From assembly GCA_026992075.1 (NCBI GenBank), contig JALXAM010000038.1, positions 62,001 to 126,000 on the forward strand: 64,000 nt of DNA, read 5' to 3'. The notes beneath the pieces were generated by a model, which was not told where the DNA came from, made no database searches, and was given only the letters and a program-made list of their open reading frames with translations. Shown here in pieces: positions 1 through 64,000 of the stretch; the stretch's first letter is position 1, and each line of letters starts with the position of its first letter. The position numbers were made by a program, and so were the translations under genes. The DNA is from Sedimenticola sp. Its GTDB lineage: Bacteria > Pseudomonadota > Gammaproteobacteria > Chromatiales > Chromatiaceae.

Positions 1-997
<997 letters not shown>

Positions 998-1072
998 TGG
1001 ATGCTTGAAGCCAGGATGCCGTCTCTTGGCGTGAAAATATAAGCTACCCAAAGCACCCCAATCCGCATGAAA

Positions 1073-1178
1073 GCCGATGTTCCGGTGTTTGTGGCGGGGC
1101 TTCGGCAGCAGGAATGCTGCCGCAGAGCCTACAGGGATGTATTCACGGCGTCCCCGCCACAAATACCCGGACAGCGGC
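1073..1178 (+). repeat. Variable-arm palindromic element, copy A
   Basis: A 27-bp arm (1073-1099), 52-bp core (1100-1151) and 27-bp opposing arm (1152-1178). The arms match at 23 of 27 positions, and two of the four mismatches would be G-U pairs in RNA. The core contains an inner hairpin (GGCAGCAGGAATGCTGCC) and the motif GAGCCTACAGGGATGTATTC. It lies between ahcY and metF. A tail like CGGGAAAGCGCTTGG follows and is echoed after copies B, C and D. The rest of 998-1222 shows no gene. Confidence 0.85.
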
Positions 1179-1222
1179 GCCGGGAAAGCGCTTGGGGTAA
1201 CAGCCTCTAACAGAGCGATCCA

Positions 1223-2077
1223 ATGCACCAGACCTTCAGCTTCGAGCTCTTCCCCCCCAAGACCGAAAAGGGGATGAAAAAGCTCAAGACCACCGTCTCC
1301 CGCCTCCAGGCCCTGGGACCGGAGTACTTCAGCGTCACCTACGGCGCCGGCGGCTCCACCCGCGAGCGCACCTTCGCCACCGTGGACTGGCTGCGGAGCC
1401 AGGGCGTCGAGACCGCGCCCCACCTCTCCTGCATCGGCGCCGGCCGCGACGAGATCCTCGACATCCTGCAGCGCTACCGCAACGAGGGCATCCACCGCAT
1501 CGTCGCCCTGCGCGGCGACCTCCCCTCCGGGGCGGGACTGGGCGCACTGGGCGACTTCAACTACGCCAACGAGCTGGTGGCCTTCATCCAGAGCGAGTTT
1601 CCCGGCGAGTTCCAGATCGAGGTGGCCGCTTACCCCGAGTTCCACCCCCAGGCGCCCAGCGCCTGGCAGGATCTGGACAACTTCCGGCGCAAAGTGGAGG
1701 CGGGCGCCAGCGGCGCCATCACCCAGTATTTCTACAACCCCGACGCCTACTGGCGCTTCCTCGACGACTGCGGCCGTCGGGGCATCACCATTCCCATCGT
1801 GCCGGGAATCATGCCCATCACCAACTACGCCAGCCTGGCCCGCTTCTCCGATGCCTGTGGCGCCGAGATCCCCCGCTGGCTACGCAAGCGGCTGGAGGCC
1901 TACGGCGAGGACCAGCAGGCGGTCTTCGACTTCGGCGTGGAGGTGGTGTGCGAGCTCTGCCGCAACCTGCTGGAGGGCGGCGCGCCGGGCCTTCACTTCT
2001 ACACCCTCAACCAGTCGGCGGCCACCCTGGCCATCTGCGAGCGACTGGGGCTCGGCCAGGGTGCGCCTGCCGCGTAA
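1223..2077 (+). CDS. metF: Methylenetetrahydrofolate reductase
   Basis: FAD enzyme that reduces 5,10-methylene-THF to 5-methyl-THF, the methyl donor for methionine synthesis. At 284 residues it has the usual bacterial MetF length. It begins FSFELFPPKTEKG, the classic N-terminal motif with the catalytic glutamate. It also has VTYGAGGSTRERT, ALRGD and GAITQYFYN, which belong to the TIM-barrel flavin and folate sites. The first ATG of the frame fits family length. It follows ahcY, the other methionine-cycle gene, after a 225-bp gap filled mostly by repeat copy A, and its end overlaps rsmE by 17 bases. Confidence 0.97.
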   Translation: MHQTFSFELFPPKTEKGMKKLKTTVSRLQALGPEYFSVTYGAGGSTRERTFATVDWLRSQGVETAPHLSCIGAGRDEILDILQRYRNEGIHRIVALRGDLPSGAGLGALGDFNYANELVAFIQSEFPGEFQIEVAAYPEFHPQAPSAWQDLDNFRRKVEAGASGAITQYFYNPDAYWRFLDDCGRRGITIPIVPGIMPITNYASLARFSDACGAEIPRWLRKRLEAYGEDQQAVFDFGVEVVCELCRNLLEGGAPGLHFYTLNQSAATLAICERLGLGQGAPAA

Positions 2078-2792
2078 TTTCGTCGATCACCCCCTGGTGA
2101 CGGGCCGGCGGATGGAACTGCCCGAACGGGTCCACCGTCACCTGCAGCAGGTGTTGCGCCTGCAACCCGGGGATCTGGTGGTGTTGTTCAACGGCAGGGA
2201 CGGCCGGGACTACCAGGCACGCCTGACACGGATCGATCGCAGGGGCGCGGAGGTTGAGATTCTTGAGGCGGGCGCAGAGGAGCTCCCGCCAGCACTGGAA
2301 CTACACCTGGCGCTGGGCATCTCCCGGGGGGAACGCATGGACTGGGCACTGCAGAAAGCGGTGGAGCTGGGGGTTGCCGGAATCCAGCCCCTGTTCACCC
2401 TGCGCACCCAGGTGCGGCTGCAGGGAGAACGCCTGGAAAAACGGCTGGCACACTGGCGGGGGGTAATCCTGTCCGCCTGTGAGCAGTCCGGACGCCGCCT
2501 GTTGCCAGACCTGGAGCCGCCACGCAAGCTGGACTCCTGGTTGCAGCAGACCACCGGGCCGGTCCTGTTGCTGGATCCCCGGGCGGCGCGCCCGCTGCCG
2601 AAACTGCCTTCACCCGGAGAACGGGTGACCTTCCTGGTCGGCCCGGAAGGCGGGTTCGATGAAAAAGAAAGGCACCTCGCATACGCCTGCGGCTGCACCG
2701 GAGTGCGGCTGGGACCGCGCATTCTGCGCACCGAGACGGCTCCTTTGGCGGCGCTGGCCGCAGCACAGGCGCTTTGGGGGGATTTCCGCTGA
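2061..2792 (+). CDS. rsmE: 16S rRNA (uracil1498-N3)-methyltransferase
   Basis: SPOUT-class methyltransferase that modifies U1498 of 16S rRNA in the 30S subunit. I chose the GTG at 2061, giving 243 residues starting V/M-RLPRNFVDHPL, as RsmE proteins normally do. The ORF-track start at 1851 adds a tail read out of frame through metF. The knotted SAM site is visible near the C-terminus: FLVGPEGGFDEKE, then LGPRILRTETAPLAAL. The N-terminal PUA-like region includes VVLFNGRDG. It is probably translationally coupled to metF and convergent with chpC, with only 7 bases between. Confidence 0.95.
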   Translation: MRLPRNFVDHPLVTGRRMELPERVHRHLQQVLRLQPGDLVVLFNGRDGRDYQARLTRIDRRGAEVEILEAGAEELPPALELHLALGISRGERMDWALQKAVELGVAGIQPLFTLRTQVRLQGERLEKRLAHWRGVILSACEQSGRRLLPDLEPPRKLDSWLQQTTGPVLLLDPRAARPLPKLPSPGERVTFLVGPEGGFDEKERHLAYACGCTGVRLGPRILRTETAPLAALAAAQALWGDFR

Positions 2793-2799
2793 ACCGGTC

Positions 2800-3285
2800 T
2801 CAGGCGGCTTCCGCCTCGAGCTCCGCCACCAGGGCGCCGAGCCGGTCCAGGTCCGGCACCAGTGCCTCGGTCTCCTGGATGCGCACCTTGTAGAGCACCG
2901 GCCAATCGTCCGGCCAACCGCCGGACTCCTCCAGCGTCAGCGTCTCTTCGTTGACGTGGGCCAGGCGCGGCATGCCGGTGGCCTCCACGCCAAGAAAGGG
3001 ATGTTCCAGCCGGTCGTCGAACACGTGCACGATCACGATCCGCCTGCGCCCCCGGCGTTGCTCCCGCTCCACCCCCAACAGCCGCTCCATGGAGATCAGC
3101 GGCAACATGAGGTGGCGCCACTCGAAACGACCCAGCAGCCAGGAAGGAGCCGGCTCATCCTCCTTCATCAGCTCCCGGTAGCCGATGATCTCGATCACAG
3201 CCGCCGAAGGGAGCAGCAGCGGAATCTGTCGTTGGGGAATGAGTAACCCCTGGATCTCCAGCCCCTTCTCTTCCTGATCAGCCAT
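2800..3285 (-). CDS. chpC: CheW-like protein of the Pil-Chp system (ChpC-like)
   Basis: A 161-residue CheW-fold protein and the last gene of the pil-chp cluster. The ORF shows the CheW pattern of a short N-terminal strand (IQGLLIPQRQIPLLLPSAAVIEII), GRFEWRHLMLPLISMERLL, and later RIVIVHV. Its start overlaps the end of chpA by 8 bases, so translation is probably coupled. In Pseudomonas ChpC occupies the same terminal position and is an accessory receptor-kinase coupler. The gene symbol rests mostly on that position plus the CheW fold, because CheW-like proteins are hard to tell apart by sequence. The main coupler here is pilI. Confidence 0.8.
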   Translation of the reverse strand: MADQEEKGLEIQGLLIPQRQIPLLLPSAAVIEIIGYRELMKEDEPAPSWLLGRFEWRHLMLPLISMERLLGVEREQRRGRRRIVIVHVFDDRLEHPFLGVEATGMPRLAHVNEETLTLEESGGWPDDWPVLYKVRIQETEALVPDLDRLGALVAELEAEAA

Positions 3286-6200
3286 GGACCCGCTCCCCCA
3301 ATAATTGGTAGATGTTCTCCAGCAGATCGGTCTCCTGGTAGGGCTTGCCCAGATAGCGGTCCACCCCCAGCTCCAGCGCCCGCTTGCGGTGCTTCTCGCC
3401 GGTTCGCGAAGTGATCATTATGATGGGAATGCTCTCCAGCGCGGGCGTGTTGCGGATGTGGCGGGCCAGCTCGTAGCCATCCATGCGAGGCATCTCGATA
3501 TCCAGCAACATCACGTCCGGCTTGCGGTCCTGCAGCACGGTGATGGCATCCACCCCATCCTTGGCGGTGATCACCTGCATGTTGTGGCGCTCCAGCAGTC
3601 GGCTGGTGACCTTGCGCACCGTGATGGAATCGTCCACCACCATCACGGTGATACCCCGCGCCTCCTCTTCCTCGATCTGCGGAGGCAGAGCCCCTTGCGC
3701 CATCGCAGCCGAACGCACCACCGCATTCACATCCAGCAGCAGGGCGATCTTGCCGTCGGCCAGAATGGTGCCGCCCGTGAACCAGCGCACTCCGGCCAGC
3801 TGGGCACCGATGGACTTCACCACGATCTGCTGGTTGCCGATGAGACGGTCGAGATGAATCGCCATGCGCCGCTCACCGGCCCGCACCAGTAACAGCGGCA
3901 GCCAGCGCGCGTTTTCCGGCAGCGCGGGCTCGCCCAGGCCGAGCAGGCTGCCCAGGTAGCGCACCGGGTAGATGTGTCCACCATATTCGATACCCTCGGA
4001 GCGTCCCTTGTAGCAGGCCACCAGATCCTCCCGGGAAACACGGATGATCACCTCGGTGGAACCGTGAGGAATGGCGTAGATCTCGTCCGCCACCTCCACC
4101 AGCAGAGCTTCGGAGATGGCCAGCGTAAAGGGCAGCCGAATGACGAAACTGCTGCCGCGGCCCTGCTGGGACATGATCTCCAGGGATCCTCCCAGTTGCT
4201 TGATCTCGGCCACCACCGCATCCATGCCCACGCCGCGCCCGGCCACCTGGGTCACCTCGGCCGCGGTGCTGAAGCCGGGCTGGAGAATGAACTGATACAG
4301 GGTCTCCTCGTCCACCTCGGCGTTCTCTTCCAACAGGCCGTTCTGCACCGCCTTGCGGCGAATGGCGGCGGCATCCAGCCCGGCACCGTCGTCGGAGATG
4401 GTGAGCACCACCTCACTGCCCTCCCGCGCGAGCACCAGGGAAACCTTGCCCGTTTCCGGCTTGCCAGCCGACTTGCGTTGCTCCGGCGGCTCGATGCCAT
4501 GGGCCACCGCATTGCGCAACAGATGTTCCAGCGGGCCGGTGATGCGATTGAGGATGGTTCGGTCGATCTCGCCATCGGCACCGATGACGTCCAGCTCCGC
4601 TTTCTTGCCCAGGGTCTGTGCCGTCTGCCGCACCACCCGTTGCAGGCGCGAGGCCTGGCGCTTGAAGGGCACCATGCGGCTGCGCAGCAGGCCATCCTGG
4701 AGATCGTTGGTGACCCGGGCCTGCTGCAGCAGCAGGGTGTCGGCATCGCGCATCTGCTCTCCCAGGGTCTCACCGATATTGGAGAGGTCGCTCACCGTCT
4801 CCGACAAGGCCCGGGAAAGTTGCTGGAGCGTGGAATACTGATCCATTTCCAGGGGATCGAAATCCTCGTACCTGTGTGCCTCCTGCTCCCGTTCGTGGCG
4901 GGAGCGGATCTGCGCCTCCGTCTCCAGCTCCAGGGCCCGCAACTGGGACTGCAAACGGGCGATGGTGGCATTGAGCTCTTCCAGGTTGTGCTGGATACGC
5001 ATGTTCTGACGCTCCAGCCGGGCTCGGTAGATGCTCACCTCGCCAGCGTTGTTCACCAGCTGGTCCAGCAGCTCGGCGCGTACCCGTACCCGCTCACCCT
5101 TGTCTGATTGTTCCTCTTCCGCCCGCAGCGGCGGCGGCCGTTGCCGATCCTGGCGCTGGCGCACCTGGGGAGAGGGGAAAGGAATCACTCCCTCGTCGGC
5201 GCCCACCTCCCTCTCCTGCAACAACTCGGAATCGGTTAGCACCTGGGAGCTGAACAGCAGGGAGGAGTCGTGCTCCTGCTGCAGACTGGAGGCCTCCAGG
5301 CTCATCTGCGTGGAGGCGGCGGCCATGCTGGTCTCGGCAAGGGTGGTGAGTTCCGACTCACCGGCGATCGCCGGCATCTCCCAGGCCCGACCGGACGCGG
5401 CCGCCTCGATGGCTTTTGTCACGTCCGCCAGTTCCGGCTGTCCGGCACTCCGCTGCAGCTGCTCGATGCTGTGCTCCAGTCGGTCCATGCCCAGCCGCAC
5501 CAAGGGGACCAGCTGTTCATCGGCCTCGATACGCCCTTCCGCCAGCCCCTCGAACAGGGATTCCATGGCATGGCTGAGATCCCCCATGGCGAACAGCCCG
5601 GCAAACCGGGCATTGCCCTTGAGGGTATGCAGGTTGCGCATCAGTCCGTCGATGGCCTCCTGGGAGGTGATCTCCTCCTCCCAGGCTCCCAGCAGCTCTT
5701 CCAACCGCTCGGTGATCTCCCCGGCCTCCTCCATGAAAAGCTCCAGAAGTTCGGGATCGACCTCCGGAGTCGGCTCTGGAGAGGAAGTTTTCGCAGAATC
5801 CTCTTCCCCGACCTCCACGCTGGAGAGAGAAACCGATTCGGGATGATATTCCCGCTCGCTCTCCCAGCCTTCCGACAGGAGGATGGATTCCGGCTCCTGT
5901 TGCACCTGCTCCTCCGCCGGTTCTGCCTCCTCTTGCACCTCCGGCACGGCTTCCGGCTCCGGCTCGGCGGCCAGGGCTTCCAGGCGGGAAACCAGCTCCC
6001 GGGCCTCTTCGATGCGAGCCGTGAGATCCGGCAACCGGCCGTTGAGATGCAGCCCGTCCAGCGCATCCTCCATGGACTCCACCAGGCGACTCACCTGATT
6101 CCGCGTGTCCTGGTCCACCTCGCCGCCGCTTTCACGCAGCAGTTCGAAGAAGCGTTCCAGCTGCTGCGCCAGTTCGCCAAGAGCGTCCAGCCCGGCCATG

Positions 6201-9200
6201 CGGGCCCCACCTTTGAGCGTGTGGACCCCCCGCTGGATCTCCTCCAGCAGCGCTCCGCTCTCTCCAGCCAGCCACCGCTCCAGCCCACCACTGAGACGTT
6301 CCAGCACCTCGGCCGCCTCTTCGCTGAAGACCTGGATGATGTCGCCGCCGCCGGCCGGTTCCTGCAGCAGTTCGCTGTCGCTCACCGCTTCCAGGTCGGA
6401 AACCACTTCGGGGAGCTGGCGATCCGCCTCGCGGATCTCGGTCACCAGCGCTTCCCAGTCCGGCAGGGTGCTACCTGGAGTGTTGATGGCAGCCAGGATC
6501 TCCTGCATCACCTCGTGGAATCGCTGAAGCAGCGTCAATTCGTCTCTGCCACAAGGCCGGGAAAGCTGAAACAGGTGGTTGCAGTAGATCTCCATCTCCC
6601 CGGCGAGCACCGCCATGGGCTCCACCTCCGCCAGGTGGGAGCTGCCCCGAAGGGTGTGGAGCGCCCGCACCACCTCGTTCTCCATGGGGCAACCGGAGGT
6701 ACAGCGTGCCAGGAAGTCCTGCACCACCTCCAGGTGCCCTTCGCACTCGCCATGAAAGATGTTGAGAAGATCCTGGTCCAGCTGGATGGCCGCTGGCGGC
6801 AGTTCCGGCAGCTCGCCGGTGAATTCGCCCTCTTCCGCAGCCTGCTGTTGCGGCTCGGGTTCCTCTTCCGGAAGCTGGGGCTCCTCCGGTTCGGCAGTTG
6901 CACGTGGCTCCGCCAAGGCAAAGCCGCGCTCCATGAGCCCTTCCACGTCCACCTGCGCAGGAACACCTTTTTTCTGGGCCTCCACCAGCACCGGCACCGC
7001 GGCCACCGCCTGGTCCAGGAACTCCACAACCTCGTGATTCGCCGGCACGGTGCCATCCATGATGCGATTGAGGAGGTTCTCCACCGACCAGGCGAATTCG
7101 CCGATCACCGAAGCGCCTACCATGCGGCCACTACCCTTGAGGGTGTGGAAAGAGCGCCGGAAAGTCTGCAGCGCCTGTTCATCAGAGGGGTCGGCGCGCC
7201 ATTTCGGGTACTGCTCTCCGATCACCTCCAGCTCCTCTCCCGCCTCTTCCATGAAGATGTCGAAGATCTCCGGATCGATCTCGTCCATCTCCACCGCCAC
7301 CAATTTCTCTTCGGCGGGGAGGCTCTCTTCCCTCTCGTCAGGGGTTGCACCGGCCGCTTCGGGAATGGGGGACTCTGTGGTCTCTTGCCCCGCCTGCCCT
7401 GTTTCCACCTCCTCTTCCGGGCGCTCCATGGCTGGCTCTTCCGTTAGCGCGGTGGAACCGGCCTGCCCGGCAGCAGTGCCGGCCACGGGCTCTGCGGCAA
7501 CACGATCCTCTTCGTCCCCGTGTAAAGGGATCACCTGCGCCCCGGCCGAAGGAATGGCTGGCTGCTCGAGGAACTCCGGGTGCACCTCGCCCTCCTCCGC
7601 CTCGCCAGTGAGCAGCCGCAAGGCCGATTCCGCTTCCGCCAGGATCTCGTCCAGGCCGCTGCGCCCTTCCAGGCGCGCCTCCAGGTAGTAGTCCAATGCC
7701 GCGAAGAAGTCCACCAATGCGCCCTGTTGCAGCGGTTCGGGCTGGACTTCATCTTCCGCCAACCGGTCGAGCACGGGCTCCACACCTTCCAGCAGCAAGG
7801 CCATCCCATCGAAGCCCACCACGGCGAAGACGCCCGCCAGTTTGTGCACCTCCTGGGCCACGTCGTGAAGCCGCTGCCGCTCGGAAAAATCCTGCAGGTA
7901 ACGTTCCACCCCCTCCTTGATGCGGGCAAACTCCAGGGTCGCTTCACGAATCACGGCCTGGTGCCGGGCCCGCTGCTCCTTTTCCTCGGGGGTTTTGCCC
8001 GGCGCAGACGATTCCGGCATCCCGGCATCCGCTCCCAGGGTGGTCTGGACCTCCACCAGCAGGGTGGCCATGCGCATGAGCCGGTCATCGTCCGCCTGCA
8101 ATTCGCCGGATTCCATCCGGCGCAACTCGTCTGCTGCCGCGGCGAGACGTTCGCGCTGCCCACCCATGCCCAGCATTCCCAGGGTGTCGGCCACCTTGAG
8201 CAGGCGCTCCCCCAGTCCCTGCAAGCGCACAAGCTCTTCCCGGTCACCACGGATGAAGAGATCCAGCCCCTCCTGGATCTGTCCCAGATCGCCCAGCAAC
8301 TCGGCGGAGACGGCGGCCAACACGCTTTCATCAGCCGTCACGGCCTGCGCTTCGCCCTCCCTTTGCATCTGGTCGGGAAAACTGTTGGCCAGATCGGCGG
8401 TGCGTTTCACCGACTGCACCACCGGGTCGTTGGAGTGGGAACGGGATACGAAGTAGAGCACCTGCTTGAGCAGCTCCATGGGAAACCGCTCCATGGCCGC
8501 TTCTTCACCCTGCTCGATGAGCGCCTTGAAGACACGATCGAGCCGGCTGAAAAGCTGTTTCACTTCGTCGTCGGCAGCGAACTCGCCCTCCATGAGGGTG
8601 AGCACCAGGGCTTCGGCGGAGTCCATGAGACGCCGCAGGCGCCGGGTGCCGGCCACCGCGTTGACCCGCCGCACCACATCCAGAACAAGTTCCAGCCCCT
8701 CCTGCTCCCCCTCACCCCGGTACCAGGCCAGCAGGCCATGGTGGTAGCGGTTGCGCTGCTGCCTCACCAGGGTGGGAATCTCCGGGTTGCCGGAGCCGGG
8801 GATCACCGGTTCACGCTCCACCACCCGGTTCAGGTTCGGCGCGTAGAGCACGATCTCCGAGGCGGCCTCCACTCCGCGGGCGGCACGCAGATCGTTGAGC
8901 ACCGGCAACAGCACCAGCGGAATGTCAGGCTCCCCACGCTCCAGCCGGTCCAGGTAGGCGGGAAGCTGCACCAGCCCAAGCATCAGGGACTCGGCCAGTC
9001 GTTCGCTGCCCTGCAGGCTGCCATCCGCGAGCCCTTGGCCCACCCGTTCCATCTCTTCCACCAGCATGGCGGCGCCATAGACCTGGACCATGCGCAGGGT
9101 GCCGTGCAACTGGTGGACGCGATCTAGGAAGGCCGTGATCTGCTCCGCCTGGAAACCACTCTCCTCGTACGCCTCCAGCGCCTGCCGAGCCAGCTGGATG

Positions 9201-9265
9201 GTCTCGTCCAGCCCCTCCTTCACCCAGCGCAGAGTGGCGTAATCGGGCTTGTCGGTTTTGCTCAT
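3278..9265 (-). CDS. chpA: ChpA-type hybrid chemosensory histidine kinase with multiple Hpt domains
   Basis: A giant (1995 aa) CheA-family kinase for type IV pilus twitching and surface signalling. Four canonical phosphotransfer motifs are visible: HTLKGSGRMVG (about residue 707), HTLRGSSHLAE (869), HTLKGGARMAG (1013) and HTLKGNARFAG (1212). Two degenerate ones are HGTLRMV (about 54) and HKLAGVF (about 471). Acidic, low-complexity linkers separate them. The CheA core follows: dimerisation (LLDQLVNNAGEVS, about 1405), an ATPase N-box (HLLRNAVAHGIEPPEQR), the G boxes DDGAGLD and GRGVGMDAV, and a CheW-like domain. The C-terminal receiver has VMVVDDS and phospho-acceptor LLDIEMPRMDG near residue 1920. 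It lies between pilJ and chpC. Confidence 0.95.
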   Translation of the reverse strand: MSKTDKPDYATLRWVKEGLDETIQLARQALEAYEESGFQAEQITAFLDRVHQLHGTLRMVQVYGAAMLVEEMERVGQGLADGSLQGSERLAESLMLGLVQLPAYLDRLERGEPDIPLVLLPVLNDLRAARGVEAASEIVLYAPNLNRVVEREPVIPGSGNPEIPTLVRQQRNRYHHGLLAWYRGEGEQEGLELVLDVVRRVNAVAGTRRLRRLMDSAEALVLTLMEGEFAADDEVKQLFSRLDRVFKALIEQGEEAAMERFPMELLKQVLYFVSRSHSNDPVVQSVKRTADLANSFPDQMQREGEAQAVTADESVLAAVSAELLGDLGQIQEGLDLFIRGDREELVRLQGLGERLLKVADTLGMLGMGGQRERLAAAADELRRMESGELQADDDRLMRMATLLVEVQTTLGADAGMPESSAPGKTPEEKEQRARHQAVIREATLEFARIKEGVERYLQDFSERQRLHDVAQEVHKLAGVFAVVGFDGMALLLEGVEPVLDRLAEDEVQPEPLQQGALVDFFAALDYYLEARLEGRSGLDEILAEAESALRLLTGEAEEGEVHPEFLEQPAIPSAGAQVIPLHGDEEDRVAAEPVAGTAAGQAGSTALTEEPAMERPEEEVETGQAGQETTESPIPEAAGATPDEREESLPAEEKLVAVEMDEIDPEIFDIFMEEAGEELEVIGEQYPKWRADPSDEQALQTFRRSFHTLKGSGRMVGASVIGEFAWSVENLLNRIMDGTVPANHEVVEFLDQAVAAVPVLVEAQKKGVPAQVDVEGLMERGFALAEPRATAEPEEPQLPEEEPEPQQQAAEEGEFTGELPELPPAAIQLDQDLLNIFHGECEGHLEVVQDFLARCTSGCPMENEVVRALHTLRGSSHLAEVEPMAVLAGEMEIYCNHLFQLSRPCGRDELTLLQRFHEVMQEILAAINTPGSTLPDWEALVTEIREADRQLPEVVSDLEAVSDSELLQEPAGGGDIIQVFSEEAAEVLERLSGGLERWLAGESGALLEEIQRGVHTLKGGARMAGLDALGELAQQLERFFELLRESGGEVDQDTRNQVSRLVESMEDALDGLHLNGRLPDLTARIEEARELVSRLEALAAEPEPEAVPEVQEEAEPAEEQVQQEPESILLSEGWESEREYHPESVSLSSVEVGEEDSAKTSSPEPTPEVDPELLELFMEEAGEITERLEELLGAWEEEITSQEAIDGLMRNLHTLKGNARFAGLFAMGDLSHAMESLFEGLAEGRIEADEQLVPLVRLGMDRLEHSIEQLQRSAGQPELADVTKAIEAAASGRAWEMPAIAGESELTTLAETSMAAASTQMSLEASSLQQEHDSSLLFSSQVLTDSELLQEREVGADEGVIPFPSPQVRQRQDRQRPPPLRAEEEQSDKGERVRVRAELLDQLVNNAGEVSIYRARLERQNMRIQHNLEELNATIARLQSQLRALELETEAQIRSRHEREQEAHRYEDFDPLEMDQYSTLQQLSRALSETVSDLSNIGETLGEQMRDADTLLLQQARVTNDLQDGLLRSRMVPFKRQASRLQRVVRQTAQTLGKKAELDVIGADGEIDRTILNRITGPLEHLLRNAVAHGIEPPEQRKSAGKPETGKVSLVLAREGSEVVLTISDDGAGLDAAAIRRKAVQNGLLEENAEVDEETLYQFILQPGFSTAAEVTQVAGRGVGMDAVVAEIKQLGGSLEIMSQQGRGSSFVIRLPFTLAISEALLVEVADEIYAIPHGSTEVIIRVSREDLVACYKGRSEGIEYGGHIYPVRYLGSLLGLGEPALPENARWLPLLLVRAGERRMAIHLDRLIGNQQIVVKSIGAQLAGVRWFTGGTILADGKIALLLDVNAVVRSAAMAQGALPPQIEEEEARGITVMVVDDSITVRKVTSRLLERHNMQVITAKDGVDAITVLQDRKPDVMLLDIEMPRMDGYELARHIRNTPALESIPIIMITSRTGEKHRKRALELGVDRYLGKPYQETDLLENIYQLLGERVHG

Positions 9266-9297
9266 CGGCCTTCCTCAAGCATGGCGGAACGGCAGCC

Positions 9298-11433
9298 TCA
9301 CTTCTCGGGGAGCACGAAACCGGCCACCGACTGGCGCAGCTGATCGATCTTTTCGGCCAGCTCTCCGATGGCTTCCGCAGCCAGATTGCTGCTGTCGGTG
9401 GTCTGCTGGGTGATCTCCTGGATGACCCCCATGGTGTCGTTGAGCTGGCGAGCCTCCGCCGACTCCGCCTGCGCGGACTCGGCCAACCGGGTGATGATCT
9501 CGGCGATCTCCTTGGAGACGGTCTCGATCTCCTGCAACGCGGCGCCGGCGTCCTCTGCCAGCCTGGCCCCGCTGACCACCTCGGAGGTACTGGATTCCAT
9601 GGAACTCACCGCTTCCTTGGTATCCGCCTGAATGGTCTGAACCAGCGCCTCGATCTGCTTGGTGGCGTTGGCGGAGCGCTCGGCAAGCCGTTGCACCTCG
9701 TCCGCCACCACGGCAAAACCACGCCCCGCCTCCCCGGCCATGGCCGCCTGCATGGCGGCATTGAGCGCCAGGATGTTGGTCTGGTCGGCGATGTCCTCGA
9801 TGAGCTCCACGATATTTCCGATCTCCTGGGAGCTCTCACCGAGCCGCTTGATGCGTTTGGAGGTCTCCTGGATCTGGTCGCGAATGTTGTCCATACCGCG
9901 GATGGTGCGCTGCACCGCCTCATCCCCCTTGCCGGCCAGCTCCACCGAGCGCTGCGCCACCTCGGCGGATCGCATGGCGGTACCCTCCATCTCCACCAGG
10001 GCATTGGTCATCTTGTCGATCTTGGCGCTGGCGCCCGTGATCTCGTCCCGCTGGTGCTCGGCCGCCTCGGCCAGATGCAGGATGGTGGCCTGGGTCTCCT
10101 GGGAGGACCTGGAGACCTCTTCCGCCGTGTCGTTGATGGACTGCACCACTTCGCGCATCGCTTCGATGGCGTAGTTGATGGAGTCGGCGATGGCGCCGGT
10201 GATGTCTTCGGTCACCGTGGCTTCCACCGAAAGGTCGCCGTCGGCGAGATCACCCATTTCGTCCAGCAGCCGCCGGATGGCATCCTGGTTGCGCTGATAC
10301 TGCTCGGAAATCAATTTTTCCTGACGCCGCGCCCGGCTCACCAGCGCGATACCCAGCAGCACCAGCAGGGCCACGGTGAGCACACCCAGGCCGGTGATGA
10401 GCAAAGGCCCCACCACCACGGGCCCGATCTTCAACTGACCCGCCTCCCCGCGATAGGCTTCGATGAGCTTGCGCTCGGCATCCGCGACTTTGTCGGAAGC
10501 GAGCGCCACGGCACTGGGCACATCCATGTCGGGAAGCACCTTGCCCTCTTCCACCGCTTGCTGAGCCTTCTCCTGCAAGCCGGTCTCGCCCACCGCTTCC
10601 AGGGCCGGCAGCACGTCGGGAATCAGATCCAGAACGGTATTGAGGGAGTCATCGATGTCACCCAGGATGGCGGTGATCTCCAGCAGGTTTTCCTTGAGAT
10701 CCGGATCCTTCACTCCTTTCAAGCCCAGCGTGGAACTGCCATTGAGCAGTGCATCCACCACTGTCCTCAGCTCGTCCACGTCCTGGGTCAGCTGGTCCAC
10801 CGCCAGCGCCGTGGCCGAACCACCGGCAAGCACGTCGGCCAGAGAAGAGTTGATGCGCTGCGCCAGGAAGAGCTGCCGGGTGGCGTAATAGACCTGATTG
10901 GGATCGGCCTCACCCTCCACCAACCGGTTGGTCACTTCGGTGGAGAGCTCCAGCAGGTCGGGCAGAGTATCCTTGATGATGGTGATGATCTCCTTCACCG
11001 AGAGGATGGCATCCTGGTTGTTGAGAATGGAGTCCACGTGGGAGCGCAGCTCCAACCATGCGTTCTCCACCTCGTGCAACACGGGCTGCATTGCTGTCGG
11101 CGAGGGAGGAAGGCCCTCGGCGGGAGAGCCGTTCTTGAGTATCTTGAGCAGTTCCGAGAAGCGATCGCGGGATTCCCGAAGGCGGGAGAAAGAAGCCTCT
11201 TTTCCGCTGGCCGCCTCCACCGCATATTTGGCGATGCGGTGGGCCAGCACCCGCTGATCGGCGGCATAGAGTAGGTATTTCTCCAAGTGAGCGCTGTGCC
11301 GCGACCAGGCCACGAATGCCAGGATGCCAGACACCATGGAGACGATCAGCAGCAGGGACAGCAGTGGGATGAATGCCGACCGGTCCTGCCCTTTCTGTGC
11401 TCTTGCAACCATATTTCTCAAACCTCGGATCAA
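9298..11433 (-). CDS. pilJ: Type IV pilus methyl-accepting chemotaxis protein PilJ
   Basis: Membrane chemoreceptor of the Pil-Chp pathway, 711 residues. One transmembrane helix lies near the N-terminus ([20 protein letters not shown]). A long periplasmic helical region of PilJ type follows ([21 protein letters not shown]), then a second helix ([19 protein letters not shown]), HAMP, and a cytoplasmic signalling domain with the hairpin tip [25 protein letters not shown] (in part). The match to Pseudomonas PilJ as I remember it is strong, for instance [16 protein letters not shown]. An internal ATG seven codons in (11412) is an alternative start. No CheR-type pilK follows; chpA begins 33 bases downstream. 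Confidence 0.95.
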
Positions 11434-11505
11434 GGCGGAACCAGTCCGCCAAATCAGGATTCCTCGCCTATTGCTCCACCACCTCTACACCTGACCTGAA
11501 CAGGT

Positions 11506-12060
11506 TCAGGCTGCCGCCGACAGGAAACGCTCGTCGTTGGCCAGCGCCGCCATGCTGAACACTGGCCAGACTTCGTCCTCCTGCTGAAAGACATCGTAGA
11601 CATATGGCCCCACAAGCCCCTCGAACTCGGCATTCGGAATCTGCCGTTCCAATGGGAGGTGGCGCATTCCGATCACCGTGGGAACCAACAGGCCGGTGGA
11701 GGCGCCCCGGTTGCGGATCACCAACACCCGGCAACGTTCGTTGATCACCACCGGCGGCCCACCGATGAATTGCTGCAGATCGACGATGGGCAACAGTTCA
11801 CCCCGGATGTTGGCCAGCCCCAGCATCCAGCTCTGGGTACCCGGCACGCGAGTCACCCCCTCCGGAAAAGGGAGGAGTTCCCGCAGCTCGTCCATGGCGG
11901 CCACCAGCCTCACACCATCCAAGACGAATGCGAGCCCCTGCCAGTCCTCCTCCTTCACCAGCGTGGCAGGCACCCGCTCCTCCTGAGCCTCACTGCGGCG
12001 GGCATATTCCGCCAGTTTGGCCAGCACTTCGGCTGCTTCTGTCCCGGAAGACCGCCCCAT
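11506..12060 (-). CDS. pilI: CheW-like coupling protein PilI
   Basis: Couples the PilJ receptor to the ChpA kinase. At 184 residues it is a single CheW domain after a roughly 40-residue charged N-terminal extension. CheW features include GLAFVLDGVRLVAAMDELRELL, then WMLGLANIRGELLPIVDLQQFIGG, the usual receptor and kinase contact region, and a final strand VWPVFSMAALAND. It lies between pilH and pilJ, as in Pseudomonas; the pilH stop and pilI start are separated by one base, so coupling is likely. About 70 bases separate it from pilJ. Confidence 0.93.
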   Translation of the reverse strand: MGRSSGTEAAEVLAKLAEYARRSEAQEERVPATLVKEEDWQGLAFVLDGVRLVAAMDELRELLPFPEGVTRVPGTQSWMLGLANIRGELLPIVDLQQFIGGPPVVINERCRVLVIRNRGASTGLLVPTVIGMRHLPLERQIPNAEFEGLVGPYVYDVFQQEDEVWPVFSMAALANDERFLSAAA

Positions 12061-12061
12061 C

Positions 12062-12427
12062 TCAACCCGCCGCCAGCAACGATACCTTCTGCAGCAGCTC
12101 TTTCATGTTCACCGGCTTCACCAGATAGTCCTTGGCGCCCTGGCGCATCCCCCATTCCCGATCGGTGTCCTGATCCTTTGTGGTGACGATGATGATGGGA
12201 ATGTGGCGAGTGGCCGCGTTGCGGTGAATCTTGCGCGTGGCCTGAAAACCATTGAGGCCAGGCATCACCACGTCCATGAGAATCACGTCCGGCTGCTGCT
12301 CGTTCGCCTTCTTCACGCCCTCCTCGCCATCCGTGGCCACCAGCACCTCGTGCCCGGCATCGCTGAGAGCAGAGCTGAAGATATGCACCTCGGTGGGAGA
12401 GTCGTCAACGATCAGTACTTTTGCCAT
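12062..12427 (-). CDS. pilH: Twitching motility response regulator PilH
   Basis: Single-domain CheY-like receiver of 121 residues. I placed the start at the ATG of MAKVLIVDDSPTEV; the longer ORF-track frame (from 12619) runs into pilG sequence out of frame. The receiver hallmarks are the acidic pair in IVDDS, phospho-acceptor LMDVVMPGLNG, conserved threonine IIIVTTKDQ and lysine YLVKPVN. In Pseudomonas PilH opposes PilG output in controlling pilus retraction and extension. It is the second receiver of the operon, following pilG with about 90 bases between. Confidence 0.94.
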   Translation of the reverse strand: MAKVLIVDDSPTEVHIFSSALSDAGHEVLVATDGEEGVKKANEQQPDVILMDVVMPGLNGFQATRKIHRNAATRHIPIIIVTTKDQDTDREWGMRQGAKDYLVKPVNMKELLQKVSLLAAG

Positions 12428-12515
12428 TGGCTCGATCACCCGTTGTCGTTTTGGTTCTGGAACACCCCTGCATCTTGCCGCAGTGGATGATGGAATGCTG
12501 AGGCATACTTCAAGT

Positions 12516-12956
12516 TCAGGCGGCCTTGTCGATGTGGCGGCGAATGGCATCCAGCAGCTCTTCCCGGGTGAAGGGTTTGGTGAGGTACTGGTCGGAGCCG
12601 GCCAGCCGCCCCTTGGCACGGTCGAACAGGCCGTCGCGGCTGGAGAGCATGATCACCGGCGTGTCACTGTAGGCCTGGTTGCTCTTGATCAGGGCACAGG
12701 TCTGGTAACCATCGAGTCTCGGCATCATGATGTCCACGAAAATGAGGTCCGGGTGATGGTCCGCCACCAGCGACAAGGCCTCGAATCCATCCGTCGCCGT
12801 GATCACCTCGCAACCCGCCTTGCGCAGCAGGTTCTCGGCCGTCCGCCGAATGGTCTTGCTGTCGTCGATCACCATGATTTTGAGCCCGTTGAAACCGGTT
12901 TCTCTCTCTTCCTCGGTCACGTCGTCACCCCGCAGTGCTGCCTGCATCGTCGTCAT
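12516..12956 (-). CDS. pilG: Twitching motility response regulator PilG
   Basis: CheY-like receiver that takes phosphate from ChpA and promotes pilus extension in the Pseudomonas system. The ORF has 146 residues. It begins with a roughly 25-residue non-receiver leader, then LKIMVIDDSKTIRRTAENLL, phospho-acceptor FVDIMMPRLDGYQTCALIKS, MLSSRDG and YLTKPF. These segments are nearly those of Pseudomonas PilG as I recall them. The exact start is uncertain: ATG 12956 is the longest, and a Met three codons later is possible. It sits 15 bases after the rhodanese gene, so that gene may be part of the same transcript. Confidence 0.94.
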   Translation of the reverse strand: MTTMQAALRGDDVTEEERETGFNGLKIMVIDDSKTIRRTAENLLRKAGCEVITATDGFEALSLVADHHPDLIFVDIMMPRLDGYQTCALIKSNQAYSDTPVIMLSSRDGLFDRAKGRLAGSDQYLTKPFTREELLDAIRRHIDKAA

Positions 12957-12971
12957 CGTTCTCAGTCCCTG

Positions 12972-13733
12972 TCACTCTTTCTCTTTTCCCGGCCGGATAG
13001 TGGTAAGCCCCCACAGCTCCCACATCTGCATACCGCCCCGGTAATAGTGGATCTTGTCCGGCGGGTAGTCGGCCGCCAGCAACCCGCGCACCGCGCGCGG
13101 TGACTGGCCGCAGGCCGGGCCATTGCAGAAGAGGACCAGCTCCTTGGCCTCGGTGAAATCCCATTTCGAAGTCTTGTACCGGGCATCGCTCAACCCCCAC
13201 TTCTCCAACAGGGAGTCCCAGAAGCCCACCTCGCCCCGTGGCTTGGCCCCCAGACGCTTGAGCATCGCATCCATCTCCGGAGAGTTCGGCTTTTTACTCA
13301 GCTCGGTGAAGGGAATGTTGATGGAGCCGGGGATGGTTCCTTTTCGGTACCAAGAGGGCGTCCGTGCATCGATGAGCAGCCCTTTGCCATTGCGCAGCTG
13401 GTTTTCCATGAAATCGAACAACTCCACTTCCCCGATCACCCCCACCCGGGGATCCGGCGTGATGGGCTGGATACAGAAGGGGGGACACTTGCGGATGGTC
13501 TTGGCGAAATAGCCACTCAACTCGTAGTTGGGATCCTGTATGCGCTGCACTTTGATAGAGGTGCCATCATGGATCACGTAGAGGTAGGGCTTGTCCTTGG
13601 TCAAGGGAACGAAATCGGTATCCGCTCCCACCTCGAGCCGATCCTCTGCAGAGGCGCCTTTCGCCAGCCAAGGCCCCGACAGCAGCAGGATCGCGGCAAA
13701 CGTCCACGTTCTCCAATTTTTCACCATCCTCAT
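12972..13733 (-). CDS. Exported rhodanese-like sulfurtransferase
   Basis: A 253-residue protein with a clear signal peptide (basic start, FAAILLLSGPWLAKGASA), so probably periplasmic. A single rhodanese domain spans roughly residues 95-245: GKGLLIDARTPSWYRKGTIPGSINIPF, then the active-site loop LVLFCNGPACGQSPRAV with a candidate catalytic cysteine, and YYRGGMQMWELWGL at the end. Extra cysteines occur before the domain (CPPFC). The substrate is unknown. It is encoded between a small exported protein and pilG with gaps of 6 and 15 bases, so it is probably co-transcribed with the pil-chp operon. I know of no rhodanese in classic Pil-Chp clusters. Confidence 0.85.
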   Translation of the reverse strand: MRMVKNWRTWTFAAILLLSGPWLAKGASAEDRLEVGADTDFVPLTKDKPYLYVIHDGTSIKVQRIQDPNYELSGYFAKTIRKCPPFCIQPITPDPRVGVIGEVELFDFMENQLRNGKGLLIDARTPSWYRKGTIPGSINIPFTELSKKPNSPEMDAMLKRLGAKPRGEVGFWDSLLEKWGLSDARYKTSKWDFTEAKELVLFCNGPACGQSPRAVRGLLAADYPPDKIHYYRGGMQMWELWGLTTIRPGKEKE

Positions 13734-13739
13734 TCCCCT

Positions 13740-14075
13740 TTATCGATGCAACCTTCTACTGATGATCATCTTTCGGATGCGGGCGAAGTCCGCCCCCTCC
13801 CGGTAGGCCTTGTAGACCTCTGCCTTGTCCTTTTCCAAGAGCGCACGGTAGAAGGAATAGGTGCCCTGATGCTTCTTCAGCTCCGCTTCGAAACCGGCCC
13901 GGTCCTTACGCTCTCCACCTGTTTCCGCCGGCTCTGTTTCCGACATCTCCGGGGCCTCGATGCGCGCAGCCTCGGCCTCCAGCGCCTGGAGGTAGGCATC
14001 ATCCTCCTCCGACGCAGCGGCCAGTGGCAACAAACCGGATATCGCCAAAAGCAGACGGAACCAATGGCACCCCAT
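13740..14075 (-). CDS. Small exported protein of unknown function
   Basis: I place the start at the ATG of MGCHWFRLLLAISGLLPLAAASEEDD, giving 111 residues with a signal peptide. The ORF-track start at 14276 would put 67 non-conserved-looking residues in front. The mature part is short, acidic then basic, and predicted helical (AYLQALEAEAARIEAPEM, ELKKHQGTYSFYRALLEKDKAEVYKAYREG). I recognise no domain. A cysteine sits at residue 3 of the leader, but there is no lipobox. It precedes the rhodanese by 6 bases and is divergent from gshB across 215 bp, making it the likely first gene of the pil-chp transcript. Confidence 0.65.
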   Translation of the reverse strand: MGCHWFRLLLAISGLLPLAAASEEDDAYLQALEAEAARIEAPEMSETEPAETGGERKDRAGFEAELKKHQGTYSFYRALLEKDKAEVYKAYREGADFARIRKMIISRRLHR

Positions 14076-14290
14076 CTTCGCACCCCCACTCGCGAGCCTG
14101 TCGCGCCTCCCGCATCCGCTGCCAGCCCGAACGGCCGGCAGCATTCCTCCATGTGACGGCTTCTTGTACTTGTTGCCCGTCGGGCGGCAACATAGCAAGC
14201 TGAATAGGGCCACGCAAGGCTGACAGAAAGCGCTTGTGCTTTGGGCCACAAAATACTGACCGAAAACCGGAATCATGGGGCGAACATAGC
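14076..14290. promoter_or_regulatory. Divergent intergenic region between gshB and the pil-chp-side operon
   Basis: 215 bp separate two divergent start codons, so it must hold promoters for both gshB and the small exported protein/rhodanese/pilG side. I could not find a convincing pair of -35 and -10 hexamers on either strand, and no palindromic operator stood out. Confidence 0.4.
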
Positions 14291-15241
14291 ATGACGATCG
14301 GGCTTGGAATTGTGATGGATCCCATAGAATCCATAAAGGTGCACAAGGACAGCAGCTTCGCCATGCTGCTCGAGGCGCAGCGCAGAGGATGGCAGCTCCA
14401 CTACATGGAGATGGATGGACTGGCGCTCCGGGACGGCGAGCCCATCGGCCACATGCGCCGCTTGCAGGTGAGGGACGACCCGGACCACTGGTTCACCCTG
14501 AAAGAGGAGTCCATCCGGCCACTGGCGGAGCTGGAAGTGATCCTGATGCGCAAGGATCCCCCCTTCGACATGGAATATGTCTACGCCACCTATCTGCTGG
14601 AGCAAGCCGCTGCCCGGGGCACCCTGGTGGTGAATCACCCCCGCGCTCTCCGTAACGCCAACGAGAAACTGTTCACCGCCTGGTTCCCCCAGTGCACGCC
14701 CCCCACATTGGTCACCCGGCGGCACGCCGACCTGCTGGAGTTCCTGCAGCACCACGGCGATATCATCCTCAAGCCCCTGGGGGGCATGGGTGGCGCCTCC
14801 ATCTTTCGCCTGCGACAAGGGGACCCCAATCTCCACGTGATCCTGGAGACCATGACCGGGCACCAGCAACGCTTCGTCATGGCCCAGCGTTTCATTCCCG
14901 AGATCAGCGAGGGAGACAAGCGCATCCTGGTGATCGACGGCGAGCCGGTTCCCTGGGCCCTGGCCCGCATCCCCCGCCCCGGAGAGACCCGGGGAAACCT
15001 GGCGGCCGGGGGAACCGCTCGGGGAGTGCCGCTGTCGGAAAGGGACCGGTGGATCGTGAAGCAGGTCGCCCCGCGTCTGCGCGAGGCGGGTATACTCTTT
15101 GCCGGTCTCGATGTGATCGGCGACTTTCTCACCGAGATCAACGTCACCAGCCCCACCTGCATTCGTGAACTGGACCGCCTCTACGGCCTCAATATCAGCG
15201 GGCTGTTGATGGACCGCATCGAGCAGGAGATTTCTCCATGA
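14291..15241 (+). CDS. gshB: Glutathione synthetase
   Basis: ATP-grasp ligase joining gamma-glutamylcysteine and glycine. I chose the internal ATG of MTIGLGIVMDPIESIKVHKDSS, since that is where GshB proteins begin; the track ORF starts 19 codons earlier. It has 316 residues, the normal length. Family motifs include SFAMLLEAQRRGWQLHYMEM, MRKDPPFDMEYVYATYLLE, the ATP-grasp loop ILKPLGGMGGASIFR, and the C-terminal INVTSPTCIRELDR. The stop overlaps the apbE start (ATGA). gshB next to pilG with tonB beyond is the Pseudomonas arrangement, so this is ancestral synteny. Confidence 0.97.
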   Translation: MTIGLGIVMDPIESIKVHKDSSFAMLLEAQRRGWQLHYMEMDGLALRDGEPIGHMRRLQVRDDPDHWFTLKEESIRPLAELEVILMRKDPPFDMEYVYATYLLEQAAARGTLVVNHPRALRNANEKLFTAWFPQCTPPTLVTRRHADLLEFLQHHGDIILKPLGGMGGASIFRLRQGDPNLHVILETMTGHQQRFVMAQRFIPEISEGDKRILVIDGEPVPWALARIPRPGETRGNLAAGGTARGVPLSERDRWIVKQVAPRLREAGILFAGLDVIGDFLTEINVTSPTCIRELDRLYGLNISGLLMDRIEQEISP

Positions 15242-16308
15242 GCCGACTGTTGCTACCCCTGCTGGCCCTACTCCTGCTGACCACCGGCTGTAACCGTACC
15301 GAGCCGGTGTACAACAGCCGTTTCCTGGCCTTCGGCACCATCAATGACATCAGCATCGTGGGCGTCACCCGCCAGCAGGCGGAAAAGGCGGTGGCCGCGC
15401 TGGAACAGGACTTCGCCGCCATGCACCGGTCATGGCACGCCTGGGATCCCGGCCCGCTGGGACGCACCAACCGGCTTCTGGCGGAAGGGGTCCGTTTTGC
15501 CGCCCCCCCATCGGTCCTGCCCTTGATCCGCCTGTCGAAAATTCTGGCGGAACAGAGCGAAGGCCTGTTCGACCCCGCCATCGGCAAGCTCATCGCTCTC
15601 TGGGGATTTCACCAGGACCCCCTGGAATGCAAAGGGCCACCGGACGAGGCCGAGATCGAAAAACTGGTGCAGGCCCACCCTTCCATGACAGACATCGAGG
15701 TGAATGGCATCTTCGTGCGCTCTCGCAACCCGGCGGTGCAGCTCGATTTCGGCGCCATTGGCAAGGGCTATGGCATCGACCTGGCCATCGAGCACCTGCG
15801 GGAACTGGGTATAGAGAACGCCATCGTCAACAGCGGCGGGGACCTTCGCGCCATCGGCTCCCGGGGCGGTCACCCCTGGCGCGTCGCCGTTCGCAGCCCC
15901 ACCGGATCCGGAACCTTGGGTTACCTGGACATCGCAGGGGACGAAAGCGTCTTCACCTCGGGCGACTATGAACGCTTCTGCCAATGGGAGGGCAAGCGCT
16001 ATCATCACATATTGGATCCACGCACCGGGTATCCGGCCCAGGGCACCCGCTCGGTGACCGTGATCCACGACAATGCCGCAGTGGCCGATGCCGCCGCCAC
16101 GGCGCTCTTCGTGGCCGGCCCCGATGACTGGCACCGCATCGCACGAAAAATGGGCATCCATTATGTTCTGCTGGTGGACCAGAACGACACCATCCACATG
16201 AATCCCGCCATGGCGGCGCGGGTGCACCTGCTCGAAAAACGCCGCTACCGGGTGAAGATCAGCCCTCCGCTGATGGAGGAAAAGGGGCCCGCCGGCCGTC
16301 TGCAATGA
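15238..16308 (+). CDS. apbE: ApbE-type FAD:protein FMN transferase lipoprotein
   Basis: Attaches FMN covalently to threonine residues of exported flavoproteins such as Rnf or Nqr subunits. At 356 residues it starts with a lipoprotein signal (LLALLLLTTGC), so it should be anchored on the periplasmic face. ApbE landmarks are RSWHAWDPGPLGRTN (in place of the usual HxxxSxY style start), LDFGAIGKGYGIDLAIEHLR, VNSGGDLRAIGS and HHILDPRTGYPA, followed by the metal-binding aspartate region. It overlaps gshB and tonB by 4 bases on each side (ATGA), so the three are translationally coupled. The target flavoprotein is not in the window. Confidence 0.92.
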   Translation: MSRLLLPLLALLLLTTGCNRTEPVYNSRFLAFGTINDISIVGVTRQQAEKAVAALEQDFAAMHRSWHAWDPGPLGRTNRLLAEGVRFAAPPSVLPLIRLSKILAEQSEGLFDPAIGKLIALWGFHQDPLECKGPPDEAEIEKLVQAHPSMTDIEVNGIFVRSRNPAVQLDFGAIGKGYGIDLAIEHLRELGIENAIVNSGGDLRAIGSRGGHPWRVAVRSPTGSGTLGYLDIAGDESVFTSGDYERFCQWEGKRYHHILDPRTGYPAQGTRSVTVIHDNAAVADAAATALFVAGPDDWHRIARKMGIHYVLLVDQNDTIHMNPAMAARVHLLEKRRYRVKISPPLMEEKGPAGRLQ

Positions 16309-17186
16309 GCGCTCTTCCCCGCCACCCCGAAGATAACACCCGCCTGGTCACCATGCTGGTGATCGCCGCCCTGGTCCATGGCGTCGTGCTGCTGGGGCTG
16401 GGATTCGATCTGCCGGCACCCCCGGAACCGAGGTCCCAGCGCAGCCTGGATGTCATTCTGGTGCATCCCCGCAAGCCGAAGGAAAAGGTGGAGAAGGCCG
16501 ACTTTCTCTCCAATGAAAGCCAGGCAGGGGCTGCACAGAAAAAGGGCCGGGAGCGCCCCCGCTCCGTTCCCAACCAGCCCGCCCTGGAGAAGAGCCAGCG
16601 TGCCACGGTGGAACGTCAGCGCAGCGGCACCCCGGTTCCACAGCAGCAACCGGCACCGAAAGTGGTGACCCGTGAGAAGCCGGCCCGGCAGCAACAGAAA
16701 CCGGCACGCAGGAAGCCGGTGAAAGCCCGTCCCAAGCCGGACATCAGCCAGCTGCTGGCCAGCACCCGCCAGGAGATCGCCCGGCTCACCGCGGAACTGG
16801 ACCGCAGCAGCCGCTACGCCTCGCAGCATCCCAGGCGCAAGGCCATCAACGCCAGCACCCAGGAATACCGTTACGCGGCCTATCTGGAGGCGTGGCGCAA
16901 GAAGGTGGAACGGGTGGGCAACCTCAACTATCCCGATGCCGCCAAACGCAAGAAACTCTATGGCGACCTGCTGCTGCGGGTCTCGGTACGCGCCGACGGC
17001 AGCGTGGCGGAGATCAAGGTGCTTCGCTCCTCCGGCCACAAGATCCTGGACGATGCGGCGGTACGCATCGTGCGCCTGGCCGCCCCTTTCGCCCCTTTCC
17101 CGGAAGAGATCCGCAAGGAGACCGACATTCTCGACATCACCCGCACCTGGCAGTTCCTCAGCGGCAACCGCCTTTTCTCCAAGTGA
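16305..17186 (+). CDS. tonB: TonB-family energy transducer
   Basis: A 293-residue protein with one N-terminal transmembrane helix (MLVIAALVHGVVLLGLGF), a basic, proline- and glutamine-rich spacer (about residues 60-150) and a C-terminal TonB domain (VSVRADGSVAEIKVLRSSGHKILDDAAVRIV, ending near the C-terminus). Such proteins carry inner-membrane proton-motive energy to outer-membrane receptors. exbB and exbD are not adjacent. In Pseudomonas the tonB copy next to gshB and pilG is linked to twitching motility, so an envelope role tied to pili is possible here. It overlaps apbE by 4 bases. Confidence 0.9.
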   Translation: MSALPRHPEDNTRLVTMLVIAALVHGVVLLGLGFDLPAPPEPRSQRSLDVILVHPRKPKEKVEKADFLSNESQAGAAQKKGRERPRSVPNQPALEKSQRATVERQRSGTPVPQQQPAPKVVTREKPARQQQKPARRKPVKARPKPDISQLLASTRQEIARLTAELDRSSRYASQHPRRKAINASTQEYRYAAYLEAWRKKVERVGNLNYPDAAKRKKLYGDLLLRVSVRADGSVAEIKVLRSSGHKILDDAAVRIVRLAAPFAPFPEEIRKETDILDITRTWQFLSGNRLFSK

Positions 17187-17190
17187 CCCG

Positions 17191-17544
17191 ATGAAAGACT
17201 CGCTCGACCAGCTGAACCGGCGGCTGTTGCAATTCGCCCGTGAACGGGACTGGGAACAGTTCCACTCCCCCAAGAACCTGGCCATGGCCCTGGCCGGCGA
17301 GGCGGGCGAGCTGCTGGAGCACTTTCAGTGGCTCACCGAGGCGCAGAGCAGCCAACTCTCCCCGGAAAAGCGGGAGGCGGTGGCCCTGGAGATGGCGGAC
17401 ATCCTCATCTACCTGGTGCGGCTGGCGGAACGACTGGACCTGGACCTGGTGGAGGCGGCCTGGCGCAAGATCGAGATCAACGAACGACGTTACCCGGCGG
17501 AGAAGGTGAAGGGCGACGCGCGGCGGGCGGAAGAGTATGAATAG
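17191..17544 (+). CDS. MazG-like nucleotide pyrophosphohydrolase
   Basis: An all-alpha NTP pyrophosphohydrolase of 117 residues. I take the ATG of MKDSLDQLNRRLLQFARERD as the start because the track ORF begins inside tonB out of frame. The metal-binding signature is present: GEAGELLEHFQWL, then LEMADILIYLVRLAERLDLDL. The closest described groups are the short MazG/RS21-C6/dCTPase-like housecleaning enzymes that hydrolyse (d)NTPs to monophosphates; the exact base preference cannot be read from sequence. It lies 4 bases after tonB, as the probable end of the gshB operon, and repeat copy B follows. Confidence 0.88.
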   Translation: MKDSLDQLNRRLLQFARERDWEQFHSPKNLAMALAGEAGELLEHFQWLTEAQSSQLSPEKREAVALEMADILIYLVRLAERLDLDLVEAAWRKIEINERRYPAEKVKGDARRAEEYE

Positions 17545-17594
17545 TTCAGGAATTCGTTTTGCAAACCAGGCAAAAACACCCTGTCCGCTTGTAA

Positions 17595-17700
17595 GCCGCT
17601 GTCCCGATGTTCGTAGCGGGGCTTCGGCAGCAGGGATGCTGCCGCAGAGCCTACAGGGATGTATTCACGGCGTCCCCGCTACAAACATCGGGACAGCGGC
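17595..17700 (+). repeat. Variable-arm palindromic element, copy B
   Basis: 27-bp arms at 17595-17621 and 17674-17700 (26 of 27 complementary) flank a 52-bp core nearly identical to copy A. The arm middle reads TCCCGATGTTCGTA, against GCCGACCCTTGGTG in copy C, while each partner arm changes to match. The downstream flank CCGGAAAGCCTTTGG resembles that of copy A. It lies between the convergent MazG-like and esterase genes; the remainder of 17545-17732 shows no gene. Confidence 0.88.
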
Positions 17701-17732
17701 GCCCGGAAAGCCTTTGGGCCATCGAGACCGGA

Positions 17733-18392
17733 TCAGGTTTCCTCCAGCACCCGCAGCAACCAGCTGCGGATGTCGGCAATCTCCTCCGGGCAGACCGAGT
17801 GATCCATGTCGTACTCGTGCCATTCCACTTCGTGCCCCTGGGCCAGCAGCCGCTCCCGCGCCGCCTCCCCGGCACTGAAGGGAACCACCGGATCCTGGCG
17901 CCCGTGGGCCTGAAAGATACGGCGCGGCAGGGGATTTTGCGGGAGCACCGGCTGCGGCAAATAGGTGGAGAGGGCCATGACACCAGCCAGTGGCCGGTCG
18001 TCGTGCAGCGCGGCCGCCAGCGCCACCAGCCCGCCCTGGGAAAATCCGGCCAGCACGATCCGCTCCGCGTCGATACCCCGCCGGCACTCCGCCTCCACCA
18101 GCGACTGTACCCGGCGGGCCGAGCGCAGGATCCCCTCCAGGTCCACCGGCGCTCCGGGCTCCAGCGAATGGATGTCGTACCAGGCCGGCATCACCAGGCC
18201 GCCGTTCAGCGTCACCGGCATGCGCGGGGCATTGGGGAACAAAAAGCGCACCCCCAGTTCCGCTGGCAGGCGCAGCGCCTCCACCAGCGGCAGGAAGTCG
18301 GTGCCATCCGCCCCCAGCCCATGCAGCCAGATGATGGCACTTCGGGCCACTCCGCCGGGTTCACGGATGATGCAGGAAAGAGACTCGGTCAT
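17733..18392 (-). CDS. Carboxylesterase/acyl-protein-thioesterase-like alpha/beta hydrolase
   Basis: A 219-residue cytoplasmic serine hydrolase of the phospholipase/carboxylesterase family. It has the oxyanion strand IIWLHGLGADGTDF, the nucleophile elbow LAGFSQGGLVAL (Ser), a catalytic aspartate in GRQDPVVPFSAGEAA and a C-terminal histidine in YDMDHSVCPEEI. The length matches bacterial EstB and acyl-protein thioesterases. It hydrolyses short acyl esters in characterised relatives; the physiological substrate is unknown. It is divergent from lptM-lysA, with 59 bp between the starts. Confidence 0.9.
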   Translation of the reverse strand: MTESLSCIIREPGGVARSAIIWLHGLGADGTDFLPLVEALRLPAELGVRFLFPNAPRMPVTLNGGLVMPAWYDIHSLEPGAPVDLEGILRSARRVQSLVEAECRRGIDAERIVLAGFSQGGLVALAAALHDDRPLAGVMALSTYLPQPVLPQNPLPRRIFQAHGRQDPVVPFSAGEAARERLLAQGHEVEWHEYDMDHSVCPEEIADIRSWLLRVLEET

Positions 18393-18417
18393 GCTCCAAT
18401 GGTAGCTGGCAAAAGGC

Positions 18418-18423
18418 TATACT
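18418..18423 (+). promoter_or_regulatory. Possible -10 box for the lptM-lysA operon
   Basis: TATACT lies 28 bases before the lptM ATG in the 59-bp gap between the esterase and lptM. No good -35 hexamer is seen 16-18 bases upstream, so this is only a candidate. Confidence 0.3.
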
Positions 18424-18451
18424 AGCTTTTTTTCCAACACGGGTTACAGGC

Positions 18452-18565
18452 ATGTTCCGTTTTCTTCTTGCCGCCGCCCTGCTCCTCTCCGCGCTCCACC
18501 TTAGCGGTTGCGGCCACAAGGGCCCGCTCTACATGCCACCTCCCGAACAGCAGTCGAACCCCTGA
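18452..18565 (+). CDS. lptM: LptM (YifL)-type small lipoprotein
   Basis: A 37-codon gene missing from the ORF track. It encodes a hydrophobic leader ending in a lipobox (LHLSGC), followed by GHKGPLYMPP, the signature of the small lipoprotein found directly upstream of lysA in most gammaproteobacteria. In E. coli LptM binds the LptD-LptE lipopolysaccharide translocon and helps its oxidative maturation. Only two bases separate its stop from the lysA ATG. The position, lipobox and CGxKGPLY motif make the call firm despite the size. Confidence 0.92.
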   Translation: MFRFLLAAALLLSALHLSGCGHKGPLYMPPPEQQSNP

Positions 18566-18567
18566 CC

Positions 18568-19815
18568 ATGGACCATTTCGAATACCGGGACGGCCGGCTC
18601 CATGCCGAGGAGGTTCCCCTGGCCGAGATCGCCCAGCGCTGGGGCACCCCCTGCTACGTCTACTCCCGCGCCACCCTGGAACGCCATTGGCACGCCTTCG
18701 ACGACGCCTTTGCCCATCGTCCCCACCTGGTCTGCTACGCGGTGAAGGCCAACTCCAACCTGGCGGTGCTGGATCTGCTGGCCCGCCTCGGTTCGGGCTT
18801 CGACATCGTCTCCCTGGGCGAACTGGAACGGGTGGTGAAGGCCGGGGGCGACCCGGGGCGCACCGTCTTCTCCGGCGTGGGCAAGCGGGTGGACGAGATG
18901 GAACGGGCGCTGGAGCTGGGCATCCGCTGCTTCAACGTGGAGTCGGAAGCGGAGCTGGAGCGGCTCTCCCAGGTGGCATCCGCCCACGGCGCCGAGGCGC
19001 CGGTGGCCCTGCGCGTCAATCCCGACGTGGATGCCCGCACCCACCCCTACATCTCCACCGGTCTCAAAGAGAACAAGTTCGGGGTGCCCGTGGAGGAGGC
19101 GCTGCGGCTCTACCAGAAGGCTGCAGAGCTGCCGGGATTGCACATCTCCGGGGTGGATTGCCACATCGGCTCGCAGCTCACCGAACTCTCGCCCTTTCTC
19201 GACGCGCTGGACCGGGTGCTTGCGCTGGTGGACCGCCTGCAGGACGAAGGCATCGGCATCGACCACCTGGATCTCGGCGGCGGCCTGGGCGTACGCTACC
19301 GGGACGAGCAGCCCCCTTCCCCAGCCGAGTATGCCCGGGCGCTCTCGCAACGGCTGGGGCAACGCCCCCTGGAGCTGCTGGTGGAACCGGGACGCGCCAT
19401 CGCCGCCAATGCCGGCGTGCTGCTCACCCGGGTGGAATATCTCAAGCCCACCGAGGCGCGCAACTTCGCCATCGTCGATGCCGCCATGAACGACCTGTTG
19501 CGCCCTGCCTTGTACGACAGCTGGCAGGAGATCGTGCCGGTGGAACCGGATCCGGAGGTGCCGGAGAGAGAATACGACCTGGTGGGACCGGTGTGCGAAA
19601 CCGGCGATTTCCTGGGCAAGGAGCGCTTGCTGGCGCTGCAGCCGGGGGACCTGCTGGCGGTGCGCTCCGCCGGCGCCTACGGTTTCACCATGGCCTCCAA
19701 CTACAACAGCCGGCCAAGGCCCGCGGAGGTGCTGGTGGATGGCGACTGCGCCTACCTGGTGCGCGAACGTGAAAGCCTGTCCGACCTGTGGCGGGGAGAA
19801 CACTTGGTCCCATGA
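18568..19815 (+). CDS. lysA: Diaminopimelate decarboxylase
   Basis: PLP enzyme converting meso-diaminopimelate to L-lysine, the last step of the pathway. The ATG at 18568 gives 415 residues starting MDHFEYRDGRLHAEEV; the track's earlier start lies inside lptM. The PLP-binding lysine is in CYAVKANSNLAV. The glycine loop is LDLGGGLGVRY, and the active-site cysteine of the other subunit is in VCETGDFLGKER. It lies in the run lptM-lysA-methyltransferase-dapF-DUF484-xerC and overlaps the next gene by 4 bases. dapF makes its substrate. Confidence 0.97.
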   Translation: MDHFEYRDGRLHAEEVPLAEIAQRWGTPCYVYSRATLERHWHAFDDAFAHRPHLVCYAVKANSNLAVLDLLARLGSGFDIVSLGELERVVKAGGDPGRTVFSGVGKRVDEMERALELGIRCFNVESEAELERLSQVASAHGAEAPVALRVNPDVDARTHPYISTGLKENKFGVPVEEALRLYQKAAELPGLHISGVDCHIGSQLTELSPFLDALDRVLALVDRLQDEGIGIDHLDLGGGLGVRYRDEQPPSPAEYARALSQRLGQRPLELLVEPGRAIAANAGVLLTRVEYLKPTEARNFAIVDAAMNDLLRPALYDSWQEIVPVEPDPEVPEREYDLVGPVCETGDFLGKERLLALQPGDLLAVRSAGAYGFTMASNYNSRPRPAEVLVDGDCAYLVRERESLSDLWRGEHLVP

Positions 19816-20477
19816 AGCGCGTGCCCGAACCCCAGGAGTTGATGGACGGAGTACCCCAGGCGCAGGCCTATGCGGAGGCGGATTTTTCTGAGGCCAATGA
19901 ACTTTTTCTGGATCTCTTTGATCACCTTCATCCTGACGCTTTCCGCGGCACGGTCATCGATCTGGGCTGCGGCCCGGCCGACATTCCGTTGCGTTTCGCC
20001 TGCCGTCATCCCGAGGCGCGTATCGACGCAGTGGACGGTTCCCTGCCCATGATCACACTGGCCCGCCGGGCCATCGAAACAGCCGGTCTCGAAGATCGCA
20101 TCACCACCCGCTGCCAACATCTGCCAACCCGAGAGCTGCCCGCCAGCGCCTATGGAGCCGTGTTCTCCAACAGCCTGCTTCATCATCTCAACGATCCCCA
20201 CGACCTATGGCGGACGGTACGCCACTGCGCCTCCCCCGGGGCCCTGGTTCTGGTGATGGACCTCATACGTCCGGACTCGGCAACCAATGTGGATCTCCTG
20301 GTCCGGCAATACGCCGCGGATGCACCGGAAATTTTGAAACGGGACTTCCGCGCCTCGCTCCATGCTGCATACACACTGGAAGAGGTGAAGGCACAATTGG
20401 ATCGATGCGGCCTGGAGATGCTACATGTCGAGCAGGTCAGTGACCGCCACCTTGCAATAATGGGAACCCTGCCATGA
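19812..20477 (+). CDS. Class I SAM-dependent methyltransferase, substrate unknown
   Basis: A 221-residue Rossmann-fold methyltransferase. The ATG at 19812 overlaps the lysA stop (ATGA), which decides the start. Motif I is [16 protein letters not shown], the acidic end of strand 2 is [10 protein letters not shown], and the post-II region is [14 protein letters not shown]. The UbiE/Methyltransf_11-like shape suggests a small molecule or lipid substrate, but nothing identifies it. Most gammaproteobacteria have lysA directly followed by dapF, so this gene is an insertion in the operon, yet it keeps 4-base overlaps on both sides. Confidence 0.85.
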
Positions 20478-21301
20478 AACTCGCCTTCACCAAGATGCAG
20501 GGGCTGGGCAACGATTTCGTGGTGATCGACGCCATCCACCAACAGGTTCAACTCACCGGGGAGCAGATCCGCTTTCTCGCCGACCGCCGCTTCGGCGTCG
20601 GCTGCGACCAGGTGCTGCTGGTGGAGCCGCCGCGGGACCAGCACACCCAATTCTATTACCGCATCTTCAACGCCGATGGCGGCGAGGTGGAACAGTGCGG
20701 CAACGGGGCGCGCTGTTTCGCCCGCTTCGTGCGCGACAAGGGGCTCACCGACCAGGAGGTCATCGACGTGGGCACCGCCGCCGGACCCATCCGTCTCTTT
20801 CTCGAGGGAGAGCAGGTCCGGGTGAACATGGGAAGGCCGGTGCTGGAGCCGCGGGAGATCCCCTTTCAGGCGGAGGCGCGCAGCGCCAGCTACCCACTGT
20901 CGGTGGAGGGGCGGGAGGTCACCATTGGCGCCGTCTCCATGGGCAACCCCCACGCGGTGCTGGTGGTGGATGAGGTTGCCCGGGCGCCGGTGGAGAGTCT
21001 GGGACCCCGGATCGAGACCCACGAGCGTTTTCCCCAGCGTACCAACGTGGGCTTCATGGCCGTGCGCACCCCCCGGGAGATCGACCTTCGGGTGTGGGAA
21101 CGGGGGGTGGGCGAGACCCTCGCCTGCGGCACCGGGGCTTGCGCCGCCGTGGTGGCGGGCCGTCTCCAGGGGCTGCTGGAGCCGGAGGTGCGGGTGCACC
21201 TGCCCGGCGGAGATCTTGTGGTAAGCTGGCAGGGAGAGGGGCAGCCCGTCTGGATGACCGGCCCGGCCAGCCCGGTATTCGAAGGCGTCATTGAGCTATG
21301 A
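20474..21301 (+). CDS. dapF: Diaminopimelate epimerase
   Basis: Interconverts LL- and meso-diaminopimelate, feeding both LysA and peptidoglycan synthesis. At 275 residues it is full length. It starts [18 protein letters not shown] and carries both catalytic cysteines, one in [13 protein letters not shown] and one in [12 protein letters not shown]. It overlaps the upstream methyltransferase and the downstream DUF484 gene by 4 bases each, typical of this tightly coupled operon. Confidence 0.97.
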
Positions 21302-21972
21302 AGGCAGAGATCGACTCCCAGTACGAAGCGGAGATCGCCCGCTATCTCCTCGACCATCCCGATTTCTTTCTCCGTCACGAGGAGGTGCTGGATGATCTGG
21401 AGGTGCCCCACCGCACCGGCGAGGCGGTGTCGCTGCTGGAGCACAAGATCCGCATGCTGCAGGACAAGGCCTCCCGCTACCAGAACCAGCTGCAGGAGCT
21501 CATTTCGGTGGCGCGGGAGAACGAGCAGCTCAACCAGCGGCTGCACCAGCTCACCCTCAATCTCATCGAGGCCACCTCGGTGGAGGAGGTGCTGGCCACC
21601 CTGCAGGATGAGCTGCGCGCCCGCTTCAATGCCGACGCGGTGGAGCTGAAGCTCTTTTCCCTGGAGGATCTGGAGGAGGCGCGGGTGAGCGAGGCGGGCA
21701 TGGCCATCTTCCGCAAGTTCATGCGCACCGACAAACCCACCTGCGGCCCGCTCAGCGGGGAGAAGCTCAAGGTGCTGTTCGGCGACCAGGCCGGGGACAG
21801 CGGCTCCGCCGCCCTCATTCCCATCCGCACCAGCGACCTTTCCGGCGTGCTGGCCATCGGCAGCCGCGACCGCAACCGTTTCCACGCCGGCAAGGGGGTG
21901 GATTTCCTGGTGCGGCTGGGGGAACTGGTGAGCCTCACCCTGCAGGCGGTGAACCGCCGCAGGCAGGGATGA
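21298..21972 (+). CDS. DUF484 family protein
   Basis: A 224-residue cytoplasmic protein of the DUF484 family, found between dapF and xerC throughout gammaproteobacteria. The N-terminal part has the family motif [16 protein letters not shown], then a coiled-coil stretch ([21 protein letters not shown]) and a GAF-like C-terminal half ([19 protein letters not shown]). The function is not established. Conserved linkage to xerC suggests a role near chromosome resolution or cell-wall metabolism, but that is inference. Its stop overlaps the xerC start. Confidence 0.92.
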
Positions 21973-22874
21973 AGCCCGCGGACGAAGATCCCCTCGTCGC
22001 CGGCTTCCTGCGCCACCTGGCCCACGAACGCCGCCTTTCCCCCCGCACGCTCGACGCCTACCGGCGCGACCTGCGAAGCTTCCGCCACTGGAACCGGTGC
22101 CACGGCGACCTGCCCTGGCAACGCCTGGACCAGGCCCAGGTGCGCGCCTATGTGGCGGACCAGCATCGCCAGGGAATCTCCGGCACCACTCTGCGCCGCC
22201 GCCTCTCCGCCCTGCGCAGTTTCTACCGCTACCTGATGCGGGAGGGCGAAGCGAAGTGCGACCCCGCCCGGGGAGTGCGAGCCCCGAAAGTGGCCCGCAA
22301 GCTGCCGGGGACCCTGGAGGTGGACCAGCTGCAGCAGCTGCTGGACCAGCCGGCCAACACCCCACTGGAGATCCGGGACAGCGCCATGATGGAGCTGGTC
22401 TATTCCTGCGGCCTGCGGCTGGCCGAACTGGTGGCCATCGACCTGACGGACCTGGACCGGCGGGAGGCGATGCTGGAGGTCACCGGCAAGGGCAACAAGA
22501 CCCGGCGTCTGCCGGTGGGGCGCAAGGCGCTGGAGGCGGTGGACCGCTGGCTGCGGCTGCGCGGGGAGATGGCCCGCCCCGGGGAGCCGGCTCTCTTCGT
22601 CAGCCGCCGTGGCCGGCGCATCAGCCGGCGCAGCGTGCAGCAGCGTATGGATCTGCTGGCGCGTCGGCGGGGCGCCCTGCGCCATCTCCACCCCCACCTG
22701 CTGCGCCACTCCTTCGCCAGCCACCTGCTGGAATCCTCCGGCGACCTGCGTGCCGTGCAGGAGCTTCTCGGCCACGCCGATATCTCTACCACCCAAGTCT
22801 ACACCCACCTCGACTTCCAGCACCTGGCGCGCGTCTACGACCAGGCTCATCCGCGGGCGCGGCGGAAGAAGTAG
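21969..22874 (+). CDS. xerC: Tyrosine recombinase XerC
   Basis: Site-specific recombinase that resolves chromosome dimers at dif with XerD. It has 301 residues, with an N-terminal SAM-like DNA-binding domain (LAHERRLSPRTLDAYRRDL) and a catalytic domain carrying arginine in YSCGLRLAELVAI, HLLRHSFASHLLE (HxxR), histidine in LLGHADISTTQVY and nucleophilic tyrosine in VYTHLDFQ. The position after dapF-DUF484 distinguishes it from XerD. It is the last gene of the operon, and a REP pair follows 19 bases after the stop. Confidence 0.96.
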   Translation: MKPADEDPLVAGFLRHLAHERRLSPRTLDAYRRDLRSFRHWNRCHGDLPWQRLDQAQVRAYVADQHRQGISGTTLRRRLSALRSFYRYLMREGEAKCDPARGVRAPKVARKLPGTLEVDQLQQLLDQPANTPLEIRDSAMMELVYSCGLRLAELVAIDLTDLDRREAMLEVTGKGNKTRRLPVGRKALEAVDRWLRLRGEMARPGEPALFVSRRGRRISRRSVQQRMDLLARRRGALRHLHPHLLRHSFASHLLESSGDLRAVQELLGHADISTTQVYTHLDFQHLARVYDQAHPRARRKK

Positions 22875-22893
22875 AGAATCGCCAAGGGGGTTC

Positions 22894-22953
22894 GTAGGTC
22901 GGACTTCAGTCCGACAACAACCTGCCCAAATGTCGGGCTGAAGCCCGACCTAC
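22894..22953. repeat. Inverted pair of GTAG-type REP sequences (REPIN)
   Basis: GTAGGTCGGACTTCAGTCCG (22894 onward) faces CTGAAGCCCGACCTAC (ending 22953), separated by 16 bases. Each is a short palindrome headed by GTAG, the hallmark of REP sequences mobilised by RAYT transposases. It sits just after xerC. The stretch 22954-23116 then leads into the nrdD regulatory region and has no gene. Confidence 0.85.
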
Positions 22954-23025
22954 CAGTGTTCCGTGGCCTGAAATGAAAACAGGGACGCCCCTTCTGACAT
23001 TCCTCAGCTTTCCACCCCAATCTGG

Positions 23026-23039
23026 CTGATCCAGATCAA
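23026..23039 (+). promoter_or_regulatory. Candidate FNR/ANR box upstream of nrdD
   Basis: CTGATCCAGATCAA matches the FNR consensus TTGAT-N4-ATCAA at 9 of 10 defined positions. It is about 78 bases before the nrdD ATG, with a -10-like TATCTT at 23058-23063 placed roughly as expected for an activator site near -40. An inverted repeat, TATCTTGTGG (23058-23067) and CCGCAAGATA (23084-23093), overlaps the likely start region and could bind a second regulator. Confidence 0.6.
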
Positions 23040-23116
23040 AAACCCTGCCTACCGCTATATCTTGTGGCAACTAAAATCTTATACCGCAAGATAAAGAACA
23101 GCCACCAGGAAAACCC

Positions 23117-25138
23117 ATGAAGCCCTCTACCCAAGTCACCACCCTCCCCAGCACCCTGCGCAAGCGCGACGGCAGCCTCGTCCCCTTCGACAGCCGCAAG
23201 ATCCACTCCGCCATCGCCCGCGCGGGACGGGCCACCGGCGAGTTCGGCGAGGACGAGGCGGGCCTGCTCACCGCCCAGGTGGTGAAGGTGCTGAGCCACC
23301 TGCCGGGCGTGCCCGAGGTGGAGCGCATCCAGGACATCGTGGAGCAGACCCTCATCTCGGCCAACCACTTCCGCACCGCCCGCGCCTACATCGTCTACCG
23401 TGAACAGCACGAGCGGCTGCGCCAGGACCGCCAGACCCTGGTGGACGTGGCCGCCTCGGTGAACGAGTACCTCGACCGCAGCGACTGGCGGGTGTCGGCC
23501 AACGCCAACCAGGGCTACTCGCTGGGCGGCCTCATCCTCAACACCTCGGGCAAGGTGATCGCCAACTACTGGCTGAGCCACGTCTACCCGCCCGAGATCG
23601 GCCGCGCCCACCGCGAGGCCGACTTCCACATCCACGACCTGGACATGCTCTCGGGCTATTGCGCCGGCTGGTCGCTGCGCACCCTGCTCCACGAGGGGCT
23701 CAACGGCGTGCCGGGCAAGGTGGAGGCGGGACCGCCGAAACACATGTCCTCGGCGGTGGGCCAGATCGTCAACTTCCTCGGCACCCTGCAGAACGAATGG
23801 GCCGGCGCCCAGGCCTTCAGCTCCTTCGACACCTACATGGCCCCCTTCGTGCGCAAGGACCGACTGGACTACCCCCAGGTGCGCCAGTACATCCAGGAGC
23901 TGATCTACAACCTCAACGTCCCCTCCCGCTGGGGCACCCAGACCCCCTTCACCAACCTCACCTTCGACTGGGTCTGCCCCGAGGATCTGCGCGACCAGGT
24001 GCCGGTGATCGGCGGCGAGGAGATGCCCTTCACCTACGGCGAGCTGCAGCACGAGATGGACCTTATCAACCGCGCCTACATCGAGGTGATGAGCGCCGGC
24101 GACGCGAAGGGACGGGTCTTCACCTTCCCCATCCCCACCTACAACATCACGCCCGACTTCCCCTGGGAGAGCGAGAACGCCGAGCTCCTGTTCGAGATGA
24201 CCGCCAAGTACGGCCTTCCCTACTTCCAGAACTTCCTCAACTCGGAGCTCAAGCCCAACATGGTGCGCTCCATGTGCTGCCGCCTGCAGCTCGACCTGCG
24301 CGAGCTGCTCAAGCGGGGCAACGGCCTCTTCGGCTCGGCGGAACAGACCGGCTCCCTGGGCGTGGTGACCCTCAACTGCGCCCGCCTCGGCTACCTGCAC
24401 CGGGGCGACGAGCAGGGGCTCTACGCCCGCCTGGACGAGCTGCTGGAGCTGGCCCGCAACAGCCTGGAGATCAAGCGCAAGGTGATCCAGCGCCACATGG
24501 ATGCCGGCCTCTTCCCCTACACCAAACGTTACCTCGGCACCCTGCGCAACCACTTCTCCACCATCGGCGTCAACGGCATCAACGAGATGATCCGCAACTT
24601 CACCAGCGACGCCCACGACATCACCGACGAGTGGGGCCACGACTTCGCCTGCCGCCTCCTCGACCACATCCGGGCGCGGATGGTGGCCTTCCAGGAGGCC
24701 ACCGGCAACCTCTACAACCTGGAGGCCACACCGGCGGAAGGCACCACCTACCGATTCGCCAAGGAGGACCGCAAGCGCTGGCCCGACATCCTCCAGGCCG
24801 GCACGCCCGAGAAGCCCTACTACACCAACAGCTCCCAGCTCCCGGTGGGCTACACCGACGACCCCTTCGAGGCGCTGGCGATGCAGGAGGAACTCCAGTC
24901 GAAGTACACCGGCGGCACCGTGCTCCACCTCTACATGAGCGAACGCCTCTCCTCCGCCGACGCCTGCCGGCGGCTGGTGAGGCGGGCGCTGGAGAACTTC
25001 CGCCTCCCCTACATCACCGTCACCCCCACCTTCTCCATCTGCCCGAAACACGGCTACCTGGAGGGGGAGCACGAGTTCTGCCCCAAGTGCGACCAGGAAC
25101 TCATCGCCCGGAAGAAGGCTGCCCATGCCACCGCCTGA
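23117..25138 (+). CDS. nrdD: Anaerobic ribonucleoside-triphosphate reductase, large part lacking the glycyl-radical segment
   Basis: Class III ribonucleotide reductase, which makes dNTPs without oxygen. It has 673 residues: an ATP-cone (about residues 14-105, LRKRDGSLVPFDSRKI) and the 10-stranded barrel. One active-site cysteine is in SGYCAGW (about 182), and the thiyl-radical candidate is in RSMCCRLQLD (387/388). The C-terminal zinc site is CPKH...CPKC (C642, H645, C655, C658). The frame stops 18 residues after C658, where family members continue into the glycyl-radical loop. That loop is encoded by the separate ORF at 25564. The radical would then have to be supplied in trans. Confidence 0.93.
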   Translation: MKPSTQVTTLPSTLRKRDGSLVPFDSRKIHSAIARAGRATGEFGEDEAGLLTAQVVKVLSHLPGVPEVERIQDIVEQTLISANHFRTARAYIVYREQHERLRQDRQTLVDVAASVNEYLDRSDWRVSANANQGYSLGGLILNTSGKVIANYWLSHVYPPEIGRAHREADFHIHDLDMLSGYCAGWSLRTLLHEGLNGVPGKVEAGPPKHMSSAVGQIVNFLGTLQNEWAGAQAFSSFDTYMAPFVRKDRLDYPQVRQYIQELIYNLNVPSRWGTQTPFTNLTFDWVCPEDLRDQVPVIGGEEMPFTYGELQHEMDLINRAYIEVMSAGDAKGRVFTFPIPTYNITPDFPWESENAELLFEMTAKYGLPYFQNFLNSELKPNMVRSMCCRLQLDLRELLKRGNGLFGSAEQTGSLGVVTLNCARLGYLHRGDEQGLYARLDELLELARNSLEIKRKVIQRHMDAGLFPYTKRYLGTLRNHFSTIGVNGINEMIRNFTSDAHDITDEWGHDFACRLLDHIRARMVAFQEATGNLYNLEATPAEGTTYRFAKEDRKRWPDILQAGTPEKPYYTNSSQLPVGYTDDPFEALAMQEELQSKYTGGTVLHLYMSERLSSADACRRLVRRALENFRLPYITVTPTFSICPKHGYLEGEHEFCPKCDQELIARKKAAHATA

Positions 25139-25148
25139 TACCCCTTTC

Positions 25149-25170
25149 GTAGGTCGGGCTTCAGCCCGAC
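25149..25170 (+). repeat. GTAG REP, left half of a compound repeat
   Basis: GTAGGTCGGGCTTCAGCCCG plus AC, followed by AGAACAACC. Its inverted partner is at 25499-25520. It begins 10 bases after the nrdD stop. Confidence 0.8.
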
Positions 25171-25193
25171 AGAACAACCTGTTGCGCCGGAAG

Positions 25194-25299
25194 GCCGCTG
25201 GCCGACCCTTGGTGGCGGGGTTTCGGCAGCAGGGATGCTGCCGCAAAGCCTACAGGGAGGTATTCACGGCGTCCCCGCCACCAAGGGTCGGCCAGCGGC
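25194..25299 (+). repeat. Variable-arm palindromic element, copy C
   Basis: Arms 25194-25220 and 25273-25299 are perfectly complementary (27 of 27, extending to 28 with the next pair) around a 52-bp core that differs from copy B at only a few bases. It lies between nrdD and its detached glycyl-radical ORF, inside the REP pair. The tail GCGAAAGCATTGG follows. Confidence 0.9.
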
Positions 25300-25369
25300 C
25301 CTCGCGAAAGCATTGGAATCATCATGCCTGGTTGCCGGGCTTTGGCCGGGCAACTGAAACGCTTTCGGG

Positions 25370-25475
25370 GCCGGCGGAGGGGAGCTTGTAGCGGGAACGC
25401 CGTGAATACATCCCTGTAGGCTCCGCCTCGGCATCCCTGCCTCGGAGGTCCCGCTACAAGCCCCCCTCCGCCGGC
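25370..25475 (-). repeat. Variable-arm palindromic element, copy D (inverted)
   Basis: Same 27/52/27 layout on the opposite strand: arms 25370-25396 and 25449-25475 (26 of 27 complementary). The core read on the minus strand ends in GAGCCTACAGGGATGTATTC plus ACGGCGT. The inner hairpin differs from copies A-C (GAGGCAGGGATGCCGAGG). The minus-strand tail contains CGAAAGCGTTTC, like the other copies. 25300-25369 between C and D holds no gene. Confidence 0.88.
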
Positions 25476-25498
25476 CTACAGGCACTGTTGGTTGTTCT

Positions 25499-25520
25499 GT
25501 CGGACGGAAGACCAGCCTAC
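25499..25520 (-). repeat. GTAG REP, right half of the compound repeat
   Basis: On the minus strand this reads GTAGGCTGGTCTTCCGTCCG plus AC, followed by AGAACAACC, the same 9-base extension as the REP at 25149. The two face each other and enclose copies C and D. Confidence 0.72.
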
Positions 25521-25563
25521 ATACGACGAGTTAAACCCATCGATCCAACAACGGAGGAACCCG

Positions 25564-25722
25564 ATGCAACAACAAACCATCACGCTCAAAGACGAAGAAC
25601 GCACCCGCTGCGAGATCTGGACCCGGGTGATGGGCTACCACCGCCCTGTCACCTCCTTCAACCCCGGCAAGCAGTCGGAATACCGCGAACGGCAGGTATT
25701 CGTGGAATCCAAGACTCGTTGA
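25564..25722 (+). CDS. Detached glycyl-radical segment of anaerobic ribonucleotide reductase
   Basis: A 52-residue ORF with a good ribosome binding site (CGGAGGA). It contains TRVMGYHRPVTSFNPGKQSE, which lines up with the C-terminus of NrdD proteins (in E. coli RxCGY, then FNAGKQEE). Gly24 is the predicted radical glycine. The larger nrdD ORF ends just before this motif, so the two together make one complete NrdD. nrdG, which would generate the radical, follows 97 bases downstream. Whether the fragment works as a free polypeptide is inference. I believe similar short ORFs occur next to nrdD elsewhere, but could not check. Confidence 0.88.
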   Translation: MQQQTITLKDEERTRCEIWTRVMGYHRPVTSFNPGKQSEYRERQVFVESKTR

Positions 25723-25723
25723 C

Positions 25724-25804
25724 GTAGGAGCGCCGTCCCCGGCGCGAACCCGGAACGCGGTACCCGGTGCCGTTGTCCGTTCGGCGCGGGGACGCGCCTC
25801 CTAC
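25724..25804. repeat. Second-type GTAG REP pair
   Basis: GTAGGAGCGCCGTCCCCGGC (25724 onward) faces GCGGGGACGCGCCTCCTAC (ending 25804), with 31 bases between. The palindrome differs from the GTAGGTCGGGC type. It begins 2 bases after the glycyl-radical ORF stop and ends 15 bases before nrdG. Confidence 0.8.
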
Positions 25805-25819
25805 AGGGATTCCTTCACC

Positions 25820-26443
25820 ATGCGCATCGGCGGCTTCGTTCCCTTCACCTCAATCGATTACCCCGGCGAGCTGGCGGCGGTGGTCTTCTGCCAGGGGTGT
25901 CCCTGGCGCTGCGGCTACTGCCACAACCCCCACCTGCTGCCGGCCCGTGGCAGCGAGCTGCTCGACTGGCGGGCGCTGCTCAAGATACTGGAGCAGCGGC
26001 GCGGACTGCTGGACGCCGTGGTCTTCAGCGGCGGCGAGCCCACCCTGCAGGGCAGCTTGCCGGAGGCGATGCGGCAAGTGAAGGCGCTGGGCTTCAAGGT
26101 GGGCCTCCACACCGCCGGCTGCTACCCCCGCCGCCTGGAACGGCTGCTGCCGCTGGTGGACTGGGTGGGACTGGACATCAAGGATCTGCCGCCCCACTAC
26201 CCGGCCCTCACCGGCGTTCCCGGCAGCGGCGAGCGCGCCTGGAAGGGCCTGGAGCTGGTGTGTGCCAGCGGGATTCCTTTCGAGGTGCGCACCACCCTGG
26301 GGCCCCACCTGCCCGAAGAGCGGCTGTCGCAAATCGAAACGGTGTTGAAGGAAAAGCGGGTTCCCCGTCACCGCCTGCAGCCGCTCAACCCGCTGCCAGC
26401 AACTGGCGAAGGGCCGCCTCCAGGTGGGGGTAAGCAAAGGTGA
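25820..26443 (+). CDS. nrdG: Anaerobic ribonucleotide reductase activating protein
   Basis: Radical SAM enzyme that cleaves SAM to abstract a hydrogen from the NrdD glycine. It has 207 residues. The iron-sulfur motif is VVFCQGCPWRCGYCHNPHLL, where CPWRCGYC gives the CxxxCxxC spacing, followed by SGGEPTLQGSL and the TIM-barrel strand GLHTAGCYPRR, then GLDIKD. This fits the short NrdG-like activases. Because NrdD's glycine lies in a separate peptide, NrdG's immediate substrate may be that peptide docked on the large subunit. The C-terminus overlaps the convergent epimerase gene by 59 bases. Confidence 0.93.
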   Translation: MRIGGFVPFTSIDYPGELAAVVFCQGCPWRCGYCHNPHLLPARGSELLDWRALLKILEQRRGLLDAVVFSGGEPTLQGSLPEAMRQVKALGFKVGLHTAGCYPRRLERLLPLVDWVGLDIKDLPPHYPALTGVPGSGERAWKGLELVCASGIPFEVRTTLGPHLPEERLSQIETVLKEKRVPRHRLQPLNPLPATGEGPPPGGGKQR

Positions 26444-27278
26444 AGCCGGCCTCCAGCAGGCGTTGCGGCACCGCGCGCTGGCTGGCCAGCAGGATCTCCG
26501 CCTGTTCACCCAGCAGCCAACGCAGTGCAAAAGCAGGCGCCGGCAGCCGGGCGGGCCGGCCCAGAACCCTTCCCAGGGTCCGCGCCAGCTCGCGGTTGGT
26601 GACCGGCTCCGGCGCCACCAGATTGAAAGGCCCCTCGAGGGTCTCGTGCTCCACCAGGTAGCGGATCGCCGCCAGGTGGTCCTGCAGGTGGATCCAGGCC
26701 AGCCACTGGCGCCCGCTGCCCAGAGGCCCGCCCAGCCCCAGGCGAAAGGCAGGCAGCATCCGCGCCAGCATTCCACCGCCGGCACCCAGCACCGGGCCGG
26801 TGCGCAGCAGGCAGACCCGCACACCGAGCCGCTCGGCCTCCAGCGCCGCCTCCTCCCAGGCGACGCAGAGCTCGGCCCCGAACCCCCGGCCCGGCGGCGA
26901 GGACTCGGTGAGCACCTGGTCGCCCCGGTCGCCGTAGTACCCCACCGCGGATCCCGACAGCAGCACCCCGGGCGGCGTCTCCAGCGTGGCCAGATGGGCC
27001 ACAAGACGGTTGGTGAGCGTCACCCGGCTCTCCCGGATGGCCGCCTTGCGCCTGGCCGTCCAGCGCGGCCCCAGGATGGGTTCGCCGGCCAGGTTCACCA
27101 CCACCTCCGGCTCCCCCATCTCTTCCATTTGCTGCACGGCGCGCACCGCCCCGCACAGGGCCGCCACCTGCTCGGGCCGTTGCCGGCTCAGCACCCGGAT
27201 CTGGTGGCCGGCGGCCAGCCATTCCCGGCACAGGTGCCGCCCGATAAAGCCCGTGCCGCCGGTGATGAAGATACGCAT
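26385..27278 (-). CDS. TIGR01777-type NAD-dependent epimerase (SDR39U1/YfcH family)
   Basis: Atypical short-chain dehydrogenase of 297 residues from the ATG of [20 protein letters not shown]; the track start 14 codons earlier is unlikely. It shows the NAD-binding glycine motif, [41 protein letters not shown] with the catalytic tyrosine region, and the C-terminal domain of this family ([35 protein letters not shown], in part). The substrate of this widespread family is unknown. It converges on and overlaps nrdG by 59 bases. Confidence 0.92.
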   Translation of the reverse strand: [297 protein letters not shown]

Positions 27279-27335
27279 CTGACCGTTCTCCCAGGGGTGC
27301 TTCCCCACCCGGTCGATCAACGACCTTTCCTGAGA

Positions 27336-27432
27336 CCGGAAGGGGGTGTTCCAGAAAACGGCCGAGGCAGGATGCCGAGGCCGAGCCTACAGGGATGTAT
27401 TCACGGCGGTTTTCTGGAATACCCCCTTCCGG
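27336..27432 (+). repeat. Variable-arm palindromic element, copy E
   Basis: Arms of 24 bp (27336-27359 and 27409-27432; 23 of 24 complementary, the exception a G-U pair) around a 49-bp core with GAGCCTACAGGGATGTATTC. The arm sequence (CCGGAAGGGGGTGTTCCAG...) is unrelated to those of copies A-D. It lies between the epimerase and hslV start regions. Confidence 0.85.
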
Positions 27433-27456
27433 CCGCCCCCGGATGAGCCGCTCAAG

Positions 27457-27604
27457 GGAAGGTCTGAAAAATTCAGACCTTCCGCCGGTACAGGGAAGTG
27501 CCGGCAAAATCGATCGCTGTAAGCGATTGATTTTGGAGCAAGCCGCAAACCGCGTTTGCGGCGTGGCGTGCTCTGATAAAGCCAGGGATGGCTTTTATCA
27601 GAGC
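27457..27604. repeat. Run of five consecutive near-perfect hairpins upstream of hslV
   Basis: In order: GGAAGGTCTGAA/AAA/complement (27457-27483, 12-bp stem); GCCGGTAC/AGGGAA/GTGCCGGC (27484-27505); AAAATCGATCGCT/GTA/partner (27506-27534, 12 of 13 paired); GCCGCAAAC/CGC/GTTTGCGGC (27542-27562); GCTCTGATAAAGCC/AGGGAT/partner (27570-27604). They are almost head to tail and share no sequence in their stems. No gene was seen in 27279-27693. Confidence 0.85.
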
Positions 27605-27693
27605 TTCCCAAGGGATTCATTTTCCTGCTGGAGCCTTTCCCAGTTGAAGGATAGGTTAAAATTCCTCTCTTGTTATCTTTTCCGGAAGAACCA

Positions 27694-28236
27694 GTGGAAC
27701 AGTTCAAGGGCACCACCATTCTCTCGGTGCGCCGCGGCGGCCGCGTGGTCATCGGCGGCGACGGCCAGGTCTCCATGGGCAACACCGTGATGAAGGGCAA
27801 CGCGCGCAAGGTGCGGCGCCTCTACAAGGGGCAGGTGCTGGCCGGTTTCGCCGGCGCCACCGCCGACGCCTTCACCCTCTTCGAGCGCTTCGAGGGCAAG
27901 CTGGAGAAACACTCGGGCCACCTGGTGCGCGCTGCGGTGGAGCTGGCCAAGGACTGGCGCACCGACCGCATGCTGCGCCGCCTGGAGGCGCTGCTGTGCG
28001 TGGCCGACCGCGAGGCCTCGCTGATCCTTACCGGCAACGGCGACGTGGTGGAGCCCGAGCACGACCTCATGGCCATCGGCTCGGGCGGCCCCTACGCCCA
28101 GGCGGCGGCCATCGCGTTGCTGCAGAACACCGACCTTTCCGCCCGCGAGATCGTGGAGAAGGGGCTGGCCATCGCCGCCGACATCTGCGTCTACACCAAC
28201 CACAACCGCACCATCGAAGAGCTGGAGTGCGACTGA
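27694..28236 (+). CDS. hslV: ATP-dependent protease HslVU, peptidase subunit
   Basis: Proteasome-like threonine peptidase of the HslUV (ClpYQ) complex. I chose GTG at 27694 ([17 protein letters not shown]), with a GGAAG ribosome site 6 bases upstream and the normal length of 180 residues; the track's TTG start adds eight residues. Cleavage would expose the catalytic threonine of [10 protein letters not shown]. Further signatures are [23 protein letters not shown] and [11 protein letters not shown]. Its stop shares one base with the hslU start, so they are coupled. The upstream region is packed with hairpins; I saw no clear heat-shock promoter. Confidence 0.96.
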
Positions 28237-29573
28237 TGTCCGAGATCACCCCCCAGGAGATCGTCCGCGAGCTGGACAAGCATATCGTCGGCCAGGACCA
28301 GGCCAAGCGCGCGGTGGCCATCGCCCTGCGCAACCGCTGGCGCCGGACGCAGGTGGACCCCGAACTGCGCAACGAGATCACCCCCAAGAACATCCTCATG
28401 ATCGGCCCCACCGGCGTGGGCAAGACCGAGATCGCCCGCCGCCTGGCGCGGCTGGCCAACGCCCCCTTCATCAAGGTGGAGGCCACCAAGTTCACCGAGG
28501 TGGGCTACGTGGGACGCGAGGTGGACTCCATCATCCGCGACCTGGCCGACGCCGCGGTAAGCATGGTGCGCGAGCAGGAGCTGGCCAAGGTACAGGACGT
28601 GGCCGCCGCGGCGGCCGAGGAGCGGATCCTGGACATCCTGCTGCCGCCACCGCGCAGCGCCAGCGCTTGGGAGGAGGAGACCGCGCCGCCGGTGAGCTCG
28701 GCCACGCGGGAGAAGTTCCGCGAGCGGCTGCGCGCCGGTGAGCTGGACGACAAGGAGATCGAGGTGGACCTGGCCGAGCCCACCCTGGGGGTGGAGATCA
28801 TGGCGCCGCCCGGCATGGAGGAGATGACCAGCCAGCTCCAGAGCCTGTTCCAGAACCTCTCCGGCGGGCGCAAGCGCAAGCGCAAGCTGCGCATCAAGGA
28901 CGCCCTCAAGCTGATCCGCGAGGAGGAGGCGAGCAAGCGCATCAACCACGAGGATCTCAAGCTGCGCGCCCTGGAGATGGTGGAACAGCAGGGCATCGTC
29001 TTCATCGACGAGATCGACAAGGTCACCTCCAGCCACGAACGCCACGGCGCCGACGTCTCCCGCGAGGGGGTGCAGCGGGACCTGCTGCCGCTGGTGGAGG
29101 GCTGCACCGTCTCCACCAAGCACGGCATGGTGAAGACCGACCACATCCTCTTCATCGCCTCCGGCGCCTTCCACCTCTCCAAGCCCTCCGACCTGATCCC
29201 CGAACTCCAGGGCCGCCTGCCCATCCGCGTGGAGCTCGACGCCCTCACGGTGGAGGATTTCATCCGCATCCTCACCGAGCCCGACGCCTCCCTCACCGAG
29301 CAGTACCAGGCGCTGATGGCCACCGAGGGGGTGAAACTGGAGTTCACCGGGTCGGGCATCCGCCGCATCGCCGAGATCGCCTGGGAGGTGAACGAGCGCA
29401 CCGAAAACATCGGCGCCCGGCGGCTGCACACGGTGATGGAACGGCTGCTGGAGGAGGTCTCCTTCCTGTCGCGGGAACTGGAGGGGCAGACGGTGGTGGT
29501 GGACGACACCTATGTGGACAACCACATCGGCAACCTCTCCGAGGACGAGGATCTGAGCCGGTTCATCTTGTGA
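28236..29573 (+). CDS. hslU: ATP-dependent protease HslVU, ATPase subunit
   Basis: AAA+ unfoldase that feeds substrates to HslV. It has 445 residues from [20 protein letters not shown]; the track ORF extends upstream through hslV out of frame. Walker A is [15 protein letters not shown] and Walker B is [10 protein letters not shown], with the pore motif GYVGREV. The sensor and C-terminal region includes [16 protein letters not shown], and the C-terminal tail DLSRFIL inserts into HslV in known structures. The intermediate I-domain lies around residues 110-230. Confidence 0.97.
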
Positions 29574-29595
29574 GAGTCTCATCCTGGCAACCGTA

Positions 29596-29883
29596 ATGCG
29601 GTGTCACTCCATTCAGTTCAGCGGTCACGCCATCAGTCGAATGTTCGAGCGTGACCTTTTTCCCAAAGACGTCACGGCGGCCATCGAACGAGGAGAGGTC
29701 ATCGCGGAATATCCCGAGGATCATCCTTACCCCAGCTATTTGCTGCTAGGATTTGTCGAAGGAGAGCCACTCCACGTGGTCGTGGCCCGGGATGAGGCCG
29801 GTAGCCGTTGCTTCGTCGTGACTGTTTACCGCCCTGATCCCGAACTCTGGCAACCCGATTTCAAGACCAGGAAAAGAACATGA
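29596..29883 (+). CDS. DUF4258 protein, probable toxin partner
   Basis: A 95-residue protein of the DUF4258 family (FSGHAISRMFERDLFPKDVTAAIERGEVIAEYPEDHPYPS is the typical start, in part), ending VVTVYRPDPELW. DUF4258 proteins are often paired with small YgiT/MqsA-type zinc-finger antitoxins and are suspected RNase-like toxins. The next gene here is exactly such a partner and overlaps the stop by 4 bases (ATGA). The start is the first ATG, but the ribosome site is weak. Toxicity is inference from pairing; the catalytic residues are not established. Confidence 0.75.
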   Translation: MRCHSIQFSGHAISRMFERDLFPKDVTAAIERGEVIAEYPEDHPYPSYLLLGFVEGEPLHVVVARDEAGSRCFVVTVYRPDPELWQPDFKTRKRT

Positions 29884-30104
29884 ACTGCGTGATCTGCAAA
29901 ACCGGCCAGATCAGACCAGGACGGGCGACCATCACCTTGCAACGCGGTGACACCACCGTGGTGATCAAGGGAGTTCCCGCGGACGTATGTGACAACTGTG
30001 GTGAATACTATCTGGATGAAGAGATGACAGAACGAGTACTGTCGATGGCGAAAGAGGCGGCAGCACCCGGCGTGGAGGTGGAAATCCTGCGGTGGGCCGC
30101 CTGA
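29880..30104 (+). CDS. YgiT-type zinc-finger protein, probable MqsA-like antitoxin
   Basis: A 74-residue protein with two CxxC pairs (CVICKTG and CDNCGEYYL) forming the YgiT/MqsA N-terminal zinc finger, and the TTVVIKGVPADVCDNCG segment typical of these antitoxins. It has no C-terminal helix-turn-helix, unlike full MqsA, so it may neutralise its partner without strong DNA binding. Coupled to the DUF4258 gene by a 4-base overlap. An imperfect hairpin (GGAAGGAAAGACTTTCTTCC) begins 11 bases after the stop and may end the transcript. Confidence 0.78.
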   Translation: MNCVICKTGQIRPGRATITLQRGDTTVVIKGVPADVCDNCGEYYLDEEMTERVLSMAKEAAAPGVEVEILRWAA

Positions 30105-30280
30105 CCCAAGCCCGGAAGGAAAGACTTTCTTCCAATAAGCAACGCCGTGTCTCATCCCTTTCCGCCCTCCTCTCCTCCCGGTTGCCGGAATAGGGGCAAA
30201 CCGGACGATCTCTGACGCAAATGGCCAGCCGCCTTGGGGCATAATGGCGCCATCGCAACGTCATCCGAGGAAAGAGGAAG

Positions 30281-30649
30281 ATGTCCCATCCCATTCCCAC
30301 CGAACTCAACCTCCACCGCCTCTCCAGGGTGCTGGAGATCACTTTCGACAATGGCGAGTCATTCAAGCTGCCCGCCGAGTACCTGCGCGCCTGGTCCCCT
30401 TCCGCCGAGGTGATGGGTCACGGCCCCGGGCAGCGCAAGGTGCCCATCGGCATCGAGAAGGTGAACATCGACCAGATCGAACCGGTGGGCAACTACGCCA
30501 TCACCATCCACTTCGACGACGGCCACAACACCGGAATCTACTCCTGGGAAACCCTGTATAATCTGGGGAAGAACTACGAGGAGCTGTGGAACCGGTATCT
30601 TGAGGAGCTGAAGGAGGCCGGCTATACCCGCAAGGATCCCGAGTCCTAG
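30281..30649 (+). CDS. DUF971 (GBBH-like N-terminal domain) protein
   Basis: A 122-residue protein of the DUF971/GBBH-like_N family: ITFDNGESFKLPAEYLRAWSPSAEV, then NYAITIHFDDGHNTGIYSWETLYNLG. The family occurs alone in bacteria and as the N-terminal zinc-binding domain of gamma-butyrobetaine hydroxylases. Stand-alone versions often lie between hslVU and ubiE, as here, and some have been suggested to act in iron-sulfur biology. The role here is open. A GAGGAAAGAGGAAG ribosome site precedes the ATG. 30105-30280 upstream contains no gene. Confidence 0.9.
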   Translation: MSHPIPTELNLHRLSRVLEITFDNGESFKLPAEYLRAWSPSAEVMGHGPGQRKVPIGIEKVNIDQIEPVGNYAITIHFDDGHNTGIYSWETLYNLGKNYEELWNRYLEELKEAGYTRKDPES

Positions 30650-30658
30650 GCTTGACCC

Positions 30659-30680
30659 GTAGGTCGGGCTTCAGCCCGAC
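30659..30680 (+). repeat. GTAG REP enclosing copy F, left
   Basis: GTAGGTCGGGCTTCAGCCCG plus AC, identical to the REP at 25149. It pairs with the inverted REP at 30945-30966. Confidence 0.85.
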
Positions 30681-30713
30681 AGATTGGGTGCTTGGTTTCA
30701 ATCCATTCGGGGG

Positions 30714-30921
30714 GCCGGTGGGGACTCCTTCCTGGCGGGGACGCCGTGAATACATCCCTGTAGGCTTTGCGGCAGCTTTGTAGCTTCGCAATCCATGTTA
30801 CGCTACAAAGTCCAGCCTCGCCATCCTTGGCGAGGCGTTCGCCAGCTGCGAAAATCCACTGGATTTTCGGTCTGGCTCACCCCTGCTGCCGAAACCCCGC
30901 CAGGAAGGAGTCCCCACCGGC
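30714..30921 (-). repeat. Variable-arm palindromic element, copy F, with a 102-bp internal insertion
   Basis: Arms 30714-30740 and 30895-30921 are perfectly complementary (27 of 27). The core, on the minus strand, is 154 bp instead of 52. The inner hairpin is split after GCGGCAGC (30776) by a block with three further hairpins: CTTTGTAGC...GCTACAAAG (30776-30810), GCCTCGCCATCCTTGGCGAG (30815 onward) and CGAAAATCCACTGGATTTTC (30849 onward). CTGCTGCCGAAA then resumes the core. Confidence 0.85.
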
Positions 30922-30944
30922 CTTCAAGCTGTGTCACAAGGTTC

Positions 30945-30966
30945 GTCGGGCTGAAGCCCGACCTAC
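30945..30966 (-). repeat. GTAG REP enclosing copy F, right
   Basis: GTCGGGCTGAAGCCCGACCT plus AC, the exact inverse of the REP at 30659, closing a 308-bp compound repeat that fills the DUF971-ubiE gap. Confidence 0.85.
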
Positions 30967-31016
30967 AGGTATCGGGTTTTCCGTAATTGGGGGTGAACCC
31001 CACAAACGAGGTCGAC

Positions 31017-31769
31017 ATGAACCACGCAAGCGAAGAGACCCATTTCGGCTTCCGCAAGGTGGCGAAGGAGGAGAAGGCCACCCTGGTGAAGGGAGTGTTC
31101 GACTCCGTGGCCTCGCGCTACGACCTGATGAACGACCTCATGTCCTTCGGCATCCACCGCCTCTGGAAGCGCTTCGCGGTGGAACTGGCCGGCGTGCGCG
31201 GGGGACAGAAGGTACTAGACCTTGCCGCCGGCACCGGCGACCTGGCGGAACGCTTCGCCGGCCTGGTGGGCCCCGAGGGGCTGGTGCTGATGACCGACAT
31301 CAACGCCAGCATGCTGCGCACCGGGCGCGATCGCATGCTCGACCACGGCCGCGCCGGCAACGTCCAATACGCCCAGGTCAACGCCGAGCAGCTCCCCTTT
31401 CCCGACAACACCTTCGACTGCATCACCATCGGCTTCGGCCTGCGCAATGTCACCGACAAGCAGAAGGCGCTCGAAGCCATGTATACCGCCCTCAAGCCCG
31501 GCGGGCGCGCGCTGGTGCTGGAATTCTCCCACCCGGTGAGCAAGCCGCTTCAGAAGGTCTACGATCTCTACTCCTTCACCCTGTTGCCAAAGATGGGCAA
31601 ACTGGTGGTGAACGACGAAGAGAGCTACCGCTACCTGGCCGAGTCCATCCGCGTCCATCCCGACCAGGAGACCCTCAAGGAGATGATGGAACAGGCCGGC
31701 TTCGAGCGCTGCGACTACCACAACCTCACCGGCGGAGTGGTGGCCATCCACCGGGGCTTCAAGTTCTGA
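31017..31769 (+). CDS. ubiE: Ubiquinone/menaquinone C-methyltransferase
   Basis: SAM-dependent C-methyltransferase for ubiquinone and menaquinone rings. It has 250 residues from [15 protein letters not shown]; a GTG ten codons upstream is less likely. UbiE signatures are [41 protein letters not shown] and [16 protein letters not shown]. It is the first gene of ubiE-ubiJ-ubiB. Repeat copy G sits in the 172 bases between it and ubiJ, yet no other operon break is visible. Confidence 0.97.
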
Positions 31770-31807
31770 GAGGCTGCCATGAGAACACCCGAAAGCATCG
31801 CCAAGGG

Positions 31808-31906
31808 CCGTCCGGGAGGCTTCGACGGGACGTCGGAGGCCATGGAGGGCCGACGCGAGCTTACGAGGAGGTACTTGCAGCGTTCCCGTCGAAGCCTCCC
31901 GGACGG
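31808..31906 (+). repeat. Diverged variable-arm element, copy G
   Basis: Arms of 23 bp (31808-31830, 31884-31906) are perfectly complementary around a 53-bp core. The core tail GAGCTTACGAGGAGGTACTT aligns without gaps with GAGCCTACAGGGATGTATTC of the other copies, and both cores end GCGT (20 of 27 identities over the tail). An inner GTCGG/CCGAC stem is present. It sits between ubiE and ubiJ, inside the ubi operon. Confidence 0.75.
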
Positions 31907-31941
31907 TCCGTTCCGACGGCCCATGAACAATCGAGGGACCC

Positions 31942-32568
31942 ATGAGCACTCGTGACCTCGCCCTCGCCTCCCTGGAGAAAGCGGTCAACGCCCTGCTGGC
32001 TCTCGACCCAGTGGCCATGGAGCGCCTGGCCCGCCACCACGGCCGGGTGATCGGAATCCACCTGCGCGGCCTGGAGATCACCCTCTACTTCGTTCCCGAC
32101 GAAAAGGGCCACCTGCAGCTGCTGGGAGACATCGAGGGCGAACCCGACGCGCTCATCAGCGGCTCGCCGCTGGACCTGATGCGCTCCGGCGGCTCCGAGG
32201 AGGGCAGCCGCCAGCTTTTCGCCGGCCGCGTCACCCTGAACGGCGACACCGCCCTGGCTCACGATTTCAGCGCAATCCTGGCGGACCTCGACATCGACTG
32301 GGAAGAGCAGTTGTCGAAGTTCACCGGCGACCTGGTGGCCCACGAGCTGGGCAGCGCCGTCCGCCACCTCAAACACTACACCGAGGAGACCGGCGACCGC
32401 CTGGCCCGCGACCTGGGCGAATATCTCACCGAGGAGGCGCGCCTCCTGCCCACCCGCGCCGAGGTGGAAGAATTCATCGAGCAGGTGGACGAACTGCGCG
32501 ACGATGCCGAGCGGCTGGAGGCGCGGGTGAAGCTGCTGGAACGGAAACTGGGGAAAACGGCCGAATGA
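31942..32568 (+). CDS. ubiJ: Ubiquinone biosynthesis accessory factor UbiJ (SCP2 domain)
   Basis: A 208-residue protein with an N-terminal SCP2 lipid-binding domain ([41 protein letters not shown], in part) and a C-terminal helical region ([29 protein letters not shown]) likely to form a coiled coil. UbiJ binds ubiquinone intermediates and scaffolds the soluble Ubi complex with UbiK in E. coli. It lies between ubiE and ubiB as in most gammaproteobacteria; its stop overlaps the ubiB start by 4 bases. Confidence 0.93.
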
Positions 32569-34217
32569 TCCCCCTGCGCCAGGGGCTGCGGGTGGCCCAC
32601 ATCACCTGGGTGCTGCTGCGCAACGGGCTGGACGAGTTCATCCTCGCCGCCCACCTCTTCCGCCCCATCCGCTTCTTCCGTTTCCTCTCTCCCTTCTACT
32701 GGCTGCAGCGCGGCCAGCGTCCCGGCTACGGGGTGCGCATCCGCCGTACCCTGGAGGAACTGGGCCCCATCTGGGTCAAGTTCGGCCAGATTCTCTCCAC
32801 TCGCCGCGACCTGCTGCCCGACGAGATCGCCGAGGAGCTGGTCAAGCTCCAGGACCAGGTGCCCCCCTTTCCCGGCAGCGAGGCGCGCCGCATCATCGAA
32901 ACGGCCCTGGGCGATCAGGTGAGTCACCTCTTCGCCCGCTTCGACGAACAGCCGTTGGCGTCGGCCTCCATCGCCCAGGTGCACGCCGCCACCCTCCACG
33001 ACGGCACCGAGGTGATCGTCAAGGTGGTGCGCCCCGGCATCGAAAAGGCCATCCGGCGCGACATCGAGCTGATGTACACCCTGGCGCGGCTGGCGGTGCG
33101 CTATTCCAAGGAGGCGCGCCGGCTGCGGCTGGTGGAGGTGGTGCAGGAGTACGAGAAGACCATCTTCGACGAGCTGGACCTGCTGCGCGAGGCGGCCAAC
33201 GCCTCCCAGTTGCGACGCAACTGGCTCGACAGCGAGATGCTCTACATTCCCGAGGTCTACTGGGACTACTGCCGCCGCGAGGTGCTGGTGATGGAACGGG
33301 TCTACGGCACCCCGGTGGACCAGGTGGAGGAACTCAAGCGGCAGGGCATCTCTATGGCGCTGCTGGGCGAGCGTGGTGTGGAGATCTTCTTCACCCAGGT
33401 GTTCCGGGACAACTTCTTCCACGCCGACATGCACCCCGGCAACATCTTCGTGGCGCCCGACGGCCGCTACATCAGCGTCGATTTCGGCATCATGGGCACC
33501 CTCACGCGGGAGGACCAACGCTATCTGGCCGAGAACCTGCTCGCCTTCTTCCACCGCGACTACCGGCGGGTGGCCGAGCTGCACGTGGAGTCGGGCTGGG
33601 TGCCGCCTGGCACCCGGGTGGAGGAGTTCGAGGCGGCCATCCGAACCGTGAGCGAGCCCATCTGGGAGAAACCCATCGCCGAGATCTCCTTCGGTCACTT
33701 CCTGCTGCGCCTGTTCCAGACCGCGCGCCGCTTCGACATGGAGGTGCAGCCCCAGCTGGTGCTGCTGCAGAAGACCCTGCTCAACATCGAAGGACTGGGG
33801 CGGATGCTTTACCCCGAGCTGGACCTGTGGGCCACCGCCAAGCCCTTCATGGAACGCTGGCTGAGCGAACAGGTGGGACCCAGGGCCTTCCTGCGCCGGG
33901 TGAAGGAGAGTGCGCCACAGCTCTCGGAAGAGCTGCCCGAGGTGCCTCATCTGGCTTACAAAGTGCTCAGCCAGGCCACGGAGGGAAAGCTCACCTTCAA
34001 CTGGAAATCGCGTGAGCTGCGTTTGCTGCGCCGTGATATGAAGCAGGAACAACAGCGCACTCGGATGGTGGTGGCTGGCGGCGCCCTGCTGCTCGGTGGC
34101 ATCCTACTGGGGGGCTTGGGCTCGCCGCTACTGCCCGCTACCCTGCTCCCCTGGGCCAGTGGCACACTGGGGCTGGCGGGCCTGGTGATGGCCGGACGCG
34201 GACTGGTCCGGCATTGA
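32565..34217 (+). CDS. ubiB: Ubiquinone biosynthesis kinase-like protein UbiB
   Basis: Atypical protein-kinase-like ATPase (ADCK/COQ8 family) needed for ubiquinone synthesis. It has 550 residues. The family KxGQ motif is in [20 protein letters not shown], and the alanine-rich loop is in [13 protein letters not shown]. Catalytic and metal residues occur in [11 protein letters not shown] and VDFGIMGTL. Two C-terminal transmembrane helices ([35 protein letters not shown]) anchor it to the inner membrane. It converges with the orphan gene at 34239. Confidence 0.96.
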
Positions 34218-34238
34218 TCCACCTCGCCAGTTTCCGAG

Positions 34239-35501
34239 TCAAAACTTCTTCTCGGCGGCCACCGTCTGCAGCAAGTAGACCTCGGCCCGCTCCAGTTGGT
34301 CCAGTGAGAGGTAGGCCAGGAATTCGCCTCCCCGGATGTGCTGACGTAAAACCGCCTGCCCGTCCCTCACCTCCACCAGCACGCCGCTGCGTACGGGATC
34401 CCCCCGCTCCTGCAGCCGGGCGCGATGCCCCAGGTAGCGGGACAATTCAGAAGGGTTCACCACCCGGTAGCCCCAGCGCTTCTGCAGCCGCCGCAGGCGC
34501 GGTGCCCGCGCAGCTACCGGCGACCTCTTCCCCTGGCTAGCGCTTGCCAACTGCAAAGCGACCCCTTCCATGAGCCGACCATTCACCAGCAACTCCATCC
34601 CAAGCTTCTGCCGCAGCTGGTCCGGAGGCACAAAGGGCAGAAACGCCAGGCTGAGGGGTACCGGTGGCGTCAGGTTCAGCTCCAGCGAACCCCAGCTCCG
34701 TACATACTGGTACAACGCCTCTTCCAGCTCGTCGTTCACCAGCACACCCGCTTTGCCCAGCTCCGCCAACACCCGTTCTGCCAACTGGTCCCCGAAAGCG
34801 GCCGGGGTGAGCTGACGTCTGGCGGCGCAGTGGCGAAGCAGGCGACGCCCAAAGGCCGGCTCGATCTCCACACGCAGCCCCAGCTCCGCCAATAGCGCAG
34901 TGGCCAACTCACCACTACGGAACCCCTGGTCAGTAACGTTCTGCAACCGTAACCGCAGGCGGGTATGTTCGATCTCCCCCAGATCCAGTGTCAGGCTACC
35001 CTGCAAGCGAGCCTCGGCTGGCCGGTAGCCGTACTCCCCCCGGATACTCCAGGGCAGCTCCCGAAAGCCCATCTCGCGCAACAATCCGAGGGAAAGACCC
35101 TGTTCCAGCTCACAGCCGTCTTCTCCGGCGTGGACCGGGCCCGCCAAGGGCAGCCGAGCTCCGCTGAAACGATAGGAAAGGTGTCGGGGTGGACCAAATC
35201 CGGTGATGGGGTTGTTGCGCAGGAGGTAGGCCGGCACCGAAGGACCCTGCAACTCGATTCTCCCCATGGCCACCGGCGCCGGGAGGGCGGACAGCACCAA
35301 GCGGGCATCCTCGATCTCCACCCTGCCGAGCAGCGAGGTGCGCAGGTCACCGTACTCGAAAACCGCGCCGGATGGCAGCTGGTGGGAGAGGTCGTTCAGC
35401 AGCCCCCGCATGTAGAAATGGAAGCCCCAGTGAGCCGCCACTCCGACAAAGAGAGGCAGCCCCAGGATCCACAGCCAACGCCTCCTGCGCAGTCTCATCA
35501 T
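34239..35501 (-). CDS. Membrane-anchored protein of unknown function
   Basis: A 420-residue protein with one N-terminal transmembrane helix (LWILGLPLFVGVAAHWGFHFYM) after a strongly basic start, so the bulk should lie in the periplasm. The next segment (GAVFEYGDLRTSLLGRVEIEDARLVL) recalls the N-terminal repeats of AsmA/DUF945-like envelope proteins, with later amphipathic beta-rich stretches, but I cannot assign a family. Its start overlaps the DJ-1 gene stop by 4 bases, so it is co-translated with it. Confidence 0.75.
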   Translation of the reverse strand: MMRLRRRRWLWILGLPLFVGVAAHWGFHFYMRGLLNDLSHQLPSGAVFEYGDLRTSLLGRVEIEDARLVLSALPAPVAMGRIELQGPSVPAYLLRNNPITGFGPPRHLSYRFSGARLPLAGPVHAGEDGCELEQGLSLGLLREMGFRELPWSIRGEYGYRPAEARLQGSLTLDLGEIEHTRLRLRLQNVTDQGFRSGELATALLAELGLRVEIEPAFGRRLLRHCAARRQLTPAAFGDQLAERVLAELGKAGVLVNDELEEALYQYVRSWGSLELNLTPPVPLSLAFLPFVPPDQLRQKLGMELLVNGRLMEGVALQLASASQGKRSPVAARAPRLRRLQKRWGYRVVNPSELSRYLGHRARLQERGDPVRSGVLVEVRDGQAVLRQHIRGGEFLAYLSLDQLERAEVYLLQTVAAEKKF

Positions 35502-36055
35502 CCTCCAGGCCGCATGAGGGGTTCTTCCACCTGTCTGCGAGCCTCCTCACCCAGCAGGGTCTCGATCAGGGAAAGCGCGAAATCCATGGCGGTGCCCGGC
35601 CCCCTGGAGGTGATCACCTGACCATCGGCCACCACCGGCTTTTCCACCAGGCGGGTGCTGGGCAGCTCCATGGACTCCAGCACACCGGGATAGGAGGTGG
35701 CCTGGCGGGAATCCAGCAGGCCGGCGCTGGCAAGGACCTTGGGCGCGGCACAGATCGCCGCGGCGTACTTCCCCTCTTCCGACATCCGCTGGAGCAGCCG
35801 ACGTATGCGGGCATCCTGTTCCAGGTGATCGGCACCGGGGAGTCCACCCGGCAGCACCACCATGTCGAAGGTTTCGGAGAGTACCTGGTCGAGAGTGGTG
35901 TCCGGCACCAGGACCACGCCTCGACTGCATTTCACCGGTCCCTCTTTCAATCCTGCAGTGATCACCTCGATCCCTGCCCGACGCAGCAGGTCGATGATGG
36001 TCACGGCCTCCAGCTCTTCACATCCCTCGGCCAGGGGAACCAACACTCTTGCCAT
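35498..36055 (-). CDS. DJ-1/PfpI family protein (YajL-like)
   Basis: A 185-residue flavodoxin-like protein from the ATG of MARVLVPLAEGCEELEAV; the track ORF starts 22 codons earlier in a poor context. Landmarks are the conserved acidic residue in GCEELEAVTIIDLLRRAG, the LPGGLPGADHL loop, and the nucleophile cysteine in YAAAICAAPKVLASAGLL. YajL-type DJ-1 proteins are linked to protection from oxidative or carbonyl stress; the exact chemistry is debated. Coupled to the downstream orphan membrane protein. Confidence 0.92.
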   Translation of the reverse strand: MARVLVPLAEGCEELEAVTIIDLLRRAGIEVITAGLKEGPVKCSRGVVLVPDTTLDQVLSETFDMVVLPGGLPGADHLEQDARIRRLLQRMSEEGKYAAAICAAPKVLASAGLLDSRQATSYPGVLESMELPSTRLVEKPVVADGQVITSRGPGTAMDFALSLIETLLGEEARRQVEEPLMRPGG

Positions 36056-36181
36056 TGCTGTCACCTCCGCATCGCCGATGGAGCAGCCGGCCACGCGACC
36101 AACCGCCCCCAAGCGATCCACTGTGAATTATCGATCAGATGGTAATGGAAAAATGCGACAAGGTTGCTTTTTCCGAAACCC

Positions 36182-37486
36182 TCACCTGCGAGACTGGGCG
36201 TAGATGGCCAGCCCCTTGAGCAGATTGAGCGCTTCATTGAGTTCGAAATCCTTCTCCAGCAACCCGTTCTTCTCCTGTTTCTCCCGGTGCTTCTTCTCTC
36301 CATTGGGGTTGGCGAGGTGATCGGCCAAGTCCGCTTCGCGCAGCTGCAGCGCATTGCGCTCCACCGCCTCCAGCTTGACCCGGGAGAGGAGGATATCCGG
36401 CTCGATTCCCTCGGCCTGGATGGAGCGTCCGCTGGGAGTGTAGTAGCGCGCCGTGGTGAGCTTGATGGCGATCTTGTCGCTGATGGGAATGATGGACTGC
36501 ACCGACCCCTTGCCGAAGGTGGTGCGCCCCATGATCACCGCCCGCTTGTGATCCTGGAGAGCGCCCGCCACGATCTCGGAAGCAGAGGCCGAGCCCTCGT
36601 TCACCAGCACCACCAAAGGCGCGCCATGCAGCTCGTCCCCCGGCTGGGCCCGAAATTCCAGCCGCGACGACTTTTCCCGCCCCTGGGTGTAGACGATGAG
36701 CCCTTTGTCGAGGAAGGCGTCGCTCACCGCCACCGCCGCCTGCAGCACGCCGCCGGGGTTGTTGCGCAGATCCAGCACCAACCCTTTCAGACGGCCTCCG
36801 TTCTTCTTCTCCAGCTTGCGGATGGCGCGCAACATCTCTTTCGGCGTAGGCGCCTGGAACTGGGAAAGACGCACGTAGCCGAAGCCGGGCGCCAGCATCT
36901 TCCACTTGACACTGGCCTGGCGAATGACGGCGCGGGTGATCTCGAACACCAGAGGCTTGGCCTCGCCGGCCCGGCGCACGGTGAGCTTGATCTTTGTGCC
37001 CGGCGTGCCGCGCATGATCTTCACCGCTTCGGTGAGACTCATCCCTTTCACCGGCCGGCCATCCAGGCGGATGATGAGATCACCAGCCTTGATCCCGGCA
37101 CGCTGCGCCGGGGTATCGTCGATGGGGGCGATCACCTTGATGAAGCCGTCCTCCATGCCCACCTCGATGCCCAGGCCACCGAACTCGCCGCTGGTCCCCT
37201 CCTGCAGCTCCTTGTAGTCCTCCTCATCGAGATAGGCGGAATGAGGGTCCAGCCCGCCCAGCATGCCCCGAATGGCGTACTCGAGCAGCTCCTTGTCGCT
37301 CACCGGCTCCACGTAGTCCTGCTTGATGCGGCCGAAGATGTTGGCGAAGATGCGCAGCTCCTTGAGCGGCAGGGCCGCCTTCTCCGCGGTGGCGGCCGCC
37401 TCCCGCGCCGGCGCCAAACCGGTAACGGAGACCAGCAGGGCCATCATCAGCCCGGTGAACAGAGTTGGTCTGGAAAAAAGCTTCAT
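36182..37486 (-). CDS. ctpA: C-terminal processing peptidase (S41 family)
   Basis: Periplasmic serine protease of 434 residues. A signal peptide (LFTGLMMALLVSVTGLAPA) is followed by a PDZ domain (GLGIEVGMEDGFIKVIAPIDDTPAQRAGIKAGDLIIRLDG, in part) and the S41 domain. It carries the catalytic serine in NEGSASASEIVAGAL and lysine in GRTTFGKGSVQ. In gammaproteobacteria this CtpA type often follows envC and gpmI, as here, and trims murein hydrolases or other envelope proteins. It overlaps the envC stop by 4 bases. Confidence 0.95.
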   Translation of the reverse strand: MKLFSRPTLFTGLMMALLVSVTGLAPAREAAATAEKAALPLKELRIFANIFGRIKQDYVEPVSDKELLEYAIRGMLGGLDPHSAYLDEEDYKELQEGTSGEFGGLGIEVGMEDGFIKVIAPIDDTPAQRAGIKAGDLIIRLDGRPVKGMSLTEAVKIMRGTPGTKIKLTVRRAGEAKPLVFEITRAVIRQASVKWKMLAPGFGYVRLSQFQAPTPKEMLRAIRKLEKKNGGRLKGLVLDLRNNPGGVLQAAVAVSDAFLDKGLIVYTQGREKSSRLEFRAQPGDELHGAPLVVLVNEGSASASEIVAGALQDHKRAVIMGRTTFGKGSVQSIIPISDKIAIKLTTARYYTPSGRSIQAEGIEPDILLSRVKLEAVERNALQLREADLADHLANPNGEKKHREKQEKNGLLEKDFELNEALNLLKGLAIYAQSRR

Positions 37487-38667
37487 GACTTTCCTCGGCC
37501 CGTCTTACGGCCGGATTTCCTGCGGCACCACCGCACCGGGTCCACCGGCTTGCCATCGTGTCGGATGCCGAAATAGATACCGGACCGCCGAAGACCACCG
37601 CTGCGACCTGCCAGGCCGATCACCTCGCCGGTCTCCACCCAGTCCCCGGTCTCCTTGAGGAGACTCTGGTTGTGCCCGTAGAGGCTCATGTAACCATCGC
37701 CGTGATCGAGAATGATCAGCAGACCATAGCCGCGCAGCCAGTCGGCATAAGCCACCCGACCGCTGTGCACGGCCTTCACTTCACGGCCCTCGGGAGCCCC
37801 GATTATAACGCCGTCCCAACGCAGGTTACCGATTTTCTCCCGGCCATAGGGCACCAGCAGGCGGCCGGACAGAGGCCATTCCAGCTTGCCCCGGCGTTGA
37901 GCGAACGAAACCTGTTCGGGCAGCTCCAGCGCCCGCAACGCCCGAGCGCTCTCCTTCACCACCTCGGTGAGGCGGCGGGCATCCTCCTGCATTCGCCGCA
38001 GCCGTTCGTCACCCTTGCGCAACTCGCGCTCCAGCCGTGCCAGCAGCTGCTCGCGCGACCTCTTCTCCTGCTGGAGAAGACGGCGCTGCTCGGCGATCCG
38101 GCTGACGTTTCGCTCCAGCTCGGTCTGGGATTGCTGCACCTGCCTCTCCAGCTCCTGCAGCTCCTGCAGCCGGGTCTCCAGCTGCCGGATCTTCTCCACC
38201 CGGGTGCGGGCCAAGTAGTCGTGGTAGGCGAGCATGCGGTTCAGTAGGGCGGGATCGCCCTGATTGAGTAGGAGCTTGAGACGCTCCTCCCGCCCGGAGA
38301 GGTAGGCGGCTCGTACAAGAGCCGCCAGCTGGCGGCGCAGAAGCTGCACCTGTTGGCGATGCCGGTGCTGTCCCTGGCGCAGTTGCCCAAGGCGTTGCTC
38401 CAGGATCCGGCGCTCTTCGTCCAGCCGCCGCATTTCCCGGGCCAGCTCGCCGATGCGCTGGTCCGTTGCGGCCAGCTCGCTGCCAAGGCGGTCCCGCCGG
38501 GAACGCAGTTGCTGTTGCTGGTTGCGCAGCCTCTCGATGGCCTGCCGCAGCTGTGCGTCCGCTTCTCCATCGCCGGCGGCTGCCGACGGCCCACTGACCG
38601 CCAGGAAGAACAGCAGCAGGCCCACCAGGCCATACTCAGTCTTGATCTTTTTCCTCGTCCTGATCAA
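37483..38667 (-). CDS. envC: Murein hydrolase activator EnvC
   Basis: A 394-residue periplasmic protein with a signal peptide ([20 protein letters not shown]), two long coiled-coil blocks (about residues 35-110 and 150-245) and a C-terminal LytM/M23 domain. The LytM domain lacks several zinc ligands of active M23 peptidases: the first motif reads [13 protein letters not shown] with no histidine. That is how EnvC-type activators of AmiA/AmiB amidases look. The start overlaps the end of gpmI by 32 bases; a later start would cut the signal peptide. Part of a gpmI-envC-ctpA operon. Confidence 0.92.
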
Positions 38668-40210
38668 GGAACTCCAACAGAGGGTGGCCAGTCATCTCCA
38701 TGGGCTGGGGAAGCCCCATGATCTGCAGCAGGGTGGGGGCCACATCGCACAGGGCGCCTCCATCGATGACCCGGGCCGGGCGCTCGCCGAAATAGACGAT
38801 GGGCACCGGGTTGGTGGTGTGAGCGGTGTAGGGCTGGCCGGTCTTCTCGTCCCGCATCTTCTCGCAATTGCCATGGTCGGCAGTGAGCAGCATGGCCCCC
38901 CCCACCTTGTGAATGGCTCGGGTCACCCGTCCCAGGCACTCGTCCAGTGTCTCCACCGCCTGCACCGCCGCCTCGAAGTTGCCGGTATGGCCCACCATGT
39001 CGCCATTGGCGTAGTTGACGATGATGGCGTCGTATTTTCCCCCTTCGATGGCCTCCACTAGCCGGTCGGTGACCTCTGGGGCGCTCATCTCCGGCTTGAG
39101 GTCATAGGTGGGCACATTCGGCGAGGGTACCAGGATCCGATCCTCACCCTCGAAGGGCTCCTCGCGCCCGCCGTTGAAGAAAAAGGTGACGTGGGCGTAC
39201 TTCTCGGTCTCCGCCAACCGTAGTTGGTGCAGACCCAGATTGGCGATGTATTCCCCGAACACGTTCTTCAGCTTCTCGGAGGGAAAAGCCACCGGCAGAT
39301 CCCAATCCTTGTGGTACTCGGTGAGGGTGACGAACTGGGCCAGCCGCGGCCAACGGCTGCGCTCGAAACAGTCGAAGCCCGGCTCGATGAAGGCGCGCAC
39401 GATCTGCCGTACCCGGTCGGAGCGGTAGTTCATGCTGATCATCACGTCGCCGTCCTCGATGCGCACCGGCTCTTCGCCGGGCGGCACGATGCGGGTGGGC
39501 TTGACGAACTCGTCGGTCTCACCCCGCGCGTAGGCCATCTCCAGCCCCTGCTCTGCGCTGGGCGCCTCGAATTCCGCTTTGGCGTCCACCATCAGGTCGT
39601 AGGCCAGCTTCACCCGATCCCAACGGTGGTCGCGGTCCATGGCATAGTAGCGGCCAACGATGCCGGCAATGCGCCCGGTGCCCAGCTCCCGGAACACCTC
39701 GTCCATGGCTTCCAGGGAGGGGCCGGCGCTCTTCGGCGGCATGTCGCGCCCATCCAGGAATGCGTGCACATAGACCCGCTTTGCTCCCCGTTCCACCGCC
39801 AGCCGTACCATGGCGTGGATATGCTCTTCGTGGCTGTGCACGCCGCCGGGAGAGAGAAGACCCATGACGTGCACCGCCTTGTCGTGCTCCACCGCCAGGT
39901 CCACCGCACCGGTGAGGGTGGCATTGTTGAAGAAAGAACCGGTACGGATGGAGCGGCTCACCCGGGTGAACTCCTGGTACACCACACGCCCGCTGCCGAG
40001 ATTGATATGCCCCACCTCGGAGTTGCCCATCTGTCCGCTGGGCAGCCCCACCGCGGAACCGGAGGTGTGCAGCACATTGTGCGGACATTCCCGCCACAGC
40101 CGGTCCCACACTGGGGTACGACCTGCGGCTATGGCGTTGTACTCGGTCTCTTCGCTGATTCCCCAGCCATCGAGAATGATGAGCACGACGGGGCGCGGTG
40201 ATTTGCTCAT
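38636..40210 (-). CDS. gpmI: 2,3-bisphosphoglycerate-independent phosphoglycerate mutase
   Basis: Manganese-dependent mutase of glycolysis and gluconeogenesis, 524 residues. It has the alkaline-phosphatase-type metal site [13 protein letters not shown], the nucleophilic serine in [33 protein letters not shown] and [10 protein letters not shown]. First gene of gpmI-envC-ctpA. The 420-bp gap to the arsR-like gene is divergent and must hold its promoter; TAGAAT lies on the minus strand around 40300, but no clear -35 was found. Confidence 0.97.
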
Positions 40211-40382
40211 TGTTTCTGGTGTCGCCTCGGATACTGAGAACTTCCCGCCATCGGCCTGACCCGAACGGCGGCGAAGAGGTGGGCATGGAAAGGGGCGATT
40301 CTATCAGAGCCGTCCGCCGACCGGGGAGGCGAACCACCGATAGGCCTCCCATTTCCTTTCGGCTTTCAGGGTAAAGCAGTGT

Positions 40383-40398
40383 ATCATTGTATAATGAT
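40383..40398 (+). promoter_or_regulatory. Palindromic -10 region ahead of the ArsR-type regulator
   Basis: ATCATTGTATAATGAT is a perfect 6-4-6 inverted repeat that contains the -10 hexamer TATAAT (40390-40395). A dyad covering a promoter in front of an ArsR-family gene suggests an autorepressor operator. No strong -35 is visible. If transcription starts here, the leader before the likely GTG start is over 220 bases long; 40211-40630 holds no other gene that I can support. Confidence 0.5.
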
Positions 40399-40630
40399 CT
40401 TCGAATCTTGGCGCGGTGGAACCGCGGCGAAAATCCCGACAGCAGTTGCTTCGGGACCCCAGCCATCACCAGCCACCGCGGTGCTGAACCCGAACAGGCC
40501 AAAGCCGTTTTTCCATTGCTTTTTGGTGGGGCAGTCCGAAAAACCGGACCACCCTCCCTCACAGGGACGTGTCAGCAAGATCAGTTGCTATAAGCGAATC
40601 AAGAGAACGTTGACAGGCGAGGAATCCGTG

Positions 40631-40984
40631 GTGACGAAAAAGGCCTCCAGCAAAGCCGAAAGGCAGGAAGAGATGCAACAAGGCTGGTCGCTGCTGGGCA
40701 GCGACAAGGACATAGAGCGGGCATCACGTTCGCTCAAGGCGATGTCACACCCCCTGCGGCTGAAGATCCTCTGCACGCTGGGTGAGAACGAAGTGAGCGT
40801 GCACGACATCGTCAGTCAGGTGGGCTCTTCACAGAGCAACATCTCACAACATCTGGCCATCCTCAGAGACAAGGGGATCCTGGACGCCCGCAAGGAGGCC
40901 AACCGTGTCTACTATCGTGTGGCCGACGCCCGAACCCTGCAGCTCATCGGCATGATGCGGCAGGTATTCTGCAGTCACTCTTAA
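40631..40984 (+). CDS. ArsR-family winged-helix transcriptional regulator
   Basis: A small DNA-binding regulator, 117 residues if started at GTG 40631, which lies 7 bases after GAGGA. GTG 40628 is the other option, and the track's start at 40379 would add 84 unlikely residues. The core is typical ArsR: KAMSHPLRLKILCTLGENEVSVHDIVSQVGSSQSNISQHLAILRDKGILD (in part), then VYYRVADARTLQLIGMM. A lone cysteine near the C-terminus (QVFCSHS) is the only obvious sensor residue, with no CxC metal motif. A rhodanese gene follows, so a sulfur-related signal is conceivable. Confidence 0.88.
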   Translation: MTKKASSKAERQEEMQQGWSLLGSDKDIERASRSLKAMSHPLRLKILCTLGENEVSVHDIVSQVGSSQSNISQHLAILRDKGILDARKEANRVYYRVADARTLQLIGMMRQVFCSHS

Positions 40985-41086
40985 CGGGCCACGATACCTT
41001 GTCGACCCAATACCGGCCTCTTCAAGTCCCCTGGAGAGAAGCCCGCGGGACCTCCATCCCGTCATTCCTGCCCGGCCCGGTTGCGC

Positions 41087-41092
41087 TATAAT
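41087..41092 (+). promoter_or_regulatory. Candidate -10 box for the rhodanese-secB-gpsA genes
   Basis: TATAAT in the context TTGCGCTATAATTCCCGCC, 39 bases before the rhodanese ATG. No clear -35 element is seen in 41050-41072. Confidence 0.45.
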
Positions 41093-41130
41093 TCCCGCCT
41101 TTCCCCGCAACCCGGCCAAGATCAATCCGG

Positions 41131-41553
41131 ATGCAACAGCTATTGGAATTCGCCACCAACCACCTGGCGCTGGTGCTCACTTTCGTGGGCCTGGCGGCAG
41201 CCCTGGTCTGGAACCTTTTCTTCGACCCCGTGGCCAAATCGGCCGTCACCCCGTTGCAGGCAACCCCGCTGATCAATCACGAGGACGCGGTGGTACTGGA
41301 CGTGCGTTCCATCGCCGAGTTCAACAAGGGTCACATCGTGAACGCGGTGAACATCCCCCTCAACAGTCTGGCCAAGCAGTTGCAACAGCTGGAGAAATAC
41401 CGGGACCGGCCCATCATCGTCGCCTGCCGCTCCGGTTCCCGGTCGGGCATGGCGGTGAAGATGCTGCTGAAGAAGGGCTTCCAGAACGTGCACAACCTGC
41501 GCGGCGGCATGATGGCGTGGGAGAACGCCGGCTTGCCGGTGAAACGTTCCTGA
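41131..41553 (+). CDS. Membrane-anchored rhodanese-like protein (YibN type)
   Basis: A 140-residue protein with an N-terminal transmembrane helix (LALVLTFVGLAAALVWNLFF) and one rhodanese domain: AVVLDVRSIAEFNKGHIVNAVNIPL, the active-site loop VACRSGSRSGMAV with the catalytic cysteine, and LRGGMMAWENAGLPV. Orthologues of the YibN type sit upstream of secB in many gammaproteobacteria, as here. The orientation (domain in the cytoplasm or periplasm) cannot be fixed from sequence alone. Confidence 0.92.
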   Translation: MQQLLEFATNHLALVLTFVGLAAALVWNLFFDPVAKSAVTPLQATPLINHEDAVVLDVRSIAEFNKGHIVNAVNIPLNSLAKQLQQLEKYRDRPIIVACRSGSRSGMAVKMLLKKGFQNVHNLRGGMMAWENAGLPVKRS

Positions 41554-41599
41554 ATCCCGGCGACTCCTCTCGAAAAACTATGGCAACAGGAAATCCCCG

Positions 41600-42055
41600 A
41601 TGAGCGAAGAAAACCAGGAAAGACAATTCACCATCCAGCGAATCTATACCAAGGATGTCTCTTTCGAAACCCCCAACACTCCCGAGATCTTCATGCAGGA
41701 ATGGCGGCCGCAGATTAGCGTCAACATCAACAACGCGGTGCAGGATCTCGGCGAAGGCAACATCGAGGTTTCACTCACGGTGACGGTGACCGCCAAAGTG
41801 GGTGACAAGACCGCCTTCCTGGTGGAGGTGACCCAGGCCGGCATTTTCCTGGCCAAGGGAATTCCGGAAGAGGAGATGGGACCGCTGCTGGGCATCTACT
41901 GCCCCAACGTGATCTTTCCCTACGTGCGCGAAGTGGTCTCGGACCTGGTCACCCGTGGCAGCTTCCCGCAGTTCCTGCTGGCGCCGGTGAACTTCGAAGC
42001 GCTCTACGCACAACAGATGCAGCAGCAACAGGAAGGCCAGCAGCCCGGGCACTGA
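41600..42055 (+). CDS. secB: Protein-export chaperone SecB
   Basis: Tetrameric cytoplasmic chaperone that keeps preproteins unfolded and hands them to SecA. It has 151 residues with family signatures FTIQRIYTKDVSFETPNTPEIF, QAGIFLAKGIPEEEMGPLLGIYCPNVIFPYVREVVSDLV (in part) and FPQFLLAPVNFEALYAQQ. The glutamine-rich tail is usual. The rhodanese-secB-gpsA order is conserved in gammaproteobacteria. Confidence 0.97.
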   Translation: MSEENQERQFTIQRIYTKDVSFETPNTPEIFMQEWRPQISVNINNAVQDLGEGNIEVSLTVTVTAKVGDKTAFLVEVTQAGIFLAKGIPEEEMGPLLGIYCPNVIFPYVREVVSDLVTRGSFPQFLLAPVNFEALYAQQMQQQQEGQQPGH

Positions 42056-42068
42056 ACCTCACTCCCAC

Positions 42069-43097
42069 ATGGAGCAAGCACCACCGCAGCGTTTCGCTCT
42101 TCTGGGCGCCGGTTCCTGGGGGACCGCCCTGGGTATCCTGCTGGCCCGCCACGGACACCAGGTGCGGCTGTGGGGGCACGAGCCCGACGCCCTGCGGAAG
42201 CTGCAGCAGCAGCGGGAGAACCGGCAATACCTCCCCGGCATCCCCTTTCCGCCCGGCCTGGAGCCGGTGGTGGAACTGGAGAGCGCGTTGGAGGGTGCCC
42301 AGGAGCTGCTGTTGGTGGTGCCCAGCCATGCCTTCGTCGAAGTGCTGGAGCGCGTCACCCAGGCTGGCATCCGCCCCTCCTCCCTCTCCTGGGCCACCAA
42401 GGGGCTGGAGCCGGGCCGACGACGTCTGCTGCATGAGGCGGCGGGAGCCTGTTTCCCCGAGGCCAGCCTGGCGGTGATCTCCGGCCCCACCTTCGCCATG
42501 GAGGTGGCGAAAGGCCTGCCCACCGCCGTCACCGTCGCCTCCCCGGATGCCGGGCACGCCCGCCGCCTGGCGGCCGCGCTGCATGGCGACACCTTCCGGG
42601 CCTACACCTCCAGCGACATCGTGGGGGTGCAGGTGGGCGGGGCCGCGAAGAACGTGATGGCCATCGCCGCCGGGATTTCCGATGGGCTGGGTTTCGGCGC
42701 CAACGCCCGCGCCGCGCTCATCACCCGGGGGCTGGCGGAAATCACCCGGCTGGGGCTGGCGCTGGGCGGCCACCGGGACACCTTCATGGGCCTGGCGGGC
42801 CTTGGCGACCTGGTGCTCACCTGCACCGACGACCAGTCCCGCAACCGCCGCATGGGACTGGCGCTGGCCCAGGGGGAAACCGTCGAGAGCGCCCGACTCC
42901 GGATCGGACAGGAGGTGGAAGGGGTGGCAGCCGCCAGGGATTTTCACCGCAAGGCACAGGAGCTGGGGGTGGAGATGCCCATCACCAGAGCAGTGCATGA
43001 GGTTCTCTACGAGGGACTGGAGCCTGCGGCAGCGGTGCGCGAACTGCTGGCGCGCCACCCCCGCGAAGAGGGGGAATCCCTCTCCAGCCCGCGCTGA
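42069..43097 (+). CDS. gpsA: Glycerol-3-phosphate dehydrogenase [NAD(P)+]
   Basis: Reduces dihydroxyacetone phosphate to sn-glycerol-3-phosphate for phospholipid synthesis. It has 342 residues, with the N-terminal dinucleotide fold LLGAGSWGTALGILLARHGHQVRLW, VPSHAFVEVL, ATKGLE, SGPTFAMEVA, the catalytic lysine region GGAAKNVMAIAAGISDGL and GLAGLGDLVLTC. It lies 13 bases after secB and converges with trmL. Confidence 0.97.
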   Translation: MEQAPPQRFALLGAGSWGTALGILLARHGHQVRLWGHEPDALRKLQQQRENRQYLPGIPFPPGLEPVVELESALEGAQELLLVVPSHAFVEVLERVTQAGIRPSSLSWATKGLEPGRRRLLHEAAGACFPEASLAVISGPTFAMEVAKGLPTAVTVASPDAGHARRLAAALHGDTFRAYTSSDIVGVQVGGAAKNVMAIAAGISDGLGFGANARAALITRGLAEITRLGLALGGHRDTFMGLAGLGDLVLTCTDDQSRNRRMGLALAQGETVESARLRIGQEVEGVAAARDFHRKAQELGVEMPITRAVHEVLYEGLEPAAAVRELLARHPREEGESLSSPR

Positions 43098-43107
43098 CGC
43101 GGGCGCC

Positions 43108-43572
43108 CTACCACCCTCCGGAGAAGTCGAGCTGGCGCCACGCTTCGTACACGGCGATGGCCACCGCGTTGGAGAGGTTGAGGCTGCGCTGGCCGGGCCG
43201 CATGGGCAGGCGCAGGCGCTGTTCCGGCTTCAACCGCTCCAGCAGCTCCCCTGGCAACCCCCGGGTCTCCGGACCGAACAGCAGCAGGTCCCCCGGCGCG
43301 TAGCGCACCGCGCTGTGCCAGCGACGCCCGTGGGTGGTGAAGGCGAACAGGCGCGGCGGTGACAAGGCCTCCAACAGGGCGTCGACGGAAGCGTGCACCC
43401 GCACCTGCACGAACTCATGATAATCGAGTCCGGCACGGCGCAACCGGGCCGAGTCCAGCTGGAAACCAAGCGGCTCCACCAGGTGCAGGCGACAACCGGC
43501 ATTGGCGCAGAGCCGAATGACATTTCCCGTGTTGGGGGGAATTTCAGGCTGATACAATGCGACGTCGAACAC
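43108..43572 (-). CDS. trmL: tRNA (cytidine(34)-2'-O)-methyltransferase
   Basis: SPOUT methyltransferase modifying the wobble position of leucine tRNAs. I chose GTG 43572 ([22 protein letters not shown]), giving 154 residues, the usual size; the track's ATG at 43599 adds nine residues and would overlap pyrD. Motifs are [28 protein letters not shown] and [24 protein letters not shown]. It is divergent from pyrD with 25 bases between the chosen starts, and the two must share overlapping 5' regions. Confidence 0.93.
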
Positions 43573-43597
43573 CGACTCTTCCGGAGTGAAGCTGGGC

Positions 43598-44572
43598 ATG
43601 AACCAGGCGCCCGATCCCAGACTGGCTGTCGATTTCTGCGGTCTGCAGTTTCAGACCCCGCTGGTATTGCTTTCGGGCTGCGTGGGTTTTGGCGAAGAAT
43701 ACACCCGGGTGGAAGGCTTCACCAACCGCGACGTGGGCGCCATCTGCCTCAAGGGCACCACAGGCACGGCGCGCCTGGGCAACCCTCCCCACCGGGTGTT
43801 CGAGACCCCGGGTGGAATGCTCAACGCCATCGGTCTGCAGAACCCCGGCGTGGATCATGTGGTGAAGAAGATTCTGCCGAGGCTCGACTTCGGAGAGACC
43901 CGTTTCATCGCCAACGTCTCCGGCTCCACCCTGGAGGAGTACGAAGCGGTGACCCGGCGTTTCGACGACTCACCGGTGGACGCCATCGAGATCAACATCT
44001 CCTGTCCCAACGTGAAGGAGGGTGGCGCCAGCTTCGGCAATGACCCCGAGATGTCGGCGCGGGTGGTGGAGGTCTGTCGCCGCGCCACCAACAAGCCGCT
44101 CATCACCAAGCTCTCTCCCAACCAGACCGACATCGCCGAGAACGCCCGCCGCTGCCTGGAGGCGGGAAGCGACGCCTTCTCCGTGATCAACACCCTGATG
44201 GGCATGGCCATCGACATCGAGAGCCGTACCCCGGTGCTGGGCAACAACCAGGGCGGCCTTTCCGGCCCGGCGATCAAGCCGGTGGCCCTGCTCAAGGTGC
44301 ATCAGGTTTACCAGGTGACCCGGGACCATGGCGTGCCCATCATCGGCCAGGGGGGCATCACCAGCGCCGAGGATGCCATCGAGTTTCTCATCGCGGGCGC
44401 CACGGCGGTGGGGGTGGGCACCGCCCTTTTCTACGACCCCTTGGTGTGCAAGCGCATCAACCAGGGAATCCTGGAATACCTGGATCGCCACCAGCTCGCC
44501 CGGGTGGGACAGATCACCGGCAGCCTGAGACTCAATTCGCAGAACGCGCCAGGCTGCGGATGTGGCACTTGA
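43598..44572 (+). CDS. pyrD: Dihydroorotate dehydrogenase, class 1 (1B-like)
   Basis: Oxidises dihydroorotate to orotate in pyrimidine synthesis. It has 324 residues from ATG 43598 (GGAG 11 bases upstream; GTG 43586 is an alternative). The active-site base is cysteine, in [16 protein letters not shown], which marks the soluble class 1 rather than the membrane class 2 usual in gammaproteobacteria. Other motifs are [17 protein letters not shown] and [17 protein letters not shown]. Class 1B enzymes work with the PyrK flavin/iron-sulfur subunit, but no pyrK is in the window. It ends in an odd CGCGT tail. Confidence 0.93.
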
Positions 44573-44650
44573 TTACACTGAGAGGCTGCCGATGGAGTTC
44601 GAGCCACCGGCAGTTTGTCTGAAGCCCACTGGAGAACAGGAACCTCGACC

Positions 44651-45961
44651 ATGCTCGGTAAGACCAAACCCGTTGAACCCTCGGTGGAGCTGCTGCAGCA
44701 GTTCACCCCGCTGGACGAGGCGCCGCCGGAGCAGCTGGCGGAGATCGCCCGGCAGGCCGAGTGGCTGCAGGCGGGCAAGAAATCGGTGCTCATGGACCTG
44801 GGAGACACCGACGAGCACAGCATCTTCCTGGTCAAGGGCAACATCCTGCTGGAAGCTGCCGACGGTCGCAAGCGCATCATCAAGCACACCGACCCGGCCG
44901 CCCGCTCCCCTCTCTCCCGGCTGCGCCCCAGCCGCTACCGCGTCACCGCCCTTACGCCGGTGCAGTACGTGAAGATCGACAACACCCTGCTGGACCGGGT
45001 CCTGGAAGAGGAGGAGGCGTCGGAGATGATCTCCTCCCATTATTACGTGGTGGAAGAGGGGCCGGAAAGCGGGGGCGACACCGATTTCGCCACCCAGGTA
45101 CTGGCGCAGATTTACGAAGACCTGCACCAGAACCGGCTGCTGATCTTCTCCTGGCAGCCGGCCAGCCTGCCCATCACCGCGCGCATCCTCGACGAGAAGG
45201 AAGAGAGCGACAAGCAGGCGGGGCTGGCCATGCTGGACCCTGTGCTGGCGCTGAAGCTGCTCCGTAAAGCCGGGGCAGGGGACGGAAAGGAGATTCCCGA
45301 CCGGGTGGACAGTGCCGTGCGAACCCTGGGAATCGAGGGCACCCACCGGCTGGCCTTTCTCAACCTGTTCCGGGAATCCTGCCGGCCCCACACCCATTTC
45401 ATGAACGAGATCTTCCGCAACAGCTGGGAACAGGCCATCGCCGTCTCCCGCCTGGCTTCCGAACTCGCTCTGGAACAGGGGCTGGTACCGGTGGAGAGCG
45501 TGGCTCTCGCCGGTCTGCTGCACAACGTGGGCAAACTGACGCTCATCAGCTATGCGCACAATTTCTACCGGGAGGTGAGCCTGGAGGAGCTCAAGAGCTG
45601 CGTGCAGATGTTCTCCAAGGAGACCGGGCGCATGGTCCTCACCCACTGGAACTTGCCCCACTCCCTGGTGCGCGGCATCTCCGACTCCTTCGAATGGTCC
45701 CAGGAGCACGGTGGCAGCAAGGCCACCCTGGGGGACGTGCTCATTGCTGCCCGGCTCTACACCAGATTCACGCGCAAGAAGAAACCGCTCAAAGAGGTCC
45801 CCGCCCTCCGCAAACTGGGGCTGGTGGACCCCCGCTCGAGCCGCGGCCAGGCGCTGCAGAATCTGGTGATCCAGGCGGTGTCGGAGGCCCGGGAGCTGTT
45901 GCGGCTGGAGCGCAAGCCGGCAGCCCGGAACCCGGAACCGCAGCAGGCGCAGGAAGCGTGA
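44651..45961 (+). CDS. HDOD-domain protein with N-terminal cNMP-binding-like region
   Basis: 436 residues from ATG 44651 (after GGAACC); the track ATG at 44615 is also possible. The N-terminal 130 residues resemble a cyclic-nucleotide-binding fold (FTPLDEAPPEQLAEIARQAEW, DEHSIFLVKGNILLEAADG) but with no obvious phosphate-binding cassette. The HDOD part starts near residue 190 (GLAMLDPVLALKLLRKAG) and has LAGLLHNVGKLTLISYAH and VLTHWNLPHSLVRGI. HDOD proteins act in bacterial signalling without proven catalysis. It stands alone after pyrD, and nothing in context fixes its pathway. Confidence 0.85.
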   Translation: MLGKTKPVEPSVELLQQFTPLDEAPPEQLAEIARQAEWLQAGKKSVLMDLGDTDEHSIFLVKGNILLEAADGRKRIIKHTDPAARSPLSRLRPSRYRVTALTPVQYVKIDNTLLDRVLEEEEASEMISSHYYVVEEGPESGGDTDFATQVLAQIYEDLHQNRLLIFSWQPASLPITARILDEKEESDKQAGLAMLDPVLALKLLRKAGAGDGKEIPDRVDSAVRTLGIEGTHRLAFLNLFRESCRPHTHFMNEIFRNSWEQAIAVSRLASELALEQGLVPVESVALAGLLHNVGKLTLISYAHNFYREVSLEELKSCVQMFSKETGRMVLTHWNLPHSLVRGISDSFEWSQEHGGSKATLGDVLIAARLYTRFTRKKKPLKEVPALRKLGLVDPRSSRGQALQNLVIQAVSEARELLRLERKPAARNPEPQQAQEA

Positions 45962-46002
45962 GGGAAAGGACTCCCACACGCCCTGCCCGCCCGGCACGAG
46001 AA

Positions 46003-46404
46003 TCAACGATTGCGGATGTGCTCGATGTACTTGGGCAGGTCCTCCCGCTCCAGTTGCACCGATTCCGCCTCCACGCGAATGGGCTGGTCGTCCCCCTCCA
46101 CCCTGAGCAAGCAGCCGGCCCGGCCGCGTCCCTCCAAGGGAACCGGAACCATGTCCCGATAGGTGTAGACGTTCAGGATCACGTCGCCCCCGGCGCAGGT
46201 GGCCGGCAGGTTCAAGTCACCGCCCTCCAGAAGCTCTGCACCACCAAACACCAGCTCGATGTTCTGGCGCCAGCGGGTGCGCTCCTCGGAACCGGTCATG
46301 GTCTGGATGAGGTAGGCGGGCTCGAAACGGATACGCACCTGGTCTCCCTCCACCCGCAGCCGCTGGATGACGGAACCCGGCAGTTCTATGCTGGTAAGGT
46401 CCAT
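46003..46404 (-). CDS. Conserved-looking protein of unknown function
   Basis: A 133-residue soluble protein with no signal peptide or membrane segment. Sequence such as GSVIQRLRVEGDQVRIRFEPAYLIQTM and the beta-rich remainder suggests a small beta-sandwich, but I recognise no family. The end (LPKYIEHIRNR) is charged. It converges with the HDOD gene, and its start faces the small ORF at 46417 across only 12 bases. Confidence 0.65.
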   Translation of the reverse strand: MDLTSIELPGSVIQRLRVEGDQVRIRFEPAYLIQTMTGSEERTRWRQNIELVFGGAELLEGGDLNLPATCAGGDVILNVYTYRDMVPVPLEGRGRAGCLLRVEGDDQPIRVEAESVQLEREDLPKYIEHIRNR

Positions 46405-46416
46405 GGTTGACTCGAC

Positions 46417-46494
46417 ATGATGCTGATCGAACTGTTTCTGATTCTAGCGCTGGTGGCCCTGGTGATCGCCTTGTTGAAGCCGTGGAAATGGTGA
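46417..46494 (+). CDS. Possible 25-residue single-helix membrane microprotein
   Basis: ATG ATG then a 25-residue frame, MMLIELFLILALVALVIALL plus KPWKW, and a stop. It would be one transmembrane helix with a basic aromatic C-terminal tail. It is too short for the ORF track, lies in a 90-base gap divergent from the hypothetical at 46003, and its stop abuts the end of ntrC. No strong ribosome site is visible, so it could be chance, but the composition is strikingly membrane-like. Confidence 0.4.
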   Translation: MMLIELFLILALVALVIALLKPWKW

Positions 46495-47885
<1,391 letters not shown>

Positions 47886-47889
<4 letters not shown>

Positions 47890-48974
47890 GATTCGCTCTC
47901 CAGGGGAAGATAGACGGTGAACACGGTATGGCCCGGCTCGCTCTCGAACTCGATGAGCCCCCCGTGGCGGTGCACCAGGGACTGGGCGATGGAGAGCCCC
48001 AGCCCGGTGCCCTCCGCCTTGCCGGTGACCATGGGAAAGAAGACGGTATGCTGCAACTCCGGGGGAATGCCGGGGCCGCTGTCCACCACGTTCACCTGCA
48101 CCACCAGGCGGTGGCGCTGGCTGGCCAGGGTGAACTGGCGCAGGATCCGGGTCTGCAACAGCACCTCGCCCCCCCCGCTGCTGGCCTGCACCGCGTTGCG
48201 CACGATGTTCATCAAGGCCTGAATGAGCTGGTCGGGGTCTCCCTGCAGCTCCGGAATGCTGGGGTCGTAGTCCCGCACCAGCTTCACCCGGTTGTCGGGA
48301 TCCGATTCGATCACCGAGGCCACCCGCTCCAGCACGTGATGGATGTTCACCGCCCGCTTCACCGGCAGCTTGCGAGCCCCGAGCATGTTGTCCACCAGTG
48401 CGCCGAGCCGGTCCACCTCCTTGAGGATGATGTTGGTGTACTCCTTCAGCTCCGGATCGGCCACCTCCATCTCCAACAGCTGGGCCGCGCCCCGCAACCC
48501 GCCCAGGGGATTCTTGATCTCGTGGGCCAGCCCCCGCAGCAGGGTCCGGGTGGCCGAATTCTGGCGAATGAGCTGCTCTTCCCGGCTCAGCCGAAGCTGC
48601 CGGTCCACCTGGCGCAGCTCCATCAGGATCATGGGCGGGGACTCCTCCATCATCGGCACCATGGTGCAATCCAGGGTCACCGTATGACCATCCGCCAGCT
48701 CCACCGCCACCTGGCGTTCGGTTACCGGCTGCTGTTGTTCCAGCACCACCTGCGCATGCTCCTCCAGCGAGCCTGCCACGCACTGCAGCAACTGCCCCAC
48801 CGGCTGGCCCACCGCGGTACGGGCGCTCACGGAGAAAAGCATTTCCGCAGCGGTATTGATGAAGCGCACCCGCAACGCCTGGTCCAGCAACAGCAGGGCT
48901 GTCACCTGGTTGGCGACTATGCGCTCAGCCAGCGCTTGGGAAAGAGAAGAATCGCGTGCCTGTTGCGGTGCCAT
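47886..48974 (-). CDS. ntrB: Nitrogen regulation sensor histidine kinase NtrB
   Basis: Cytoplasmic PAS-containing kinase that phosphorylates NtrC under nitrogen limitation. It has 362 residues from ATG 48974; the track ATG nine codons earlier is less likely. It has a PAS domain (VANQVTALLLLDQALRVRFINTAAEMLFSVSA, in part), H-box LLRGLAHEIKNPLGGLRGAAQLLE with the phosphorylated histidine, N-box ALMNIVRNAVQA, and G boxes DSGPGIP and GTGLGLSIAQ. It ends GHTVFTVYLPLE. First of the ntrB-ntrC pair. Confidence 0.95.
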
Positions 48975-49029
48975 GGGGAAACCGCCGACCGATCCGGGCA
49001 ATGCGGAAAGCCCGATCCTATTTCGGCGC

Positions 49030-49566
49030 CTATTGGGGCCTGGCGATGGTGCGGTGCAGATAGAAGATATGGCTATCCGAGCGCTTCAGCTCGCGCCCCT
49101 TGCCGTCGTAGACGGCCACGGCGATGCTGTGTTCGCCGCGATCCACGTTTTCCAGCTTGATCACCGTACTGGTGAATTTCCCCGGCCAGGGCTTGCCATC
49201 CAGGATCACCTGCAGGTAATCCTCGCCCTGAAGGGGTGGATCCAGTGCCACGAAGACCGGCACTTCACCTGGCGAACTGCGCACCGTGCCTTCCGGTTCC
49301 GGACTGATCACCTCCAGTACCCTGTAGCCGGCCTGCTGGGACGACGAATCCCCTGCCTCCGCATCCTTTTCCTCCTCCAGCACCGTCTCGGGAAGTTGGC
49401 GCGGCTCATAGGTGGAGAGCCCCGGCAGATCCTTCACCGGCCGCGCCCCCGGCGTGGCCGGATCATCGGTGTAATGCACCGTACCCTGCTCGTCCACCCA
49501 TTTGTAGATCTGGGCGAGGGCCGGCAGAGCCAGGAACAGGAAAAGCAGTGGCATTCGTCTCGACAT
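49030..49566 (-). CDS. DUF4124 domain exported protein
   Basis: A 178-residue protein from the ATG of MSRRMPLLFLFLALPALAQ, with a signal peptide directly followed by the DUF4124 motif IYKWVDEQGTVHYTDDP. The middle is acidic and low in complexity. The C-terminal half looks like an immunoglobulin-like beta domain (PVFVALDPPLQGEDYLQVILDGKPW, HSIAVAVYDGKGRELKRSD). Such proteins are usually periplasmic and often sit upstream of ntrB in gammaproteobacteria, without a known function. Confidence 0.88.
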   Translation of the reverse strand: MSRRMPLLFLFLALPALAQIYKWVDEQGTVHYTDDPATPGARPVKDLPGLSTYEPRQLPETVLEEEKDAEAGDSSSQQAGYRVLEVISPEPEGTVRSSPGEVPVFVALDPPLQGEDYLQVILDGKPWPGKFTSTVIKLENVDRGEHSIAVAVYDGKGRELKRSDSHIFYLHRTIARPQ

Positions 49567-49616
49567 GTTCACGATGCTATCGCGGTTTGCCTCCGCTGCC
49601 AAGCTGCCCCCGCCCG

Positions 49617-50363
49617 TCAGCCCCAGCTCACCGGTGAGCCCACAGCCAGCCGCAGCAGATGGTCCGCCCGTCCCTGGTTCACGGCGACCTCCACCAACCC
49701 AAGGGAGTTGACATACCAGAAGGGCTCTCCCCGCGCCACTTCGGAAAAAGTGCCCGCGCGAGCTATCAGGCGATCACCTACCCGAAGAGGCTGCTCCTCT
49801 GGCCCCGTTGGCGGACGCAGGCCCGTCATTGCATTGCCATACTGGTCCAGATAGATCACTTCCGGCAGCTCTTCCGGCCATTGGTACCCCGTCAGGCTTT
49901 CCAGAGGCAACGGCTCCAGTTCCAGCGGTCGGCCGCTGAGCAACCGGCCCGCTGCGGGAGCAAAGAGGTCGCGGCCGTGAAAGCTGGCCGAAAGCTGGAA
50001 GCCGGAGGTGCCGATCGCCCAGGCCTGCACCGGCCCCTCGCCATGGCACAGTGGAGCCAGCAGGCCATTGTCGGGCCCGATGAAGCGCCGCGCTCCTGCC
50101 TGCACCAGCAGGGGACGCCGTGGCCCGCCCACACCGGGATCCACCACGGCAACCACCAACGCCGACCGGGCCATCCAGGGCACCATGGCCGCCAGGAGAT
50201 ATCCGGCGTGGCGCGGTGAAAAGGCGGGCGCATCTGCGGCCAGGTTCACCACCCGGGCCGAAGGACATTGGGCCAGCAGCGCCGTTTCCATCAGCCCCAA
50301 ATAGGGACCGCCGGCACCGAAATCGGTGAAGAAATGGACGATTGGCGTGGTGTCGTTATCCAA
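49617..50363 (-). CDS. SAM hydroxide adenosyltransferase (DUF62 family)
   Basis: A 248-residue protein of the SAM hydrolase/fluorinase superfamily, which hydrolyses SAM to adenosine and methionine in characterised members. It shows IVHFFTDFGAGGPYLGLMETAL, VVDPGVGGPRRPLLVQAG, FIGPDNGLLAPL, YLDQYGNAMTGL and GLVEVAVNQGRAD. No ATG exists near the expected N-terminus. The best start is TTG 50363, because the track start at 50534 lies inside rplQ and beyond a 32-bp palindrome. The gene lies directly after the alpha ribosomal operon. Confidence 0.82.
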   Translation of the reverse strand: MDNDTTPIVHFFTDFGAGGPYLGLMETALLAQCPSARVVNLAADAPAFSPRHAGYLLAAMVPWMARSALVVAVVDPGVGGPRRPLLVQAGARRFIGPDNGLLAPLCHGEGPVQAWAIGTSGFQLSASFHGRDLFAPAAGRLLSGRPLELEPLPLESLTGYQWPEELPEVIYLDQYGNAMTGLRPPTGPEEQPLRVGDRLIARAGTFSEVARGEPFWYVNSLGLVEVAVNQGRADHLLRLAVGSPVSWG

Positions 50364-50379
50364 ACCGGTGCCCCAGACG

Positions 50380-50411
50380 GCAGGAAGCCGGGCGGCCGCC
50401 CGGCTTCCTGC
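50380..50411 (-). terminator. Perfect 32-bp palindrome after rplQ
   Basis: GCAGGAAGCCGGGCGG followed by its exact complement, a 16-bp stem with no loop, 26 bases after the rplQ stop. It is the natural end of the ribosomal transcript, although no U-tract follows on the minus strand, so Rho-independent termination is uncertain. A protein-binding palindrome is the alternative. Confidence 0.5.
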
Positions 50412-50437
50412 TGCAATCCTCCGCGAAAGAGCCGGGA

Positions 50438-50830
50438 TCAGTCCTCGAACATCTCTTCCGTATCCTCGCTCACAGGCCGGTCCACCAGCTCCACGTAGGC
50501 CATGGGCGCCTTGTCGCCGGGACGGTACCCGCACTTGAGGATGCGCAGATAGCCTCCGGGACGGTCCTGGTAACGCGGCCCCAGCTCGCTGAAGAGCTTG
50601 CCCACCGCCGCCTCGTTACGCAGGCGCGCAAAAGCGAGCCGCCGCCGTGCCACGCTGTCCTCCTTGGCCAGGGTGATGAGGGGTTCAGCCACCCGCCGCA
50701 GCTCCTTGGCCTTGGGAAGAGTGGTCTTGATCAGCTCATGCTCGATGAGCGAGGCAGCCATGTTGCGGAACATCGCCTTGCGATGGGCGCTGTTGCGATT
50801 CAATTGCCGTCCGGCTTTGCGATGACGCAT
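50438..50830 (-). CDS. rplQ: 50S ribosomal protein L17
   Basis: 130 residues beginning [56 protein letters not shown] (in part), the universal L17 start, and ending in an acidic tail ([11 protein letters not shown]). Last gene of the alpha operon after rpoA, as expected. Confidence 0.98.
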
Positions 50831-50871
50831 GGGTCGACTTCCTGAATTTCTCGGGGTTCAATGAAAGGCGA

Positions 50872-51876
50872 TTACTTCGCCACCAGTTCCTGGATGTTCT
50901 CCGGCGGCCAGTTCTCCAGCCGCATGCCCAACGACAGGCCACGGGTGGCCAGCACGTCCTTGATCTCGTTGAGCGATTTCTTGCCCAGGTTGGGCGTCTT
51001 GAGCAGTTCCACCTCGGTGCGCTGGATGAGATCGCCGATGAGAAAGATGTTCTCCGCCTTCAGGCAGTTGGCCGAACGCACCGTGAGCTCCAGGTCGTCC
51101 ACCGGGCGTAGCAGGATGGGATCGATGGCCGGCGCCTCCGGCTGGGCCGTGGGCTCCGCCTCCGCAGCGGTCTCCTCCAGGTAGACGAAGGTCTCCAGCT
51201 GCTGCTGCAGGATGGTGGCCGCACGGCGGATGGCATCCTCGGGATCGATGGTGCCGTTGGTCTCGATGTCGATCACCAATCGGTCCAGGTCGGTGCGCTG
51301 TTCCACCCGCGCCGCTTCCACGCTGTAGGCGACACGGCGGATAGGGCTGAAAGCGGCATCCAGCTGCAGGTGACCGATGGGGCGGTCTTCGCCGGCCGCG
51401 CTCTCACGGGCCGCTGCCGACTCGTAACCCCGGCCACGCCGCACCCGCAGTTTCATCTTCAGCTCACCCTTGTCGGTGAGATGGGCGATGACATGGTCAC
51501 CATTCACCACCTCCACCCCATGGGTGAGCTGGATGTCACCAGCAGTGACCACGGCGGGGCCCTTCACATCGAGGGTCAGCTCGGCCTCGTTGCGATCCTC
51601 CATGACGATGGCCACCCCCTTGAGGTTGAGCAGGATCTCCAGCACATCCTCCTGCACCCCCTCGATACCACTGTATTCGTGTTCCACCCCTTCGATTTGG
51701 GCGTCGACGATGGCGCAGCCGGGCATGGAGGAGAGCAGGATGCGGCGCAGGGCGTTGCCCAGGGTGTGGCCGAAACCCCGCTCCAGCGGTTCCAGCGAAA
51801 CCTTGGAACGGTGATCGTTGAGCTTCTCGACGTTGACGATACGAGGCTTGAGGAAATCTGTGACGGCGTCCGTCAT
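50872..51876 (-). CDS. rpoA: DNA-directed RNA polymerase alpha subunit
   Basis: 334 residues. The N-terminal domain, which nucleates the polymerase, starts [42 protein letters not shown] (in part). The flexible linker is rich in Glu, Ala and Pro ([15 protein letters not shown]). The C-terminal domain, which binds UP elements and activators, has [48 protein letters not shown] (in part). It lies between rpsD and rplQ in the alpha operon. Confidence 0.98.
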
Positions 51877-51894
51877 GAACTGTACCTTCCTGTA

Positions 51895-52515
51895 TTACTT
51901 GGAATAGAGCTCGACGATGAGCTGCTCGTTGATCTCCGCCGGCAGGTCGGCGCGTTCGGGGACACGCTTGAAGGTACCGCTCATCCCCTTCACGTCCACC
52001 TCCACCCAGTCGGGGAAGCCGTACTGCTCCGCCAGCGCCAGGGCGTTCTGGATGCGCACCTGCTTGCGCGCCTTTTCACGCACCGAGATCACATCCTCGG
52101 GCTTCACCAGGTAGGAGGGAATGTTCACCACCTTGCCGTTCACCTCGATGGCCTTGTGGCTCACCAGCTGACGCGCCTCGTTGCGGGTGGAGCCGAAACC
52201 CATGCGGTAGACCACATTGTCCAACCGCCGTTCCAGCAACTGCAGCAGGTTCTCGCCGGTAGGGCCCTTCTGCCGATCGGCCTCGGCATAGTAGTTACGG
52301 AATTGCCGCTCCAGCACGCCGTAGAGGCGGCGAACCTTCTGCTTCTCCCGCAGTTGCACGCCGTAGTCGGAGAGACGACGGCGACGCTCCTGGGTCTGCC
52401 CCGGCAGCTTGTCCATCTTGCACTTGGAGTCGACGGAACGCACCCGGCTCTTGAGGTACAGATCCGTACCTTCACGGCGCATCAACTTGCATTTGGGTCC
52501 GAGATACCTGGCCAT
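51895..52515 (-). CDS. rpsD: 30S ribosomal protein S4
   Basis: 206 residues, [19 protein letters not shown] with [22 protein letters not shown] and the S4 RNA-binding domain ([40 protein letters not shown], in part). The N-terminal cysteines of zinc-type S4 are reduced to C9, so this is the zinc-free form. S4 is the autogenous repressor of the alpha operon in E. coli. Confidence 0.98.
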
Positions 52516-52533
52516 GTTCTTCTAACTCCAGTG

Positions 52534-52923
52534 TTAAACGCGACGTTTCTTGGGCGGACGACAGCCGTTGTGCGGAATGGGCGTCACGTCCGTGATGCTG
52601 AGGATCTTGAAGCCGGCATTGTTCAGGGCACGCACGGCGGAATCCCGACCGGGACCCGGGCCCTTCACGTTCACGTCCAGGTTTTTGACCCCGAAGTCCT
52701 TGGCCATCTGGCCGGCACGATCCGCGGCCACCTGGGCGGCAAAAGGCGTGCTCTTGCGCGAGCCACGGAAACCGGAGCCGCCGGAAGTGGCCCAGCAGAG
52801 GGTGTTTCCCTGACGATCGGTGATGGTGATGATGGTATTGTTGAAAGACGCATGGATATGCGCGATCCCATCGGTCACCGTCTTCTTGACCTTTTTCTTG
52901 GTACGGGTGGTTGTCTTGGCCAT
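52534..52923 (-). CDS. rpsK: 30S ribosomal protein S11
   Basis: 129 residues with a basic N-terminus, [38 protein letters not shown] and the C-terminal [20 protein letters not shown]. Second gene of the alpha operon, between rpsM and rpsD. Confidence 0.98.
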
Positions 52924-52955
52924 GCCTGTGTCACCTGTATGCGTTCAGCTTGCTG

Positions 52956-53312
52956 TCAGCGCTTGATGGGGCGCCGCGGTCCCTTGCGGGTACGGGCGTT
53001 GGTCTTGGTCCGCTGGCCACGCACCGGCAGCCCGCGGCGGTGGCGGATCCCGCGATTGCAGCCCAGGTCCATCAGGCGCTTGATGTTCATCGAGATCTCC
53101 CGCCGCAGATCGCCCTCCACCGTGTACTTGGCCACCTCGGCGCGCAGGCGATCCACCTCCTCTTCGCTCAGGTCCATAACCTTGCGATCGCGGGGCACTC
53201 CTGCGTCGTCGCAGATCTTCGCCGCACGCGAGCGGCCGATGCCGTAAATGGATGTCAGCGCAATGACCGCGTGCTTGCGGTCAGGAATGTTGACGCCTGC
53301 TATGCGGGCCAT
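52956..53312 (-). CDS. rpsM: 30S ribosomal protein S13
   Basis: 118 residues: [34 protein letters not shown] (in part), [21 protein letters not shown] and a basic end. First gene of the alpha operon, preceded by a strong sigma-70-type promoter (53367-53395) and an AGGAGA ribosome site. Confidence 0.98.
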
Positions 53313-53366
53313 TCTCTTTTCTCCTGTGATTCAACTTCCAGCGCAACCGGCGCGAGGAAACGCGAA

Positions 53367-53395
53367 ATTATAACCGGGTGCGCCAGGCCTTTCAA
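53367..53395 (-). promoter_or_regulatory. Sigma-70-type promoter of the alpha (rpsM-rplQ) operon
   Basis: On the minus strand: TTGAAA (53395-53390), exactly 17 bases, then TATAAT (53372-53367). It lies in the 97-bp gap between rpmJ and rpsM. The predicted leader is about 50 nt before the rpsM ATG, shorter than the E. coli alpha leader that S4 binds. Confidence 0.78.
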
Positions 53396-53409
53396 TAGAG
53401 TTGCCAGAC

Positions 53410-53523
53410 TCAGCCCTGACGCTGTTTGTGCCGGGGCTCCTTGCAGATCACGCGCACCACCCCTTTGCGGCGGATGATCTTGCAGTTGCGGCACATCTTC
53501 TTGACCGATGCTCGTACTTTCAT
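53410..53523 (-). CDS. rpmJ: 50S ribosomal protein L36
   Basis: A 37-codon gene absent from the ORF track: [20 protein letters not shown], then [17 protein letters not shown]. The three cysteines and the histidine form the zinc-ribbon site, so this is the zinc-containing form of L36. It lies between secY and rpsM, its standard position at the end of the spc operon. Confidence 0.97.
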
Positions 53524-53556
53524 GGCTCTTTACCTGGTGATGGTTCGATGACAGGC

Positions 53557-54909
53557 TCAGCGGATCATTCCACTGCTGCCCTGCCCCTTGAGGTTCGCTT
53601 TCTTCATCAGCCCCTCGTACTGGTGGGACATCAGGTGCGACTGCACCTGGGCGATGAAATCCATGATCACCACCACCACGATGAGCAACGAGGTACCACC
53701 GAAGTAGAAGGGCACGTTCCAGCCGACGATGAGAAACTCCGGCAACAGACAGACGGCGGTGATGTAGATGGCACCGGCCAGAGTGAGCCGAGTCATCACG
53801 GCATCGATGTAGCGTGCCGTCTGCTCCCCGGGGCGAATGCCGGGAATGAAGGCCCCGGAGCGCTTGAGATTGTCGGCCGTCTCCCGCGCGTTGAACACCA
53901 ACGCGGTATAGAAGAAACAGAAAAAGATGATGGCGCCTGCATAGAGCCCCACATAGAGCGGTTCACCTGGCGACAGCTTGGCCACGATGTCCTGCAGCCA
54001 GCGCATGTTGGGCGTGTTCCCGGCCCAGGAAGCCAAAGTGGTGGGGAACAGGATGATGCTGGAAGCGAAGATGGGCGGGATGACCCCCGCCATGTTCAGC
54101 TTCAGCGGCAAAAAACTGCTCTGCGCCGCCATCAGCCGCCGCCCCTGCTGGCGCTTGGCATAGTTGATGGTGATGCGCCGCTGTCCCCGCTCGACGAAGA
54201 CTACGAAAGCGGTCACCGCCACCGCCAACAGCATCAGAAAGAGCGCGAACAACGCATTCATCTCGCCGTTGCGCACCAGCTCCGCCACGGAACCGAAAGC
54301 CGCCGGCAAGCCGGCAACGATGCCGGCGAAGATGATCATGGAGATGCCGTTGCCCAGCCCCCGCTCGGTGATCTGTTCGCCCAGCCACATGAGGAACATG
54401 GTTCCCGTCACCAAGGAGACGGCCGCAGTGAAGACGAAGCCCATGCCCGGCGCCATCACCAGCGACATGCCACCGGCAGACTGAGACTGTAACGCCACCG
54501 AGATGCCCACCGCCTGGAAGGTGGCCAGCACCACGGTGCCATACCGGGTGTACTGGGTGATCTTCCGACGACCGGCCTCACCCTCTTTCTTCAGCTGTTC
54601 CAGCTTGGGGATCACCGCCGTCATCAGCTGCACGATGATGGAAGCGGAGATGTAGGGCATGATTCCCAAGGCGAAGATGGAGGCTCGTTCGAGCGCCCCA
54701 CCAGAAAACATGTTGAACATGCCCAGGATGGTGCCCTGCTGCTGGTCGAACAGCGCCGCCAGCGCCGCCGGATTGACCCCCGGCACCGGGATGTAGGTGC
54801 CGATACGGAACACCACCAGCGCCCCCAGCAGGAACAGGAAACGCTGGCGCAGCTCGGTGAGCTGCCCGAGCTGGATCCCGCCGGCCGCTGCAGAAGGGTT
54901 CAAGGCCAT
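53557..54909 (-). CDS. secY: Protein translocase subunit SecY
   Basis: Channel subunit of the SecYEG translocon. It has 450 residues from [20 protein letters not shown]; the track adds 23 residues read out of frame from rplO's region. About ten transmembrane helices are visible, starting [23 protein letters not shown], with the plug region following and cytoplasmic loops such as [18 protein letters not shown] that contact SecA and the ribosome. It lies between rplO and rpmJ as in the standard spc operon. Confidence 0.97.
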
Positions 54910-54916
54910 GGAGGAA

Positions 54917-55351
54917 TCAGTCCTCCACCTTTCCGCCCGCTGCCTCGATGGCCGCGCGCGCACCCTTGGTGGCACCAATCCCCTTGAGCGTCACCGGGCG
55001 GTTGATCTCGCCGGAGAGAATCACCTTGGCACGTTTCATGGTGCGCGGCAGGATGTCCGCCTCGTAGAGGGCGTTCATGTCGATCACGTCGCCGGGCACC
55101 TTGTCGATCTCATGCAAACGCACCTCGGCGGTGTACTTCGCCTTGCGGGAGCGGAAACCCACCTTGGGCAGGCGCCGCTGAAGCGGCATCTGGCCGCCTT
55201 CGAAACCCACTTTGTGGAAACCTCCGGAACGGGACTTCTGCCCCTTGTGGCCGCGGCCGCAGGTCTTGCCCAGCCCGCTGCCGATGCCCCGGCCAACGCG
55301 CTTGCGCTCCTGGCGGCTGCCCGCTGCGGGCTTGAGGGTATTCAGGCGCAT
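54917..55351 (-). CDS. rplO: 50S ribosomal protein L15
   Basis: 144 residues: [43 protein letters not shown] and the glycine-rich N-terminal extension typical of L15; C-terminal [10 protein letters not shown]. It lies between rpmD and secY. Confidence 0.98.
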
Positions 55352-55352
55352 C

Positions 55353-55544
55353 TTATGCTTCCTCCACCAGCTGTACCATGTAGGAGACCTTGTTCAGCAT
55401 GCCGCGGGTGGCAGGGGTGTCCTCCACCTCCACCACCTGGTGCATGCGCCGCAGCCCCAGACCACGCACGCAGGCCTTGTGGCTCTTCAGCCGGCCGTTC
55501 ATGCTCCGCACCAGCTTCACCTTCATCGTCTTCTTTTCCGCCAC
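55353..55544 (-). CDS. rpmD: 50S ribosomal protein L30
   Basis: 63 residues from a GTG start ([22 protein letters not shown]); the ATG of MKVKL is a shorter alternative. It has the L30 pattern [29 protein letters not shown] (in part). The track's longer frame extends out of frame into rpsE. It lies between rpsE and rplO. Confidence 0.95.
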
Positions 55545-55549
55545 GGTCC

Positions 55550-56056
55550 TTACTCCGTAATCTCTTCCACCGTCTTGCCACGCTTGGCGGCCACCTCTTC
55601 CGGGCTGCGCATCTGCACCAGGCCGTTCATGGTGGCACGCACCACGTTGATGGGGTTGTTGGAGCCGATGCACTTGGCCAGCACGTTGTGCACGCCCACC
55701 GCCTCGAAAATGGCGCGCATGGCTCCACCGGCAATGATGCCGGTACCCTCGGAAGCGGGCTGCATGAAGACCTTGGCCGCGCCGTGCTTGCCAATGATGG
55801 GGTACTGCAGGGTGCCGTCCTTCAACTTGATAGTCTGCATGTTGCGCTTCGCGGTCTCCATCGCTTTCTGGATCGCCACCGGCACCTCCTTGGCCTTGCC
55901 CATACCGTAGCCCACCTTGCCGTCACCGTCGCCCACCACCACCAGGGCGGAGAAACCGAACTGGCGGCCACCCTTTACCACCTTTGCCACCCGGTTGACG
56001 GCGACCAGCTTCTCGATCAGCTCTTCGCCCGCAGGATTGGTATCGTAGTTTGCCAT
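55550..56056 (-). CDS. rpsE: 30S ribosomal protein S5
   Basis: 168 residues with the double-stranded-RNA-like N-terminal domain ([39 protein letters not shown], in part) and C-terminal [12 protein letters not shown]5 shapes decoding accuracy at the 30S mRNA entry. It lies between rplR and rpmD. Confidence 0.98.
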
Positions 56057-56067
56057 CGTTTGAATCC

Positions 56068-56424
56068 TCAGAACTGGAGCCCGGCCTCACGGGCCGCCTC
56101 GGCCAGAGCCTTCACCCGACCGTGATACTGAAAACCAGAACGGTCGAAGGCCACCTTTTCGATACCGGCGGCCCGGGCCCGCTCCGCCACCGCCCGACCC
56201 ACCACGGCCGCTGCGGCCACGTTGCCGGTGGAACCTTCGATACTGTCGCGCAGCGACTTGTCCACGGTGGAGGCGCTGCAGACCACGTCGGTACCGTTGG
56301 CGGCGATCACTTGGGCATAGATGTGACGTGGCGTGCGGTGCACGGTGAGGCGGGGGACGCCCAGTTCCCGGATTTTGGCACGGGCACGACGGGCCCGGCG
56401 CAGCCGACTTGCTTTCTTGTCCAT
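56068..56424 (-). CDS. rplR: 50S ribosomal protein L18
   Basis: 118 residues from [21 protein letters not shown]; the track ATG 22 codons upstream lies in rplF. It has [20 protein letters not shown] and the final [26 protein letters not shown] (in part). Binds 5S rRNA. It lies between rplF and rpsE. Confidence 0.98.
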
Positions 56425-56437
56425 CGTCGTGACCTCT

Positions 56438-56974
56438 TTACTTCTTCTTCGCTTCTTTGCGAACCACGTGTTCGTCCGCGTAACGCACACCCTTGCCCTT
56501 GTAGGGCTCCGGTGGACGGTACCGCCGGATCTCGGCGGCCACCTGACCCACCTTCTGCTTGTCGCTGCCAGATACGACGATCTCGGTCTGCGACGGGGTC
56601 TGGATGGTGATGCCCTCGGGGATGGGATATTCCACCGGGTGAGAGAAGCCGAGACTCAGATCCAACACCTTGCCCTTCACCTGGGCACGGTAACCCACGC
56701 CCACCAGCTGCAGCTTCTTCTCGAACCCCTTGCTCACACCCACCACCATGTTGTTGATGAGCGCGCGCATGGTGCCGGCCATGGCCCAGGCCGCCTTGTT
56801 CTCCGGGTCCACCGGGCTCACCCGTATCTGGTCGCCTTCCAGCGAGACCTCTACCAACGGATGCACTTCGTATTCGTGAGTGGCCTTGGGTCCCTTCACG
56901 GTGACCTTGCGCCCCTCCACTTTCACCTCCACCCCGGAGACCACGGGCACCGGTGCCTTTGCAATGCGTGACAT
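56438..56974 (-). CDS. rplF: 50S ribosomal protein L6
   Basis: 178 residues from [21 protein letters not shown]; the track's earlier ATG lies inside rpsH sequence. It shows [43 protein letters not shown] and the terminal [19 protein letters not shown]. It lies between rpsH and rplR. Confidence 0.98.
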
Positions 56975-56990
56975 GGCAGCTACCTCCCGG

Positions 56991-57386
56991 TCAGGCGACG
57001 AAGGCGATGACCTCTCCGCCATGGCCCTGTTTACGGGCCTCGCGGTCGGTCATCAAACCCTTGGAAGTGGAAACGATGGCGATTCCCAGGCCGCCGCGCA
57101 CCTTGGGCAGCTCCTCCTTGCCCTTGTAGACCCGAAGCCCGGGACGGCTCACCCGCTTGATCATCTCGATCACCGGCTGGCCCTGGTGATATTTGAGCTT
57201 GATCTCCATGGTGGGCTTGCCGTCCTCCTCGATGAGGCTCACGCCGGCAATGTAGCCCTCGTCCTGGAGCACCTTGGCAATGGCCATCTTTTTCTTGGAA
57301 GCCGGCAGGCGCACGCTGGCCTTGCCCGCCTGCTGGCCGTTGCGGATACGCGTGAGCATATCCGCAATGGGATCTGACATACTCAT
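56991..57386 (-). CDS. rpsH: 30S ribosomal protein S8
   Basis: 131 residues from the ATG of [19 protein letters not shown], chosen because GAGGAG lies 10 bases upstream; the next ATG (57380) is too far. It has [23 protein letters not shown] and [28 protein letters not shown] (in part). S8 is the autogenous repressor of the spc operon in E. coli. It is separated from rpsN by an unusually long 152-bp gap. Confidence 0.97.
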
Positions 57387-57538
57387 CTGTTCTTGGCTCC
57401 TCGGGTCAGCCAACTCCTGGAGCGGAGTCCGATACCCAATGATGAAAGTCTGGCACCCACGAAAGGGAGCCGGCTAGGATAAAGGATTGGAATCGATAAA
57501 TCCAGTGTTTTCGCCACCCACTCGGGTGACCAGAGAGA
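57387..57538 (-). promoter_or_regulatory. Long rpsN-rpsH intercistronic region with a hairpin at the rpsH ribosome site
   Basis: 152 bases between two spc-operon genes that are usually tens of bases apart. On the minus strand TTGGCT-GACCCGAGG-AGCCAA forms a 6-bp stem whose loop and descending arm contain the rpsH Shine-Dalgarno GAGGAG, so the hairpin could limit rpsH translation. No gene or promoter is recognised in the rest. Confidence 0.4.
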
Positions 57539-57844
57539 TCACCAGCTGGCTTTGCGCAGCCCCGGCACGTCACCCCGCATGGCCGCTTCCCGCAACTTGT
57601 TGCGACACAGGCCGAATTTGCGGTAGACCGCATGGGGCCGGCCGGTGATGCGGCAACGGCGCTGCTTGCGCACCGGGCTGGAGTCGCGCGGAAGCTTCTG
57701 CAGTTTCAGCACCGCGGCGTCGATTTCTTCCGGTGTGCTGTTGGGGTTCTTGATGATCGCCTTCAGCTCGGCCCGCTTCTGTGCGTACCTGGCCACCATC
57801 CGTGCCCGCTTGTTCTCCCGGGCAATCATGCTCTTCTTCGCCAT
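57539..57844 (-). CDS. rpsN: 30S ribosomal protein S14
   Basis: 101 residues from [20 protein letters not shown]; the track ORF starts in rplE out of frame. This is the long, zinc-free S14 type (no CxxC pair; [25 protein letters not shown], in part). It lies between rplE and rpsH. Confidence 0.98.
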
Positions 57845-57861
57845 TCTGTTACCGCTCCCGA

Positions 57862-58398
57862 TTACTTGAAGGGAAAGTTGAAGCCGTCGAGAAGCGCCTT
57901 GGCCTCCTCGTCCGAGCGCGCCGTGGTGGTGATGGTGATATCCATGCCGCGCAGTGCGTCGATCTTGTCGTAGTCCACCTCGGGAAAGATGATCTGCTCC
58001 TTCACGCCCATGCTGTAGTTGCCCCGGCCATCGAACGACTTGGCGCTCAGGCCGCGGAAGTCCCGGATCCGGGGAATGGCGATGTTGATCAGGCGGTCGA
58101 GGAACTCGTACATGCGTTCGGCACGGAGGGTCACTTTGCAACCGATGGGCCAACCCTCCCGGATCTTGAAACCGGCCACCGACTTGCGTGCCCGGGTGAT
58201 CACCGGCTTCTGCCCGGAAATCTTGGCCATGTCGTCCATGGCGAACTGCAGCACCTTCTTGTCGGCCACCGCCTCGCCCACCCCCATGTTGAGGGTGATC
58301 TTCTCGATGCGCGGCACCTGCATCACGCTCTTGTAGCCGAACTTCTCCATCAGTGCCGGCACAACCTGCTCTTTGTAGTGATCTCGTAATCTTGCCAT
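57862..58398 (-). CDS. rplE: 50S ribosomal protein L5
   Basis: 178 residues from [20 protein letters not shown]; the track adds 17 residues from rplX sequence. It shows [53 protein letters not shown] and the terminal [18 protein letters not shown]. Binds 5S rRNA and the P-site tRNA. It lies between rplX and rpsN. Confidence 0.98.
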
Positions 58399-58411
58399 TG
58401 GACTGCCTGCC

Positions 58412-58729
58412 TCAAACGTCCACGATCTCGCCGTTGGACTTGTATACACGGACCTTGCGCCCGTCCTCCAGGGTCTTGAAGCCCACGCGGTCGGCCTTGT
58501 TGGTCACCGGATTGAAGAGCGCCACGTTGGAGATGTGTAGCGGCATCTCCTTCTCGATGATGCCACCAGGCTCGCCCTTCATGGGGTTTGGCTTGACGTG
58601 CTTCTTGGCCAGGTTGATGTTCTCCACCACCACCCGGTCCTCCAGCACCCGGAGAACGGTGCCCCGCTTGCCCTTGTCCTTGCCTGCGATGACGATGACG
58701 TCGTCGCCTTTGCGAATCTTTCTAGCCAT
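58412..58729 (-). CDS. rplX: 50S ribosomal protein L24
   Basis: 105 residues with the KOW motif [36 protein letters not shown] and [20 protein letters not shown]. An early assembly initiator of the 50S subunit. It lies between rplN and rplE. Confidence 0.98.
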
Positions 58730-58737
58730 GACCTACC

Positions 58738-59106
58738 TCAGAGCACCTCGGGTGCCAGCGAAATGATCTTCATGAAGCGCTCCCCGCGCAGTTCCCGGGT
58801 CACGGGGCCGAAGATGCGGGTGCCGATGGGCTGCAGCTGATTGTTGAGCAGCACCGCCGCGTTGCCATCGAAGCGGATCACGGATCCGTCGGGACGCCGC
58901 ACGCCCTTCTTGGTACGCACCACCACGGCGTTGTAGACGTCGCCCTTCTTCACCTTGCCCCTCGGGATGGAGTCCTTCACGGAGACCTTGATGATGTCCC
59001 CGATGCCGGCATAGCGACGATGCGAACCGCCCAGCACCTTGATGCACTGAACCTTCCTGGCGCCGCTGTTGTCGGCCACGTTCAGCATGGTCTGCATCTG
59101 GATCAT
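58738..59106 (-). CDS. rplN: 50S ribosomal protein L14
   Basis: 122 residues: [57 protein letters not shown] and the terminal [12 protein letters not shown]. First gene of the classic spc operon. The 55-base gap after rpsQ could house a promoter, but I see no convincing hexamers in it. Confidence 0.98.
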
Positions 59107-59161
59107 GACATTACCCCAATCTTGAATCGTTTATGCTTCGACCGGTTCGCGGGTGCCCCGT

Positions 59162-59422
59162 TCACTTGGCACGCTCGACCACTTTCACCAGCCGCCACTT
59201 CTTGGTCTTGGAGAGCGGACGGCACTGCTCCACCACCACGGTGTCGCCGATACGGCACTCGTTGTTCTCGTCGTGCGCATGCACCTTGGTGGAGCGGCGG
59301 ATGTATTTGCCATACAGGGGGTGCTTCACCCGGCGCTCCACCTGCACGGTGATGGACTTGTCCATGCGGTCGCTGATCACTCGTCCCTGCAGCGTGCGAT
59401 TGGTTGGTTGTTGCTCGCTCAT
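59162..59422 (-). CDS. rpsQ: 30S ribosomal protein S17
   Basis: 86 residues: [39 protein letters not shown] (in part), [25 protein letters not shown]. Last gene of the S10 operon, 2 bases after rpmC. Confidence 0.98.
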
Positions 59423-59424
59423 CT

Positions 59425-59622
59425 TCAGCCTGCCTTCCGCTTCTCGTTCATGACCGTCTTCACCCGTGCGATGTCGCGACGCACCTGGCGCACCTGGTGG
59501 TGCCGGGCCAGCTGGCCGGTGCCACGCTGCATGCGCAGGTTGAACTGCTCCTTCAGCAGTTCGTGCAGCGTCTCCTTCAGTTCTTCCTGGGACTTCTCCC
59601 GCAGTTCGCTCGCTTTCATCAC
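59425..59622 (-). CDS. rpmC: 50S ribosomal protein L29
   Basis: 65 residues ([20 protein letters not shown]), or 64 if the second ATG is used; then [31 protein letters not shown] (in part). The start overlaps the rplP stop by 4 bases. L29 lies at the tunnel exit, where trigger factor and SRP bind. Confidence 0.98.
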
Positions 59623-60032
59623 ATCATCGTCCGCTTGACAAAGGTGGTCTCCACCGGCAGCTTCGCCGAGGCCAGCTTGAATGCCTCCCGCGCCAGCTCC
59701 TCCGGAACGCCCTCGATCTCGTAGAGCATGCGGCCCGGCTGAATCAGCGCCACCCAGTACTCCACGTTGCCCTTACCCTTGCCCATGCGCACCTCGAGGG
59801 GCTTCTTGGTGATGGGTTTGTCGGGAAAGACACGGATGTAGAGCTTACCGCCCCGCTTCACCTTTCGGGTGATGGTGCGGCGCGCCGCCTCGATCTGGCG
59901 GGCGGTGATACGGCCGCGCCCCACTGCCTTGAGCCCGAACTCACCGAAGCTCACCTCGTTGCCGCGGTGCGCCAGGCCCCGGTTCCGGCCCTTCTGCTGC
60001 TTGCGGAATTTCGTACGCTTGGGCTGCAACAT
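59619..60032 (-). CDS. rplP: 50S ribosomal protein L16
   Basis: 137 residues: [46 protein letters not shown] (in part), [19 protein letters not shown]. Contacts the A-site tRNA region. It lies between rpsC and rpmC, with a 4-base overlap onto rpmC. Confidence 0.98.
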
Positions 60033-60035
60033 GAC

Positions 60036-60728
60036 TTAACTTCTCCCGGCCGCTTTCTTGCCTTTCTTGCCGCCTTTGACGGCTTCCTCCGCAGGCTGAT
60101 CACCGAACACCTCGCCGCGGAAGATCCACACCTTGATACCGATGATGCCGTAGGTGGTCTCCGCCTCGGCGGTGCCATAGTCGATATCGGCCCGCAGAGT
60201 GTGCAGGGGAACCCTGCCCTCTCGGTACCACTCGGTGCGCGCGATCTCGGCACCGTTGAGGCGCCCGGCGATGCTCACCTTGATGCCCTCGGCACCCAGG
60301 CGCATGGTGTTCTGCACCGCCCGCTTCATGGCCCGCCGGAACATGATGCGGCGCTCGATCTGCTGAGCAATCCCCTCGGCCACCAGCTTGGCGTCCAGCT
60401 CCGGCTTGCGGATCTCCTCGATGCTGATGTGCACCGGACCACCCACCATCTGTGCCACCTCCTTGCGCAGACGGTCGATGTCCTCGCCCTTCTTGCCGAT
60501 CACCAGGCCAGGCCGCGCCGTGTGCACCGTGATGTGAGTGTTGTTGGCCATGCGGTCGATCTGGATCCGGGAGACCGAGGCGTGCGCCAGCTTCTTCTGC
60601 AGGAAGTCGCGCACCTGGAGATCCTGGTTCAGCAGCTCGGCATAGCTGCTGTTGTCCGCATACCATTTGGAGTTGTGCTGCTTGACGATACCCAGGCGGA
60701 TACCGATTGGATGTACTTTCTGGCCCAT
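60036..60728 (-). CDS. rpsC: 30S ribosomal protein S3
   Basis: 230 residues: [20 protein letters not shown], a KH domain ([28 protein letters not shown], in part), [22 protein letters not shown] and the lysine-rich tail ([13 protein letters not shown]). Part of the 30S mRNA entry channel. It lies between rplV and rplP. Confidence 0.98.
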
Positions 60729-60743
60729 ATTCCTGAAATCCGC

Positions 60744-61076
60744 TTACTCGTCGCCCACTGCGACGGTGATATGGCTGGTCCGCTTGAGGATGCGCGTGGC
60801 CCGACCCTTGGCCCTGGCGCGAATGCGCTTCATGGTGGGACCCTCGTCCACCATAACCGCCACCACCTTGAGCTCGTCCACGTCGGCGCCCTCGTTGTTC
60901 TCGGCATTGGCTATGGCCGAATCGAGCACCTTCTTCATCAGCGCCGCGCCCTTCTTCTTGCTGAACTGGAGCAGCTCCAGCGCCTGCTCCACCGGTAGCC
61001 CCCGGATCTGGTCGGCCACAAGCCGCCCCTTCTGCGGAGAGATGCGCGCGTAACGCAATACTGCTTTCGTCTGCAT
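60744..61076 (-). CDS. rplV: 50S ribosomal protein L22
   Basis: 110 residues: [50 protein letters not shown] (in part), [21 protein letters not shown]. Its beta-hairpin lines the peptide exit tunnel. It lies between rpsS and rpsC. Confidence 0.98.
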
Positions 61077-61090
61077 GATCGCTAGCCTCC

Positions 61091-61369
61091 TCAGCGCTTC
61101 TTCGCCTTCTTGTCCGCGGCGTGGCCCCGGTAGGTCCGGGTCAGCGCGAACTCGCCCAGCTTGTGGCCCACCATGTTCTCAGTGATGAGCACCGGCACGT
61201 GCTGACGACCGTTGTGAACGGCGATGGTCAGGCCCACCATCTCCGGCACGATCATGGAGCGGCGCGACCAGGTCTTGATGGGACGGCGATTGTTGCTGGC
61301 CACCGCCTCCTCCACCTTCTTCATCAGGTGGTGGTCTACGAATGGCCCCTTGCGTACTGAACGTGGCAT
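61091..61369 (-). CDS. rpsS: 30S ribosomal protein S19
   Basis: 92 residues: [48 protein letters not shown] (in part), [15 protein letters not shown]. It lies between rplB and rplV. Confidence 0.98.
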
Positions 61370-61388
61370 TGCTCTTTACCCCGAAGAA

Positions 61389-62216
61389 TTACTTGCGGCG
61401 ACGATCGCGCACGATGAACTTGTCGGTGCGCTTGTTCTTGCGCGTCTTGTGACCCTTGGTGGGCACGCCCCAGGGGGTCACCGGGTGACGGCCGCCGGAG
61501 GTACGGCCCTCGCCGCCCCCGTGCGGGTGATCCACCGGATTCATCACCACGCCCCGCACCGTGGGCCGGATGCCCCGCCAGCGGGAGGCGCCCGCCTTGC
61601 CCAGCTTGCGCAGGTTGTGCTCTGCATTGCCCACCTCTCCGATGGTTGCACGGCAGTCTGCGTGGATCTTGCGCATCTCGCCGGAACGCAGGCGCAGGGT
61701 GGCATAGTCCCCTTCCCGCGCCACCAGTTGGGCGGAGGTGCCAGCGCTGCGGGCGATCTGTGCACCCTTTCCGATCTTCATCTCCACGCAGTGGATGGTG
61801 GTACCCACGGGAATGTTGCGCAGGGGCATGGCATTGCCCACGGAGATGGGCGCCTCCACCCCGGAAAGGATGGTGTCGCCGACCTCCAGCCCCTTGGGCG
61901 CGATGATGTAGCGCCGCTCACCATCCAGGTATTTGATCAGGCAGAGATGGGCGCTGCGGTTGGGATCATACTCGATCCGCTCCACGATGCCCGGGACGCC
62001 ATCCTTGTTGCGCTTGAAATCGACGATGCGGTAACGGCGCTTGTGGCCACCGCCCCGGTGCCGGGTGGTGATGCGGCCCTGATTGTTGCGACCACCGGTC
62101 TTGGACTTCTTGGCCACCAGGGGGGCATAGGGCTCGCCCTTGTGCAGCCCCGGGGTCTTGACCTGGACCACGAAGCGGCGACCGGGTGATGTCGGCTTGG
62201 CTTTGACGATTGGCAT
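61389..62216 (-). CDS. rplB: 50S ribosomal protein L2
   Basis: 275 residues: [42 protein letters not shown] (in part), and [21 protein letters not shown] with the conserved histidine near the peptidyl-transferase centre; basic C-terminus. It lies between rplW and rpsS. Confidence 0.98.
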
Positions 62217-62264
62217 CTTTCTGCTTCCGCTGAATTCTCTTTAGTCTGGTGAATCCGCCCGGGA

Positions 62265-62561
62265 TCAGGCACCGCTTCCGAAATCGATGTCCTGGCCCTC
62301 GGCAAGGCGCACCACGGCCTTCTTCCAGTCCTTTCGCTTGCCCGGAATCTGCCCGAAACGCTTGCGCTTGCCCTTCACGTTTAGGGTTTGCACCTTCTCC
62401 ACGTCGACGTCGAACAGCATCTCCACCGCCGCTGCGATTTCGGGCTTGGTGGCGTCGCGGGTCACTCGGAAGGTGAACTGGCGCGCCGCATCGGCACCGA
62501 TGGCGCTCTTCTCGGAGATCACCGGCCCCAGCAGGACCTTCATCAGTCGTTCCTTGTTCAT
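62265..62561 (-). CDS. rplW: 50S ribosomal protein L23
   Basis: 98 residues: [55 protein letters not shown] (in part). Docking site for trigger factor and SRP at the tunnel exit. Its start overlaps the rplD stop by 4 bases. Confidence 0.98.
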
Positions 62562-63160
62562 GCCAGGCGCTCCTCGACTTTCTTCAGTGCCTCGGTGGTC
62601 ATCAACACTTTCTCGTAACCCACCAGGCTCACCGGATCCAGCTCCTCACTGTCGCGCACGTCCACGTGATACAGGTTGCGCGCCGCCAGATAGAGGTTCT
62701 CATCGGCCTGCTCGGTAACGATGAGCACATCATCCAGGCCAAGCTCTTTCAGCTTGCCCACCAGTTGTTTGGTCTTGGGCGCCTCCACACCGAAGCCGTC
62801 CACCACCACCAAGCGGTCCTGACGCACCAGCTCGGAGAGAATGGAGCGCAGCGCGCCGCGGTACATCTTCTTGTTCACCTTCTGCGCGTAGCTGCGCGGC
62901 TTGGCGGCGAAAGTGACGCCACCGCCCCGCCAGAGGGGGCTGCGGATGGTGCCGGCGCGGGCGCGCCCGGTGCCCTTCTGGCGATAGGGCTTCTTGCCCC
63001 CGCCGCTCACCGCGGAACGGTTCTTCTGGGCCTTGGTGCCGGCACGGGCGCCCGCCAGGTAAGCGGTCACCACCTGGTGCACCAACGGCTCCTTGAAATC
63101 GGCGCCGAACACGACGTCGGATACCTGCAGGGACGCCCCGCCTTGTACGTTGAGCTCCAT
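62558..63160 (-). CDS. rplD: 50S ribosomal protein L4
   Basis: 200 residues: [25 protein letters not shown] in the tunnel loop (in part), [22 protein letters not shown] and [20 protein letters not shown]. In E. coli L4 is the autogenous regulator of the S10 operon. It lies between rplC and rplW. Confidence 0.98.
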
Positions 63161-63163
63161 GAC

Positions 63164-63814
63164 TTACCCCTTGTTCTTCAGTTTCACCGCAGGGGTGACC
63201 ACCACATCGCCGCCGGGCGCGCCGGGCACGGCGCCCTTGATCAGCAGCAGGCCCCGCTCGGGATCCACACGCACGATCTCCAACGTCTGTACCGTGACCC
63301 GCTTGTTGCCCATGTGGCCCGCCATCTTCTTGCCCTTGAACACCCGGCCCGGGGTCTGGCACTGGCCGATGGAGCCGGGCGCTCGGTGGGACAAAGAGTT
63401 GCCATGGGTGGCATCCTGGGTGCGGAAGTTGTGCCGCTTCACCGGCCCCTGGAACCCCTTGCCCTTGGAGATGCCGCTCACGTCCACCTTCTGGCCGCTC
63501 TCGAACAGCTCCACGGTGATCTCGCTGCCCACCTCGGGAATCTCGCCCTCGTGATCGTCCAGGCGGAATTCCCACAGGCCGCGACCCGCTTCCACGCCGG
63601 CCTTGGCGAAATGTCCCGCCATGGGCTTGTTCACCCGGCTCGGCTTGCGCCGCCCCACGGTGACCTGCACGGCCTGGTAACCGTCACGCTCCGGCGTGCG
63701 CACCTGGGTGACCCGGTTGGGCTCCACCTGCACCACGGTCACCGGAACGGAGACCCCGTCCTCGGTGAACACGCGGGTCATGCCCGCCTTGCGTCCCACT
63801 AATCCTAATGCCAT
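63164..63814 (-). CDS. rplC: 50S ribosomal protein L3
   Basis: 216 residues: [71 protein letters not shown] (in part) and the conserved glutamine that is methylated by PrmB in relatives. It lies between rpsJ and rplD. Confidence 0.98.
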
Positions 63815-63824
63815 GTTCGAAACC

Positions 63825-64000
63825 TCAGTTCAGCTTGATCTGAACATCCACGCCAGCGGCCAGGTCCAGCTTCATCAGCGCATCCACCGTCTTGTCGGTG
63901 GGGTCGATGATGTCCATCAGGCGCTTGTGGGTGCGGATCTCGTACTGGTCCCGCGCGTCCTTGTTGACGTGCGGCGAGATCAGCACCGTGTAGCGCTCCT
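63825..64000 (-). CDS. rpsJ: 30S ribosomal protein S10, 5'-truncated by window edge
   Basis: The last 57 codons plus the stop are present, ending [20 protein letters not shown] and [20 protein letters not shown], the S10 C-terminus. The ORF track omits it because no start lies inside the window. It is the first gene of the S10 operon; the promoter lies beyond the edge. Confidence 0.96.

Follow-up and report, generated by a model that had tools for sequence, protein, structure and literature searches.

The block at positions 25149-25520 of the analysed window (the whole stretch of 64,000 nucleotides from Sedimenticola sp.) is a composite repeat bounded by REPs, in which two copies of a structured element face each other, and with moderate confidence we take these to be copies of an old Gammaproteobacterial RNA element which probably acts as a set of CsrA sites. 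The sequence-only reading of this stretch had described two facing GTAG REPs, each extended by AGAACAACC, around two oppositely oriented elements C and D, and the arrangement REP, C, inverted D, inverted REP is indeed present at 25149-25520 with all of its parts in place. That the block sits between nrdD and a separate glycyl-radical ORF is confirmed by ORF coordinates and profile matches. The features of the block, its neighbouring genes and the further copies in the window are as follows:

23117-25138, + strand: nrdD, coding for the ATP cone and the catalytic domain but not for the glycyl-radical end (PF13597 positions 2-529; PF03477)
25149-25170, + strand: left GTAG REP, GTAGGTCGGGCTTCAGCCCGAC, exact genome consensus (contig position C38:87149-87170, 0 mismatches)
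25171-25179, + strand: AGAACAACC extension, the first part of the REP-to-element flank
25193-25300, + strand: element C (subclass 1, 127.2 bits), outer stem P1 25193-25220 with 25273-25300, 28 of 28 pairs
25224-25243, + strand: hairpin P2 of C, loop AGGGAT at 25231-25236
25248-25270, + strand: hairpin P3 of C, GCC TAC AGGGAG GTA TTCAC GGC, loop at 25254-25259
25301-25368, no strand: spacer between C and D, with a small palindrome GTTGCC..GGCAAC at 25331-25354
25369-25476, - strand: element D (subclass 2, 117.9 bits), outer stem of 27 Watson-Crick pairs and 1 G.U
25399-25421, - strand: hairpin P3 of D, exact TACAGGGATGTA, loop at 25410-25415
25426-25445, - strand: hairpin P2 of D, loop AGGGAT at 25433-25438
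25490-25498, - strand: GGTTGTTCT, the inverted AGAACAACC extension
25499-25520, - strand: right REP, an inverted and decayed copy
25564-25722, + strand: separate NrdD glycyl-radical ORF (...RVMGYHRP...; PF13597 positions 532-562)
25820-26443, + strand: nrdG-like radical SAM activase
1072-1179, + strand: further element copy
17594-17701, + strand: further element copy
27331-27437, + strand: further element copy, GTTTTC/GAAAAC subclass
30739-30794, - strand: core of a longer element variant that has additional GGA hairpins

The repeat family and its fold

The core TACAGGGATGTATTCACGGCG is matched 6 times in the window, where 0.00 matches are expected, and 71 times in the 2.7 Mb genome, where the reversed control pattern has 0. 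The arms of C form an inverted repeat of 31 nt at 97% and those of D one of 34 nt at 91%, and the predicted fold of the block is much more stable than those of shuffled sequences (z -15). A chance origin of the block is rejected on these core counts and on the comparison of its fold with the shuffles.

When aligned on the core, 51 full copies of the genome are gap-free over 108 columns and share one architecture, in which an outer stem P1 of 28 pairs encloses the hairpins P2 (e.g. CGGCAGC AGGGAT GCTGCCG) and P3 (e.g. GCC TAC AGGGAT GTA TTCAC GGC) to form a three-way junction. P1 is near-perfectly paired within each copy and differs in sequence between copies. Among these 51 elements 94% of the cells are paired and double changes occur in 31 of 41 pairs, a level which none of 500 shuffles reached, and the pairing signal collapses in slid controls on the same alignment. 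RNAalifold recovers the identical three-way junction without guidance. The stem of P3 is nearly invariant and thus shows little covariation. When the sequences are folded singly by minimum energy, both hairpins appear together in no more than 13 of the 51 own elements and 14 of 50 elements from many genera. A covariance model search of the genome gave 97 hits, part of them being opposite-strand echoes of one copy.

Subclass 1 (C, 25193-25300) can also be folded with a P2 lengthened by GGGTTT/AAAGCC; this structure beats the canonical junction by 4 kcal/mol and disrupts P3, and element C could therefore be bistable. A longer variant of the element, seen at 30739-30794 of the window and at ten further loci, carries extra GGA-loop hairpins (e.g. 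GCCTCGCCAAGGATGGCGAGGC) 5' of the core, giving at least three GGA hairpins per element.

The loops and the CsrA/RsmE motif

The P3 hairpin reads TACANGGANGTA, and the loops of both hairpins have the form ANGGAN. Throughout the 71 copies of TACANGGANGTA the base before GGA is distributed as 61/5/4/1 and the base after it as 49/8/7/7, the rest being nearly fixed. The published RsmE motif is (A/U)CANGGANG(U/A), and the SELEX consensus of CsrA is RUACARGGAUGU (PMC6692469, PMC7652899); TACANGGANGTA equals the former and nearly matches the latter, and its two freely varying positions are the two N's of the RsmE motif. When the P3 loop was left unconstrained in six genomes, about 142 of 150 among the matches listed were still ANGGAN. 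The wide set was searched with a pattern that does not contain the P2 hairpin; among the matches listed, its P2 loop reads A(N)GGA in 97 of 104 cases, which have 74 different stems.

A GGA-to-GGA distance of 23 nt is shared by 60 of 62 own elements and by 83 of 106 elements elsewhere. CsrA bridges sites which are 10-63 nt apart, best at more than 18 (PMC7652899), and the 23-nt spacing can suit bridging by one CsrA/RsmA dimer. A single CsrA is encoded in the genome and is nearly identical to E. coli CsrA (58 residues aligned, 99.8 bits). Given the sequences of the loops, CsrA binding would be their best explanation. CsrA is found in 33 of 36 genomes with the element and in 280 of 333 without it, which is no clear correlation. 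One genome that is 85% complete (G387) holds 44 near-identical cores, and CsrA was not found in it; either the assembly lacks the gene or the element is maintained there in the absence of CsrA.

Strand under selection

Outer-stem mismatches were scored by a strand-blind rule. Read on the GGA strand they are G.U in 212 cases versus A.C in 43, and 79 versus 20 over 46 dissimilar arms. As neutral double-stranded DNA would give equal numbers of both, it is the GGA strand that is selected, as a folded single strand. The excess of G.U is weak in the own genome (42 versus 35 over all pairs, 27 versus 10 over the inner 22 pairs), which is expected if the copies are young. RNA fits this folded strand best owing to the CsrA motif, but single-stranded DNA would tolerate G.T too, as G.T is better tolerated than A.C in folded DNA.

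Gene context

According to a simple gene caller, the elements of this genome lie between convergent genes in 19 cases versus 5 between divergent ones. No orientation bias exists in tandem gene pairs (++/-- 13/16 in the own genome and 22/26 elsewhere), and promoter -10 sequences are not enriched upstream of the elements (12 versus 10 mirrored), on which count an independent sRNA driven by a promoter of its own seems less likely. A reading as intrinsic terminator was rejected, as the base profile shows no T-run after the outer stem, and so was a 3'-UTR element in one fixed orientation, given the missing tandem-pair bias. The absence of an orientation bias and of a promoter or T-run signal is the main weakness of the RNA reading and argues against a purely sense 3'-UTR element.

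REPs, RAYT and the spread of composite units

The REP consensus GTAGGTCGGGCTTCAGCCCGAC has 259 copies in the genome at up to 3 mismatches and 0 in the reversed control. A left REP with GTAG outside accompanies 26 of 71 elements, at a gap of 19-23 nt in 25 of the 26, and a right REP accompanies 31 of 71, at a gap of 17-21 or 29-32 nt; the chance expectation for a REP flank is about 0.5% per side. REPs occur on both sides of 19 of the 71 elements, no recognisable REP on 33, and a GAACAACC-like flank is present in 9 of the 26 elements with a left REP. Facing doublets were found at four loci, three of them subclass 1 versus subclass 2 and the fourth a long variant versus subclass 2. The nesting of elements in REPs that had been proposed for this block thus recurs, with fixed distances, a shared layout and facing doublets at four loci, and the fixed spacing argues that REP-element-REP units spread as units.

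The genome was searched for a RAYT gene, and a 150-aa ORF with MPDHFHALI was found, with REPs at C28:2309, 2830 and 2872 around C28:2414-2737. Spacing and gene content suggest that the composite may be mobilised by the REP/RAYT system. Neither a dedicated transposase nor target duplications were found, and the nrdD site has no obvious duplication. The block resembles GTAG REP dimers or REPINs with a RAYT in its inverted REPs with GTAG outside, in the RAYT gene lying between REPs and in the location near gene 3' ends. Published REP dimers, however, have spacers of mostly 20-100 bp (PMC3733652), whereas here 328 bp lie between the REPs and hold two structured elements of another family.

Distribution and known relatives

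A scan of public genomes with TACANGGANGTANTYNCGGCGT gave, among the matches listed, Xanthomonas, Stenotrophomonas, Halopseudomonas, Alcanivorax, Marinobacter, Methylomonas, Rheinheimera, Ectothiorhodospira, Yersinia and others. For 50 elements from many genera 92% pairing was obtained, with a covariation of 0.755 versus 0.18 in shuffles, and each of the 27 pairs in P1 and P2 has double changes. The invariance of P3 in these sets is partly imposed by the search pattern, and looser matches with paired changes in P3 occur in Rheinheimera (TATAGGGACATA) and Neiella (TCCATGGAAGGA and CACATGGACGTG). In a sample of the class, 36 of 369 genomes from many families had a match. The highest core counts at up to 2 mismatches were 544 in Methylotuvimicrobium buryatense 5G (G059/G293) and 278 in Xanthomonas sp. 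LMG 31884 (G056); Y. similis has 64 and Microbulbifer 57. Within the present genus the copy number ranges from 0 to 68.

On sequence grounds, the family is one that occurs across the Gammaproteobacteria; the Yersinia repeat YPAL/RU-2, which Rfam lists as the sRNA Ysr224 (RF02770), is a member of it. The published Y. pestis sequence has the core TACATGGATGTATTTACGGCGT and a CCAAGGATGG hairpin (PMC2759123), and YPAL/RU-2 likewise is intergenic, has a long internal inverted repeat and is present in tens of copies. The superfamily trait of a P3 core with a GGA hairpin 23 nt upstream is found in the window cores; another trait is a target site duplication of 3-26 bp. The window copies differ from YPAL/RU-2 in their other arms, their AGGGAN loops and their position inside a REP pair. 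RF02770 gives a Y. similis copy 126.5 bits and the window copies 23.3 and 21.2 bits, under the curated cut-off of 70; the window copies are therefore assigned to the wider superfamily and not to RF02770. YPAL is reported to be cotranscribed with upstream genes, with a possible effect on RNA stability, and both target duplications and empty sites have been described (PMC2229807). Ysr224 is described as temperature-responsive and is among the 20 most prevalent sRNA families (PMC9029176), and for Y. ruckeri several copies that differ in expression are reported (PMC12112432). No paper tying the YPAL/Ysr224 family to CsrA or RsmA was found in the open-access literature.

The Rfam model of Ysr224 (compared at L160 7888-7994) is built on the complement of the strand that bears the conserved GGA motif, which also weighs against the CsrA reading, and does not include the complete outer stem; the family may need to be rebuilt. 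Within the block no Rfam family reaches its gathering score. Elsewhere in the window an Alpha operon ribosome binding site (RF00140) was detected at 53280-53386 on the - strand with 41.4 bits.

Several GGA-loop hairpins with the CsrA/RsmE consensus as motif are shared with the CsrA-sequestering RNAs of the CsrB/RsmZ type. In contrast to these, the present family has two sites per element, many scattered copies and no own promoter that could be seen, and no CsrB/RsmZ family matched the block at E up to 10. The TwoAYGGAY RNA motif (Weinberg et al. 2010) has, going by its name, two hairpins with AYGGAY loops. It is listed for human gut, Gammaproteobacteria and Clostridiales (PMC2864571), but matches neither the block (E up to 10) nor 18 related loci (gathering cut-off).

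Proposed role of the elements

We propose that the two inverted GTAG REPs, which would be recognised by the RAYT of the genome, enclose the facing elements C and D, each a predicted three-way junction in which two short hairpins, their ANGGAN loops 23 nt apart, are enclosed by a long outer stem whose sequence is free to vary. A transcript that crosses an element in the GGA orientation would bind CsrA on both loops. The copies might then serve as docking sites or decoys for CsrA on transcripts, in most cases close to gene 3' ends, where they may protect or destabilise the RNA.

CsrA is regarded as being controlled mainly by a small set of dedicated RNAs, CsrB among them. We tentatively suggest, as a possibility that we would not yet call probable, that mobile repeats present throughout the Gammaproteobacteria in tens to more than 500 copies per genome constitute dispersed high-affinity CsrA/RsmA sites, either because the element exploits CsrA or because hosts have made of it a distributed CsrA buffer. 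If hundreds of mobile repeats carry the optimal CsrA site, the result would be a large, rapidly evolving pool which sets the level of free CsrA, shapes CsrA control of neighbouring transcripts and differs between close relatives (0 to 68 copies within the genus). YPAL/Ysr224, among the most often annotated sRNA families, would then gain a testable binding partner.

Alternative explanations and the nrdD locus

The elements could instead be mobile units at the DNA level, in which the GGA strand folds as single-stranded DNA and the loops are read by a transposase (RAYT/IS200-like or unknown) without any RNA function. The very uneven copy number within one genus, the association with REPs, the lack of an orientation bias to genes, the tolerance of G.T in folded DNA and the target duplications and empty sites of YPAL (PMC2229807) all agree with such units. 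We nevertheless regard this as unlikely, if a serious competitor, because the constraint on the loops matches the CsrA motif even in which two positions are free, and because neither target duplications nor a dedicated transposase were detected here. To our knowledge, no transposase is known to read ANGGAN hexaloops, which is also counted against DNA units. The elements might also be generic 3'-UTR hairpins whose GGA loops are incidental and which stabilise mRNA or block exonucleases, a role that has been proposed for REP and YPAL. This would account for the excess of convergent over divergent gene pairs in the own genome and for the reported cotranscription of YPAL with upstream genes and its possible effect on RNA stability (PMC2229807). 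Such hairpins, however, leave unexplained why short loops are fixed when stems of 20-30 bp change freely, and why the spacing of 23 nt is fixed. Furthermore, the absence of an orientation bias together with the annotation of Ysr224 on the other strand speaks against a simple 3'-UTR role, and we judge this explanation to be improbable.

Least credible, and in our view scarcely tenable, is that the block was made by one larger inverted duplication or by an insertion that split nrdD, both of which the sequence-only reading had raised. An inverted repeat does connect the two halves of the block, with arms of 133 nt at 72% complementarity; the proposed mirror symmetry holds as a resemblance between family members but not as one long palindrome, since two different subclasses face each other. 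As C and D differ in subclass and arms, and these subclasses are found together at other loci, a recent duplication is unsupported and the inverted duplication was rejected. A split of nrdD by the insert is contradicted by six relatives (G003, G005, G006, G009, G010 and G013), in which the glycyl-radical ORF is already separate: it abuts the NrdD stop or follows it closely, and no repeat intervenes. The repeat thus colonised a pre-existing gap, the other course that had been considered. In other relatives the gap holds a tandem GTAGGAGCGGC repeat (G011) or a REP pair without an element (G004, G008). Because the closest relatives have other repeats or nothing there, the order of insertion is not readable at the nrdD site.

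In all genomes of the genus in which the region was found, one ORF codes for the body of NrdD and a second one for its glycyl-radical tail; in several of these genomes the second ORF abuts the NrdD stop or overlaps it. At 25724-25806 of the window, between the glycyl-radical ORF and nrdG, there is another REP-like inverted pair (GTAGGAGCGCCG... / ...GCGCCTCCTAC), unrelated to the first, and the tandem GTAGGAGCGGC... that fills the gap in G011 is related to this pair.
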